Origin: Gammaproteobacteria bacterium
GTDB taxonomy: Bacteria > Pseudomonadota > Gammaproteobacteria > Ga0077536
Length of the DNA: 41,602 nt
Direction: 5' to 3'
NCBI GenBank assembly: GCA_016191285.1
Contig: JACPPA010000027.1
Span: 1 to 41,602 of the forward strand
In this document: positions 1 to 41,602 of the stretch, one piece after another
Numbering within the stretch: the first letter of the stretch is position 1
Layout of the letters: every line of letters begins with the position of its first letter
The notes under the pieces: model-generated
What the model was told of the DNA's origin: nothing
Database searches by the model: none
The model's input: the letters and a program-made list of their open reading frames with translations, nothing else
Translations under genes and position numbers: made by a program

Positions 1-25
1 GTCCCTCCTGGACTTTTCAGAGTAC

Positions 26-153
26 GGAAAACAAAAAGTGTGATTTTTGTTTTCCTTCATTTTCAACGGTCTGCGACCATTGAAAATGGCGGCACATCCC
101 TGTGCCGCAGGAATCTCTGCCTTTTGCAGAGATTCCTTAGCGCGGACCTGCGC
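26..153. repeat. Tandem array of back-to-back hairpins
   Basis: Contiguous inverted repeats with unrelated sequences. Arms 26-37/44-55 pair perfectly over 12 bp with a 6-nt loop. Arms 58-66/80-88 pair over 9 bp, followed by one mismatch and 3 more pairs (68-70/76-78). Arms 89-96/101-108 pair perfectly over 8 bp with a 4-nt loop. Arms 109-120/126-137 pair perfectly over 12 bp with a 5-nt loop. A smaller GC-rich hairpin lies at 140-153. Spacing between neighbours is only 0-2 nt. Bases 1-13 look like a further hairpin (1-4/10-13) that the window edge may truncate. No coding sequence is credible here. Function is unknown: a structured RNA, a processing or terminator region, or a folded single-stranded DNA element are all possible. 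Confidence 0.7.
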
Positions 154-230
154 AAAGCGAAGTGGGGAATGAGAGGTAGATATGATGACTGGCAAACCTC
201 GCATGGCGTCGTGTTTGCCCGCCCCGAAGG

Positions 231-266
231 CCGTCCTCGTCCCTACCCGACGCGGGATGAGGACGG
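231..266. repeat. 13-bp inverted repeat (hairpin)
   Basis: Arms 231-243 and 254-266 are complementary over 13 positions with one G-T wobble and a 10-nt loop. It lies between the tandem hairpin array and the broken metallo-beta-lactamase remnant. No T-tract follows, so it is not an obvious terminator. Confidence 0.6.
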
Positions 267-320
267 AAATGCGAGCTGCGATAACGGCTTTTACCGCATC
301 CATCGACAGTAAGCTCTGAG

Positions 321-601
321 TATGATCTGTTCGGTGACGACAACGTGGTCGTCAAGAGTTCGCGAGGCCACACCAAAGGCAGTCAGACACTGGGGTGTTG
401 ACTGAGGGTTCGGCTTATTTTCGCGACAATGTACTGAAAAGTATTCCACCCAATTTGGTATTGGCCGATGACCCTGCCGGAATCATGAAAGGTTATGAGT
501 GGATTCGGTATATGATAGCAACCGAGAAAGCAGACTGCTTCACCTCGCATGATCCGGATGCGTGGAAGACCATGAAGCACGCGCCGGACTTCTACGAATA
601 G
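321..601 (+). pseudogene. Frameshifted C-terminal remnant of an AHL-lactonase-like metallo-beta-lactamase
   Basis: Two frames together spell the C-terminal half of an N-acyl-homoserine-lactonase-type metallo-hydrolase. Frame one (321-398) gives YDLFGDDNVVVKSS, then RGHTKGSQTL, which resembles the family's GDGS...PGHTPGHQSL segment with its metal-binding His. It stops at 399-401. Frame two (395-601) continues with a segment resembling the post-metal-site helices (FRDN, then ATEKADCFTSHDPDAW) and stops at 599-601. A single missing base near 393-395 would join them. The N-terminal half, with the HxHxDH metal site, is not visible upstream; an in-frame piece around 258-317 may belong but is uncertain. 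I read it as a decaying gene fragment. A sequencing error could explain the frameshift but not the missing N-terminus. The family call rests on motif memory only. Confidence 0.55.
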
Positions 602-620
602 CCGACTCGCCAGAGAGAGC

Positions 621-661
621 AAAACCACATCGGGGCGCGTAAGACACCCCGATGTGGTTTT
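621..661 (+). terminator. Strong hairpin terminator after the lactonase remnant
   Basis: A perfect 15-bp inverted repeat (621-635 with 647-661) has an 11-nt loop, a leading A-tract and a trailing T-tract, so it could terminate transcription in either direction. It begins 19 nt after the stop of the remnant, as expected for the native terminator of a once-intact gene. Confidence 0.85.
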
Positions 662-937
662 AACCCACGACTTATTCTTTTTGAACCCGGGCTTGCGCCA
701 GGCCAATGACCGAACCCCTCGTCGAGGATTACCCACCTTTCTAAATACTACGGGCCGCGCCACGCCATGATGTGTCGTTGCGCTTCGTCGCGAAACGGAG
801 CCAACAGTCGCTTGCCCGCTTATCAATTTCCTGAAACCGCGCTACAGTCGGCGAGCGCTGTTTCTAGCCACGGTCGGCGCGCACCGGCCGTCGATAATTG
901 ATAATTGAGCGTCGAGATAACGGGGAGGAGGTTCCCA
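662..937. other. Gene-free spacer upstream of the hydrolase
   Basis: No convincing gene. A long minus-strand frame crosses this stretch, but it also runs through the terminator hairpin and the lactonase remnant and has no recognisable motif. The only regulatory signals I see are a short direct repeat with two GATAAT-like hexamers near 893-907 and the strong Shine-Dalgarno at 922-931 belonging to the hydrolase. I cannot assign a promoter with confidence. Confidence 0.4.
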
Positions 938-1834
938 ATGCGAAGAAATATCGAATTCAATGCAGACGGGGTGAAATTACGCGGCTGGTTTTATAAACCC
1001 AAAGAGGGGAAGGGGCCGTTTCCGACCATTATTCTGGCCCATGGGTTTTCGGGCGTGAAAGAGATGTCGCTCGACGACTATGCGGAAGTGTTTGTCGCGG
1101 CGGGTATGTGTGCGCTGGTGTATGACAATCGTTGCTTGGGCGCGAGCGATGGCAAGCCACGCGGCGAAATCGACCCGACATGGCAACGTCGTGACTATCG
1201 CACAGCCATAACCTATGCGCAGACCTTGCGTGACGTCGATAAGAACCGGATCGGGATCTGGGGTACCAGTTACACGGGCGGAACCGTGTGTGCCGTGGCG
1301 GCGATGGATCGCCGAGTGAAGGCCGTGGTTAGCCAGGTACCGTTCATGGTTGGGCACAAGAATTTTCAACAGTTCTTACCGATCGATGGTGTTGTTCCCT
1401 TTCAACAAATGCTCGACGAAGATCGGCTGCGGCGCGTGCGCGGGGAAAAATCCAAGGTCATGAAAATCTGCACGCTGGATCCCACTGAACCGCATGTTTT
1501 CCCAGGCGAGAAGACTTACAACTATATCCAGCACTATGTAAAAAAAGATCCGAAGTGCACGTGGAAGAATCAAGTTACCTTGCGCTCCATCGAATACATG
1601 CAGGAATACGATGTCAGCAGTTTCATGGAGCGTATCAGTCCAACGCCGTTGCTTATGATCGTCGCCGAAGCGGATACCACCACCCCAGCCGATATCGCGT
1701 TGGAGTGTTATGCCAAGGTGCCGGGACCGAAAAAATTGCTGGTGGTTAAATCCGATCACTACGCGGCGTACATCGAGAAATTCGCCGAGACCAGCGCCGC
1801 GGCGCGCGACTTCTTCGTCGAGAACTTGGCCTGA
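938..1834 (+). CDS. Alpha/beta hydrolase (dienelactone-hydrolase/YcjY-like)
   Basis: A 298-residue serine hydrolase of the alpha/beta fold. HGFSG near residue 36 is the oxyanion-hole region, GTSYTG carries the nucleophile Ser111, Asp246 lies in VAEADTTTP, and His274 in SDHY completes the triad. There is no signal peptide, so it should be cytoplasmic. The likely reaction is hydrolysis of an ester, lactone or amide; the substrate is unknown. The ATG at 938 is chosen over the upstream TTG at 905 because a very strong Shine-Dalgarno (GGGGAGGAGG, 922-931) sits 6 nt before it. It converges on the GST gene of the P450 operon and may act on products of that cassette, which is inference only. Confidence 0.85.
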   Translation: MRRNIEFNADGVKLRGWFYKPKEGKGPFPTIILAHGFSGVKEMSLDDYAEVFVAAGMCALVYDNRCLGASDGKPRGEIDPTWQRRDYRTAITYAQTLRDVDKNRIGIWGTSYTGGTVCAVAAMDRRVKAVVSQVPFMVGHKNFQQFLPIDGVVPFQQMLDEDRLRRVRGEKSKVMKICTLDPTEPHVFPGEKTYNYIQHYVKKDPKCTWKNQVTLRSIEYMQEYDVSSFMERISPTPLLMIVAEADTTTPADIALECYAKVPGPKKLLVVKSDHYAAYIEKFAETSAAARDFFVENLA

Positions 1835-1838
1835 CGAT

Positions 1839-1866
1839 ACGGGGACGGAATGGATTCCGTCCCCGT
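1839..1866. terminator. Bidirectional hairpin between convergent hydrolase and GST genes
   Basis: A perfect 13-bp inverted repeat (1839-1851 with 1854-1866) starts 4 nt past the hydrolase stop and ends 19 nt before the GST stop. The T-tract is weak, but the position between convergent genes suits a shared terminator. Confidence 0.65.
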
Positions 1867-1885
1867 TCTGCGCCTGTCCCAGTCA

Positions 1886-2521
1886 CTAGGCCTGCGCACT
1901 CGGCCGCGCGGCAACCGCTTGATACCAGCGTAGAGTGTTCGTGTTCGTGGCCGGGATCGACACCTCAATCCACTTGTGGAAATCGACTGCGCACAGCGTG
2001 GTGATATCGGCCATCGTAAAAGCGTCGCCGCACAGGTATTCCGATTGGCTCAGCAGGGCTTCGAGCCAGGCGTGGAAGCGGTCGATGGTTTGGCGACCGC
2101 GGGCCACTAGATCTGGGATCGCGGGCACCGATTGGCGCGGCGCGCCCGGAATACTGCGCTCGGCGAAATTCGCATGCTGGTTCCGAAAAGCCTCGGAGCC
2201 CGCGATCATCCCTTCGAATTCGGCCTTGCGTTGATAGGATTCGACGCGCGCGCGTTCGATTGGGGTGCGACCAAGCAGTTTCGGCATCGGGTACAGTTCA
2301 TCGATGTATCGACAAATGGCCATGACTTCATCAAATCGCGTACCGTCATCGAGTTCCAGTGTCGGCAATAGTCCACGTGAATTTACCGAGAGATAGGGTT
2401 CGCGGAGATTCTCGCCTTCGAGAATATTGAGCTGTACGGTGGGGATGGTGACGCCTTTTTCGGCGAGGAAGATCCGCGCGCGGCGTGGGTTAGGCGCCAT
2501 TTTGCAATCGTAAAACTTCAT
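1886..2521 (-). CDS. Glutathione S-transferase family protein
   Basis: A 211-residue cytosolic GST. The N-terminal thioredoxin-like domain (about 1-80) starts MKFYDCKMAPNPRRARI and contains the glutathione-binding turn (SRGLLPTLELDDG) and DEVMAICRYIDE. An all-helical C-terminal domain includes the conserved FTMADITTLC N-capping segment near residue 170. It would conjugate glutathione to electrophiles or act as a glutathione-dependent lyase or isomerase; the substrate is unknown. It is the last gene of a minus-strand run, 9 nt after the luciferase-like oxidoreductase, which suggests it handles reactive products made by the P450 and flavoenzyme encoded before it. Confidence 0.88.
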   Translation of the reverse strand: MKFYDCKMAPNPRRARIFLAEKGVTIPTVQLNILEGENLREPYLSVNSRGLLPTLELDDGTRFDEVMAICRYIDELYPMPKLLGRTPIERARVESYQRKAEFEGMIAGSEAFRNQHANFAERSIPGAPRQSVPAIPDLVARGRQTIDRFHAWLEALLSQSEYLCGDAFTMADITTLCAVDFHKWIEVSIPATNTNTLRWYQAVAARPSAQA

Positions 2522-2530
2522 GGTGGTTCC

Positions 2531-3538
2531 TTAGCGAAATTTAGGGATCACTTCTTCAGCGAAGCATTGCAAATAGTCGTTCATTTCGGCTTCCGGCATG
2601 CCGGGTGGGACGGTCCATGAGTAGTAACGCTCGATGCCGGTAGCCGTAACGTACGCGCCGACCGCGTCGACCGCTTGCGCCGGCGTCATGATATTGAGGA
2701 TGCCTAGTTCGACCAAATCCTCCGGTTTCGTGACTGTGGGGAACAGCGCCTGTCCGGCTGCCCCGAGCCAGCGGTTGTACATGTCGATTTGATACAAAAT
2801 GTGCGGACCGACGCGCGCCAACGTTTTTTCTTTGGTCTTGGACACGATGAGCCAGAAATGTCCGCCGGCCACGCGGCCCGGGCCGGACTTGCCCAAGCGC
2901 GCGAGTTCCGCGCGATAGGCTTTGACCAGCGGCACGATGTCCCCGGTGCCAACGTAACCGTCACCGATTCGCGCGGCGCGTTTCGCGGAAACCGGCGCGA
3001 ATCCGCCGACCCATAACGGCATCGGATCCTGCACTGGTAAAGGGACTAGTTTCGCGCCGACAATTTGATAGTGTTTGCCGTGAAAATCGACGGTTTCGCC
3101 GCGCCACAGCGCGCGGATGATCTCGAGGCCTTCGTCGACCAGACCGGCGCGGTCACTGCTGTTCACGCCGAGCCCGGTGAATTCCTGTGGGCGATAGCCA
3201 ACGCCAACGCCGAGATCAAACCGCCCGTGGGAGAGGATATCAATCGTTGCCGCATCTTCGGCCACTTTCACTGCATGATGTAACGGCAAGAGCAACACGC
3301 TGGTGCCGATGCGGATGCGTTCGGTCTTTACCGCGACCGCAGCCGCCAGCGGCAAAATGGACGGCGCGTGGCCGTCGTCGCAGAAGTGATGTTCGGTCAG
3401 CCACACATCGTCGTAGCCAAGGGTCTCGGCCCACGCGATTTGGTTCAACGTCGATGCATAAATTTCCGTATAGGGTCGCGGCCATTGCGCCGGATTACGC
3501 AGCGAATACCATAAACCAAAGCGTAGTTTCCCGGCCAT
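2531..3538 (-). CDS. LLM-class (luciferase-like) flavin-dependent oxidoreductase
   Basis: A 335-residue TIM-barrel protein of the bacterial-luciferase superfamily. It shows AWAETLGYDDVWLTEHHF (about 34-51), ERIRIGTSVLLLPLHHAV, the GRFDLGVGVGYRPQEF loop, and LWVGGFAPVSAKRAAR before a GDGYVG turn. Members use reduced FMN or F420 for monooxygenation or hydride transfer; the sequence does not decide the cofactor or substrate. It lies 51 nt after the P450 gene and 9 nt before the GST gene, so co-transcription is likely. No flavin reductase gene is adjacent. Confidence 0.88.
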   Translation of the reverse strand: MAGKLRFGLWYSLRNPAQWPRPYTEIYASTLNQIAWAETLGYDDVWLTEHHFCDDGHAPSILPLAAAVAVKTERIRIGTSVLLLPLHHAVKVAEDAATIDILSHGRFDLGVGVGYRPQEFTGLGVNSSDRAGLVDEGLEIIRALWRGETVDFHGKHYQIVGAKLVPLPVQDPMPLWVGGFAPVSAKRAARIGDGYVGTGDIVPLVKAYRAELARLGKSGPGRVAGGHFWLIVSKTKEKTLARVGPHILYQIDMYNRWLGAAGQALFPTVTKPEDLVELGILNIMTPAQAVDAVGAYVTATGIERYYSWTVPPGMPEAEMNDYLQCFAEEVIPKFR

Positions 3539-3589
3539 CGATGATTCCTCGGTTGGTTAGTGCATGGCTGCGACGCGCTCGCGCGCAGC

Positions 3590-4945
3590 TTAGCGCTTTT
3601 CGATGAAAACCTTCACGCCATCACGGGGCCGATAAGTCACCGTCGCCATGGGGCTGACGGGATGTCCCGGCACCGGCCGCAGTCGAAACCGTGGCAAAAG
3701 TTGGGCGAGCACCAGTTGAATTTCCAACATCGACATCCCCGCGCCGATGCAGGTCCGGGGGCCGGCGGCAAACGGGATATAGGCGTACGAATGCCGGCTT
3801 TCGCTACGTTGTGGGCTAAAGCGCGTGGGATCAAACCGTTCGGGTTCGGGCCAATGTTCGGGGTGACGGTGTAGCGAGTAGGGCAGGATTGAAATGTAGG
3901 CGCCAGCCGGCAGGCGATAACCCGCAAATTCTTGCTCGTTCGTCGCACGGCGTGCAATGCCCCATACCGGCGGATAGACGCGCATCGATTCTTGGACGAC
4001 TTGTTTTAGGTAAGGGAGACGGCTCAAATCCGCCGCCGCCGCCGGATTGCCGTTCAACACAGAATTCAACTCACCCAATAGTTCGGCTTCGACTTCGGGA
4101 TGCTGCGCGAGGAGATAGAAGGTCCATTGCAACGCTGTTGATGACGTCTCGTGACCCGCCAACATCAGGGTTACCACTTCATCGCGGATCTGTTTTTCTT
4201 CCATGCCGAGCGCGGTCGGTTCATCGCGTGCCGAGAGCAGCCGGTCGAGGAGATCTTTATTCGCGACTCCCGCGACGCGTCGCCCGTTGATAATTTTGTA
4301 GACGATGTGATCGAGGCGCCGCATCACGGTGTTGAAGCGCCGGTTGTGCGCGGTTGGGATCCACGGATACAGAGTAAAGAACGCGCGTAGGGTTTTGGTG
4401 TTGATATTGATCGCGTCGAGAATATCGACCATTTCATCGGCGTGTTCGTCGATGGCCGAACCGAACAACGTGCCGGCGACGATTTGAAAGGTCACACGAC
4501 TCATTTCGCGATCGAGCGCGACCGGCCGGTCCGCTGGGAGCTGATTCCAGCGCTCGGCGAGAACCGCGGTAAACGCATTGATCACTTGATCGAAGGTGTT
4601 GACGATTTTGTTATGAAACATCGGCTGCATGAGCCGGCGTTGCTTAACCCAATCCGAACCATCGTTGGTGACCAGCCCTTTGCCCAGGGTCTGCGCAAGC
4701 ACATGGTAGTCGTAAGCGTTTTTAGTGAATTCCGGATGGGCCTGCGTCAGGATCTGCCGCACATGGTCGGGATTGTTGAGCATGTGAATCGTCATGAAGC
4801 CACGCCAGCGCAGAACGTCGCCATACTCCAGAAAAAGCCCATGCATGTAGGCGGCCGGATCGCGTTTATAGGCGGTTAGCCCGGCCCACAAGCTCGGGCC
4901 GGGCGGCGGTGGGAGCGGTGTTTTGGTTTCGACTGCCGTGGTCAT
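3590..4945 (-). CDS. Cytochrome P450 monooxygenase
   Basis: A 451-residue soluble-type P450. The I-helix motif MLAGHETSSTALQW, the K-helix ExxR motif in QESMRVYPPVWG, the aromatic/PERF region (PERFDPTRFSP) and the haem loop FAAGPRTCIGAG with axial ligand Cys399 are all present, so it should be active. The proline-rich PLPPPPGPS leads into the catalytic domain. I chose the ATG at 4945. An in-frame extension to 5050 exists, but it overlaps the end of the upstream outer-membrane gene and lacks P450-like sequence. No ferredoxin or reductase is adjacent, so redox partners must be encoded elsewhere. It is second in the operon, 79 nt after the outer-membrane protein gene. The substrate is probably hydrophobic (a fatty acid, terpene or hydrocarbon), which is inference. 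Confidence 0.92.
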   Translation of the reverse strand: MTTAVETKTPLPPPPGPSLWAGLTAYKRDPAAYMHGLFLEYGDVLRWRGFMTIHMLNNPDHVRQILTQAHPEFTKNAYDYHVLAQTLGKGLVTNDGSDWVKQRRLMQPMFHNKIVNTFDQVINAFTAVLAERWNQLPADRPVALDREMSRVTFQIVAGTLFGSAIDEHADEMVDILDAININTKTLRAFFTLYPWIPTAHNRRFNTVMRRLDHIVYKIINGRRVAGVANKDLLDRLLSARDEPTALGMEEKQIRDEVVTLMLAGHETSSTALQWTFYLLAQHPEVEAELLGELNSVLNGNPAAAADLSRLPYLKQVVQESMRVYPPVWGIARRATNEQEFAGYRLPAGAYISILPYSLHRHPEHWPEPERFDPTRFSPQRSESRHSYAYIPFAAGPRTCIGAGMSMLEIQLVLAQLLPRFRLRPVPGHPVSPMATVTYRPRDGVKVFIEKR

Positions 4946-5024
4946 GAGGTAGGTCCCCAATTTGGAGAGGGCGTGGGATATCGACAAGCTTAGCATCGAT
5001 GTCGCGGATGTCAGATAACTCTCG

Positions 5025-5831
5025 TCAATCGAAGAGGTAACGAAATCCAACTTCTAAGTTCCAGTTATAAACTTGCGGAATGGTGTTGCCATGCGTACTA
5101 ATTCCAGGCCGCACCCAAATGGCGATGTGTTGATTGAGAAAACGTCCGGTTTCCACTTCGAGCGTCGCGCCCACTTTGTTATTGCGTTCGTGATCGAAAT
5201 ACACCGCGACCTCGGTGCCCGTATAGATATTGGCGGGCCAGCGCGTGATGGTGAAGAGTTTGATCGTGGTGTAATTAACCGCCGGCCGCGCGGGATCTCC
5301 GCCGACCGAACGAAAATACTGTAGGGTCGGGAAAAAAGTCGAGCGCAAGGTCGGCACATCCACGGATAAGAACGCAATCGGGGCCACGGTGTATTTCCCC
5401 GCACCCAATTGGTGGCCTTGCGCGGTGTCGATAATAAATTCGCTGCCCGCTACCATGGCGAATGTGGGCGTGCGCAAAGCGCGATAGCTGGTACGTAGAA
5501 TCAAGTCACCGCTGCCGTCTTCGCTCGCGGCACTTGTCGTTCTGGGATTGGCGGTGACGTACGGAAGCTCGAAACGCATTGCGAACGCCTTGCTGAACGC
5601 GTAATCGAGACGACCCGTAAAGAGATTGCGAAAGCCGCCGGTCTGCGGTTCTTGATAGCGATTGCGGATTTCGAAACGTGAACGAAAATCGGTCGGGTCA
5701 AGCCGGGTCGCGACGTGGGTGTCTACCGCGCGCGGGAGTCCAGCTTCTGCGGCAGCGGCCCATGGTAGCGCGGCGCCCAAGCCGCTTACTACCGCAATGA
5801 CGATCGTGAACAAGCGAACGAAGGTGGTCAT
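5025..5831 (-). CDS. Outer-membrane beta-barrel protein of the P450 operon
   Basis: A 268-residue exported protein. A Sec signal peptide (hydrophobic residues 7-27) has probable cleavage after Ala28 (WAAAA|EAG). The mature part alternates polar and hydrophobic residues and repeats aromatic-ended strands (FRNLFTGRLDYAF, MRFELPYVTA, EVGFRYLF near the C-terminus), as expected for a beta-barrel of roughly ten to twelve strands. I do not recognise a specific family; it resembles proteins annotated as putative transporters or outer-membrane proteins. It is the first gene of the run OMP-P450-LLM oxidoreductase-GST and could admit a hydrophobic substrate for the oxygenases. It is divergent from lgt, with about 150 nt between them. 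Confidence 0.7.
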   Translation of the reverse strand: MTTFVRLFTIVIAVVSGLGAALPWAAAAEAGLPRAVDTHVATRLDPTDFRSRFEIRNRYQEPQTGGFRNLFTGRLDYAFSKAFAMRFELPYVTANPRTTSAASEDGSGDLILRTSYRALRTPTFAMVAGSEFIIDTAQGHQLGAGKYTVAPIAFLSVDVPTLRSTFFPTLQYFRSVGGDPARPAVNYTTIKLFTITRWPANIYTGTEVAVYFDHERNNKVGATLEVETGRFLNQHIAIWVRPGISTHGNTIPQVYNWNLEVGFRYLFD

Positions 5832-5981
5832 GCGCCTAAAAGGATTTTCGAGAGTGCTTCTAGCTATACTTAAGCGGCGAACAAACGGAGCTTGGCCCTA
5901 TTGTCGGGGATAGTGGCGATGAGGTCGACTGGATGTTCCGATTTGCATGCCAAGGTCATTCCACAGGACTAGTTCGAATCC

Positions 5982-6779
5982 ATGCTGTTATTTCCCGCCC
6001 TTGACCCGGTCGCCGTTCGGCTCGGGCCGCTCGCCATCCATTGGTATGGCTTGGCGTACCTCGCCGGCATCGGCCTCGGCTGGGCGTTACTTCATCGCCG
6101 TGCCCAGCGAGCGCTTAGCACTTGGACTCCCGAGGGGGTTTCCGACCTCGTGTTCCATGCCGCGCTTGGGGCCGTGCTCGGCGGGCGGATCGGCTACGGT
6201 TTGTTTTACAATTTTTCGGAATACCTGCGCGAGCCGCTCTCGATCTTTGCTGTGTGGCGTGGCGGCATGTCATTTCATGGCGGGGTCATTGGATTTGTCT
6301 TGGCGCTAGCGTTCTATGCACGCCGCGCTCGCCGGAGTTTTTTTTCGGTGGCGGATTTCGTCGTGCCCGTGGTGCCCATTGGATTGTTTTTTGGGCGTCT
6401 CGCCAATTTTGTGAACCAGGAGTTGTGGGGCGCGCCGTCGACTCTGCCATGGGCGGTGCTGTTCACCAATCCTGCGGCGGGCGGTGTTCCGCGGCATCCC
6501 TCACAACTCTATGAGGCGGCCTTGGAGGGCGTGATCTTATTTTTGGTCCTTAATTTTGTACGGCGCCGCCAGCCACCCACCGGGGTAATCTCGGCCGCGT
6601 TTTTGATTGGTTACGCGTTGATCCGTTTCGGCATTGAATTCATCCGCGAACCCGATGCGCAAATCGGATATCTATACGGCGCTTGGTTGACGATGGGGCA
6701 GATCCTGTCATTGCCAATGGCAGTCACTGGCGTCGGCATCCTGATTTGGGCCAATGCACAGTCCACAAACACCAATTAA
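5982..6779 (+). CDS. lgt: Prolipoprotein diacylglyceryl transferase
   Basis: A 265-residue polytopic inner-membrane enzyme that transfers diacylglycerol from phosphatidylglycerol to the lipobox cysteine of prolipoproteins, the first step of lipoprotein maturation. About seven hydrophobic segments are visible. Key motifs are [22 protein letters not shown], the essential GGMSFHGG, the Lgt signature [13 protein letters not shown], and RHPSQLYEA. It is followed 14 nt later by thyA, the common gammaproteobacterial lgt-thyA pairing. The lipobox protein encoded at 38553 would be one of its substrates. Confidence 0.97.
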
Positions 6780-6793
6780 CGGCTAAACCTTCG

Positions 6794-7588
6794 ATGCAGC
6801 AGTACCTCGATCTTGTCCGCCACGTGCGCACGCACGGTGTGCGCAAGAGCGATCGCACCGGCACCGGCACGCTCAGCGTGTTTGGGTATCAGATGCGCTT
6901 TGATCTGCGCGCCAATTTTCCGTTGGTTACTACCAAAAAGGTTCATCTAAAATCGATCATTCATGAATTGCTATGGTTCCTACGGGGCGAATCCACTACG
7001 CGCTATTTGCGCGGATATGGGGTGACCATTTGGGATGAGTGGGCGGATGCCAATGGTGAACTCGGGCCGGTGTATGGCGTGCAATGGCGTTCGTGGCGAA
7101 CTGCCGAGGGTCAGTCAATCGATCAAATTCGCGAGATCATAAAATCGATCCAACAAAATCCCGACTCACGTCGCCATGTGGTTAGCGCGTGGAATGTCGG
7201 TGAATTGCCCGCGATGGCGCTCGCGCCCTGCCATGTGCTCTTTCAGTTTTATGTCGCCAATGGCGAGTTATCGTGTCAGATGTATCAGCGTAGCGCGGAT
7301 ATTTTTCTTGGAGTGCCGTTCAACATCGCGTCCTATGCGTTATTGACGCTGATGGTGGCGCAAGTCTGCGGCTTAAAGGCTGGTGAATTCGTGCATACCT
7401 TGGGTGACGCCCATTTGTATCTAAATCATCTTGAACAAGCAGATCTACAACTTGCGCGTCAGCCCCTTCCGGCCCCTCAAATGCAGTTAAATCCGGGAGT
7501 CAATTCGCTATTTGAGTTCAAGTACGAAGATTTTACACTTAAGAATTATCAAGCCCATCCCGCGATTGCAGCCCCGATCGCGGTGTAA
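6794..7588 (+). CDS. thyA: Thymidylate synthase
   Basis: A 264-residue cytoplasmic enzyme, the usual length of ThyA, converting dUMP to dTMP with methylene-tetrahydrofolate as carbon donor and reductant. The catalytic cysteine lies in [25 protein letters not shown], the [19 protein letters not shown] segment and HLYLNHLEQ are typical. I chose the ATG at 6794 ([11 protein letters not shown]), which gives family length; the longer frame from 6683 runs into lgt. The DHFR gene begins 13 nt downstream and regenerates the folate cofactor this enzyme oxidises. Confidence 0.98.
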
Positions 7589-7601
7589 GCCGTCGGTTCA
7601 G

Positions 7602-8102
7602 ATGCGTATCAACCTAGTGGTCGCGATGGCGGAGAATGGGGTGATCGGCCGCGGTGGTGCGTTACCGTGGGCGTTACCCGCCGACCTGAGCCGATTCAAA
7701 CAGATTACGCTAGGCTTTCCACTCATCATGGGTCGCCTCACCCACGAGTCGATTGGACGTCCGCTCCCTGGCCGTATGAATATCGTCGTCAGTCGCACCC
7801 CGAACTATGCAGCGGCTGGCTGTGTCATCGTACCCTCGTTTGGCGCGGCCTTGGTACACGTGGGTGCGGTGGAAGAAGTGATGGTGATCGGTGGGCGCGC
7901 GTTGTATGCGGCTGCACTTCCACGCACCGAGCGAATCTACCTAACCGAGGTGCATGCGCGAATTGACGGGAATGTGGTATTTCCAGAATTCGTGTGCGCC
8001 GAGTGGCGCGAAATTCAGCGCGAGCGGCACACGCGGGATGCGAGAAATGGCCACGATTATAGTTTCGTGATTCTCGATCGCGTCAGTGCCGTTACGCGTT
8101 AA
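7602..8102 (+). CDS. folA: Dihydrofolate reductase
   Basis: A 166-residue enzyme reducing dihydrofolate to tetrahydrofolate with NADPH. It starts MRINLVVAMAENGVIGRGG, followed by LPWALPADLSRFK (substrate-binding region), PLIMGRLTHESIG (NADPH site), PGRMNIVVSR and VIGGRALYAAALP. The ATG at 7602 gives the normal DHFR length; the upstream in-frame extension lies inside thyA. It forms a thyA-folA unit linking dTMP synthesis to folate recycling. Its 3' end overlaps the convergent apaH by 4 nt. Confidence 0.97.
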   Translation: MRINLVVAMAENGVIGRGGALPWALPADLSRFKQITLGFPLIMGRLTHESIGRPLPGRMNIVVSRTPNYAAAGCVIVPSFGAALVHVGAVEEVMVIGGRALYAAALPRTERIYLTEVHARIDGNVVFPEFVCAEWREIQRERHTRDARNGHDYSFVILDRVSAVTR

Positions 8103-8944
8103 TCGACGCCTCCTGTCGCCGGCGTGGTGCCGGGCACGCTAAAATACACCTGATCCTCAAGCCGCAATGCGGTGAGCGCGCCACCCCATACCACCCCCGT
8201 GTCGAGGGGATACACCTGGTAGCGCGCCACCTGTTCAGCGTCGAGGCGCAATGTCGACCAATGGCCGAATAAAATGCGCTCTCCACTAGCTGCTCGCTCG
8301 GGCAGCATGAACCACGGCACGAGTCCGAGTGCTTGAGTCCCCAATGCGCCTTTTTCACGCAAATCTAACCGCCCGTCCAGCGTGCAATAGCGCAGGCGTG
8401 TGAGGCAGTTGGTGATGAAGCGCCAGCGCTTTTCGGGTGCAAGATCGACGCGCCAGGTATTCGGCCCATCGCCATACATGGCGTGTAAATAATCCTTGCA
8501 ATGTTTCCCGCGTAACGCGAATTCTACTTCAGCGGCACGCACATGCGCTTCTGCGATCGACCAGTCGGGGGGCACTCCAGCATGAACCAAGGTAAAGCGA
8601 AGGGTGGCATCGCGATGAATCAACGGCTGCGCGCGGAGCCATGTGAGGAGTTCATCGCAATCGGGCGCAGCAAGGATTTCACCGAGTGTATCGAACGGTT
8701 TGGCGCGCCGTGTCGGGACAAAGCGGCATGCAAGTAAATGCAGATCGTGATTGCCCAACACGGTGATGGCGCGCTCGCCGAGGTCTTTCACAAAGCGCAA
8801 TACCGCAAGGCTCGCGGGTCCACGATTGACTAAATCACCGGCGAACCACAGAACGTCCTGTGCCGGGGAAAATTTTATTTTCGCGAGCAGAGATTGCAGA
8901 TCGCGGTAGCAGCCTTGCACATCACCGATGGCGTAAGTCGCCAT
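8099..8944 (-). CDS. apaH: Bis(5'-nucleosyl)-tetraphosphatase, symmetrical (ApaH)
   Basis: A 281-residue metallophosphatase that cleaves Ap4A symmetrically to two ADP and can also decap Np4-capped RNA. The calcineurin-like metal motifs are intact: GDVQGCY (Asp8), GDLVNRGP, LGNHDLHLL, LVHAG and FGHWS. It follows apaG by 34 nt in the same direction, the widespread apaG-apaH pairing. It is convergent with folA, with a 4-nt stop overlap. Confidence 0.97.
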   Translation of the reverse strand: MATYAIGDVQGCYRDLQSLLAKIKFSPAQDVLWFAGDLVNRGPASLAVLRFVKDLGERAITVLGNHDLHLLACRFVPTRRAKPFDTLGEILAAPDCDELLTWLRAQPLIHRDATLRFTLVHAGVPPDWSIAEAHVRAAEVEFALRGKHCKDYLHAMYGDGPNTWRVDLAPEKRWRFITNCLTRLRYCTLDGRLDLREKGALGTQALGLVPWFMLPERAASGERILFGHWSTLRLDAEQVARYQVYPLDTGVVWGGALTALRLEDQVYFSVPGTTPATGGVD

Positions 8945-8978
8945 GCTTTATAGCGGCAGGCTTTTCGCCGTTAGCGGG

Positions 8979-9359
8979 TCAATGCAGTACATTCGGCACG
9001 GACAGGCGAAAAACCTGAATGGGTGCTTCGAAGCGTTGCCCATCGTCGGCGATCATTTGATAACTGCCTTGCATGGTGCCCACCGGCGTTTCGAGCACGG
9101 CGCCGCTGGTGTAGCGAAAGGATTCACCGGGTTCGAGGTATGGTTGCTCGCCGACGACCCCATCGCCTTTGACTTCCTGGACCTGGCCTGCGGCATCAGT
9201 GATTATCCAATGTCGCGATAGCAGTTGGGCAGCCACGCGGCCAGTGTTTTCAATCGTGATGGTGTAGGCGAAGACATAGCGGTTGCGCTCCGGATCCGAT
9301 TGCTCGGCGACGAAGCTAGTCTCGGTTGTAATGCCTATTAGGTACGGCTTCTTGGCCAC
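8979..9359 (-). CDS. apaG: ApaG (DUF525) protein
   Basis: A 126-residue all-beta ApaG-domain protein of the immunoglobulin-like type; its biochemical role is poorly defined. Conserved stretches are RYVFAYTITIENTGRVAAQL, RHWIITDAAG, GDGVVGEQPYLEPGESF, YTSGAVLETPVGTMQGSYQM and the VFRLSVP terminus. I chose the GTG at 9359 because it matches the N-terminus and length of known ApaG. An alternative ATG at 9416 overlaps the yifB stop as ATGA and would add 19 residues, so yifB-apaG coupling is also possible. Neither start has a good Shine-Dalgarno. Confidence 0.93.
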   Translation of the reverse strand: MAKKPYLIGITTETSFVAEQSDPERNRYVFAYTITIENTGRVAAQLLSRHWIITDAAGQVQEVKGDGVVGEQPYLEPGESFRYTSGAVLETPVGTMQGSYQMIADDGQRFEAPIQVFRLSVPNVLH

Positions 9360-9412
9360 GCAGGGAGTCCGTTTCAGCTTGCAGAATAAGCCCAATCTAA
9401 CGGATGCCTTCC

Positions 9413-10960
9413 TCATTGGTAAAGGCCGGCGCGGCGTCGCGATTCCTCGGCCGCCCGTAAATCCAGGCGACGCAGCATTAAGGCTTCGGCCAAATCGTTT
9501 TGATTAACCGTCGCGCGTCCTTCGAGGTCGGCGATGGACAAGGCCAGCTTAAGTAATCGATGGTAGGTCCGAGCGGAGAGATTGAAGCGGTGAAAAGCAC
9601 TTTTAAGAAAGCGTTCACTGGCCGAATCTAGCACTACGAATTCACGTAAATCGCGCGCGCTGAGTTCGCGGTTTAACCTGCCTTGGCGGGCCATCGCGCA
9701 CGCACGCGCGGTGGCCACGCGGTCGCGAATAATCGAACTTGCCTCAGCCTGTGCCGCGGTCGGCGCCGACAACCAATCCGCTTCTCGCGCCACCTCGAGT
9801 TGAATGTCGATGCGATCGATTAGGGGACCGGAAAGGCGACCGCGATAGCGAGCGATGCGCTCTGGCGAGCACGTGCAACGGCCTGACGGATCTCCTGCAT
9901 AGCCGCAAGGACATGGATTCATCGCGGCAATTAGCTGGAACTCGGCGGGAAATTCAACATGACTCGCGGCCCGCGCGATGGCGACGCGGCCACTTTCCAA
10001 CGGCTCGCGTAAGACCTCCAACACGCGCCGATCAAATTCCGGTAACTCATCTAGAAACAGGATCCCGTGATGGGCGAGCGATATTTCGCCAGGTTTCGGT
10101 AAGGTCCCACCGCCGACGATGGCGGCGGCCGAGGCGGTGTGGTGTGGGGCACGAAAGGGTCGCAGGCGCCAACTGGCGGCCGACCACGACTGCCCCGCCA
10201 CGGACCGGATAACAGCGAGTTCGAACGCTTCGGCTTCGGTTAGCGGTGGCAGGATCCCAGGCATGCGAGTAGCCAGCATGGTTTTCCCGGTTCCGGGCGG
10301 TCCGATCAACAGCACGTTATGACCGCCGGCCGCGGCGATCTCTAGTCCACGTTTCGCGTGTACCTGACCGCGTACTTCTTGGAGGTCGGCCCCCTCATAC
10401 GACTTCAGCGCGGCGCCGAGGTTTTCGTGGGGCGCCGGCGCTAGCAGTCGGGTGTGATCGAGGTGGGCGCAAACCTCGCGTAGGTCACGTGCGGCATACA
10501 CGAGTAAATTGGCGCACAAGGCTGCCTCGGCGACATCTTCTGGCGCGCACAGGAGATTGCGTGTCGCGTCACGCGCCGCAATCGCGGCGGGTAGCAATCC
10601 GCGGACAGCGCGCAACTCGCCGGTCAGGGCGAGTTCGGCGGAGCATTCGTAATGATCAAGAGATTCGGTCGGAATTTGTCCTGAGGCAGCGAGGATGCTG
10701 AGCGCGATTGCGAGATCGTAACGCGTGCCACCTTTAGGGATATCCCCAGGCGCGAGATTGATCGTCATTCTGCGCTGTGGGAACTCGAACCCGGCGTTTA
10801 ATATGGCCGAGCGCACGCGCTCCTTGCTTTCGCGCACGGCCGTTTCTGGTAGACCTACCATTCCCAAGGAGGGAAGTCCCGGCGTTAGATGAGTTTCTAC
10901 GATAACGAGCGGCGCACGCAGCCCGAGTTGGGCGCGCGTATAAGCAACGGCAAGTGACAT
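9413..10960 (-). CDS. yifB: YifB/ComM family Mg-chelatase-like AAA+ ATPase
   Basis: A 515-residue protein with an N-terminal Lon-protease-like fold (about 1-165), then an AAA+ core with Walker A GPPGTGKTM (about 219-227), Walker B ILFLDELPEF, the cysteine-bearing CPCGY...GRCTCSP loop and the C-terminal chelatase domain. The family (YifB, ComM) contains hexameric helicases that promote branch migration during natural transformation and recombination in competent bacteria. The length matches the family. It is convergent with nothing and is followed by apaG. With ubiK, glnK and amtB downstream of its divergent neighbour, it matches the yifB-ubiK-glnK-amtB neighbourhood known from pseudomonads. 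Confidence 0.95.
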   Translation of the reverse strand: MSLAVAYTRAQLGLRAPLVIVETHLTPGLPSLGMVGLPETAVRESKERVRSAILNAGFEFPQRRMTINLAPGDIPKGGTRYDLAIALSILAASGQIPTESLDHYECSAELALTGELRAVRGLLPAAIAARDATRNLLCAPEDVAEAALCANLLVYAARDLREVCAHLDHTRLLAPAPHENLGAALKSYEGADLQEVRGQVHAKRGLEIAAAGGHNVLLIGPPGTGKTMLATRMPGILPPLTEAEAFELAVIRSVAGQSWSAASWRLRPFRAPHHTASAAAIVGGGTLPKPGEISLAHHGILFLDELPEFDRRVLEVLREPLESGRVAIARAASHVEFPAEFQLIAAMNPCPCGYAGDPSGRCTCSPERIARYRGRLSGPLIDRIDIQLEVAREADWLSAPTAAQAEASSIIRDRVATARACAMARQGRLNRELSARDLREFVVLDSASERFLKSAFHRFNLSARTYHRLLKLALSIADLEGRATVNQNDLAEALMLRRLDLRAAEESRRRAGLYQ

Positions 10961-11036
10961 GGTTTCGCTCCGTGCGATTTTCTACCGCCAGCTTCCTGTC
11001 AGCGGTTAGGCAGTTTAATCCGATCAGCGCAAAACT

Positions 11037-11267
11037 TTAGTTTCGTTTCTCAAGCTCCGCAATTAGCATCTCAAGGCGGTCAAGTTTTTCGCGAGTACGC
11101 GCGAGTAACGCCGTTTGGGCCTCGAATTCTTCACGGGTGACTAAGTTAAGACGCGCCAACGCTGCTTCGAACAATGCGCGTGAATTATTGCGTAAGTCCG
11201 CGCCAATTTGCGAAGGTTCGCTCGGTAGTAGCTTGCGTAATCGTTCAGCTAGGTCTTTCACTTCCAT
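11037..11267 (-). CDS. ubiK: Ubiquinone biosynthesis accessory factor UbiK (YqiC/BMFP)
   Basis: A 76-residue protein of the BMFP/YqiC family. An amphipathic N-terminal part (DLAERLRKLLPSE...IGADLRNNSRALFEAAL) precedes a C-terminal coiled coil (about 46-76) starting at LVTREEFEAQTALL. UbiK forms trimers with UbiJ and supports the ubiquinone-synthesis metabolon; its membrane-active N-terminus binds lipid. Length and layout match. It lies 76 nt upstream of yifB in the same direction and is divergent from glnK. Confidence 0.92.
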   Translation of the reverse strand: MEVKDLAERLRKLLPSEPSQIGADLRNNSRALFEAALARLNLVTREEFEAQTALLARTREKLDRLEMLIAELEKRN

Positions 11268-11306
11268 GACTAGATTAGAAGCTCCTTAGCGCATCCTGTC
11301 CAGATC

Positions 11307-11321
11307 GCACAAATGTTGTGC
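11307..11321 (+). promoter_or_regulatory. NtrC-type binding site upstream of glnK
   Basis: The 15-bp dyad GCACAAATGTTGTGC matches the NtrC consensus geometry (GCACY-N5-RGTGC). It lies about 125 bp upstream of the sigma-54-like promoter at 11439-11454, a normal enhancer distance. NtrC itself is not encoded in the window. Confidence 0.65.
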
Positions 11322-11438
11322 TTGTGAGGTATCGGATGCGTTAGTCTGGGGCAGTATCGCGGGATTGTGCCCGTTAATGGCTGCGCGAATCGTTATAGTA
11401 GTTTGGGTCATGCCTCGATTATGGCGGGAAACCTAGGG

Positions 11439-11454
11439 TGGCATACATGCTGCA
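11439..11454 (+). promoter_or_regulatory. Sigma-54 (RpoN) promoter of glnK
   Basis: TGGCATACATGCTGCA carries the invariant GG and GC of the -24/-12 consensus (TGGCACG-N4-TTGCA) at the correct 10-nt spacing, with three mismatches in the other positions. It lies 84 nt before the glnK ATG. Confidence 0.7.
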
Positions 11455-11523
11455 AGTATATGGCCTACGTGTTGTGCGTCCCCAAGCAATCCGAATGTTT
11501 CGGTGCGGGAATGAAAGAACTGA

Positions 11524-11877
<354 letters not shown>

Positions 11878-11928
11878 CTAGCCCTTCGAAGCAAGCGCGG
11901 GTGGCCGCCGCTTAATGGTGGGAAACAA

Positions 11929-11957
11929 CTTGAGGGCGTATCAAATGCGTCCTCAAG
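11929..11957 (+). terminator. Stem-loop downstream of glnK
   Basis: Arms 11929-11940 and 11946-11957 form a 12-bp stem with two G-U wobbles and a 5-nt loop, beginning 51 nt after the glnK stop. No T-tract follows, so it may be a weak terminator or an mRNA-stabilising hairpin separating glnK from amtB transcripts. Confidence 0.5.
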
Positions 11958-12042
11958 GTCGCGCGCGTTAACCAGTGCGCACGCGAAGGCGAGCTGCGTT
12001 CTGTTACATTTCGTTCCAAATTAAAGCGCGCCAAACGCCAAT

Positions 12043-12059
12043 TGCACTAATTTGGTCCA
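12043..12059 (+). promoter_or_regulatory. NtrC-type binding site upstream of amtB
   Basis: TGCACTAATTTGGTCCA matches the NtrC consensus TGCACC-N4-TGGTGCA except at two conserved positions. It lies 63 bp upstream of a sigma-54-like element and about 216 nt before the amtB ATG. Confidence 0.55.
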
Positions 12060-12122
12060 ATTCTATTCGGGGCGAGTAGTCCCTTACTAACGCGACCTAC
12101 GCGAACTCGCTAAATTTCTACG

Positions 12123-12138
12123 TGGCATAAATCATGCC
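12123..12138 (+). promoter_or_regulatory. Sigma-54-like promoter of amtB
   Basis: TGGCATAAATCATGCC has GG and GC at -24/-12 spacing. It also forms a short dyad (GGCAT/ATGCC), so part of the match could be structural. It lies 137 nt before the amtB start. With the NtrC-like site upstream it suggests nitrogen-regulated transcription of amtB separate from glnK. Confidence 0.45.
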
Positions 12139-12153
12139 GCCCCAAATTGGGGC
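12139..12153. terminator. GCCCC/GGGGC hairpin in the glnK-amtB spacer
   Basis: A perfect short palindrome, GCCCCAAATTGGGGC, resembles common intrinsic terminator stems but is followed only by ATTTCG. It could attenuate read-through from glnK or be a 5'-leader structure of amtB. Apart from this, the stem-loop at 11929 and the two regulatory matches, the 398-nt spacer 11878-12275 holds no gene that I can see. Confidence 0.45.
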
Positions 12154-12275
12154 ATTTCGCGTTCTGATCATCCGAGATCGGTGCGAAGCGCACGGGAACG
12201 GCGACATCAAGCGCATTGGTGTTGCGCTAAGTTAGAAGAATCTGCGTTAAATCAATTTCCAATTGGGGGAGCACC

Positions 12276-13574
12276 ATGTGGCGAAATACGACGCGCGCTG
12301 TGTTAGCGGGCATCCTTAGCTTAGGGGTAACAAGTACCGCAGTTGCCGATACCGCGCACCTCGATAGCGGCGATACAGCATGGCTACTGATTTCGACAGC
12401 GTTGGTTTTGTTTATGACGCTGCCGGGTCTCGCGTTTTTTTACGGCGGACTTGTACGCAGTAAAAATGTGCTCTCGATATTGATGCAGTGTTTCGCGATC
12501 GCCTGCGTCATGTCGATACTCTGGTTTGTCGGTGGCTACGGTTTGGCGTTCGGCAACGGTGGGTCCTGGCAAGCGTTTATTGGCGCCGGGCATTGGTTCT
12601 TATTGGATGTTACGCGTGAAAGCCTTACCGGTTCCGTACCCGAATCCGTCTTCTTGATGTTTCAGATGACGTTCGCGGTGATCACGCCCGCACTGGTTAT
12701 CGGTGCAATCGCTGAGCGCATGCGCTTTGCGACCGTGCTCAGTTTTAGTTTGATGTGGCTGCTACTGGTCTACGTACCCGTCTGCCATTGGGTATGGGGC
12801 GGCGGTTGGTTGATGCAACGCGGCATCATGGATTTCGCGGGTGGGACCGTGGTGCACATCAATGCGGGGATCGCCGCTTTGGTTTCCGCGCTAGTCTTGG
12901 GTCGTCGCAAAGGATTCCCTGAGACTGCGATGCCGCCCCATAACATGACGCTGACCGTCGCGGGGGCGGCGATGCTGTGGATCGGGTGGTTCGGGTTTAA
13001 CGCCGGCAGCGCGGTTGCAGCGAATGGTAGCGCCGGCATGGCGATGCTAGTTACCCATCTGGCGGCCGCGACAGGTTCGCTCGCCTGGATGGCGCTTGAA
13101 TGGTTTCGATATGGCAAACCGAGCGTGCTCGGGATCGTGACTGGTATGGTCGCTGGGTTAGGCACCGTCACGCCTGCGTCGGGGTTCGTTGGCCCGGTGG
13201 GTGGAATTGCGATCGGACTCCTCGCCGGTATCATTTGTTATATCTCAACGCAATACATCAAACGCGGCTTAAATATTGACGATTCATTGGACGTATTTCC
13301 TGTTCATGGGGTGGGCGGCATCCTCGGGACATTGCTTGCCGGAGTGTTCGCGTCATCGGCGTTTGGCGGCGTCGGTTATCAAAATGGGGTGTCCATGCTG
13401 GACCAAGTGATGGTGCAAGCGTTGGGCGTCGGTGCTACCGCGCTTTGGTGCGCTGCCGGCACCTATTTGATTTTGAAAATTATTGGATTGTTCGCCGGTC
13501 TGAGAGTCAATCAAGAAGAGGAAACCGAAGGCCTCGACTTGAGCGATCACGGCGAACGCGCGTACACGCTGTAG
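12276..13574 (+). CDS. amtB: Ammonium transporter
   Basis: A 432-residue Amt/Mep/Rh family channel of the inner membrane with a cleavable signal peptide (about 1-24, STAVADTAH) and about eleven transmembrane helices. Characteristic segments are GLAFFYGGLVRSKN, the conduction-site region MQMTFAVITPALV, WGGGWLMQRGIMDFAGGTVVH with a twin-His residue in HINAG, FGFNAGSAVAANG, and DDSLDVFPVHGVGGILGTLL with the second His. The trimer conducts ammonium/ammonia and is plugged by deuridylylated GlnK, encoded 398 nt upstream. The start follows the Shine-Dalgarno GGGGGAG. A small hairpin (13633-13650) follows the gene. Confidence 0.97.
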   Translation: MWRNTTRAVLAGILSLGVTSTAVADTAHLDSGDTAWLLISTALVLFMTLPGLAFFYGGLVRSKNVLSILMQCFAIACVMSILWFVGGYGLAFGNGGSWQAFIGAGHWFLLDVTRESLTGSVPESVFLMFQMTFAVITPALVIGAIAERMRFATVLSFSLMWLLLVYVPVCHWVWGGGWLMQRGIMDFAGGTVVHINAGIAALVSALVLGRRKGFPETAMPPHNMTLTVAGAAMLWIGWFGFNAGSAVAANGSAGMAMLVTHLAAATGSLAWMALEWFRYGKPSVLGIVTGMVAGLGTVTPASGFVGPVGGIAIGLLAGIICYISTQYIKRGLNIDDSLDVFPVHGVGGILGTLLAGVFASSAFGGVGYQNGVSMLDQVMVQALGVGATALWCAAGTYLILKIIGLFAGLRVNQEEETEGLDLSDHGERAYTL

Positions 13575-13732
13575 CGGACGACGCCCTGGGCGCACTGTTG
13601 GTTTTATTCCACTGACCGAAGTGCTACTGGAGCGTTTTCGCGCGGAAACGGTGCGACATCTCAAAAAAAAGCGCAGCAACGGTGCGGCTTTGGCGCGATC
13701 GAATGATATCGCCGATACGTTGTAATTGTGCC

Positions 13733-13761
13733 TTGCACGCATGTCGTAGAAGCGCTATAAA
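13733..13761 (+). promoter_or_regulatory. Sigma-70-type promoter of the TorF-like porin gene
   Basis: TTGCAC (13733-13738) and TATAAA (13756-13761) are separated by 17 nt, a good housekeeping -35/-10 pair. They lie about 85 nt upstream of the porin ATG, consistent with a moderate 5' leader. Confidence 0.65.
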
Positions 13762-13845
13762 ATCGTCCAAGCCCCAAGGCAAGTGACTGCACGCGCATCC
13801 GGGTGCGCCACCTCAACGCAATAGCAATTTAAGGAGCCAATAACG

Positions 13846-14754
13846 ATGAAACTGTTACTCACTGCCGCTGCCGCGGCGATTTTTGCAGCGCAGAGTATGA
13901 GCGCCGCCGCCGAGGATGCTGCTGCGCCCGCCGCGGCGCCGCCAGCGGAGACGGGTCCGCTCGCGGCCGCGAACTTTACGAGCACGATTTATCTCACGAC
14001 CAACTACATATTTCGTGGGATATCAAACTCCGACGGCCCCGCCATTCAAGGGAGTCTGGATTGGGCGTATGACGGATTTTACGTCGGCGCGTGGGCTTCT
14101 AATACTGAATTCTCCGATAGTCATTTTGAAATCGACTACTACGGCGGATATAGATGGACTTGGAATGATATCGCGCTAAATGTCGGCGGTATCTACTACA
14201 CGTATCCGGGCGAGAACGGCAAGCTATCCTTAGGTTTCGACCCAGGGAGTACCAACCCCGCGACACCGAACCTACTCAATCCGGACGCGTGGTATGGGGA
14301 ATTTACGACCGGCGCGTCGTATACGTTCGCTAAAACGCAGTTCGCGCCATCTTTCGGGTTCGCGTATAACTATTCTCCTGATGCTTTCGGATCGGACGGC
14401 GAAAGCCACGCGGTCCAAGGAAGTTTTGGGTTGAGCTTGCCTTACGATGTGGCGTTCTATGCCAATGTCGGCTGGCAAACGACCGCTGGCGATAAGTCAT
14501 CGGGTATTCCCGCACAAATACCTTTCAGCGGTGGACCAAATGGACTTCTCGACGGTTACGATTACGTCTATTACGGCGTCGGCGTCAATAAAACCTTAAA
14601 AGGTTTCAAGCTCGACCTCGGCTACTACGGCACCGACCAAAGCCCTTCGCTAAAGGCTTTTTACCCCGATGGGCCGATTAATGGTAATACCGATAAAAAT
14701 TTCCATAATTTAATCGAGGGACGTGTCGTATTTACCATTTCTCGATCGTTCTAA
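13846..14754 (+). CDS. TorF-family putative porin
   Basis: A 302-residue outer-membrane protein. A signal peptide (about 1-22, cleavage near SMSAAAED) is followed by an Ala/Pro-rich linker, then the family hallmark TSTIYLTTNYIFRGISNSDG and aromatic beta-strands through to a C-terminal phenylalanine (VVFTISRSF), the BAM-recognition ending of beta-barrels. It matches the TIGR02001/TorF group as I recall it; the function is presumed to be diffusion of small solutes. The Shine-Dalgarno AAGGAG precedes the ATG. Its position after glnK-amtB suggests a possible nitrogen-compound porin, but its own sigma-70-like promoter argues against strict co-regulation. Confidence 0.8.
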   Translation: MKLLLTAAAAAIFAAQSMSAAAEDAAAPAAAPPAETGPLAAANFTSTIYLTTNYIFRGISNSDGPAIQGSLDWAYDGFYVGAWASNTEFSDSHFEIDYYGGYRWTWNDIALNVGGIYYTYPGENGKLSLGFDPGSTNPATPNLLNPDAWYGEFTTGASYTFAKTQFAPSFGFAYNYSPDAFGSDGESHAVQGSFGLSLPYDVAFYANVGWQTTAGDKSSGIPAQIPFSGGPNGLLDGYDYVYYGVGVNKTLKGFKLDLGYYGTDQSPSLKAFYPDGPINGNTDKNFHNLIEGRVVFTISRSF

Positions 14755-14773
14755 ATTTTTAATTCGGCGCCCA

Positions 14774-14810
14774 ACGCATACGGGTCGCATTTTTTGCGGG
14801 CCGTATGCGT
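14774..14810 (+). terminator. Hairpin terminator after the porin gene
   Basis: Arms 14774-14783 and 14801-14810 are a perfect 10-bp inverted repeat around a T-rich loop that can form an inner CGCA/TGCG stem. It sits between the convergent porin and CDGSH genes and probably serves both. Confidence 0.6.
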
Positions 14811-14840
14811 TTGCGGCCGTCACACCGGCCTATCATCTGA

Positions 14841-15080
14841 TTAAGCCAGTGATTTATGCGTCCCATCGCAATTCGGCGCAGTTTTGGTTCGTTTGCAGGC
14901 GCATAGCCACATCGTTTTCTTCTCGTCAAGCTTGAATTGGTTGGGTGTGAAATCTGTTCCTTTGTGGGAGCCGTCGCAAAATGGTTGCTTTTGCGAGCGA
15001 CCGCAAGCGCACCACCAGTATTGGCCAGGTTCGAGGGTGAGTTGAATCGGCGATTTCTGGGCACAGACTGGTTCGCTCAT
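14841..15080 (-). CDS. Tandem CDGSH iron-sulfur protein
   Basis: A 79-residue protein with two complete CDGSH motifs. The first is CACGRSQKQPFCDGSH (about 26-41) and the second CACKRTKTAPNCDGTH (about 61-76); each supplies three Cys and one His for a [2Fe-2S] cluster. There is no signal or membrane anchor, unlike mitoNEET, so it should be a small soluble cytoplasmic redox or cluster-transfer protein of the two-domain class. The ATG at 15080 is chosen because GGAGGA lies 6 nt upstream; a TTG at 15095 is possible but lies within the Shine-Dalgarno. It is divergent from the cNMP-binding/rhodanese gene. Confidence 0.92.
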   Translation of the reverse strand: MSEPVCAQKSPIQLTLEPGQYWWCACGRSQKQPFCDGSHKGTDFTPNQFKLDEKKTMWLCACKRTKTAPNCDGTHKSLA

Positions 15081-15274
15081 GAGCACATCCTCCAAAAAGT
15101 AGGTTCTGATCGCGATACTATTGTTTAGACCTAAGGTTGGCTTTAATTAGCGCAGGCCTCGCCATACAATACTCCAGTCTTCGGTTGTGACAATCGCTCC
15201 GGCGCGACCCAAGCCCGCGGTTAGCGGAGGCAATCGAACTCTGACAGTTCTGATAACGCAGCGGATTCAATCTC

Positions 15275-16318
15275 ATGACCGACGGCAAGCTCGTGGACAA
15301 AACGGTTCTTAAGTCGCTAGTTCCAGCGAATGCGCTGAACGCGGAGAATTTTCAAGAGTTGGCGAACAAGGCCATGATTGAAGACGTCGCCGCCGGTAGA
15401 ACGATCTTCAAGAACGGCGATCTAGACCGCAAAACAATTTATCTACTCGAAGGTCAGATGACCCTGACCGATGCCACCGGGCACAGTACCTCCATAACGG
15501 GTGGCAGCGATGTAGCCAAGCATCCGCTGGCTAATCAACAGCCGCGCCAGCAGTCCGCAAAAGCCCGCACTGACTGCAGAATCACCCGTTTCGATAGCGA
15601 TCTCCTCGACATTCTACTTACCTGGGATCAATTGTCAGGGATCGAAGTCAACGAAATCAGACACGAGGACAACGCATCAGACGATGTCGATTGGATGACG
15701 CGTATTCTGCAGTCGCAGGCATTCCTCCAGATACCGCCGGCAAACATCCAAGCGATGTTCATGCGCATGCAGGAAGTACCCGTACGCGCGACGCAAACCG
15801 TTATTCGACAGGGCGAAGATGGCGACTACTACTACATCATCAAACATGGCAAAGCCAAGGTTACTCGCGCATCGAAAACCGGTACTGAGCTGACGCTGGC
15901 GACGCTCAAGGACGGCGACGCGTTTGGCGAAGAAGCCTTGTTGTCGGAAGCGAAACGTAACGCCACTGTGACGATGGAAAACGATGGGGTACTGATGCGT
16001 CTTTCGAAAGACGATTTCAATGCCTTATTGAAAGAACCCATGTTGAACTGGGTAACCAAGGACGAGGCCATTGAGCGCGTCAAGGCGGGTGCGAAATGGT
16101 TGGATGTGCGCTTAGAAAGCGAGCACGCCAACACGGGCGTGAAAGACAGTATGAATATCCCGCTCTTCATGTTGCGCATAAAAGTAGACGCCTTGGATCC
16201 GAAACAGCAGTACATCGTTTACTGCGACAGCGGACGCCGCAGTTCGGCGGCGGCGTTCCTCCTCAACGAACGCGGCTTTCACGCCTATGTTCTAAAAGGT
16301 GGACTGGTCGGGCAGTAA
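15275..16318 (+). CDS. Double cyclic-nucleotide-binding domain and rhodanese protein
   Basis: A 347-residue soluble protein with three modules. The first is a degenerate CAP-ED domain (about 20-115). The second (about 140-250) keeps the phosphate-binding cassette, with Glu219 in FGEEALL and Arg228 in KRNATV positioned to bind cAMP or cGMP. The third is a C-terminal rhodanese (about 258-347) with the active-site Cys317 in YCDSGRRSS. It could act as a sulfurtransferase gated by a cyclic nucleotide. No helix-turn-helix is visible, so it is not a Crp-type regulator. It is divergent from the CDGSH Fe-S gene and 29 nt upstream of aroE. The adenylate cyclase at 39170 could supply the ligand, which is inference. 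Confidence 0.85.
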   Translation: MTDGKLVDKTVLKSLVPANALNAENFQELANKAMIEDVAAGRTIFKNGDLDRKTIYLLEGQMTLTDATGHSTSITGGSDVAKHPLANQQPRQQSAKARTDCRITRFDSDLLDILLTWDQLSGIEVNEIRHEDNASDDVDWMTRILQSQAFLQIPPANIQAMFMRMQEVPVRATQTVIRQGEDGDYYYIIKHGKAKVTRASKTGTELTLATLKDGDAFGEEALLSEAKRNATVTMENDGVLMRLSKDDFNALLKEPMLNWVTKDEAIERVKAGAKWLDVRLESEHANTGVKDSMNIPLFMLRIKVDALDPKQQYIVYCDSGRRSSAAAFLLNERGFHAYVLKGGLVGQ

Positions 16319-16347
16319 CCGCCTCAACTCGTGAGGTTGCGCGTGAG

Positions 16348-17193
16348 GTGACTATCACTTCCGATTTTTTCTTAGGCGCGCGTTACTGTTGTATCCTTGG
16401 CTATCCCGTCAGCCACAGCCGCTCCCCGCAAATTCATCGTCTGTTCGCCGAGCAATTTGGAATGGCGCTGCGCTACGAAAAAATTCCAGTTGCGCTAGGT
16501 GCATTGAGTCAAGCAGTGGATACGCTGCGCGCCGCGGGATGTTGTGGCATTAACATCACCGTGCCGTTGAAGGAAGAAGCGTATCGGTTAGCGGCCGCGA
16601 GTGCGCCACAGGCGGCGGCAGCGCACGCTGCAAACACGCTGTGGTGGACTATGGAAGGCGAGCTTATAGCCGATAATACCGACGGTACGGGGCTATGTCG
16701 GGATTTGATTGAAAATCACCAAGTCGACCTGCGCGGTCGCCGGATTTTGCTCCTCGGCGCCGGCGGCGCCGCAGCTGGGGTAATTAAACCGCTGCTGGAA
16801 ACCGCGCCCGAGCAACTAGTCGTCAGTAATCGGACACTAAATCGCGCACAAGCCTTGAGCTCGCGATTTGCCGAGTATGGTCCCATTGAATGGGCTGCGG
16901 CGGATGCGCGCTTCGAGCGCTCATTCGACGTGGTGGTTAACGCAACGTCATCGAGCATCACTGACGAATTACCCGTTCTTGATAAAAGTGCGATCGGTGC
17001 GCAGACGGTCTGTTACGACATGTTCTATGCCTCTACCCAGACGCCGTTCTGCGCATGGGGTCAGGACGTTGGCGCGGCACACAGTTTCGATGGATTGGGC
17101 ATGCTGGTTGAGCAGGCGGCGGCGGCGTTTTCGATTTGGCACGGACTCCGACCCGATACTGCACAAGTATTGGCGGCGATGCGGCTTGGATGA
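16348..17193 (+). CDS. aroE: Shikimate dehydrogenase
   Basis: A 281-residue enzyme reducing 3-dehydroshikimate to shikimate with NADPH, the fourth step of the common aromatic pathway. Motifs are GYPVSHSRSPQIH (substrate binding), NITVPLKEEAY with the catalytic Lys, ADNTDGTGL with the catalytic Asp, LLLGAGGAAAGV (dinucleotide-binding loop), NATSSS, and DGLGMLVEQAAAAF near the end. I chose the GTG at 16348; no other start lies between it and the conserved N-terminus, and the longer frame runs into the upstream gene. It ends at the AT-rich spacer and converges on rsmA. Confidence 0.95.
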   Translation: MTITSDFFLGARYCCILGYPVSHSRSPQIHRLFAEQFGMALRYEKIPVALGALSQAVDTLRAAGCCGINITVPLKEEAYRLAAASAPQAAAAHAANTLWWTMEGELIADNTDGTGLCRDLIENHQVDLRGRRILLLGAGGAAAGVIKPLLETAPEQLVVSNRTLNRAQALSSRFAEYGPIEWAAADARFERSFDVVVNATSSSITDELPVLDKSAIGAQTVCYDMFYASTQTPFCAWGQDVGAAHSFDGLGMLVEQAAAAFSIWHGLRPDTAQVLAAMRLG

Positions 17194-17521
17194 GTGCTGT
17201 CACCCTTATATGGGCTTTGTGGAGGGCTCCTAAGGAAGCTTTTGCACATCCTGGGTGAAGTTAACGAATCTTTTTGAAAGTTATGCAACAAAAGCTTGGT
17301 AATACATTTGAAGTTAAATTTAAAATATTGAAACATATGGCTATATCTTCAAGTGGCGAGATCTTAGCCATTTCAACAAACGGGCCGTACCACCAGCGTC
17401 GATGGCCTTACCAAAGCAACCTGTCCACAATGTTATCCACACAAATTGTGGATAATCCTAACGACTTGCTTATCGGTCCTTTTAGCCCTTGCGATAGGCG
17501 AAAAATCACGCGAAATAGCGT
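17194..17521. other. AT-rich convergent spacer with DnaA-box cluster
   Basis: A 328-nt gene-free spacer between the convergent aroE and rsmA genes. It is strikingly AT-rich (about 17268-17350) compared with its surroundings. It carries two perfect DnaA boxes facing each other (17433-17441 and 17447-17455), a weaker CTGTCCACA at 17421-17429 and a one-mismatch TTTTGCACA at 17240-17248. Because both flanking genes end here, the boxes are not promoter elements of either. It may be a replication origin, a DnaA-titration or reactivation site, or a chance cluster. Confidence 0.6.
17433..17455. promoter_or_regulatory. Inverted pair of perfect DnaA boxes
   Basis: TTATCCACA (17433-17441) and its reverse complement TGTGGATAA (17447-17455) are separated by 5 nt. 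Both are exact matches to the high-affinity DnaA box TTATNCACA. Confidence 0.8.
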
Positions 17522-18307
17522 TTAAATTTCGCATCGTTCGGCCAGGTCCATGTACTGAGTCACTGATATTTCTTCGGCGCGCTGAGTTAGCGAAATCCCG
17601 AGCGAGTTGGTTAGAGAAATGGGCATGACTCGCCCCAGCGTATGGCGCAACATTTTTCGACGCTGTGAAAACGCTAATGCGACCACCTGTTGGAGTTTGG
17701 TCAGCGCTGTCGGCGTCAATAAGGCGCTGCGGGGCCGCAGCGTAAGGACCGTGGAATCGACGCGAGGCGGCGGCGCAAAGGCTTTCGGCGGGACATCGAA
17801 AGCCAGAGCGACTTTGCACTGTGCCTGGGCGATGACCGAGAGCCGGCCGTAGAGGCGACTGCCGGGTGCCGCGGCAAGCCGCAGCGCCACCTCTTTCTGC
17901 ACCATTACGCAGATGTCGCTGATATGCGCGGCATCGGCGATCAATTGCAATAACAGCGGGGTCGAGATGTTGTACGGCAGATTTCCAATGATTCGAAACT
18001 GCGTGGGTAAGGGGGCGAGTGTGGTGAGGTCGAAACGTAGAACGTCGAATGTATGCAGTCGAAAATTGGCGCAGTGACCAAAGCGATCGTTGAGCTTCGC
18101 CGCCAGATCGCGGTCGATCTCTATCGCATCAATTGTCGCGCCGCTCGCGATCAAATGCTGGGTCAGCGCCCCGGTACCTGGCCCAATTTCGACAATGCGC
18201 TCACCCGCTAGCGGTGCAACGACATTCAGCATGTCGGCTTGAAATTGCAGGTCCATCAAAAAGTGCTGTCCAAAGCGCTTGCGTGCGCTGAAACGTTCGG
18301 CGCTCAA
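17522..18307 (-). CDS. rsmA: 16S rRNA (adenine1518-N6/adenine1519-N6)-dimethyltransferase
   Basis: A 261-residue KsgA-type enzyme that dimethylates the two adjacent adenines in the helix-45 loop of 16S rRNA late in small-subunit assembly. It opens with the substrate-binding ARKRFGQHFL; VEIGPGTGALT is the SAM-binding motif I, EIDRD the acidic motif II, and NLPYNIS the catalytic motif IV. A C-terminal helical domain follows. It begins 7 nt after the pdxA stop, preserving the lptD-surA-pdxA-rsmA order. In Escherichia coli apaG-apaH would follow directly; here they lie 8 kb away. Confidence 0.97.
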   Translation of the reverse strand: MSAERFSARKRFGQHFLMDLQFQADMLNVVAPLAGERIVEIGPGTGALTQHLIASGATIDAIEIDRDLAAKLNDRFGHCANFRLHTFDVLRFDLTTLAPLPTQFRIIGNLPYNISTPLLLQLIADAAHISDICVMVQKEVALRLAAAPGSRLYGRLSVIAQAQCKVALAFDVPPKAFAPPPRVDSTVLTLRPRSALLTPTALTKLQQVVALAFSQRRKMLRHTLGRVMPISLTNSLGISLTQRAEEISVTQYMDLAERCEI

Positions 18308-18314
18308 GACGTGA

Positions 18315-19316
18315 TCACTTTCCGTCGCGCGCCTGCGTCACCAAGGCCAGCGCCAAGTTCAGTGCCGTAATCAAACTGCTAGGATCGGCGCGTCCGGATC
18401 CGGCAAGCTCGAGCGCAGTCCCATGATCGACCGAGGTACGAATGAACGGCAACCCCAGCGTGACGTTCACCGCATGCCCAAATCCAAGTGCCTTGAGAAC
18501 CGGTAATCCCTGATCGTGATACATGCTGATGATCGCATCGTAGTTAGTCCTCGACTGCACTCTAAACACCGTATCCGCAGGCAGTGGGCCGGTGACGTCG
18601 AATCCCTCGCGCTGGCAGGCGGCGATAGCAGGACGAATCGCGGTGTCTTCTTCCGTGCCGAGATAACCATTTTCTCCGGCATGTGGATTTAATCCACATA
18701 CCGCCACTCGTGGTCTATCGATGCCAAACCAAGTCTTGAGGTTGTTGACGACAGTTCGAATGGTGTAGGCCACGCGCGCGGCATCAATTTGTTCCGCAAC
18801 GTCGCGCAATGCCAGATGCGTTGTAACGAGCGCGACGCGCAAATTATCGGCGATTAGCATCATCACGGATTGTCGGCTACCCGCCTGCAGGGCAAGGTAT
18901 TCGGTGTGTCCGGTGAAGGCGATGCCAGCTTCGTTGATGATGCTCTTTTGCACGGGGCCAGTCACCAGCGCGTCGAATTCGCCACGCATGCAACCCTGTA
19001 GTGCGCGATCCAGCGTTGCCAGCACGTAGTGCGAATTCTCGCGTGTCAGTACTCTCGGGAGCACGGGGCGACGAAGTTCGATTGGTTCCACCCAAAGGTG
19101 ATTTTGTGAGGAGGTAGTGGGAATGCTATTGGCTATATAGGGATCGATTTCGACATCCAAGCCCAATTGCGCGGCGCGCGCGCGTAGTAGCGCCGGATCG
19201 GCGATTACGACGACTTCAGCCTCGAATGATAGCGCGCTTAAGGCCAGCGCGAGATCGGGTCCGATGCCAGCCGGTTCGCCTGGCGTGACGGCAATACGAG
19301 GCAGCCGGCGGTTAAT
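18315..19316 (-). CDS. pdxA: 4-hydroxythreonine-4-phosphate dehydrogenase, non-canonical start
   Basis: PdxA oxidises 4-phosphohydroxy-L-threonine in the DXP-dependent vitamin B6 pathway. The homologous reading frame begins RIAVTPGEPAGIGPDLALAL and includes GPVQKSIINEAGIAFTGHTE, the metal-site HAGENGYLG, YHDQGLPVLKALGF and TSVDHGTALELAG. No ATG, GTG or TTG occurs in this frame upstream of the conserved N-terminus: after an in-frame TGA only ACG, ATT and CTG are available. The ATT at 19316-19314 gives 333 residues, overlaps the end of surA, and has GAGGG 6 nt upstream. CTG at 19304 would give 329 residues, the E. coli length. An internal TTG at 19166 would delete the conserved N-terminus. A sequence error or a tightly coupled rare start are the options. 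Confidence 0.9.
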   Translation of the reverse strand: MNRRLPRIAVTPGEPAGIGPDLALALSALSFEAEVVVIADPALLRARAAQLGLDVEIDPYIANSIPTTSSQNHLWVEPIELRRPVLPRVLTRENSHYVLATLDRALQGCMRGEFDALVTGPVQKSIINEAGIAFTGHTEYLALQAGSRQSVMMLIADNLRVALVTTHLALRDVAEQIDAARVAYTIRTVVNNLKTWFGIDRPRVAVCGLNPHAGENGYLGTEEDTAIRPAIAACQREGFDVTGPLPADTVFRVQSRTNYDAIISMYHDQGLPVLKALGFGHAVNVTLGLPFIRTSVDHGTALELAGSGRADPSSLITALNLALALVTQARDGK

Positions 19317-20589
19317 CGTCCGCCCTCATTTCGACATAGGCTTCGTCACGCAAGCGACGTAGCCAGTCTTGATAGGATTCCTCGCGTTTGCGCGCGGCGA
19401 CCGCGTCCCGCGCTTTTGCTCTTCTCACTTCATCGGTCCCGTCATAGGTTCGGTGGTCGAGAACTTGGAGAATATGCCAACCAAATTCAGTGTGAAATGG
19501 CGCGCTAATTTGTCCGGGATCGGTCGCTAGCATTACTTCTTCGAATTCCGGCGCCATTTGGCCTTTACTCACCCAGCCCAAATCGCCGCCTTGCAATGCG
19601 GAGCCGCGGTCGTCGGAGTGCGTGCGCGCCAAGGTGGCAAAATCGTCACCGCTCTCGAGTCTTATGCGTAATTGACGCAGCCTTTCGATTGCATCTTGTT
19701 CGCTGACGAGTTGATTGGGCGTGATCAAGATGTGACGAACTTTGGTTTGCTCGACCATCACCTTTTCGCCGCGGCGCTTGCCGGTCAGTTTGACGATGTG
19801 GAAACCATTCGAGCTACGAATGATGTCGCTATGCGCATTGACTTCGAGCGTTCGTGCCGAGTCGGCGAGCAAACTCGGGATCTCGTCGATTTTGCGCCAT
19901 CCGAGATCCCCTTTATCCAAGGCGTCCTGACCGTCCGACATGGCAATCGCCAGATCGCCAAAATCAGCGCCCTCGTCCAGGCGTTTCATTACCGTGTCGG
20001 CTTTTTCCTTTGCCGCGCGCCGTTCGATTTCAGTGGCGCCTGATGGCGTGGAAATCAAAATATGCGAAACGCGATATTCCTCGCCGGCGGCGGCCGCGCC
20101 ACTTTCGTTTGTGAGGTAATTGTCGATTTCGCGCTCGCTGACCTGAATACGTTTATCCACCTCCTCGCGACGGAGTTTGGCGAGCAGAATTTCTTGTCGG
20201 ATATCGTCTCTAAAGCGCGCGAACTCGTAACCTTCGGACTGTAGAATTTGCTTGAATTGCGGTATGTCCAGCTTATTTTTTTTTGCGATGTCGTTGATCG
20301 CTTTGTCCAAATTATCTTCCGAGACTCTTACGCCACTGTGTTCCGCAACCTGGACTTGGATTTTTTGCAGGATCAATCGCTCCATGACCTGGCGCTCAAG
20401 CACTGTTGTCGGCGGCAATTCTCCGCCATTCTGACGCAGTTCGGTTCGCACGCGCGCCAGTTGCTGGTCAAGTTCGCTGCGCATGACCACATCGTCGTCG
20501 ACCACCGCGAGGATCCGATCGATCTCCATGGCCTGTGCGAGCGTACAGGCCAAAATCAGGAGCGCGCCTAACAAACTGGGTCTAAACAT
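19312..20589 (-). CDS. surA: Periplasmic chaperone and peptidyl-prolyl isomerase SurA
   Basis: A 425-residue periplasmic chaperone for outer-membrane proteins, close to the E. coli length of 428. Signal peptide FRPSLLGALLILACTLAQA is followed by the SurA N-terminal domain (VVDDDVVMRSELDQQL, LERQVMERLILQKIQ) and two parvulin domains, beginning at about YRVSHILIST and VRHILITPNQ, each containing the GGDLGW- or KGDLGW-type segment. The ATG at 20589 puts the signal peptide at the N-terminus; a TTG at 20631 gives a longer, less likely start. It probably delivers LptD, encoded just upstream, to the BAM complex. Confidence 0.95.
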   Translation of the reverse strand: MFRPSLLGALLILACTLAQAMEIDRILAVVDDDVVMRSELDQQLARVRTELRQNGGELPPTTVLERQVMERLILQKIQVQVAEHSGVRVSEDNLDKAINDIAKKNKLDIPQFKQILQSEGYEFARFRDDIRQEILLAKLRREEVDKRIQVSEREIDNYLTNESGAAAAGEEYRVSHILISTPSGATEIERRAAKEKADTVMKRLDEGADFGDLAIAMSDGQDALDKGDLGWRKIDEIPSLLADSARTLEVNAHSDIIRSSNGFHIVKLTGKRRGEKVMVEQTKVRHILITPNQLVSEQDAIERLRQLRIRLESGDDFATLARTHSDDRGSALQGGDLGWVSKGQMAPEFEEVMLATDPGQISAPFHTEFGWHILQVLDHRTYDGTDEVRRAKARDAVAARKREESYQDWLRRLRDEAYVEMRADD

Positions 20590-20733
20590 CGTTTCTGGTG
20601 CTCTAGGCAATCGCGGGAAAGCGTGGTTCAAAGTAGGTCATCGAAAAATAGCGAAAGTTCCGAACCGCGCGGATCTTACCCTAATCCACTGACCAGGCCG
20701 GAACTTAAAGTTGAGTTCCGAACTGGCAAAAGG

Positions 20734-22962
20734 TTAGAACAGCGATTCGTAGCCGGGGATACTGCGTCGCAGAAAATTGGCTGTGCCGCGCCCCAGTCCG
20801 CCCAATCCCTTCAACTGCGCTTCGACTAAAACCGCGGTATCAAATTGTCCTTGCACGTTGCGAATGTAGCGGCGGCCTAATAGCCGGATACCCCAGCAAC
20901 AATCTTCGAGCTCAATTCCACCGACCATTTCCAAGGTTTCTTGCTTCTGCAGCGAATACGCCCAACGACCTATCAGGCTCACGCTTTCGGTCATCGGGAG
21001 TCGAAACGACACATCGGTTTGCTCGACGTCGGTGATGGCAACGCGGCGGCGATAGGCCGCGTTGAGCACGGTTCCGTCTTTCGGTGCGTACCTAATCGAA
21101 AGCGCGGATTTTTCAGTTCGATCCGTATTTGGATTCCATTGCACGGTCGCGCGGGCCACCCAGGCGTCGGATAAATGGGTCGCGACTTCGCCAATAAGCT
21201 CGGACGTACTATCGTCAACCGCTGTAACGCCGGGGAGAGTAATTTCACGCGGTCGAAAGTAGTAGATCTGGCCGATACTCGCATCAAATAACTCGCGTCC
21301 CGAGCGCATGCTGAAATAGCGCGACGTAACGCCGAGTGCAATTTGATTCGCGTCGCTAACGCGATCGTGGCCTGAAAATCGATCGCCCAGGAATAAGCTA
21401 ACAAACGAAAAATCAAACAGGCCGGAGTCAAACACTGGGTATTGATCTTGCCCTACCTTCGGCACCAGTAAGTAGTAAACCCGTGGTTCGAGTGTTTGTA
21501 GTAAGCGGTTACCGAAAATCCTGAAGCGGCGTTCGAAAAACAATTGGGTATCGACGCTGAGCACTGGAACGGCGCGCGATTCATTTGCAGAAAACTTGTC
21601 GGAGTTGGTCAATAAATATTCTGTGTAGCGCACACCAAGCGCCGGGCGAATAAAGGCCCAGGGCTTTAGAAATGGCAATGACATGGTCGGTTCCAGATGA
21701 ATCCGCCCACCAGACACACTGCCATCGCGATTAAAATAAGTGATCTCGCCCAGCGTATAAAAATGCGGTTTGAGGTGCGCTTCTGGATACAGGGTTTGAA
21801 AAATAATTTGCGGCAACCGCTGATAGGGACCGAATGCGGCCGGGATCGAGCTATCAACATTCTGGTAGCTTTGCATGAGGCCATACACATAAAGCGGGCC
21901 GTGGACGAACGTGGTCTCCAAACGCCTATCGAGATAGCGTTGACTCGAGATCCCGAGGCTGCTCCCGAAATCCTCGAAGTAATGTGCGTCCGAGACGTTC
22001 TGAAATAAGCCATTCACGAATCCTTGGCCGTTAGCATAAGACTGCTGATGTTTGATCGTGATAGCAGATCGTTCATTGTTATTGCGTAACGAATCGCTAG
22101 CCAAAAATTCGAAACTCAACTCGCTTTTGAAAGTAGTGCCTAGATACCGGTAGTCGCCGCCGAGCATCTCGCCATGATTCGAGAGGTGTCGGGGAATAAT
22201 GGTCGCATCTTGATTCGGCGAGATATTGATGTAGTACGGAAGGCGCAAATCCAGACCTCGCGTACTGGAGCTACTGAAGGTGGGGATCAAGAAGCCCGAC
22301 TTTCGCTTGCTGCTAAGGGGGAAGGTGAAATACGGAAGATATAAAACCGGAACGCCTTTGACTCTTAAGATTGCGTTAACGGCGTAACCGCTCTCCGTAT
22401 TGTGATTAAGCCGGATGCGCGACGCGGAGAATTTCCAAACTTCTCCCCGCGCGGGACAGGTTGAGTAGTCAACATCTTGCAAACGCGTAATGTGCGCTCT
22501 GTTATCGCTTTTTATCAGGCGCGCCGCGCCGCGACCCTGTCGATTGAGCAACCAATATTTGCCGCGCTCAAGACGGGAGAGATCATCCGCGAAGTTAAAT
22601 AATCCACGTTCGCCCTGCCACAGTAAACTGCGATCCCAAATATGGCCATGACCCTCGACGGCCGCGGCGTCAGCGTCGCGGTCGTAAGTCACTTCGTCCG
22701 CTTTTACCGCAGCGCGTGACTGAATTAACTCGACGTCGCCAGCAAAGTAAGTGGTGCCATGGTCAACAATTCGCGCGCTATCAGCTCGTATTTCGGTATT
22801 GTCAGGGTCAATCTTCGCGCTTGAGAATTCCGGGCGGATTGGAATCGTGCGATCAATGGGACAGAGCCACCAATACTCTTCGACGGACCGTCGACCACGG
22901 GTGGCGGCTGTCGCTTGTAAAGCGAACGAAAGGAGGCATACCGCGATCGTGAATTGGCGCAT
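20734..22962 (-). CDS. lptD: LPS-assembly outer-membrane protein LptD
   Basis: A 742-residue outer-membrane translocon for lipopolysaccharide. A signal peptide (about 1-19) is followed by a periplasmic beta-jellyroll OstA domain (from about 50: NTEIRADSARI, YFAGDVEL, KADEVTYDRD) and then a large beta-barrel. The cysteines of the LptD disulfide network are visible: WWLCPIDR near the N-terminus, YSTCPARG after the jellyroll, and an adjacent pair in ELEDCCWGIR near the C-terminus. These support a functional disulfide-rearranging translocon. It heads the minus-strand block lptD-surA-pdxA-rsmA. LptE is not in the window. Confidence 0.96.
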   Translation of the reverse strand: MRQFTIAVCLLSFALQATAATRGRRSVEEYWWLCPIDRTIPIRPEFSSAKIDPDNTEIRADSARIVDHGTTYFAGDVELIQSRAAVKADEVTYDRDADAAAVEGHGHIWDRSLLWQGERGLFNFADDLSRLERGKYWLLNRQGRGAARLIKSDNRAHITRLQDVDYSTCPARGEVWKFSASRIRLNHNTESGYAVNAILRVKGVPVLYLPYFTFPLSSKRKSGFLIPTFSSSSTRGLDLRLPYYINISPNQDATIIPRHLSNHGEMLGGDYRYLGTTFKSELSFEFLASDSLRNNNERSAITIKHQQSYANGQGFVNGLFQNVSDAHYFEDFGSSLGISSQRYLDRRLETTFVHGPLYVYGLMQSYQNVDSSIPAAFGPYQRLPQIIFQTLYPEAHLKPHFYTLGEITYFNRDGSVSGGRIHLEPTMSLPFLKPWAFIRPALGVRYTEYLLTNSDKFSANESRAVPVLSVDTQLFFERRFRIFGNRLLQTLEPRVYYLLVPKVGQDQYPVFDSGLFDFSFVSLFLGDRFSGHDRVSDANQIALGVTSRYFSMRSGRELFDASIGQIYYFRPREITLPGVTAVDDSTSELIGEVATHLSDAWVARATVQWNPNTDRTEKSALSIRYAPKDGTVLNAAYRRRVAITDVEQTDVSFRLPMTESVSLIGRWAYSLQKQETLEMVGGIELEDCCWGIRLLGRRYIRNVQGQFDTAVLVEAQLKGLGGLGRGTANFLRRSIPGYESLF

Positions 22963-23081
22963 GGGAGTCTAGGGCTGGCGAGTCCGTAAAATCGCACATG
23001 TGGTGAGGCGCTTCAACCGATGTGTTGTGTATCGTTCAATTGCGTTTCGACGGGCGGCGCAAAGCCACGGCGCGACTCAGC

Positions 23082-23687
23082 TTAATTCAGCGTCCGCGTG
23101 GTGCGAATCGCTTCGCGCAAGCGGTGTTCGATGTAGGTTACGCGATCATCAACTGCGTCGATCTCGAGGAGTTTCACTTTGTCGCCAAGCGGGAGCGGCA
23201 ATAATTCCGCGAATCGATACGCCAGTTCGCTCGCGTCGAGTTCGGCATCAATCGCACCTTTGCCATTTGGATCGATTTGTTGAAGCAGATTCTGAAGTAG
23301 CAGTCTCAACTGCGCGGTTCTCGCTTTCGGCGGCGGCGCACCGACGTCGTTAAGCCAACTCACTTCAGCCACCTGAAGTTGATTATGCACCGTGTTCGAG
23401 AGGATCCGAAAACGACGACGGCCACGCGCGACGATGTGCAATAAGCCATTCGCGCCTTGATTCCAATCGACGATGTCGGCGGCGGTGCCGATCGCGAACG
23501 TCTCCGCCGCGACGCCGGTTTCGCGCCCCGCGCTAATGGCGACGACGCCGAAAGGCGCTTGCGTCCGCACGCAGTCGCGAACGAGGTCAATGTAGCGTCG
23601 CTCGAAGATCTGCAACGGCAATATCCCGCCTGGGAACAGTACCGTTTGTAGGGGGAAGAGCGCGAGCGAGGTGGTTGACGTCTGCAC
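23082..23687 (-). CDS. Stand-alone Lon N-terminal (LON substrate-binding) domain protein
   Basis: A 201-residue protein resembling only the N-terminal substrate-recognition domain of Lon protease. It starts LALFPLQTVLFPGGILPLQIFERRYIDLV, followed by FGVVAISAGRETG and the ARGRRRFRIL segment, then a helical C-terminal part. There is no AAA+ or protease domain, so it is not proteolytic by itself; such proteins are widespread and poorly characterised. The GTG at 23687 is chosen because the longer frame extends into mpl. It starts 7 nt after the mpl stop, so translational coupling is likely. Confidence 0.85.
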   Translation of the reverse strand: MQTSTTSLALFPLQTVLFPGGILPLQIFERRYIDLVRDCVRTQAPFGVVAISAGRETGVAAETFAIGTAADIVDWNQGANGLLHIVARGRRRFRILSNTVHNQLQVAEVSWLNDVGAPPPKARTAQLRLLLQNLLQQIDPNGKGAIDAELDASELAYRFAELLPLPLGDKVKLLEIDAVDDRVTYIEHRLREAIRTTRTLN

Positions 23688-23694
23688 CGTAAGC

Positions 23695-25059
23695 TTAAGC
23701 GTTGCCCAGTTGCGCGATAAGGCGCTGATGGATGCCGCCGAAAGCGCCATTACTCATTATCAATACGTGGGCCGGCCGGCGTGCGAGTTTGGTCACGGCG
23801 TTCACCACTGTGTCGATGGTCTCGTGGGCTTGGCAGCGGTCGCCGACCGAATTGCACACCACTGCTGAGTCCCAGCCTAGCGTAGAGGGTGCAAACAGCA
23901 CGACTTGATCGGCGTTGGCGAAGGCCCGCACGAGTTCGTCTTGATGGGCACCGCGTCGCATCGAGTTTGAGCGGGGCTCGAGGACAGCGATGATCTGCCC
24001 GTTGCCGACGCGCTCGCGCAGCGCCTGCAGGGTCGCGGCAATGGCCGTTGGATGATGAGCAAAATCGTCATAGACCGAGATCCCGCGAACTTTCCCTACC
24101 AATTCCAGGCGACGCTTGACGTTCTTAAAGCGCGGCAATGCGGTCGCGACGGTGGCGTCCGGGATTCCTAACAGTTGCGCGGCGCAGATCGCGGCTGTCG
24201 CATTCATCGCGTTATGTTGCCCATTCAAGGGCGAGTCCAATTCCAAGGGAGGCTGCGTGTCGCGCAAGAGTCGAAGTCGCGTACCGGGCGCCACGAGCGT
24301 GCGTTCAAGGCGCCATTCGGCGGTGGCGCCTGTGCCAAATTTTAGTGTACTACTCCAACAGCCTCGCTGTAGCGTCTCCTCGATATTGCGGTCGTCGCTG
24401 TTCCAAATAATGGTTCCGGCGCCGGGCACGGTCCGCACCAGATGATGGAATTGCGTCATGACCGCATTCAAGTCGGCAAAAATGTCCACATGGTCGAGTT
24501 CGAGGTTATTAATAACGAGTGTCCGCGGCGCGTAATGGACAAATTTGGATCGTTTATCGAAGAACGCTGAATCGTATTCGTCGGCTTCGATCACAAAATA
24601 TTTGCCGCCACCGAGGCGCGCCGGGACGCCGAAATTTTCGGGTAAGCCACCGATCAGGAATCCAGGATTAAGGCCAGCGCATTCCAGCAACCACGCCAAC
24701 AAGCTGGTCGTGGTGGTTTTGCCGTGAGTTCCGGCCACGGCCAATACGTGCTTGTCGCGGAGCACATGGATTGCGACCCACGCGGGACCCGAGCAGTACA
24801 GCAGGCCTTCGTTCAGCACGTATTCGACGACGGGATTACCGCGACTCAAGGCATTGCCAATGACCACTAAATCGGGCCGTGGCTGTAACTGACTCGGGTC
24901 CCAACCTACGGTGATGGGAATGCCGGCAGTCGCGAGAAAATCGCTCATCGGAGGATAGACGTTGACGTCCGCGCCCGTCACGCGGTGGCCTTGCTGTTGC
25001 GCGAGTCGCGCAAGACCTGCCATGAAAGTACCGCAGATCCCGAGAATATGGACGTGCAC
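23695..25059 (-). CDS. mpl: UDP-N-acetylmuramate:tripeptide ligase (murein recycling)
   Basis: A 454-residue Mur-ligase that joins recycled L-Ala-gamma-D-Glu-meso-DAP to UDP-MurNAc, feeding tripeptide back into peptidoglycan synthesis. It begins MHVHILGICGTFMAGLARLAQQ (Rossmann N-domain), has VAGTHGKTTTTSLL as the ATP P-loop (about 108-121), EADEYDSAFFDKRSKF, NNLELDHVDIF and YDDFAHHPTAIAATL in the C-terminal domain. GTF rather than the MurC-type GIGG pattern, and the missing mra cluster context, favour Mpl over MurC. It is followed tightly by the LON-domain gene. Confidence 0.95.
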   Translation of the reverse strand: MHVHILGICGTFMAGLARLAQQQGHRVTGADVNVYPPMSDFLATAGIPITVGWDPSQLQPRPDLVVIGNALSRGNPVVEYVLNEGLLYCSGPAWVAIHVLRDKHVLAVAGTHGKTTTTSLLAWLLECAGLNPGFLIGGLPENFGVPARLGGGKYFVIEADEYDSAFFDKRSKFVHYAPRTLVINNLELDHVDIFADLNAVMTQFHHLVRTVPGAGTIIWNSDDRNIEETLQRGCWSSTLKFGTGATAEWRLERTLVAPGTRLRLLRDTQPPLELDSPLNGQHNAMNATAAICAAQLLGIPDATVATALPRFKNVKRRLELVGKVRGISVYDDFAHHPTAIAATLQALRERVGNGQIIAVLEPRSNSMRRGAHQDELVRAFANADQVVLFAPSTLGWDSAVVCNSVGDRCQAHETIDTVVNAVTKLARRPAHVLIMSNGAFGGIHQRLIAQLGNA

Positions 25060-25108
25060 CGGTGCTCTTAATCGACGCCGAGCTTTTAGCGCGGTCGCGG
25101 CAGATGAA

Positions 25109-26368
25109 CTAGGCAGCGGCGTCGGTGGTCGCCGTGGGCTGGCGTGCGCTGTAATGGGACTGCACGTAATTGTTAAGGATTGATTTGAAATCGGCCGCGA
25201 TATTGTCGCCGCGCAGCGTCATTGCTTTGTCGCCGTCGATGAAGACCGGCGCCGCTGGCGCTTCGCCGCTACCTGGTAACGAAATGCCGATATTCGCGTG
25301 TTTACTTTCGCCCGGACCATTGACCACGCAGCCCATCACCGCCAACGTCATCGTTTCAACACCGGGATATTGGTTGCTCCAGAGCGGCATTTGCGTTCGA
25401 ACGTAGGCCTGAATATCCTCGGCGAGTTCCTGAAACACCGTGCTCGTCGTGCGGCCACAGCCAGGGCACGCGGTGACCAGAGGCGTAAACGAACGGAGGC
25501 CCAAGGTCTGCAAGATTTCTTGTGCCACGATCACTTCTTTGGTGCGATCGCCATTAGGTTCCGGAGTCAACGACACGCGAATGGTATCGCCGATCCCTTG
25601 TTGCAATAAGATACCCATGCCAGCGGTCGAAGCGACAATTCCTTTCGAGCCCATGCCAGCTTCGGTTAAACCTAAATGCAACGCATAATCGCAGCGCTGG
25701 GCTAACTCGCAATAGACGGCCACCAAATCCTGGACGCCGCTGACTTTGCAACTGAGTACGATGCGATCGCGCGCCAGGCCCAGCTCTTCGGCCTTGGCGG
25801 CGCTTAATAGAGCTGATTGGATCAACGCCTCACGCGTTACTTCGGCCGCGCTTTTCGGCTGTGACAATTGCGCATTGTCATCCATCATGGAGGTCACTAA
25901 GGCCGGATCGAGACTGCCCCAATTGACGCCGATCCTGACTGGCTTGCGACGCGCAACGGCCACTTCGATCATGGTCGCGAATTGCGCGTCACGTTTGCGA
26001 CCGAAACCCACATTACCGGGATTAATTCGATATTTCGCCAAGGCTTCGGCGCAAGCGGGGTATTTGGTGAGAAGCACATGCCCGTTGTAATGAAAATCGC
26101 CGATCAGCGGCACGCGGCACCCGAGCGCGTCGAGACGGTCGCGGATGCGGCCAACTTGGTCCGCGGCTTCTTCAGTATTAACCGTAATCCGTACCAGCTC
26201 GGAGCCAGCCGCCGCCAGCTGTTGGACCTGTTTCACGGTGGCCGCCGCATCGGCGGTATCCGTATTAGTCATCGATTGGACCACGATCGGATGCTCGCCA
26301 CCGATGGTCAGCGCGCCAACTTGAACTCCGACGCTCGCGCGCCGCGTGTACTGGAGATTGGTATTCAT
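25109..26368 (-). CDS. ispG: 4-hydroxy-3-methylbut-2-en-1-yl diphosphate synthase
   Basis: A 419-residue [4Fe-4S] enzyme converting MEcPP to HMBPP in the non-mevalonate (MEP) isoprenoid pathway. The N-terminal TIM barrel shows [31 protein letters not shown] and RIGVNWGSL. The C-terminal cluster domain has TACPGCGRT (two Cys), then [11 protein letters not shown] with the third Cys and the ligand Glu. It reads on the same strand as mpl with a 49-nt gap. Isoprenoids made here would feed both ubiquinone and undecaprenyl phosphate synthesis. Confidence 0.97.
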
Positions 26369-26511
26369 AGGAGAAACAGCTTCTGAGCAACCGGTGCTGA
26401 TCTTAGCCGAGGCAAGGGGGCGCAGCTATAGACAGTCGTTGCTTACGTTAGTGTTGTTCCGGGCCCGAATCCGGAGAGTAGGCTCTGAGGCCGCGCGACA
26501 ACGCTCGCGTC

Positions 26512-27210
26512 TTAGGTGTTGGTCAAGCGCTCTAAGCGATAGCCATGCTGATAAATGGACGACAGCTTCCAACCCATCTCGACCGCCAACACGAGTTTAG
26601 TTCGAATCCGACTCACATGAGTGTCCACGGTCCGCGTATTGATGTCCGGGTTACGTCCCCATACGCTTTCTAAAATATGCGCGCGGGACAATACCCGACC
26701 AATATTTCGGAACAAAAATACCACGAGCTCGTATTCTTTTTGCGTGACTTCAATGCGCTGCCCGTCTTTGCGGATCTCATGATTGGCGAGGTCGATTTGG
26801 AACGGGTCGAACTGAATCGTCGTTTGCGCATCGTCCACCGAGGCCGCGCGCCGGGCGACGGCGGCGATTCGGGCCAAGAGTTCGCGTTGTTTGGCAGGTT
26901 TTACGATGTAGTCGTCGGCGCCCTGTTCGAGGGCGCGCACGATATCGTCTTCCTTGTCCTTGGCGGTTACGAAAACCACGGGCACCGGCCAGTCAAAATT
27001 CTCACGCACCCACCCAAGAACCTCATAACCATCCATATCAGGAATCATCCAATCGAGGATCAACGCGTCAAAACTATCGTGTTTGATGTTTCGAATGAAT
27101 TGTTTACCCGATTTGAAGTGTTCGCAGGTGTGGCCGGCGCTCTTTAACCATTCGAGGAAAAGGACGGCTTGGTCTTGATCGTCTTCGAGCAATGCTATTC
27201 TCAAGGCCAA
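26512..27210 (-). CDS. OmpR/PhoB-type response regulator, orphan
   Basis: A 232-residue two-domain regulator. The receiver (about 1-120) has the acidic pair EDD, phospho-acceptor Asp53 in LILDWMIPDMDGYE, the switch Thr in VVFVTAKDKEDD and Lys in DDYIVKPAK. The C-terminal winged helix (about 135-232) includes TQKEYELVVFLFRNIGRVLSRAHILESVWG and TVDTHVSRIRTKL, typical of DNA-binding OmpR-class proteins. No histidine kinase gene is adjacent, so the partner is unknown. It is divergent from msrB, with about 190 nt between. Confidence 0.92.
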   Translation of the reverse strand: MALRIALLEDDQDQAVLFLEWLKSAGHTCEHFKSGKQFIRNIKHDSFDALILDWMIPDMDGYEVLGWVRENFDWPVPVVFVTAKDKEDDIVRALEQGADDYIVKPAKQRELLARIAAVARRAASVDDAQTTIQFDPFQIDLANHEIRKDGQRIEVTQKEYELVVFLFRNIGRVLSRAHILESVWGRNPDINTRTVDTHVSRIRTKLVLAVEMGWKLSSIYQHGYRLERLTNT

Positions 27211-27401
27211 TCTCCCGTTACATGGTTAGAGGTAGCACAATATGTCACCCAAACGATTAGCGACCTGAGGCTATAATAACCTTAGGATCGTCAATCGCAA
27301 GCATTTCAACGAGATAGAATTAGACGTTAATAGTCCCACCAAGGATGAGCCTCGAATTTTTGCGGCGTCCAGTGGATTTGTGATCATGAGGAACAGCCCG
27401 C

Positions 27402-27800
27402 ATGTCGAAAATTGAGAAAACCGCGGCCGAATGGCGCGCACAACTGGACTCGATGGAATACGCCGTGTGCCGCGAGCAAGCCACGGAACGGCCGTTTACC
27501 GGCGAGTACACCGACTGCAAGAAAAGCGGCGAATATGTCTGCAAATGTTGTGGCGCGCCGCTGTTTGATTCGGCGCACAAATTTGATTCTGGAAGCGGCT
27601 GGCCGAGTTTTTATGACGCCGCCGAGAAAGCGAATGTCGAGACTCGCTCCGATCAGTCGCATGGCATGGCGCGCACTGAAGTATTGTGCGCCCAATGTGA
27701 TGCCCACCTCGGGCATCTATTTCCCGATGGACCGCAACCGACGGGCTTGCGTTACTGCATCAACTCGGTATCGCTGAGCCTCAAGGAACGCGATGTGTGA
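27402..27800 (+). CDS. msrB: Peptide-methionine (R)-S-oxide reductase
   Basis: A 132-residue MsrB that reduces methionine-R-sulfoxide in proteins. Structural zinc is held by CKCC and CAQC; GSGWPSF and [10 protein letters not shown] are family signatures, and the catalytic cysteine is in RYCINSVSL. No signal peptide, so cytoplasmic. Shine-Dalgarno GAGGAA precedes the ATG. A TATAAT hexamer at 27272-27277 may be its -10 box, but no good -35 is visible. Its stop overlaps the start of the TusA-like gene by 4 nt (GTGA). Confidence 0.96.
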
Positions 27801-28048
27801 TCACGTACGAGGCGTATTTAGACCGGTGCGTCGCCAGGATCGACGCCGTCGGACTCAATTGTCCGCTGCCGTTGCTTAAGACTAAAAAGGCGCTGGCGAG
27901 CGCAAGGCGTGGCGATTGCGTGTACCTGTGCGCAACGGATCCCAACTCGATGCGAGATCTCACCGGCTACGCAGCACAAGCCGGCCACGCGTTATTGGTG
28001 GCGGAGGAAAGCGCTGGGCGCTATCACTTTGTCGTTGAAAAAAGCTAA
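27797..28048 (+). CDS. TusA-like sulfurtransferase/redox protein
   Basis: An 83-residue member of the TusA/SirA/YedF family. [16 protein letters not shown] carries the CPxP motif with active Cys22 at the head of the first helix, and [15 protein letters not shown] matches the conserved second-helix region. TusA proteins pass persulfide sulfur in tRNA thiolation, molybdenum-cofactor or sulfur metabolism; which applies here is unknown. The start is a GTG overlapping the msrB stop, so the two are translationally coupled. It converges on dcd with 10 nt between stops. Confidence 0.85.
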
Positions 28049-28058
28049 GCGCGAACCT

Positions 28059-28625
28059 TTACGCTTTCGGTAAGGTGACGCCGGTTTGAAACTGATATTT
28101 TCCCCCGCGCTCCTTGTACGATACTTCGCAGGACTGATCGGATTCCAGGAAGATCACCTGCGCGACGCCCTCATTGGCATAGATGCGCGCGGGCAGGGTC
28201 GTGGTGTTCGAAAACTCCAGCGTCACGTGACCTTCCCACTCGGGTTCAAGCGGCGTGACATTGACGATGATCCCGCACCGCGCATAGGTTGATTTGCCGA
28301 GACAGATAGTCAACACGTTGCGAGGGATCCGGAAATACTCCACCGTGCGCGCTAGCGCAAACGAATTCGGCGGGATGATGCACACCGACGCGTCGACGTC
28401 GACAAAGCTCGCCGGGTCGAAGTTTTTGGGATCTACGATCGCCGAATTGATGTTGGTGAAGACCTTGAATTCCGATGCGCAGCGGATGTCGTAGCCGTAG
28501 CTCGACGTGCCGTACGAGATGACTCGTTGACCGTCGACTTCCCGGATCTGATGCGCTTCGAACGGTTCGATCATGCCGTGCTCACGCGCCATATGCTTAA
28601 TCCACGTGTCGGCCTTGACGGGCAT
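28059..28625 (-). CDS. dcd: dCTP deaminase
   Basis: A 188-residue trimeric enzyme deaminating dCTP to dUTP, the main source of dUMP for thymidylate synthase in Gammaproteobacteria. It shows [55 protein letters not shown] with the catalytic Glu, [10 protein letters not shown] and a C-terminal [12 protein letters not shown]. The length is near the usual 188-193. It follows apbC on the same strand after 23 nt. It functionally complements thyA-folA at 6.8-8.1 kb. Confidence 0.97.
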
Positions 28626-28648
28626 TACCTGAGCCTCGCTCGCAGCGG

Positions 28649-29740
28649 CTACGAATTCTTTTGAATGACGATATTCGGGAATCGCCCGCTATAGTCCTTT
28701 GCCCGTAGCGCGAGTTTGGCGGTGACTCTGCGTGCAATTTCACGATAAACCTGCGTCGCCGACGATTCCGGGTCGGTGTGGACCGTGGGCCGGCCGTTAT
28801 CGACGCCTTCGCGGATGCGAATATCGAGCGGCAAGCAACCGAGCAGGGGAACGCCGTACTGCGTGGCCATCGAGGCGCCGCCGCCGGCGCCAAAGATGTG
28901 TTCCGCGTGCCCGCAATTTGAGCACACATGCACGCTCATGTTTTCGACAATGCCAAGGACCGGTACTTCTACTTTTTCAAACATCTTAAGGCCCTTCCGC
29001 GCATCGAGCAGGGCGATGTCTTGCGGCGTGGTCACGATGATTGCGCCGCTCAAGGGTACCTTTTGACAGAGGGTCAATTGGATATCGCCAGTCCCTGGCG
29101 GCAGGTCGATGATCAGGTAATCGAGTGCGCGCCAATTAGTCTCGCGTAACAATTGTTCTAGCGCGCTAGTCGCCATCGGGCCGCGCCAGATCATCGGCGT
29201 ATCTTCCTCGATCAAATGCCCAATCGAGATGCATTGAATGCCATAGCTTTCTTTCGGCTCCATGGATTTTCCGTCACGCGAATCTGGCCGCCCAGGGCAA
29301 CCAAGCATGCGCGGTTGGCTGGGACCGTAAATGTCGGCGTCCAAGAGTCCGACACTCGCGCCTTCGTCGCGCAGGGCGAGCGCTAAATTGGCCGCGGTGG
29401 TGGACTTTCCTACGCCACCCTTGCCGGAGGCTACCGCAATGGTGTTTTTGACACCGGGCAGGGTCTTAACGCCTTTTTGCACGGCGTGCGAGACGATTTT
29501 CGTCGCGATATTAATTTGCGGTGGAGGTGTGGCGCTCAGCACGGCGAGAGTCTGGCTGAGTTCATGACGAAGGGTAGCGCCGTAGCGCGCGAGCGGGAAG
29601 CCCGCTTCGAGTTCGATCGCGATTGAACCAGTCGTGTCGCCGATCGATTTCAGCATGCCGGCCGTGACTACATCGGTTTCGAGGTAGGGATCGCGATAGG
29701 TGCGGAGCGCGGCTTCAATTTGGTCGTGCGTGGGTGTCAT
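28649..29740 (-). CDS. apbC: Iron-sulfur cluster carrier protein ApbC/Mrp
   Basis: A 363-residue P-loop NTPase that binds and transfers [4Fe-4S] clusters to apo-proteins. An N-terminal MIP18/DUF59-like domain (about 1-75, [17 protein letters not shown]) precedes the deviant Walker [12 protein letters not shown] (about 104-114), [24 protein letters not shown] and the C-terminal CSNCGH whose CxxC bridges a cluster at the dimer interface. It is divergent from metG. Possible clients in this window are IspG, Nth and the RnfB-like ferredoxin (inference). Confidence 0.95.
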
Positions 29741-29859
29741 GGCCTACATCTGTCAGCGAGGGTGCCCCATTGTACACAAGCACGAACCTTCCGGGTCCAT
29801 GACATGGCTGGGCGCGTGGTGCTAACTTACGCCTTGTTTTATCCGCAGTTCAAACACGC

Positions 29860-31884
29860 ATGACTTCAGCTCCGCGCCACATCCTCGTCACGAGCGCACT
29901 GCCTTACGCCAACGGTCCGATCCATATTGGCCATCTCGTGGAATATATCCAGACTGACATCTGGGTGCGGTTTCAACGCATGCGCGGACATCGCTGTCAT
30001 TACGTGTGTGCGGACGACGCCCACGGCACGCCCATTATGTTGCGCGCCGAGCAAGAAGGGATCACGCCTGAAGCGCTGGTGGCTCGCATCGGTGTCGAGC
30101 ATCGGGCGGACTTCGCCGGCTTTGGAATCAGCTTTGATAATTATCACTCGACGCATTCCTCGGAAAATCGCGCTATCGCAACGTTGATTTACGAGCGACT
30201 GCGTGATGCCGGGCACATCGTGCGCCGGACTATTCGTCAAGCCTACGATCCCGTCAAGCAGATGTTTCTGCCGGATCGCTTCATTCGCGGCAAGTGCCCG
30301 CGCTGCGGCGCGCCGGAGCAATATGGCGATAGCTGCGAGGTGTGCGGCGCGACTTATGCGCCGACCGATCTGATCGATCCGCGATCCGCGCTGACCGGCG
30401 TGACGCCAGAACAACGCGAGTCCGAACACGTATTCTTTCGTCTCGGCGATTTCGAGCCGATGTTGCGTACCTGGCTGGCCAGCAGCAACCTGCAATCAGG
30501 TGTGATCAATAAACTGCAGGAGTGGTTCATCGCGGGGTTGCAGGACTGGGATATTTCGCGCGATGCGCCGTACTTCGGTTTCGAAATACCGGACGCACCC
30601 GGCAAATACTTTTACGTCTGGCTCGACGCGCCGATCGGCTATCTGGCGAGCTTTAAACACCTGTGTGCACGGACCGGCATAGATTACGACGAGTTTTGTC
30701 GGCCGGGCACCACCACCGAGCTCTATCATTTCATCGGCAAGGACATCATGTATTTTCATACGTTGTTCTGGCCGGCCATGCTCCATGGCGCGGGCTTTCG
30801 GCTGCCGAACAATGTGTTTGTCCATGGCTTCCTGACTGTCGATGGACAGAAGATGTCGAAATCGCGCGGCACTTTCATTACCGCACGAACTTACCTTGAT
30901 CATCTCGACCCCGAATACCTGCGCTACTATTTCGCGGCGAAGCTGGCGCCCGCGTTGGATGACATCGATCTCAATTTGGAGGACTTCCAACAGCGCGTGA
31001 ATGCCGATCTCGTGGGCAAGGTCGTCAATATCGCGAGCCGTTGTGCGGGCTTTATCAACAATATTTTCGCCGGCGACTTATGTGTCGATAGCGCGGATCC
31101 GGAACTTGAAGTGCGCTTGCGCGCCGCCGCCGCGGCGCTTGCCGTGGCGTACGAGGGACGCGATTATGCGCGCGTCATGCGCGACATCATGGCGCTCGCC
31201 GATTTTTCGAATCAATTCATTGATCGCCATAAGCCGTGGGTACTCGCCAAGGATCCGGCTGCGCGCGACGCGCTGCACCGTGTCGCCTCGACCGGCATCG
31301 AGCTGTTTCGGCTGCTCATGATTTATCTCAAACCCGTGCTGCCGCGGATGGCGAGTGCGGCGGAAACCTTTCTGGGCTGCGGCGCGTTGACTTGGGCCGA
31401 CGCTGAGCGCCGCCTTGGCCGCCATCGAATCAGTACCTTTTCGCCGTTGAAGACTCGCGTCGATGCCAAGCAGGTTGCTGCCATGGTGAAAGCGTCCAAG
31501 GCCACGCTTGGTCCGACGGAATCAGCCATGAGCGCGTCGCTGTCTGACCCACTCGCACCTGAAATCAATATCGACGACTTCGCCAAGATCGATCTCAGAG
31601 TCGCGCGGGTGGTTGGCGCGAAACAGGTAGTGGGCGCGGATAAACTGGTCGAATTACAGCTCGATATCGGAAATGAAACGCGCACGGTGTTCGCTGGGAT
31701 CAGGGCTGCGTACGAACCAGAAGTTTTAGTGGGGCGGATGGTCGTGATGGTGGCAAATCTCGCGCCACGCAAGATGCGGTTTGGTGTGTCGGAGGGCATG
31801 GTTCTCGCGGCAGGTCCGGGGGGTGAAGAGGTATTCGTCATCGCGCCCGATCAAGGCGCCGTGCCCGGTATGCGCGTTAAGTAA
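29860..31884 (+). CDS. metG: Methionyl-tRNA synthetase
   Basis: A 674-residue class I synthetase charging both initiator and elongator tRNA-Met. The HIGH signature is HIGH at residues 22-25, four zinc-binding cysteines lie in CPRCG...CEVCG (about 147-163), and QKMSKSRG is the KMSKS loop (about 332). An EMAP-II/Trbp111-like tRNA-binding domain occupies the last hundred residues ([17 protein letters not shown] to the end) and mediates dimerisation. It heads a plus-strand run that continues without a gap over 40 nt to 41419. The start is an ATG in ACGCATGACTTC. Confidence 0.98.
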
Positions 31885-31895
31885 GTAAAAAACCA

Positions 31896-32801
31896 GTGTC
31901 ACGCCTCGATAATCTTCCGGATCGCGTCCTCGCGCTGTTACCCCAAACGCAGTGCCGGCAATGTGGGTATGACGGCTGCCAGCCTTTCGCGGAAGCGTTG
32001 AGCGCGGGTCAGGCCTCACCCGCCGCGTGTCCGCCGGGGGGTGTGGTGGTCGAACAACGGCTGCGCGCGTTACTCGCGCTTGCGCCCGCCGCGAGCGGCG
32101 AAAAATATCTCGCACCTTTGCCCCATCCAGTGCTCGCCCGCATTCGCGAAGCCGAGTGTATCGGGTGCACGAAATGTTTGGTGGCCTGTCCAGTAGATGC
32201 CATTGTGGGGGCCGCGCTGCAACTCCATACGGTGCTGACCGCGCATTGCACGGGTTGTGCACTGTGTCTGCCGCCGTGTCCAGTCGATTGCATCGATCTC
32301 GTTCCGGCACAAGCCAACAGCGACTGGCCGCATCCGCAATCGCCCGCGGCCATGCGAATCGCGACCAGCGTCGCGCAAGCCTGTACCCACTGTGGCGCTT
32401 GTCCTGCGGCGTGCCCGGAGGAATTAAATCCGGAGCGGTTGTTGAAGGATGTCAGTCACGCAAATTTCGATGCGGCCGCCGCGGCGGGACTTGCGCGGTG
32501 TACCGAGTGTGCTCGATGTGACGCGGTGTGCCCCAGCGAAATTCCGCTCAGCGCATATTTCGCGCATGGCCGCGCGACCTTGGCCGCCATCACTAAATTT
32601 GAAGCACAGGCGCGAAGTTCGGCGACGCGTTACGCTGCTAATCTGGCGCGTCCACCATTCGCCGATCGCCTACGGCAAGCAACGACCGATGGACTCGCCG
32701 AGCTCGGACTGACACCCGCCGCGCTCAGCGACGAAATCAACGGCGCAGTGATGCGGGCGCATGCGCGGCGGGCGGCGAATGCATTGAATCCGGACGCCTA
32801 A
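31896..32801 (+). CDS. RnfB-like ferredoxin fused to an RnfC-type C-terminal tail
   Basis: A 301-residue multi-cluster protein. After a short N-terminus it has the RnfB Fe-S domain (CRQCGYDGCQPFAEAL, last Cys near AACPPGG), then two [4Fe-4S] ferredoxin motifs (CIGCTKCLVACPVD and CTGCALCLPPCPVD, about 89-132). The rest, CTHCGACPAACPEELNPERLL and CTECARCDAVCPSEIPLSAYF, is not standard RnfB: it resembles the cluster-binding C-terminus of RnfC. The N-terminal membrane helix of canonical RnfB/RsxB is missing (the GTG start goes straight into LDNLPDRVLALLP). No rnfA, D, G or E is adjacent. It lies 11 nt after metG and 1 nt before nth, the usual rnf-nth linkage. It may be a soluble electron carrier for reductases or for Fe-S proteins. 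Confidence 0.85.
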   Translation: MSRLDNLPDRVLALLPQTQCRQCGYDGCQPFAEALSAGQASPAACPPGGVVVEQRLRALLALAPAASGEKYLAPLPHPVLARIREAECIGCTKCLVACPVDAIVGAALQLHTVLTAHCTGCALCLPPCPVDCIDLVPAQANSDWPHPQSPAAMRIATSVAQACTHCGACPAACPEELNPERLLKDVSHANFDAAAAAGLARCTECARCDAVCPSEIPLSAYFAHGRATLAAITKFEAQARSSATRYAANLARPPFADRLRQATTDGLAELGLTPAALSDEINGAVMRAHARRAANALNPDA

Positions 32802-32802
32802 C

Positions 32803-33465
32803 ATGGAGCCGCGCGCAGTCCAAGCGATGTTCAAAAAATTAGCCGCTGCCGATCCGCACCCGACCACGGAACTAACTTACGCGAATCCGTTTGAGTTGCT
32901 GGTGGCGGTCATCTTATCCGCGCAAGCTACCGATATGAGCGTAAACAAGGCGACACGCACGCTGTTCGCCAGCGCTAACACCCCGGCGGCGTTGCTTGCG
33001 CTCGGCGAGCATGGTTTAAAGCAGCATATAAAAGCTATTGGGTTATTCAATGCCAAAGCGCGGCACCTGATGATCACCGCACGACAACTTATCGAGCTGC
33101 ATCGGGGTGAAGTGCCGCAGACGCGCGAAGCACTCGAAGCCTTGCCTGGAGTGGGGCGTAAGACGGCCAATGTGGTGCTTAACACGGCGTTCGGCGAGCC
33201 GACGATTGCGGTCGATACGCATATCTTTCGAGTCGCCAATCGAACCGGGCTGGCGCCGGGCAAGACGCCGCTGCAGGTGGAGGAGGGACTACTAGTGGCG
33301 GTGCCCAAAAAGTACCGCCAGCACGCGCATCATTGGTTGATTTTACATGGGCGCTATACGTGCATGGCGCGACGGCCAAAGTGTGCCACCTGCATTATCG
33401 GTAAAGAGTGTACCTGGTCGCAAAAGAAAGAATATCTCAAGCAGAGCACCGATGCTCGTCAGTAG
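32803..33465 (+). CDS. nth: Endonuclease III (DNA glycosylase/AP lyase)
   Basis: A 220-residue HhH-GPD base-excision repair enzyme removing oxidised pyrimidines. ILSAQATDMSVNKAT and the helix-hairpin-helix LPGVGRKTANVVLN, including the catalytic Lys, precede VDTHIFRVANR with the catalytic Asp. The C-terminal [4Fe-4S] loop follows the CX6CX2CX5C spacing (CMARRPKCATCIIGKEC). The ATG at 32803 is 1 nt after the stop of the RnfB-like gene; its end overlaps the DUF1841 gene by 14 nt. Confidence 0.97.
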   Translation: MEPRAVQAMFKKLAAADPHPTTELTYANPFELLVAVILSAQATDMSVNKATRTLFASANTPAALLALGEHGLKQHIKAIGLFNAKARHLMITARQLIELHRGEVPQTREALEALPGVGRKTANVVLNTAFGEPTIAVDTHIFRVANRTGLAPGKTPLQVEEGLLVAVPKKYRQHAHHWLILHGRYTCMARRPKCATCIIGKECTWSQKKEYLKQSTDARQ

Positions 33466-33862
33466 CACAGACGAGTCGCGACGCTTTTTTGCCGAGGCCT
33501 GGCGCAAGCGCTGCGCGGGTGAGGCGCTGGCGCCGCTTGAGATGATGGTCGCCGAGGTCATCGCGGCTCACCCCGAATACCACGCGTTATTTGGCGCCTC
33601 ATTGGTGCCGCCAACATCGGCGGATAACCCGTTCCTGCATTTGAGTCTCCACATCGCCTTAAACGAACAACTCCAAACCGATCGACCGGCCGGCATTAGA
33701 GCGATCTACGCGACGATGAAGCAGCAAGACGGCGGAGATGCGCATGCCGCGGAACATCGAATAATGACCGTATTGGCCGAGACCTTGTGGAATGCCCAGC
33801 ACCGCGGGACGGCGCCGGATGAAGCGGTGTATACCGCAAAGTTAAATCAGGCGCTGACATGA
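33452..33862 (+). CDS. DUF1841 family protein
   Basis: A 136-residue protein of unknown function. It shows RRFFAEAWRKRCAGEALAPLE, then a HPEYHALF segment and NPFLHLSLHIALNEQL, with a His-containing AAEHRIMTVLAETLW near the C-terminus, matching the DUF1841 family as I recall it. No signal peptide or membrane segment; rich in helix. The ATG at 33452 is inside the last codons of nth; the longer frame from 33347 would be entirely within nth. Its stop overlaps the next start as ATGA. The family is often encoded near nth. Confidence 0.8.
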   Translation: MLVSSTDESRRFFAEAWRKRCAGEALAPLEMMVAEVIAAHPEYHALFGASLVPPTSADNPFLHLSLHIALNEQLQTDRPAGIRAIYATMKQQDGGDAHAAEHRIMTVLAETLWNAQHRGTAPDEAVYTAKLNQALT

Positions 33863-35127
33863 GGCCAGGAGACGTCAGCGTGCAAGGAATCGCCAACCGC
33901 GAGGGATCGATCGCAGGTTTGTTGGCCGAAGTGACGCAGGAATTTGCGACGTCGCTTAATGTCGAGGACACGCTGCAGGACGCGATTGATCAAATAATCG
34001 ATTATCTGCAAGCCGAAGCCGCTTCAATTTTTTTACTCGACGAAGCGGACCGTTCCTTGATTTGTCGAAAATGCGCGGGTCCAGTCGATATCACGGGATT
34101 GCGCCTCGCGCTGGGTCAGGGAATCGTCGGCGCGACCGTGGATTCGAACCAACTCCAGCTTGTGCGCGATGTGTCCCAGCATACGCAGTTCGCCGCCAGC
34201 ATCGACCGCGACACTGGATTTTCAACCCGCTCAATTCTGTGTGTGCCACTCGCCGTTCGTGGCCAGTGTATCGGCGCGCTTGAGCTAATCAACAAGCGCG
34301 GTGGCGATGGGCTGTTTGGCGCGTCCGACGTGCATTTGGCGACGGCGGTGGCGGCGGCCGCGGCGTTGGCGATTCACAACGCGCGCATGACTCAGGTGCT
34401 GGTGGAGCAGGAACGCATGCGCAAGGAACTCGAACTCGCGCGCGCTATTCAAATTAGTCTATTACCGCCCACGGATTCGACGCTGCCGATTCACGGGCTC
34501 AATTTGCCCGCACGCCAGGTCTCGGGAGATTTTTATGATTACGTGATGCTCGCTGACGGGCGCATTTATTTTTGCATTGCCGATGTCGCTGGCAAGGGCA
34601 TCAATGCCGCGTTGTTGATGGCGAAGACCACGAGCCTGCTGCGTTGTCTCGCCAAAACGATTCGCGATCCCGCCGCGTTGCTCGCGCAGGTAAACGTTGA
34701 AGTCTTCGAGACCGCGTCGCTGGGAATGTTTGTCACGATCATCGCCGGCTTTGTCGCGGCCGATCGACGCTCGATACAGTTTGCCAACGCCGGTCATCAC
34801 GCGCCGTTGCAGCGGCTTGCCGATGGCCGCTATCGCGAACTGACGGCCACCGCGCCACCGCTCGGAGTGGTCGCCGAATTGAGCGCGACCACTCAGTCCC
34901 TGGCGCTCGCCGACGGCAGTATTTATCTGTTCACCGATGGCCTGACCGAAGCGCGTGATGGGAGCGGCCGGGCGCTCGGGCTCGCGGGCTTAAAAGCGGT
35001 GCTCGAATCCGTCAACGCAGTACCATCGCCGACTCGGTTGAGCGCCGCCGTCTCCGTACTTGAAGCTCAACATCGCCATTTTCACGACGATATCACGCTG
35101 GTGTTGGTTAACGGCGATGAGCGCTAA
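33859..35127 (+). CDS. GAF-domain PP2C-type phosphatase (RsbU-like)
   Basis: A 422-residue cytoplasmic phosphatase. A GAF sensor (about 30-180) is followed by a coiled-coil linker (QVLVEQERMRKELELARAIQISLLPP) and a SpoIIE/RsbU PP2C domain (about 220-420) with the metal-binding motifs GDFYDYV, IADVAGKGINAALLM, NAGHHAP, LFTDGLTEARD and the final DDITLVLV. It should dephosphorylate the phosphoserine of a STAS antagonist, very probably the one encoded at 35560. The GAF ligand is unknown. It overlaps DUF1841 by 4 nt and the kinase gene by 11 nt, so all are likely co-translated. Confidence 0.93.
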   Translation: MRPGDVSVQGIANREGSIAGLLAEVTQEFATSLNVEDTLQDAIDQIIDYLQAEAASIFLLDEADRSLICRKCAGPVDITGLRLALGQGIVGATVDSNQLQLVRDVSQHTQFAASIDRDTGFSTRSILCVPLAVRGQCIGALELINKRGGDGLFGASDVHLATAVAAAAALAIHNARMTQVLVEQERMRKELELARAIQISLLPPTDSTLPIHGLNLPARQVSGDFYDYVMLADGRIYFCIADVAGKGINAALLMAKTTSLLRCLAKTIRDPAALLAQVNVEVFETASLGMFVTIIAGFVAADRRSIQFANAGHHAPLQRLADGRYRELTATAPPLGVVAELSATTQSLALADGSIYLFTDGLTEARDGSGRALGLAGLKAVLESVNAVPSPTRLSAAVSVLEAQHRHFHDDITLVLVNGDER

Positions 35128-35536
35128 GAACGCGTTGCTGGCGCTGCGGTTCGCGGCCGATCCCAGGCGCTTACGCCGCGTGCGCGAACGGGTGCAGGTG
35201 CTGGCTGAACACCTCGGTTGTACCCGCAGCCAAGTCTCGGATTTGGTGATCGCGGTCAACGAGGCCTGCATGAATATCATCCAGCATGCGTACCGGGGCG
35301 ATAAATCCGGTCAAATCATGCTCGAGATCCGGCGCGATGGGGCGGAATTGGAAGTATTGCTAACGGATTTCGCGCCACCGGTTGACCATCGTGCCATTCG
35401 GCCACGACCACTCCACGAGCTTAGACCGGGCGGGCTGGGAACTTATTTCATCCAGGCCAGTGTCGATGATTGTGTGTATGGGCATTTAGCCGATCGCGTG
35501 GGGAATTACGTTAGGATGACCAAGAAAATAAACTAG
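35117..35536 (+). CDS. RsbW-type anti-sigma/switch serine kinase
   Basis: A 139-residue GHKL ATPase kinase. The N-box VIAVNEACMNIIQHAY carries the E..N..H pattern, LTDFAPP corresponds to the G1 region and GGLGTYFIQASVDD to the G2 region, so ATP binding looks intact. Such kinases phosphorylate a STAS antagonist on serine and often sequester a partner (classically a sigma factor); no sigma gene is present here. The ATG at 35117 is chosen because it starts the conserved ALRFAADP; it overlaps the phosphatase gene. It ends 23 nt before the STAS gene. Confidence 0.93.
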   Translation: MSAKNALLALRFAADPRRLRRVRERVQVLAEHLGCTRSQVSDLVIAVNEACMNIIQHAYRGDKSGQIMLEIRRDGAELEVLLTDFAPPVDHRAIRPRPLHELRPGGLGTYFIQASVDDCVYGHLADRVGNYVRMTKKIN

Positions 35537-35559
35537 AACCCTCGGAGCGAGTACTGGCT

Positions 35560-35892
35560 ATGGTGTATCAAGTGAAGAAAGACAGTGGTTTCGCGATCAT
35601 CCACTTAGTTGGCGATATCGATCTGTCCTGTTCGCCAGAAGCGCGCAAAGCGATTCTCGATAGCCTCGGCGCGGGGCAACCCACATTGGTTGATCTCTCG
35701 GGCGTGACCTATATCGACAGCTCGGGCGTCGCCAATCTGGTTGAAGGTTATCAAACCGCGAAGAAGAAAAGTCTCGAATTCGGCCTGCTCGGGGTTAGCG
35801 AGGCGGCGTTCAGCGTGCTCGAGCTGGCGCGCTTGGACAAGGTGTTTCCAATCCACGGTTCGCTGAAGGAACGCCTCGCAAAGAATGGTTGA
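35560..35892 (+). CDS. STAS-domain antagonist (RsbV/MlaB-like)
   Basis: A 110-residue single STAS domain. VDLSGVTYIDSSGVANLVEGY contains the conserved D-S-S-G loop whose serine is the phosphorylation site in RsbV/SpoIIAA proteins. MlaB, the STAS subunit of the Mla transporter, has the same fold. Here the gene overlaps mlaE by 8 nt and follows its cognate-looking kinase and phosphatase, so it may act in both roles: switch substrate and transporter subunit. The start is an ATG with a GGAG-type site upstream. Confidence 0.92.
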   Translation: MVYQVKKDSGFAIIHLVGDIDLSCSPEARKAILDSLGAGQPTLVDLSGVTYIDSSGVANLVEGYQTAKKKSLEFGLLGVSEAAFSVLELARLDKVFPIHGSLKERLAKNG

Positions 35893-36697
35893 GCGCGCCG
35901 ACGGCCGGGTCCAGCAGGCGATGGTTCAGGTCGGGCGCGCCGCGATCGGCGTGATCGAGGAATATGGCTATTGGCTGACCTTGGTTGCTGAAAGCCTGTA
36001 CTGGTTGGTGGTCGGACCTTTCAAAGGACGGCCGGTGCGACTCAGCGCGATCGCCACGCAGATGATGGTTGTTGGGGTCGCCGCGACGCCGATCCTGTTC
36101 ATGCTGTCGTTTGCGATCGGCGTCATGCTGGCGATCCAAGGGATTTATACTCTGCGCCAATTCGGGGCCGAGACTCAGGTAGTGCTCGGCATTGCGTTAT
36201 CCGTCGTGCGCGAATTCGGGCCGCTAATCACCGGGATCTTGCTCGCCGGCCGCAGTGGCTCGGCGCTCGCTGCGCGCATCGGAACCATGCAGGTGAATCA
36301 AGAAATCGACGCCTTAACCGTGATGGGTATCGATCCGGTGCGCTATCTCGCCGCCCCAGTCTTGGTGGCGATGATGATCATGGTTCCGGTGCTGACCTTA
36401 TTCGCTGATCTGTCCGCGCTGTTCGGTGGCGCGGTGTTCTGCCGCTTGGAGCTCGGATTAAGCCAAATCGCGTACTGGGATCAGGCTACTTCATTCATTG
36501 CCGCCGCGGATCTCTATCAAGGATTGATCAAAAGCGTGATATTCGCGGCGCTCATCGCGCTCGTCGGCATCAGCAATGGCTTTGCCGTCAGTGGCGGCGC
36601 CGAAGGAGTGGGGCGCGCGACGACGCGTGCGGTGGTGTGGTCCATCTCTTACCTGGTTCTTGCGGACATGCTGTTCACGTATTTTTTGAATCGCTAA
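35885..36697 (+). CDS. mlaE: MlaE-family ABC lipid-transport permease
   Basis: A 270-residue integral membrane protein of the MlaE/PqiA-associated permease family. A coupling amphipathic N-terminus is followed by five or six hydrophobic helices, with the family signature FGPLITGILLAGRSGSALAARIGTMQVNQEIDAL and MGIDPVRYLAAPVLVA. It pairs with the ATPase encoded next and the MCE protein encoded after it to move phospholipid across the periplasm; direction is unknown. It starts inside the STAS gene and ends 5 nt before mlaF. A MlaC periplasmic carrier is missing here. Confidence 0.93.
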   Translation: MVERADGRVQQAMVQVGRAAIGVIEEYGYWLTLVAESLYWLVVGPFKGRPVRLSAIATQMMVVGVAATPILFMLSFAIGVMLAIQGIYTLRQFGAETQVVLGIALSVVREFGPLITGILLAGRSGSALAARIGTMQVNQEIDALTVMGIDPVRYLAAPVLVAMMIMVPVLTLFADLSALFGGAVFCRLELGLSQIAYWDQATSFIAAADLYQGLIKSVIFAALIALVGISNGFAVSGGAEGVGRATTRAVVWSISYLVLADMLFTYFLNR

Positions 36698-36702
36698 ATT
36701 TG

Positions 36703-37506
36703 ATGTCTGACGATTACGCCCTCGAAGTCGATTCAGTCACTGCGTATTACGGCTCGCGGCGCATCCTCGACGACGTTTCGCTGCGTGTCGGTTACGGCGA
36801 AATCATGGTGATCATGGGGGGCAGCGGGTCGGGCAAAAGCACGTTGTTGCGGCACATGCTCGCGCTCAACAAGCTTGCGGCCGGCAGCATTCGCGTATTG
36901 GGGCTTAACATCGCACGAGCCACCGGCGAAGAACTGCACAAACTTCGACGAGATATCGGCGTAGCGTTTCAATCCGGGGCCTTGCTGAGTTCGCTTACCG
37001 TGGGCGAAAACGTCGCCCTGCCGCTACGTGAGCATACCGACCTTAACGACAACATCGTTCAAATCAGCGCCAAGTTAAAGCTCGAGGTCGTGAATTTAGG
37101 CGGTTTCGATCAGCTCTACCCTGCGCAACTTTCCGGCGGCATGATCAAACGGGCTGCGTTGGCGCGTGCGCTGGCGATGGATCCTAAGCTGTTGTTCTTC
37201 GACGAACCGTCGGCCGGTCTCGATCCGGTGGTCTCGTCCGAACTCGACGATTTGATTTTGAAGCTTCGTAACTCGCTTAAGATGACCATCGTAGTGGTCA
37301 CGCATGAGCTCGAAAGCGCCTTTAAGATTGCAGATCGCATCACGGTATTGGATCATGGGCGCATCTTGATCTCGGGAACGGTCGACGAAGTGCGGAACTC
37401 AACCATAGCGCGGGTTCAAGATCTGCTGCAGCGACGCTCGCGTCCGTCCGAATTGTCGGCCGATGACTATCTTGAGCGGCTTACCGCGCATGTGAAAAGA
37501 GCTTGA
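36703..37506 (+). CDS. mlaF: MlaF-family ABC transporter ATPase
   Basis: A 267-residue ATPase. Walker A GGSGSGKST, a Q-loop in VAFQSGALLSSL, the ABC signature LSGGMIKRAALARALAMDP and Walker B LLFFDEPSAGLDPVVSSELD are intact, as is the H-loop in VVTHELES. It is the canonical MlaF-type partner of the permease encoded just upstream. I chose the ATG at 36703 (MSDDYALEVDSV); the longer frame to 36637 lies within mlaE. A C-terminal tail of about 30 residues after the core (SADDYLERLTAHVKRA) may contact the STAS subunit, as in known MlaF-MlaB pairs. Confidence 0.94.
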   Translation: MSDDYALEVDSVTAYYGSRRILDDVSLRVGYGEIMVIMGGSGSGKSTLLRHMLALNKLAAGSIRVLGLNIARATGEELHKLRRDIGVAFQSGALLSSLTVGENVALPLREHTDLNDNIVQISAKLKLEVVNLGGFDQLYPAQLSGGMIKRAALARALAMDPKLLFFDEPSAGLDPVVSSELDDLILKLRNSLKMTIVVVTHELESAFKIADRITVLDHGRILISGTVDEVRNSTIARVQDLLQRRSRPSELSADDYLERLTAHVKRA

Positions 37507-37545
37507 GTCGCGCCACCCACGCCAGCACGGGACCAAGGCTATCCA

Positions 37546-38556
37546 TTGAAGCGCGATACCGTTAATTACCTCGTCGTCGGTCTCTTTGTCACCGCGATCG
37601 CGGGCGCCTTTTTCATCTTCATGTACTTTGTGACCGGGCGAGCCGGCCCAACTGATCACTACTTCGCGTTCTACGCGAATGTCACCGGAATAAAGTTTGG
37701 TACGGGGGTCTTTTACGAAGGTTATCGCGTCGGGCAGGTTGAAGCGGTGGAGCCCACGCCGTTGCCGCAAGGGGTGCATTACAAAGTGACGCTCAGCGTG
37801 GCCAAGGATTGGCGGATCCCGGTCGATAGCGTGGCTGAAGTGGTCAGTGCTGGACTCATCTCGCAGGTCCGGATCGAGATCCGCGCAGGACATGCGAGCG
37901 AGTTGTTGCAGCCTGACGCCGAGATCCGCGGCCTGCAGAAGGCCGACTTGTTCGCGGCATTGAGCCGAGCCGCGAACGGCTTTAATGACCTCTCGCAAAC
38001 TGGCGTAACGCCGATTTTGCACAACTTAAATGAACGAATTTCACAAGTCGCCGATGAACTAAAAACCTTTCGAGAGGGTGAACTATCGCCCTTTATCGCA
38101 AGGCTTGATCACAGCTTGAACGATGAACTCGCGCCGCACGCGGCGCGCGTGCTGACGCGGCTCGATGCCGATGCCGCGCGCTTAGAACGCTTCTTGGGGC
38201 CCGAGCATGAAGCGCAGGTCGGTGAGTTTTTAACCCAGATTAATGACGCGGCGGTGAATCTGAATACGCTTATCGCGCGAATCGAAGCCACCCGCGCGGA
38301 ACTCGACACAGTCGTGGGGTCGGTGGGTCGGCTAGCGTCGACCAACGAGCCCGATCTCACCGCCGCGGTGCGCAATGCACGCTCGTCACTCGAGCAAATG
38401 GCGGCGACGCTTACCGCCATTAACGAACGCGTCGATTCCGTCATGTACAATTTGGACGGCAGCGCGCAGCAAATCCACGAGCTCACGCGCGCCTTGCGCG
38501 ATAACCCAACCCGTCTGCTGCGTGCCCCAGCGCCGGCCGTAAACAGTCCGCCATGA
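37546..38556 (+). CDS. MCE-domain (MlaD-like) substrate-binding protein
   Basis: A 336-residue inner-membrane-anchored protein. One N-terminal transmembrane helix (about 9-29, NYLVVGLFVTAIAGAFFIFM) precedes a single MCE domain (about 38-118, YANVTGIKFGTGVFYEGYRVGQVE) and a long helical tail with heptad-like repeats (about 140-320) ending near DNPTRLLRAP. The tail is much longer than that of MlaD (about 180 residues) and resembles PqiB/YrbD-like or Mce proteins that build periplasmic tunnels. The start is a TTG with AAGG upstream; no ATG or GTG is available in frame between the mlaF stop and the conserved region. It overlaps the lipoprotein gene by 4 nt. Confidence 0.88.
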   Translation: MKRDTVNYLVVGLFVTAIAGAFFIFMYFVTGRAGPTDHYFAFYANVTGIKFGTGVFYEGYRVGQVEAVEPTPLPQGVHYKVTLSVAKDWRIPVDSVAEVVSAGLISQVRIEIRAGHASELLQPDAEIRGLQKADLFAALSRAANGFNDLSQTGVTPILHNLNERISQVADELKTFREGELSPFIARLDHSLNDELAPHAARVLTRLDADAARLERFLGPEHEAQVGEFLTQINDAAVNLNTLIARIEATRAELDTVVGSVGRLASTNEPDLTAAVRNARSSLEQMAATLTAINERVDSVMYNLDGSAQQIHELTRALRDNPTRLLRAPAPAVNSPP

Positions 38557-39164
38557 ACGTATTGGCGGCCGGAATGATAATTTTGGTCGCGCTGGTGGGC
38601 TGCGGCGGCATTACGCCGCTACCCCAAGAAATATACATTCGACTCGCACTGGCCGTCCCGCCGTCCAACGTCGTGCAGTTTCCCGCGAGCGCTGCTTGGC
38701 GAGTCGCGCCGTTTCGGGGCAGCGGCGTACACAAAGAACGGGCGCTCGCCTATACCCGTGACCACGGCAAATCATTGCAACAGTACCCGCGAATATTTTG
38801 GCTTGATAGCCCTGAACGGCTGTTACAAGCGACGCTGGCGGGCTATTTGCGCGCTGGTGCCAACGTGCAGGTCACCACCGAGCGCGCGTCCAACGCGGGA
38901 CTGGAAGTGTTTGGAATTATCCAGCGATTTGAACAAGATTTAAGTGATGATCAGATTGCGGTCGACGCGGATTTGGTGATCGAGCTCCGACGACAGTCGA
39001 GTGGGCGCCTCTTATGCACCAAGGAATATCGAGTACGGCAGTCGATCGGCGATGCCTCTGCCGTCCACGTGGCAACCGCCATGAGTGAAGCTGTGACGCA
39101 AATCTATGCGCAATTTGCCACCGATGCGGCCGCTGCGCTTAAATCCGACGTGGCAAGCGAGTAG
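38553..39164 (+). CDS. ABC-transport auxiliary lipoprotein (PqiC-like)
   Basis: A 203-residue lipoprotein. Signal peptide with lipobox ALVG followed by Cys17, so it would be lipidated by Lgt. The mature part resembles the periplasmic auxiliary lipoproteins that accompany MCE/Mla/Pqi systems: a conserved PRIFWLDSPERLLQATL segment and a beta-rich body. It may dock the MCE tunnel to the outer membrane. The gene starts within the end of the MCE gene (ATGA) and is followed 5 nt later by the cyclase gene. The family assignment is from layout and context rather than a strong motif. Confidence 0.78.
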   Translation: MNVLAAGMIILVALVGCGGITPLPQEIYIRLALAVPPSNVVQFPASAAWRVAPFRGSGVHKERALAYTRDHGKSLQQYPRIFWLDSPERLLQATLAGYLRAGANVQVTTERASNAGLEVFGIIQRFEQDLSDDQIAVDADLVIELRRQSSGRLLCTKEYRVRQSIGDASAVHVATAMSEAVTQIYAQFATDAAAALKSDVASE

Positions 39165-39169
39165 GTAGG

Positions 39170-41419
39170 ATGCAAAAATTTCTGGCGCGAGTCCGTGAGC
39201 ATGGTATTCGAATTGGTCTAGGCCTCGCGGTCTTACTGTTGTTTCTCTTCCATGCCGCCAACTGGTTACGCCTGGGTTTGGTCGATAAGCTCGAGAATCT
39301 GTCCTATGACGAGCGCCTAGTGCTCACGATGCCCAACACCGTTGAGCAGCGCATTGTCATCGTCGATATCGATGAAAAAAGTTTGACCGCCGAAGGACGT
39401 TGGCCGTGGGGGCGGAATAAACTTGCGGCGCTTGTCGAACAATTGGCGTCTGAATACAAAGTCGCCTTGATTGGTTTTGACATCGTCTTCGCCGAACCCG
39501 ATGTTAGTTCCGGCTTGTCGGTGTTGGAAACACTTGGGACCACCGACTTCAAGGATGATGCGACCTACCACGCGCGGCTCGAAGCGATTCGACCACGTCT
39601 TGATTACGACGAAGTATTCGCGCGAACGCTGCAAAAATACCCGGTCGTCTTAGGCTATTACTTTAATTTCAGCGGCACGCTAAACCAACCTGCCGCCATC
39701 ATTGGCGCGTTGCCGGCGCCGACCTTCGTCAAGGGCGCGTTTGCCGGTAAAAACATCGCGTTTCGTCACGCCGATGGCTACGGCGCCAATCTCGAGAAGC
39801 TGCAGCGGCACTCGCTCGGCGCGGGGCATTTCAATCCCTTTCCTGATTCCGATGGCGTGATCCGGCGCGTGCCCATGTTGATCGAACACGATGGGGCGTA
39901 TTACGGATCGCTAGCGCTAGAAATGGCCCGCCTCGCCTTAGGCGCCAAGGAAATCACGCCGCGTTTCGAGCAGCCGCTGTTCGGCGCGCGCGGCTATCCG
40001 GGGCTCGAGTGGTTGGTGGTCGGCCATAGCGCCGTTCCCGTCGATCGCAATGTCCAAACGCTGGTGCCTTACCGCGGTCACCGCGGGAGTTTCCCGTATA
40101 TATCGGCGACCGATGTCCTCCACGACAAAGTGCCCAAAGAAGTACTCAATGGCGCGATCATTTTGGTCGGGACCACGGCGCCAGGACTGCTTGATTTGCG
40201 GACGACACCGGTTGACGAGGTCTACCCCGGCGTTGAAGTTCACGCCAACCTTATTTCGGGGATATTAAGCGGGCACATGAAGCAATTGCCGGCCTACACG
40301 CTTGGTGCGGAAGTGTTGCTTCTGCTGTTATTTGGGGTGGTGATGGCGGTATTAGCCCCGCTGTTTAGTCCGCTTGCAGCCACGGTTCTCGCGGCCGGCC
40401 TAATCCTTGGTTATATCGGATTGAACCTGCTGGTATGGACGGTCGGCGATTTTGTACTGCCTCTGGCGTCTGGCGTTTTGATGTTAGTGGGCATGTTCGT
40501 GTTGAATATGTCGTACGGTTATTTCATCGAGACGCGCGGCAAACGCCAAATCACCGGACTCTTCGGCCACTATGTCCCCCCCGAGCTTGTCGACGAAATG
40601 GCGAAACGCCCCGAAGTGTATTCGCTCGAGGCCGAAAGCCGCGAAATGACCGTGTTGTTTTCCGATGTCCGTGGCTTTACGACCATTTCCGAAGGGCTCA
40701 ACCCGAAAGAACTCTCGGCGCTAATGCATGAATTCCTGACCCCGATGACGAGGGTTATTCATGAGCGTCGCGGCACCATCGATAAGTACATGGGGGATGC
40801 AATCATGGCGTTTTGGGGCGCCCCGGTACTCGATCATGCGCATGCGTTGCACGCGGTGCAGGCTGGCCTCGATATGTTAGCTCGCGTCAACGAATTAAAT
40901 AAAAGCTTCGTGACTAAGGGCTGGCCAGAGATCAAGATCGGGATCGGGATCAACACCGGACCGATGAGCGTCGGCAACATGGGTTCCGAATTCCGCGTGG
41001 CCTATACCGTGCTGGGTGATGCGGTAAACCTCGGCTCGCGCCTTGAAGGATTGACCAAGGGTTACCAGATCCCGTTGTTGGTCAGCGAATCGACCAAGGA
41101 GGCGGTGCCCGAATACGCCTATCGCGAAGTCGACCGGGTGCGGGTCAAGGGCAAGGACAAGCCGATCACTATTTACGAACCGCTCGGGTTAAAAGAAGAT
41201 TTGGATACTAAATGGAAGGACGAGATGAAGCTCTATCGCGAAGCGCTGCGCCTGTATCGTTCCCAGGAATGGGAAACGGCGGAAATGAATTTTCTCAATC
41301 TGCAACGCAACTCGCGTGCGCCAGCGCTTTATAGAATTTACGTTGAACGGGTGACCAGTTACCGGCGCACGCCGCCGCCGTCAAATTGGGATGGCGTCTA
41401 TACACACGGCCAAAAGTAG
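39170..41419 (+). CDS. CHASE2-domain class III adenylate/guanylate cyclase
   Basis: A 749-residue membrane protein. An N-terminal hydrophobic helix (about 17-35) precedes an extracytoplasmic CHASE2 sensor domain (about 40-355), three transmembrane helices (about 370-450) and a C-terminal class III cyclase domain (about 490-690). Metal aspartates are in FSDVRGFT (about 497) and KYMGDAIMAFWG (about 539); VLGDAVNLGSRLEG and RVKGKDKPITIYE supply the Asp and Lys expected of ATP-specific enzymes, so cAMP is the likelier product. It is last in the transporter operon, 5 nt after the lipoprotein gene. The periplasmic CHASE2 domain could sense the state of the envelope or of the transported lipid, which is inference. 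Confidence 0.93.
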   Translation: MQKFLARVREHGIRIGLGLAVLLLFLFHAANWLRLGLVDKLENLSYDERLVLTMPNTVEQRIVIVDIDEKSLTAEGRWPWGRNKLAALVEQLASEYKVALIGFDIVFAEPDVSSGLSVLETLGTTDFKDDATYHARLEAIRPRLDYDEVFARTLQKYPVVLGYYFNFSGTLNQPAAIIGALPAPTFVKGAFAGKNIAFRHADGYGANLEKLQRHSLGAGHFNPFPDSDGVIRRVPMLIEHDGAYYGSLALEMARLALGAKEITPRFEQPLFGARGYPGLEWLVVGHSAVPVDRNVQTLVPYRGHRGSFPYISATDVLHDKVPKEVLNGAIILVGTTAPGLLDLRTTPVDEVYPGVEVHANLISGILSGHMKQLPAYTLGAEVLLLLLFGVVMAVLAPLFSPLAATVLAAGLILGYIGLNLLVWTVGDFVLPLASGVLMLVGMFVLNMSYGYFIETRGKRQITGLFGHYVPPELVDEMAKRPEVYSLEAESREMTVLFSDVRGFTTISEGLNPKELSALMHEFLTPMTRVIHERRGTIDKYMGDAIMAFWGAPVLDHAHALHAVQAGLDMLARVNELNKSFVTKGWPEIKIGIGINTGPMSVGNMGSEFRVAYTVLGDAVNLGSRLEGLTKGYQIPLLVSESTKEAVPEYAYREVDRVRVKGKDKPITIYEPLGLKEDLDTKWKDEMKLYREALRLYRSQEWETAEMNFLNLQRNSRAPALYRIYVERVTSYRRTPPPSNWDGVYTHGQK

Positions 41420-41480
41420 CGCATTCGTGCACTCGATTTGCGGGTTAGCGATGTCCGGGACGGCTGGCAAGGGGGATATT

Positions 41481-41506
41481 GGCGGAGCGGCCTTGCGCGG
41501 TCCGCC
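41481..41506. terminator. Hairpin between the cyclase and the FHA gene
   Basis: GGCGGA (41481-41486) pairs with TCCGCC (41501-41506) around a GC-rich loop, in the short spacer between convergent genes. No strong T-tract follows, so only a weak terminator call is possible. Confidence 0.4.
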
Positions 41507-41514
41507 AGCCAACA

Positions 41515-41602
41515 CTAGCGGGTAACCGTGAATTCCATTTTGATCCCGGCTAATTCGATGATATCGCCAGACTTCATCGCGTAGGCCTGCGGACCGATGG
41601 CG
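41515..41602 (-). CDS. FHA-domain protein, C-terminal fragment at the window edge
   Basis: Only the last 28 codons are inside the window (stop at 41515-41517). The peptide ends with SGDIIELAGIKMEFTVTR, matching the final beta-strands of forkhead-associated (phosphothreonine-binding) domains. The gene would run leftward toward the cyclase operon. Its presence beside a serine-kinase/phosphatase module is suggestive, but FHA domains bind phosphothreonine and the full gene is outside the window. Confidence 0.6.
   Translation of the reverse strand, partial: AIGPQAYAMKSGDIIELAGIKMEFTVTR

Follow-up and report, generated by a model that had tools for sequence, protein, structure and literature searches.

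A partner-switching module next to Mla/MCE genes in a gammaproteobacterium, with a lipid ABC transporter as its probable output

In the RsbU/RsbW/RsbV partner switch the target is a sigma factor, usually encoded beside the module. The locus described here lies in a 41,602-nucleotide stretch of a gammaproteobacterial genome (contig JACPPA010000027.1, forward strand), hereafter the window. It shares with RsbU/RsbW/RsbV and SpoIIE/SpoIIAB/SpoIIAA a SpoIIE-type PP2C phosphatase, an RsbW-type kinase and a STAS protein with a D-S-S-G loop; it differs from those systems in apparently acting on a lipid ABC transporter, with no sigma factor nearby among the matches listed. BtrU/V/W and SypE/SypA consist of the same kind of protein set and likewise have outputs that are not classical stress sigma factors, namely type III secretion or biofilm genes according to the available part of a review (PMC8256260), whereas the output proposed for the window is a transporter. 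The main text of that review, as far as available, does not contain 'Mla', 'ABC transporter' or 'lipid', and a literature search found no description of a partner switch linked to an Mla/MCE transporter.

E. coli MlaFEDB has in common with the window MlaE, an MlaF whose tail reaches MlaB, an MCE protein and a separate STAS subunit (eLife 2020, PMC7367683; eLife 2016, PMC5016091; available text). Phosphorylation of MlaB at Thr52 was proposed in both papers; the available portions of the two name no kinase or phosphatase, whereas the window encodes both beside the STAS gene. The window STAS protein differs from E. coli MlaB in having D-S-S-G and in lying nearer to RsbV/SpoIIAA. The Mla-Pqi chimeric system Mpc of Brucella (EMBO J 2025, PMC12436622, available text) likewise contains MlaE and MlaF homologues, a PqiC-like lipoprotein and a long MCE protein (331 aa, versus 336 aa in the window). 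There the permease carries the STAS domain as a fusion, whereas STAS and MlaE are separate ORFs in the window, and no kinase or phosphatase is named in the available text, whereas the window encodes both.

All genes of the locus are on the + strand. The RsbU-like PP2C phosphatase gene (33859..35127; Pfam SpoIIE 1.1e-35, GAF 3.3e-15) encodes a GAF domain (residues 35-172) and a SpoIIE-type domain (residues 233-417). An upstream DUF1841 ORF overlaps it by 4 nt. The gene of the RsbW-type serine kinase (35117..35536, ATG at 35117; HATPase_c_2 3.9e-29) overlaps the phosphatase gene by 11 nt and is followed after 23 nt by the STAS gene (35560..35892; STAS 3e-16, STAS_2 1.2e-14), whose product is the proposed phosphorylation-controlled MlaB equivalent. 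An MlaE-type permease without fused STAS (35885..36697; PF02405 5e-71; overlap 8 nt) and, after 5 nt, an MlaF-type ATPase (36703..37506; ABC_tran 1.7e-28) come next; ATG 36703 was a better fit for the MlaF start than GTG 36637 of the ORF list. The MCE gene begins 39 nt further on (37546..38556; 336 aa with a long C-terminal part; PF02470 4.2e-12, residues 37-115) and stands in one operon with mlaE and mlaF. It overlaps by 4 nt the gene of a PF03886 auxiliary lipoprotein (38553..39164; 1.4e-06, 28.4 bits against a cut-off of 26), which carries a lipobox, LVGC, recognised by sight, and which we take to be PqiC-like. A CHASE2 plus class III cyclase (39170..41419; CHASE2 1.1e-60, Guanylate_cyc 7.4e-23) follows after 5 nt. 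Against NCBIfam, MlaE exceeded the cut-off of the MlaE family profile (subfamily level), and the MlaF profile matched at 1.1e-56, below its equivalog cut-off. The positions and strand of these eight genes in the first-pass annotation were correct, with start and stop codons checked. Its set of seven genes also stands, but the range that it gave, 33859-41419, spans eight, cyclase included.

A SpoIIE-type PP2C, an RsbW-type kinase and a STAS protein are thus encoded together, as in a partner switch. The profile of kinase relatives matched RsbW (6m36, 4.8e-23) and SpoIIAB. The glycine box was present in 130/130 alignment rows and the strict N-box pattern in 127, with Glu and Asn seen by eye in the remaining 3. 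The profile of STAS relatives matched TM1442, SpoIIAA and RsbV first, then E. coli MlaB (2e-4 to 5e-4). By these comparisons STAS resembles anti-sigma antagonists more closely than MlaB, which counts against its being an MlaB equivalent, and it scored 26.3 bits on the NCBIfam MlaB equivalog (cut-off 90). Though not classed as an MlaB orthologue, it may, judging from its sequence, function like MlaB. D-S-S-G (35716..35727, + strand, translation checked), candidate phosphoacceptor Ser included, was found in 130/130 non-redundant STAS rows, versus 0/19 fused STAS and 0/17 separate kinase-free STAS. The codon of this residue, Ser54 (35719-35721), lies where E. coli MlaB has Thr52; we take the residue to correspond to SpoIIAA Ser58. 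Since Ser occupies the phosphosite position in 14/17 examined kinase-free MlaB, the residue by itself proves little. The closest PDB entries to the GAF part of the window phosphatase were phosphodiesterase 2A and an adenylate cyclase. Among PP2C proteins at other loci, ten that were longer or unusual contained GAF (six), HDOD (three) or a receiver domain (one).

The window MlaF ends in a tail with the motif Y-L-E-R-L (Tyr-x3-Leu; 37468..37482, + strand, translation checked), a proposed STAS clasp. The pattern Y[LMI]x[RDE][LI] was present in all 86 complete kinase-linked MlaF and a Y/FxxxL tail in 15/17 canonical MlaF; the tail motif was found in 0/19 MlaF of the other group. The kinase-linked tail resembles that of E. 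coli MlaF, whose residues contacting MlaB are described in PMC7367683 (available text).

Gene order was compared in 80 named loci, the best-scoring of at least 585 tblastn-confirmed stretches (several end at contig edges), and in a sample of 369 class-mate genomes. The seven genes PP2C, RsbW, STAS, MlaE, MlaF, MCE and lipoprotein were complete in 53 of these best 80 loci, so the order is no accident. PP2C stood upstream in 73 of the same best 80 and shared one reading frame with the kinase in 22. The kinase subfamily occurred in 59/369 class-mates: mlaE or mlaF lay directly behind STAS in 53, neither lay there in 4, and 2 stopped at a contig edge. Among 25 weaker kinase matches, mlaE or mlaF was found in 0 of the 11 examined. 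The kinase lay within 1.5 kb upstream of 42 of the 46 MlaE genes of the window's clade (E <= 9e-75; next match 2e-52), and one more case was split across contigs. Counted per genome, 57 had both the kinase and a window-type MlaF, 2 the kinase only, 3 MlaF only and 307 neither (Fisher p ~1e-60, uncorrected for kinship). The arrangement is spread over 33 families of one class and was also found in Alphaproteobacteria.

The two sides also co-occur when unlinked. Of 24 examined genomes without a transporter gene behind STAS, 13 carry a window-type MlaF elsewhere, adjoining MlaE and a short MCE gene and ending in the Tyr-x3-Leu tail in 13/13; PP2C was kept in 12 of these, versus 3 of the 11 genomes without such an MlaF. 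In three genomes (L166, L167, L169) STAS is followed by MlaF without MlaE, and two of them have a row mlaE, mlaD, mlaA without mlaF elsewhere (L253, L254). Switch genes also stand before MlaF-MlaE-MlaD, in that order (L153, L159, L172). The transporter as switch partner, proposed from the window alone, is supported but not exclusive, 11 of the 24 lacking a window-type MlaF.

From the gene order and its conservation, the unlinked co-occurrence, the invariant kinase and STAS motifs and the MlaF tail motif, the STAS protein is probably a phosphorylation-controlled MlaB, in a partner-switching module with an MCE-family lipid ABC transporter, not a sigma factor, as its output (probability about 0.77). 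Unphosphorylated STAS, in MlaB's place, would bind MlaF, aided by the Tyr-x3-Leu tail, and the transporter would then assemble and hydrolyse ATP. The kinase would phosphorylate Ser54, and STAS would leave MlaF. PP2C, the presumed switch-on enzyme, would strip the phosphate and turn transport on, its signal arriving through the GAF domain or, at other loci, through an HDOD or receiver domain. The cargo is presumably lipid. Several results count against this reading. In E. coli the MlaB T52A exchange abolished ATPase activity (PMC5016091, available text), a loss of function for which a simple phospho-off switch fails to account. A separate kinase-free STAS stands before MlaE in L210, with an MlaF lacking the tail. 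Three genomes, G029, G084 and G251, have a window-type MlaF but not the kinase, and in G251 the MlaF tail is intact. For one strong kinase match from a phylum-wide draw (G655, L237), the 1 kb behind STAS contains neither MlaE nor MlaF, and by the STAS/kinase relative rate STAS is not detectably faster where the locus lacks the transporter.

The first-pass annotation had proposed signal-controlled transport with a cyclic-nucleotide output. The tie of STAS, kinase and phosphatase to Mla/MCE is supported by the order in 33 families and the unlinked co-occurrence; the cyclic-nucleotide output is not. The cyclase adjoins the module in 24 of the best 80 of at least 585 loci; among the 53 with all seven genes it does so in 13. 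It also stays by kinase and STAS where the transporter is missing. A full circuit from GAF input through switch and transporter to a cyclic-nucleotide output of the CHASE2 cyclase is thus unlikely, for all the 5-nt spacing behind the lipoprotein gene and the keeping of the cyclase at the same place in relatives, transporter-less ones included. The NK-F-D motif is typical of nucleotide-binding GAFs; by a loose pattern it was present in 38/42 cases without the cyclase and 21/21 with it, 16 more being unclassifiable. The cyclase is a lineage-specific neighbour outside the conserved core. It is very improbable that this is a classical partner switch acting on a sigma factor encoded elsewhere, with the transporter genes as mere neighbours. 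The STAS and kinase profiles do resemble RsbV/SpoIIAA and RsbW/SpoIIAB, and sigma factors were present in trans in 16/16 genomes searched. Among the matches listed for these 16, however, none lay beside the module, in line with what had been noted for the window and fitting a transporter target, and one was on the module's contig, ~87 kb off (several contigs are short). Neighbourhood alone also leaves unexplained the kinase-MlaF co-occurrence when unlinked and the STAS-MlaF pairs without mlaE.

STAS might instead be a structural MlaB-like subunit, the kinase and phosphatase setting its amount or assembly or being inactive on it. The available text of PMC7367683 states that phosphorylation of E. 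coli MlaB had not been shown, and Ser/Thr occupies the phosphosite in 16/17 kinase-free separate STAS and 18/19 fused STAS examined. We consider this improbable, given that D-S-S-G and the kinase nucleotide-binding residues are invariant in 130 rows, against D-S-S-G in none of the 19 fused and 17 kinase-free STAS, and that the phosphatase sensor domains vary as in a signalling module. A switch with STAS or kinase as a hub, acting on the transporter plus one or more further targets, of which some lineages keep only the other, is compatible with transporter control and a serious if tentative alternative. It is supported by the 11 of 24 genomes that retain kinase and STAS with their motifs intact but lack a window-type MlaF altogether (5 of the 11, reached through named loci, may be incomplete). 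In four pairs from such genomes dN/dS was 0 to 0.29; kinase and STAS are thus under purifying selection there, which makes a second role likely in those genomes. Against it, all 11 fall in one 23-row tree group with the window, so that the pattern may be confined to one lineage. Eight of them no longer have PP2C at the locus, as though the circuit were in decay or being rewired, and a second target was not found.

With odds a little short of even, one diffusible STAS would be a shared MlaB, so that the kinase/phosphatase switch sets all clasp-type MlaF in the cell, wherever encoded. The window's own genome has an MlaFED (G000:C49) whose MlaF tail reads Y-L-A-R-L, and a STAS_2 search found no STAS gene near it. 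If shared control is true, this MlaFED and the local transporter would both be under the switch, the control would extend to canonical MlaFED such as that of G061, which comes with MlaA and MlaC but has no adjacent mlaB, and several MCE systems would be turned up or down together by one signal. For E. coli, what determines the amount of active MlaB has been called an open question (PMC7367683, available text). Signal-controlled lipid transport has a direct candidate in this locus, which is also a natural system where the older proposal of MlaB phosphorylation becomes testable. If the transporter is the output, partner switching would be extended to an ABC transporter; the arrangement is present in many environmental bacteria and makes the question of lipid-pump control directly testable.

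On the + strand of the window, the genes for a GAF-SpoIIE phosphatase, an RsbW-type kinase and a STAS protein (33859-35892, together the switch) were followed almost without gaps by those for MlaE, MlaF, an MCE protein and a PF03886 lipoprotein (the transporter), and then by a CHASE2 cyclase gene (39170-41419). The seven-gene run, with a cyclase behind it, that the first-pass annotation had described was thus present on one strand. The permease was assigned to the MlaE family at subfamily level by NCBIfam. Because the NCBIfam equivalog cut-offs for MlaF, MlaD and MlaB were all unmet among the window proteins, the transporter is judged from its sequence to be a relative of Mla and not Mla proper. 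Its make-up, a long MCE protein plus a lipoprotein, matches that of the Mpc system of Brucella as given in an excerpt of PMC12436622; in the same excerpt, however, the Mpc permease has a fused STAS domain, whereas STAS is a separate protein in the window. A DUF1841 ORF (33347-33862) shares 4 nt with the phosphatase gene; in many loci of Gammaproteobacteria it is found between nth and the switch. Immediately past the window's downstream end (L228:516-4654, G000:C27), three genes lie convergent with the cyclase gene and encode an FHA protein, another PP2C and a Ser/Thr kinase with a CHASE2 domain, and similar FHA and PP2C ORFs were seen behind the STAS or cyclase gene in 10/10 transporter-less loci read. 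Two further MlaE matches in the window's own genome (L039:7545-8330 and L040, G000:C32) are seemingly broken, one being a STAS-MlaE frame whose match is confined to the C-terminal third of the family, the other a short match with an internal stop.

A kinase profile built from 11 sequences yielded at least 585 tblastn-confirmed stretches in genome contigs, and the best 80 were analysed. By record title, these best 80 come from Gammaproteobacteria, Alphaproteobacteria (chiefly Rhodospirillales) and Proteobacteria without further placement, plus a single Myxococcales bin. Among the best 80 of at least 585, MlaE or MlaF lay behind the STAS gene in 63 loci, a PP2C gene lay upstream in 73 (22 of these in one frame with the kinase), an MCE gene was present in 59, a lipoprotein gene in 55, and all seven genes in 53. 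The locus of the environmental strain Methylohalomonas lacus HMT 1 (L083) carries the full set of eight, cyclase included. For 369 genomes drawn evenly from the class, the best candidates per genome were scored (11 kinase, 8 or 6 MlaE, 7 MlaF). The kinase was matched at E ≤1e-8 in 76 of these genomes, 59 of which formed a clear upper group (E ≤8e-34; next match 1e-22). MlaE or MlaF was found beside STAS in 53 of these 59, was absent in 4, and the contig edge intervened in 2; neither gene was found in the 11 loci read of 25 weaker kinase matches. Whether the gene order recurs had been left by the first-pass annotation as a point to check, and by both counts, strong-kinase class genomes and complete sets of seven, it does. 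Starting instead from the permease, the search turned up 46 MlaE belonging to the window's clade among the matches listed (sigma-factor results have the same scope), and a kinase lay ≤1.5 kb upstream of 42. The exceptions were one locus split across two contigs (G110), two transporters without switch (G084, G318) and a second transporter copy without switch (G101).

Several single loci varied the arrangement. Kinase and STAS share one reading frame at L079:681-2498 (an alphaproteobacterial contig), which is either a genuine gene fusion or an error of sequencing in a metagenome assembly. Two tandem STAS genes stand between kinase and MlaE at L107 and L112. L104 (Magnetospirillum sp. UT-4) has phosphatase, kinase, STAS and MlaE, but downstream of MlaE neither MlaF nor MCE was matched. 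L049, from a metagenome bin titled Klebsiella pneumoniae, has the gene order of G008:C37, a contig from the window's family, and its title is probably wrong.

The loop D-S-S-G, claimed from the window to be intact, was borne out and was shared by 130/130 STAS sequences once rows with repeated kinase and STAS sequences and two loci at contig edges (L140, L156) had been left out; the kinase N-box Glu and Asn and the glycine box were likewise kept in 130/130 rows. The whole motif is characteristic of SpoIIAA and RsbV. It was found in 0/19 readable MlaE-fused STAS domains, where the first position was Thr (13), Ser (5) or Ala (1); 19/20 fused controls were read by eye and L191, with its N-terminus out of frame, was left out. 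It was also found in 0/17 separate kinase-free STAS proteins read by eye (first position Ser in 14, Thr in 2, Asn in 1). These comprised 16 MlaB beside canonical operons plus L210; L223 was left out, and no STAS was shown at L217 and L222. Because Ser is common at the phosphosite place in MlaB, the signature of the switch, as judged from these motifs, is D-S-S-G as a whole and not Ser alone.

A second motif lies in the ATPase. In E. coli, the MlaF C-terminal helix with Tyr261, Leu265 and Leu266 contacts MlaB (PMC7367683), and the corresponding tail, Tyr-x3-Leu, is the proposed STAS clasp. All 86 complete MlaF of switch-linked loci ended in Y[LMI]x[RDE][LI], and 15/17 canonical MlaF carried Y/FxxxL. 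The tail was found in 0/19 MlaF of a third group (18 beside fused STAS-MlaE, chosen by frame length, plus L210). Incomplete MlaF ORFs were excluded from the tail counts. The association of tail with separate STAS is imperfect, since L210 has a separate STAS and a tailless MlaF. In the class search a slightly wider pattern matched 27/28 MlaF loci, most of them genes already among the 86, and the remaining one was still Tyr-x3-Leu. G084, which has no switch, has Phe instead of Tyr, and G251, also kinase-free, has the tail intact. In one genus, L230:3377-7073 and L231 carry DUF1841-MlaE-MlaF without phosphatase, kinase or STAS; L230 has MCE, lipoprotein and FHA genes behind and Phe instead of Tyr in the MlaF tail, and L231 ends within MlaF.

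Window-type MlaF (≥246 bits; next match 228) was present in 60/369 class genomes. Both the kinase and this MlaF were present in 57 genomes, the kinase alone in 2 (G001, and G231, whose contig ends behind MlaE), MlaF alone in 3 and neither of them in 307, in a table that spans 33 families and is uncorrected for kinship. Twenty-four genomes with no transporter gene visible behind STAS, one of them G201 at a contig end, were followed up. Window-type MlaF was located at another place, next to MlaE and a short MCE gene, in 13/24 and was found nowhere in 11/24. The Tyr-x3-Leu tail was kept by 13/13 of these unlinked MlaF, and a PP2C was retained at the switch in 12/13 of their genomes, versus 3/11 of those without such MlaF. 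The tie between kinase and MlaF thus holds when the genes are unlinked. The distant operon in G061 reads mlaF-mlaE-mlaD-mlaA-mlaC, with no STAS gene on its contig, and the order in G201 is identical, judging by ORF list alone. In G322 and G040, MlaF stands behind STAS without MlaE, and a run of MlaE, MlaD and MlaA lacking mlaF is found at another place (Pfam identified MlaA in both genomes and MlaC in G040; MlaC in G322 was recognised by sight); G040 additionally carries a canonical mla operon (L255). In G196, G063 and G213, mlaF-mlaE-mlaD in canonical order lies behind the switch. From the unlinked, MlaE-less and canonical-order loci it follows that the same switch is linked to MCE transporters of two kinds, MlaF being the partner that stays constant. 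The genome that holds the window carries another MlaFED as well (L038:7449-10330, G000:C49), whose MlaF tail is Y-L-A-R-L; an MlaC gene lies there on the other strand, and the STAS_2 search gave no match on this contig. This MlaFED is possibly a second target of the window STAS protein.

The transporter-less loci were at first read as repeated loss of the transporter with kinase and STAS kept (15 relatives; 11 tree changes, at least 5 forced). That reading was corrected because 13/24 follow-up genomes have window-type MlaF elsewhere, and a change on the tree means that the transporter left the locus, by loss or by a move, without implying that the genome lost it. In the 11 genomes without this MlaF, kinase and STAS were still under purifying selection, so that a second role for the pair is likely in that part of the tree. 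A pairwise hint of relaxed STAS evolution where the locus lacks the transporter was dropped, since branch lengths gave no significant difference (Mann-Whitney p 0.07 within the part of the tree that holds the window and 0.15 overall); the ratio was reached in 1687/5000 label shuffles, also not significant. An apparent lack of mlaB beside canonical mlaFEDC in several relatives was rejected when a STAS_2 search placed STAS genes beside mlaE in G010, G012 and G018; the same search found none near mlaFEDC in G001, G002, G003 and G004, which belong to a single genus. A phylum-wide search matched the kinase in 17/299 genomes at E ≤1e-15, and the matches other than G000 and G382 lie outside the class and best-80 counts. 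Six were outside family f200; MlaE or MlaF lay behind STAS in 5 of these, and neither within 1 kb behind STAS in the strong match G655. The eleven f200 matches had kinase and STAS with the loop D-S-A-G (7) or D-S-S-G (4); their flanks of ~1.5 kb gave no match to a PP2C, MlaE or MlaF. These carriers (L241, L243-L252) belong to one family with small genomes, which falls in a different class of that phylum.

The cyclic-nucleotide output claimed in the first-pass annotation was not supported. As core output or input the CHASE2 cyclase was rejected, being present in just 24 of the best 80 of at least 585 loci and thus outside the conserved core, and the GAF motif was no commoner with the cyclase than without. 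Among ten phosphatases chosen for unusual length, GAF (6), HDOD (3) or a receiver domain (1) preceded the same SpoIIE domain; such varied sensor domains would be as expected for a module feeding different signals into one output.

Partner switches with other outputs are already known (excerpt of PMC8256260), and phosphorylation of MlaB has been proposed (excerpts of PMC7367683 and PMC5016091). The Mla operon survey in the MlaFEDB structure paper did not search MlaB and MlaF homologues directly, according to the excerpt of PMC7790496. No description of a partner switch tied to an Mla/MCE transporter was found among the matches listed from the open-licence PMC literature, and within that scope the tie appears new, both halves being known separately. 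In the excerpts of PMC7367683 and PMC5016091, E. coli MlaB T52E lowered MlaF binding and T52A abolished ATPase activity. Since kinase and phosphatase genes adjoin the STAS gene, the simplest mechanism would be that phosphorylation of Ser54, the first Ser of the loop, takes STAS off MlaF and stops transport, and that dephosphorylation turns transport back on. SpoIIAA and RsbV contact their kinases around the same Ser. MlaF and the kinase may for that reason compete for one face of STAS, which would make this a partner switch whose second partner is an ATPase.
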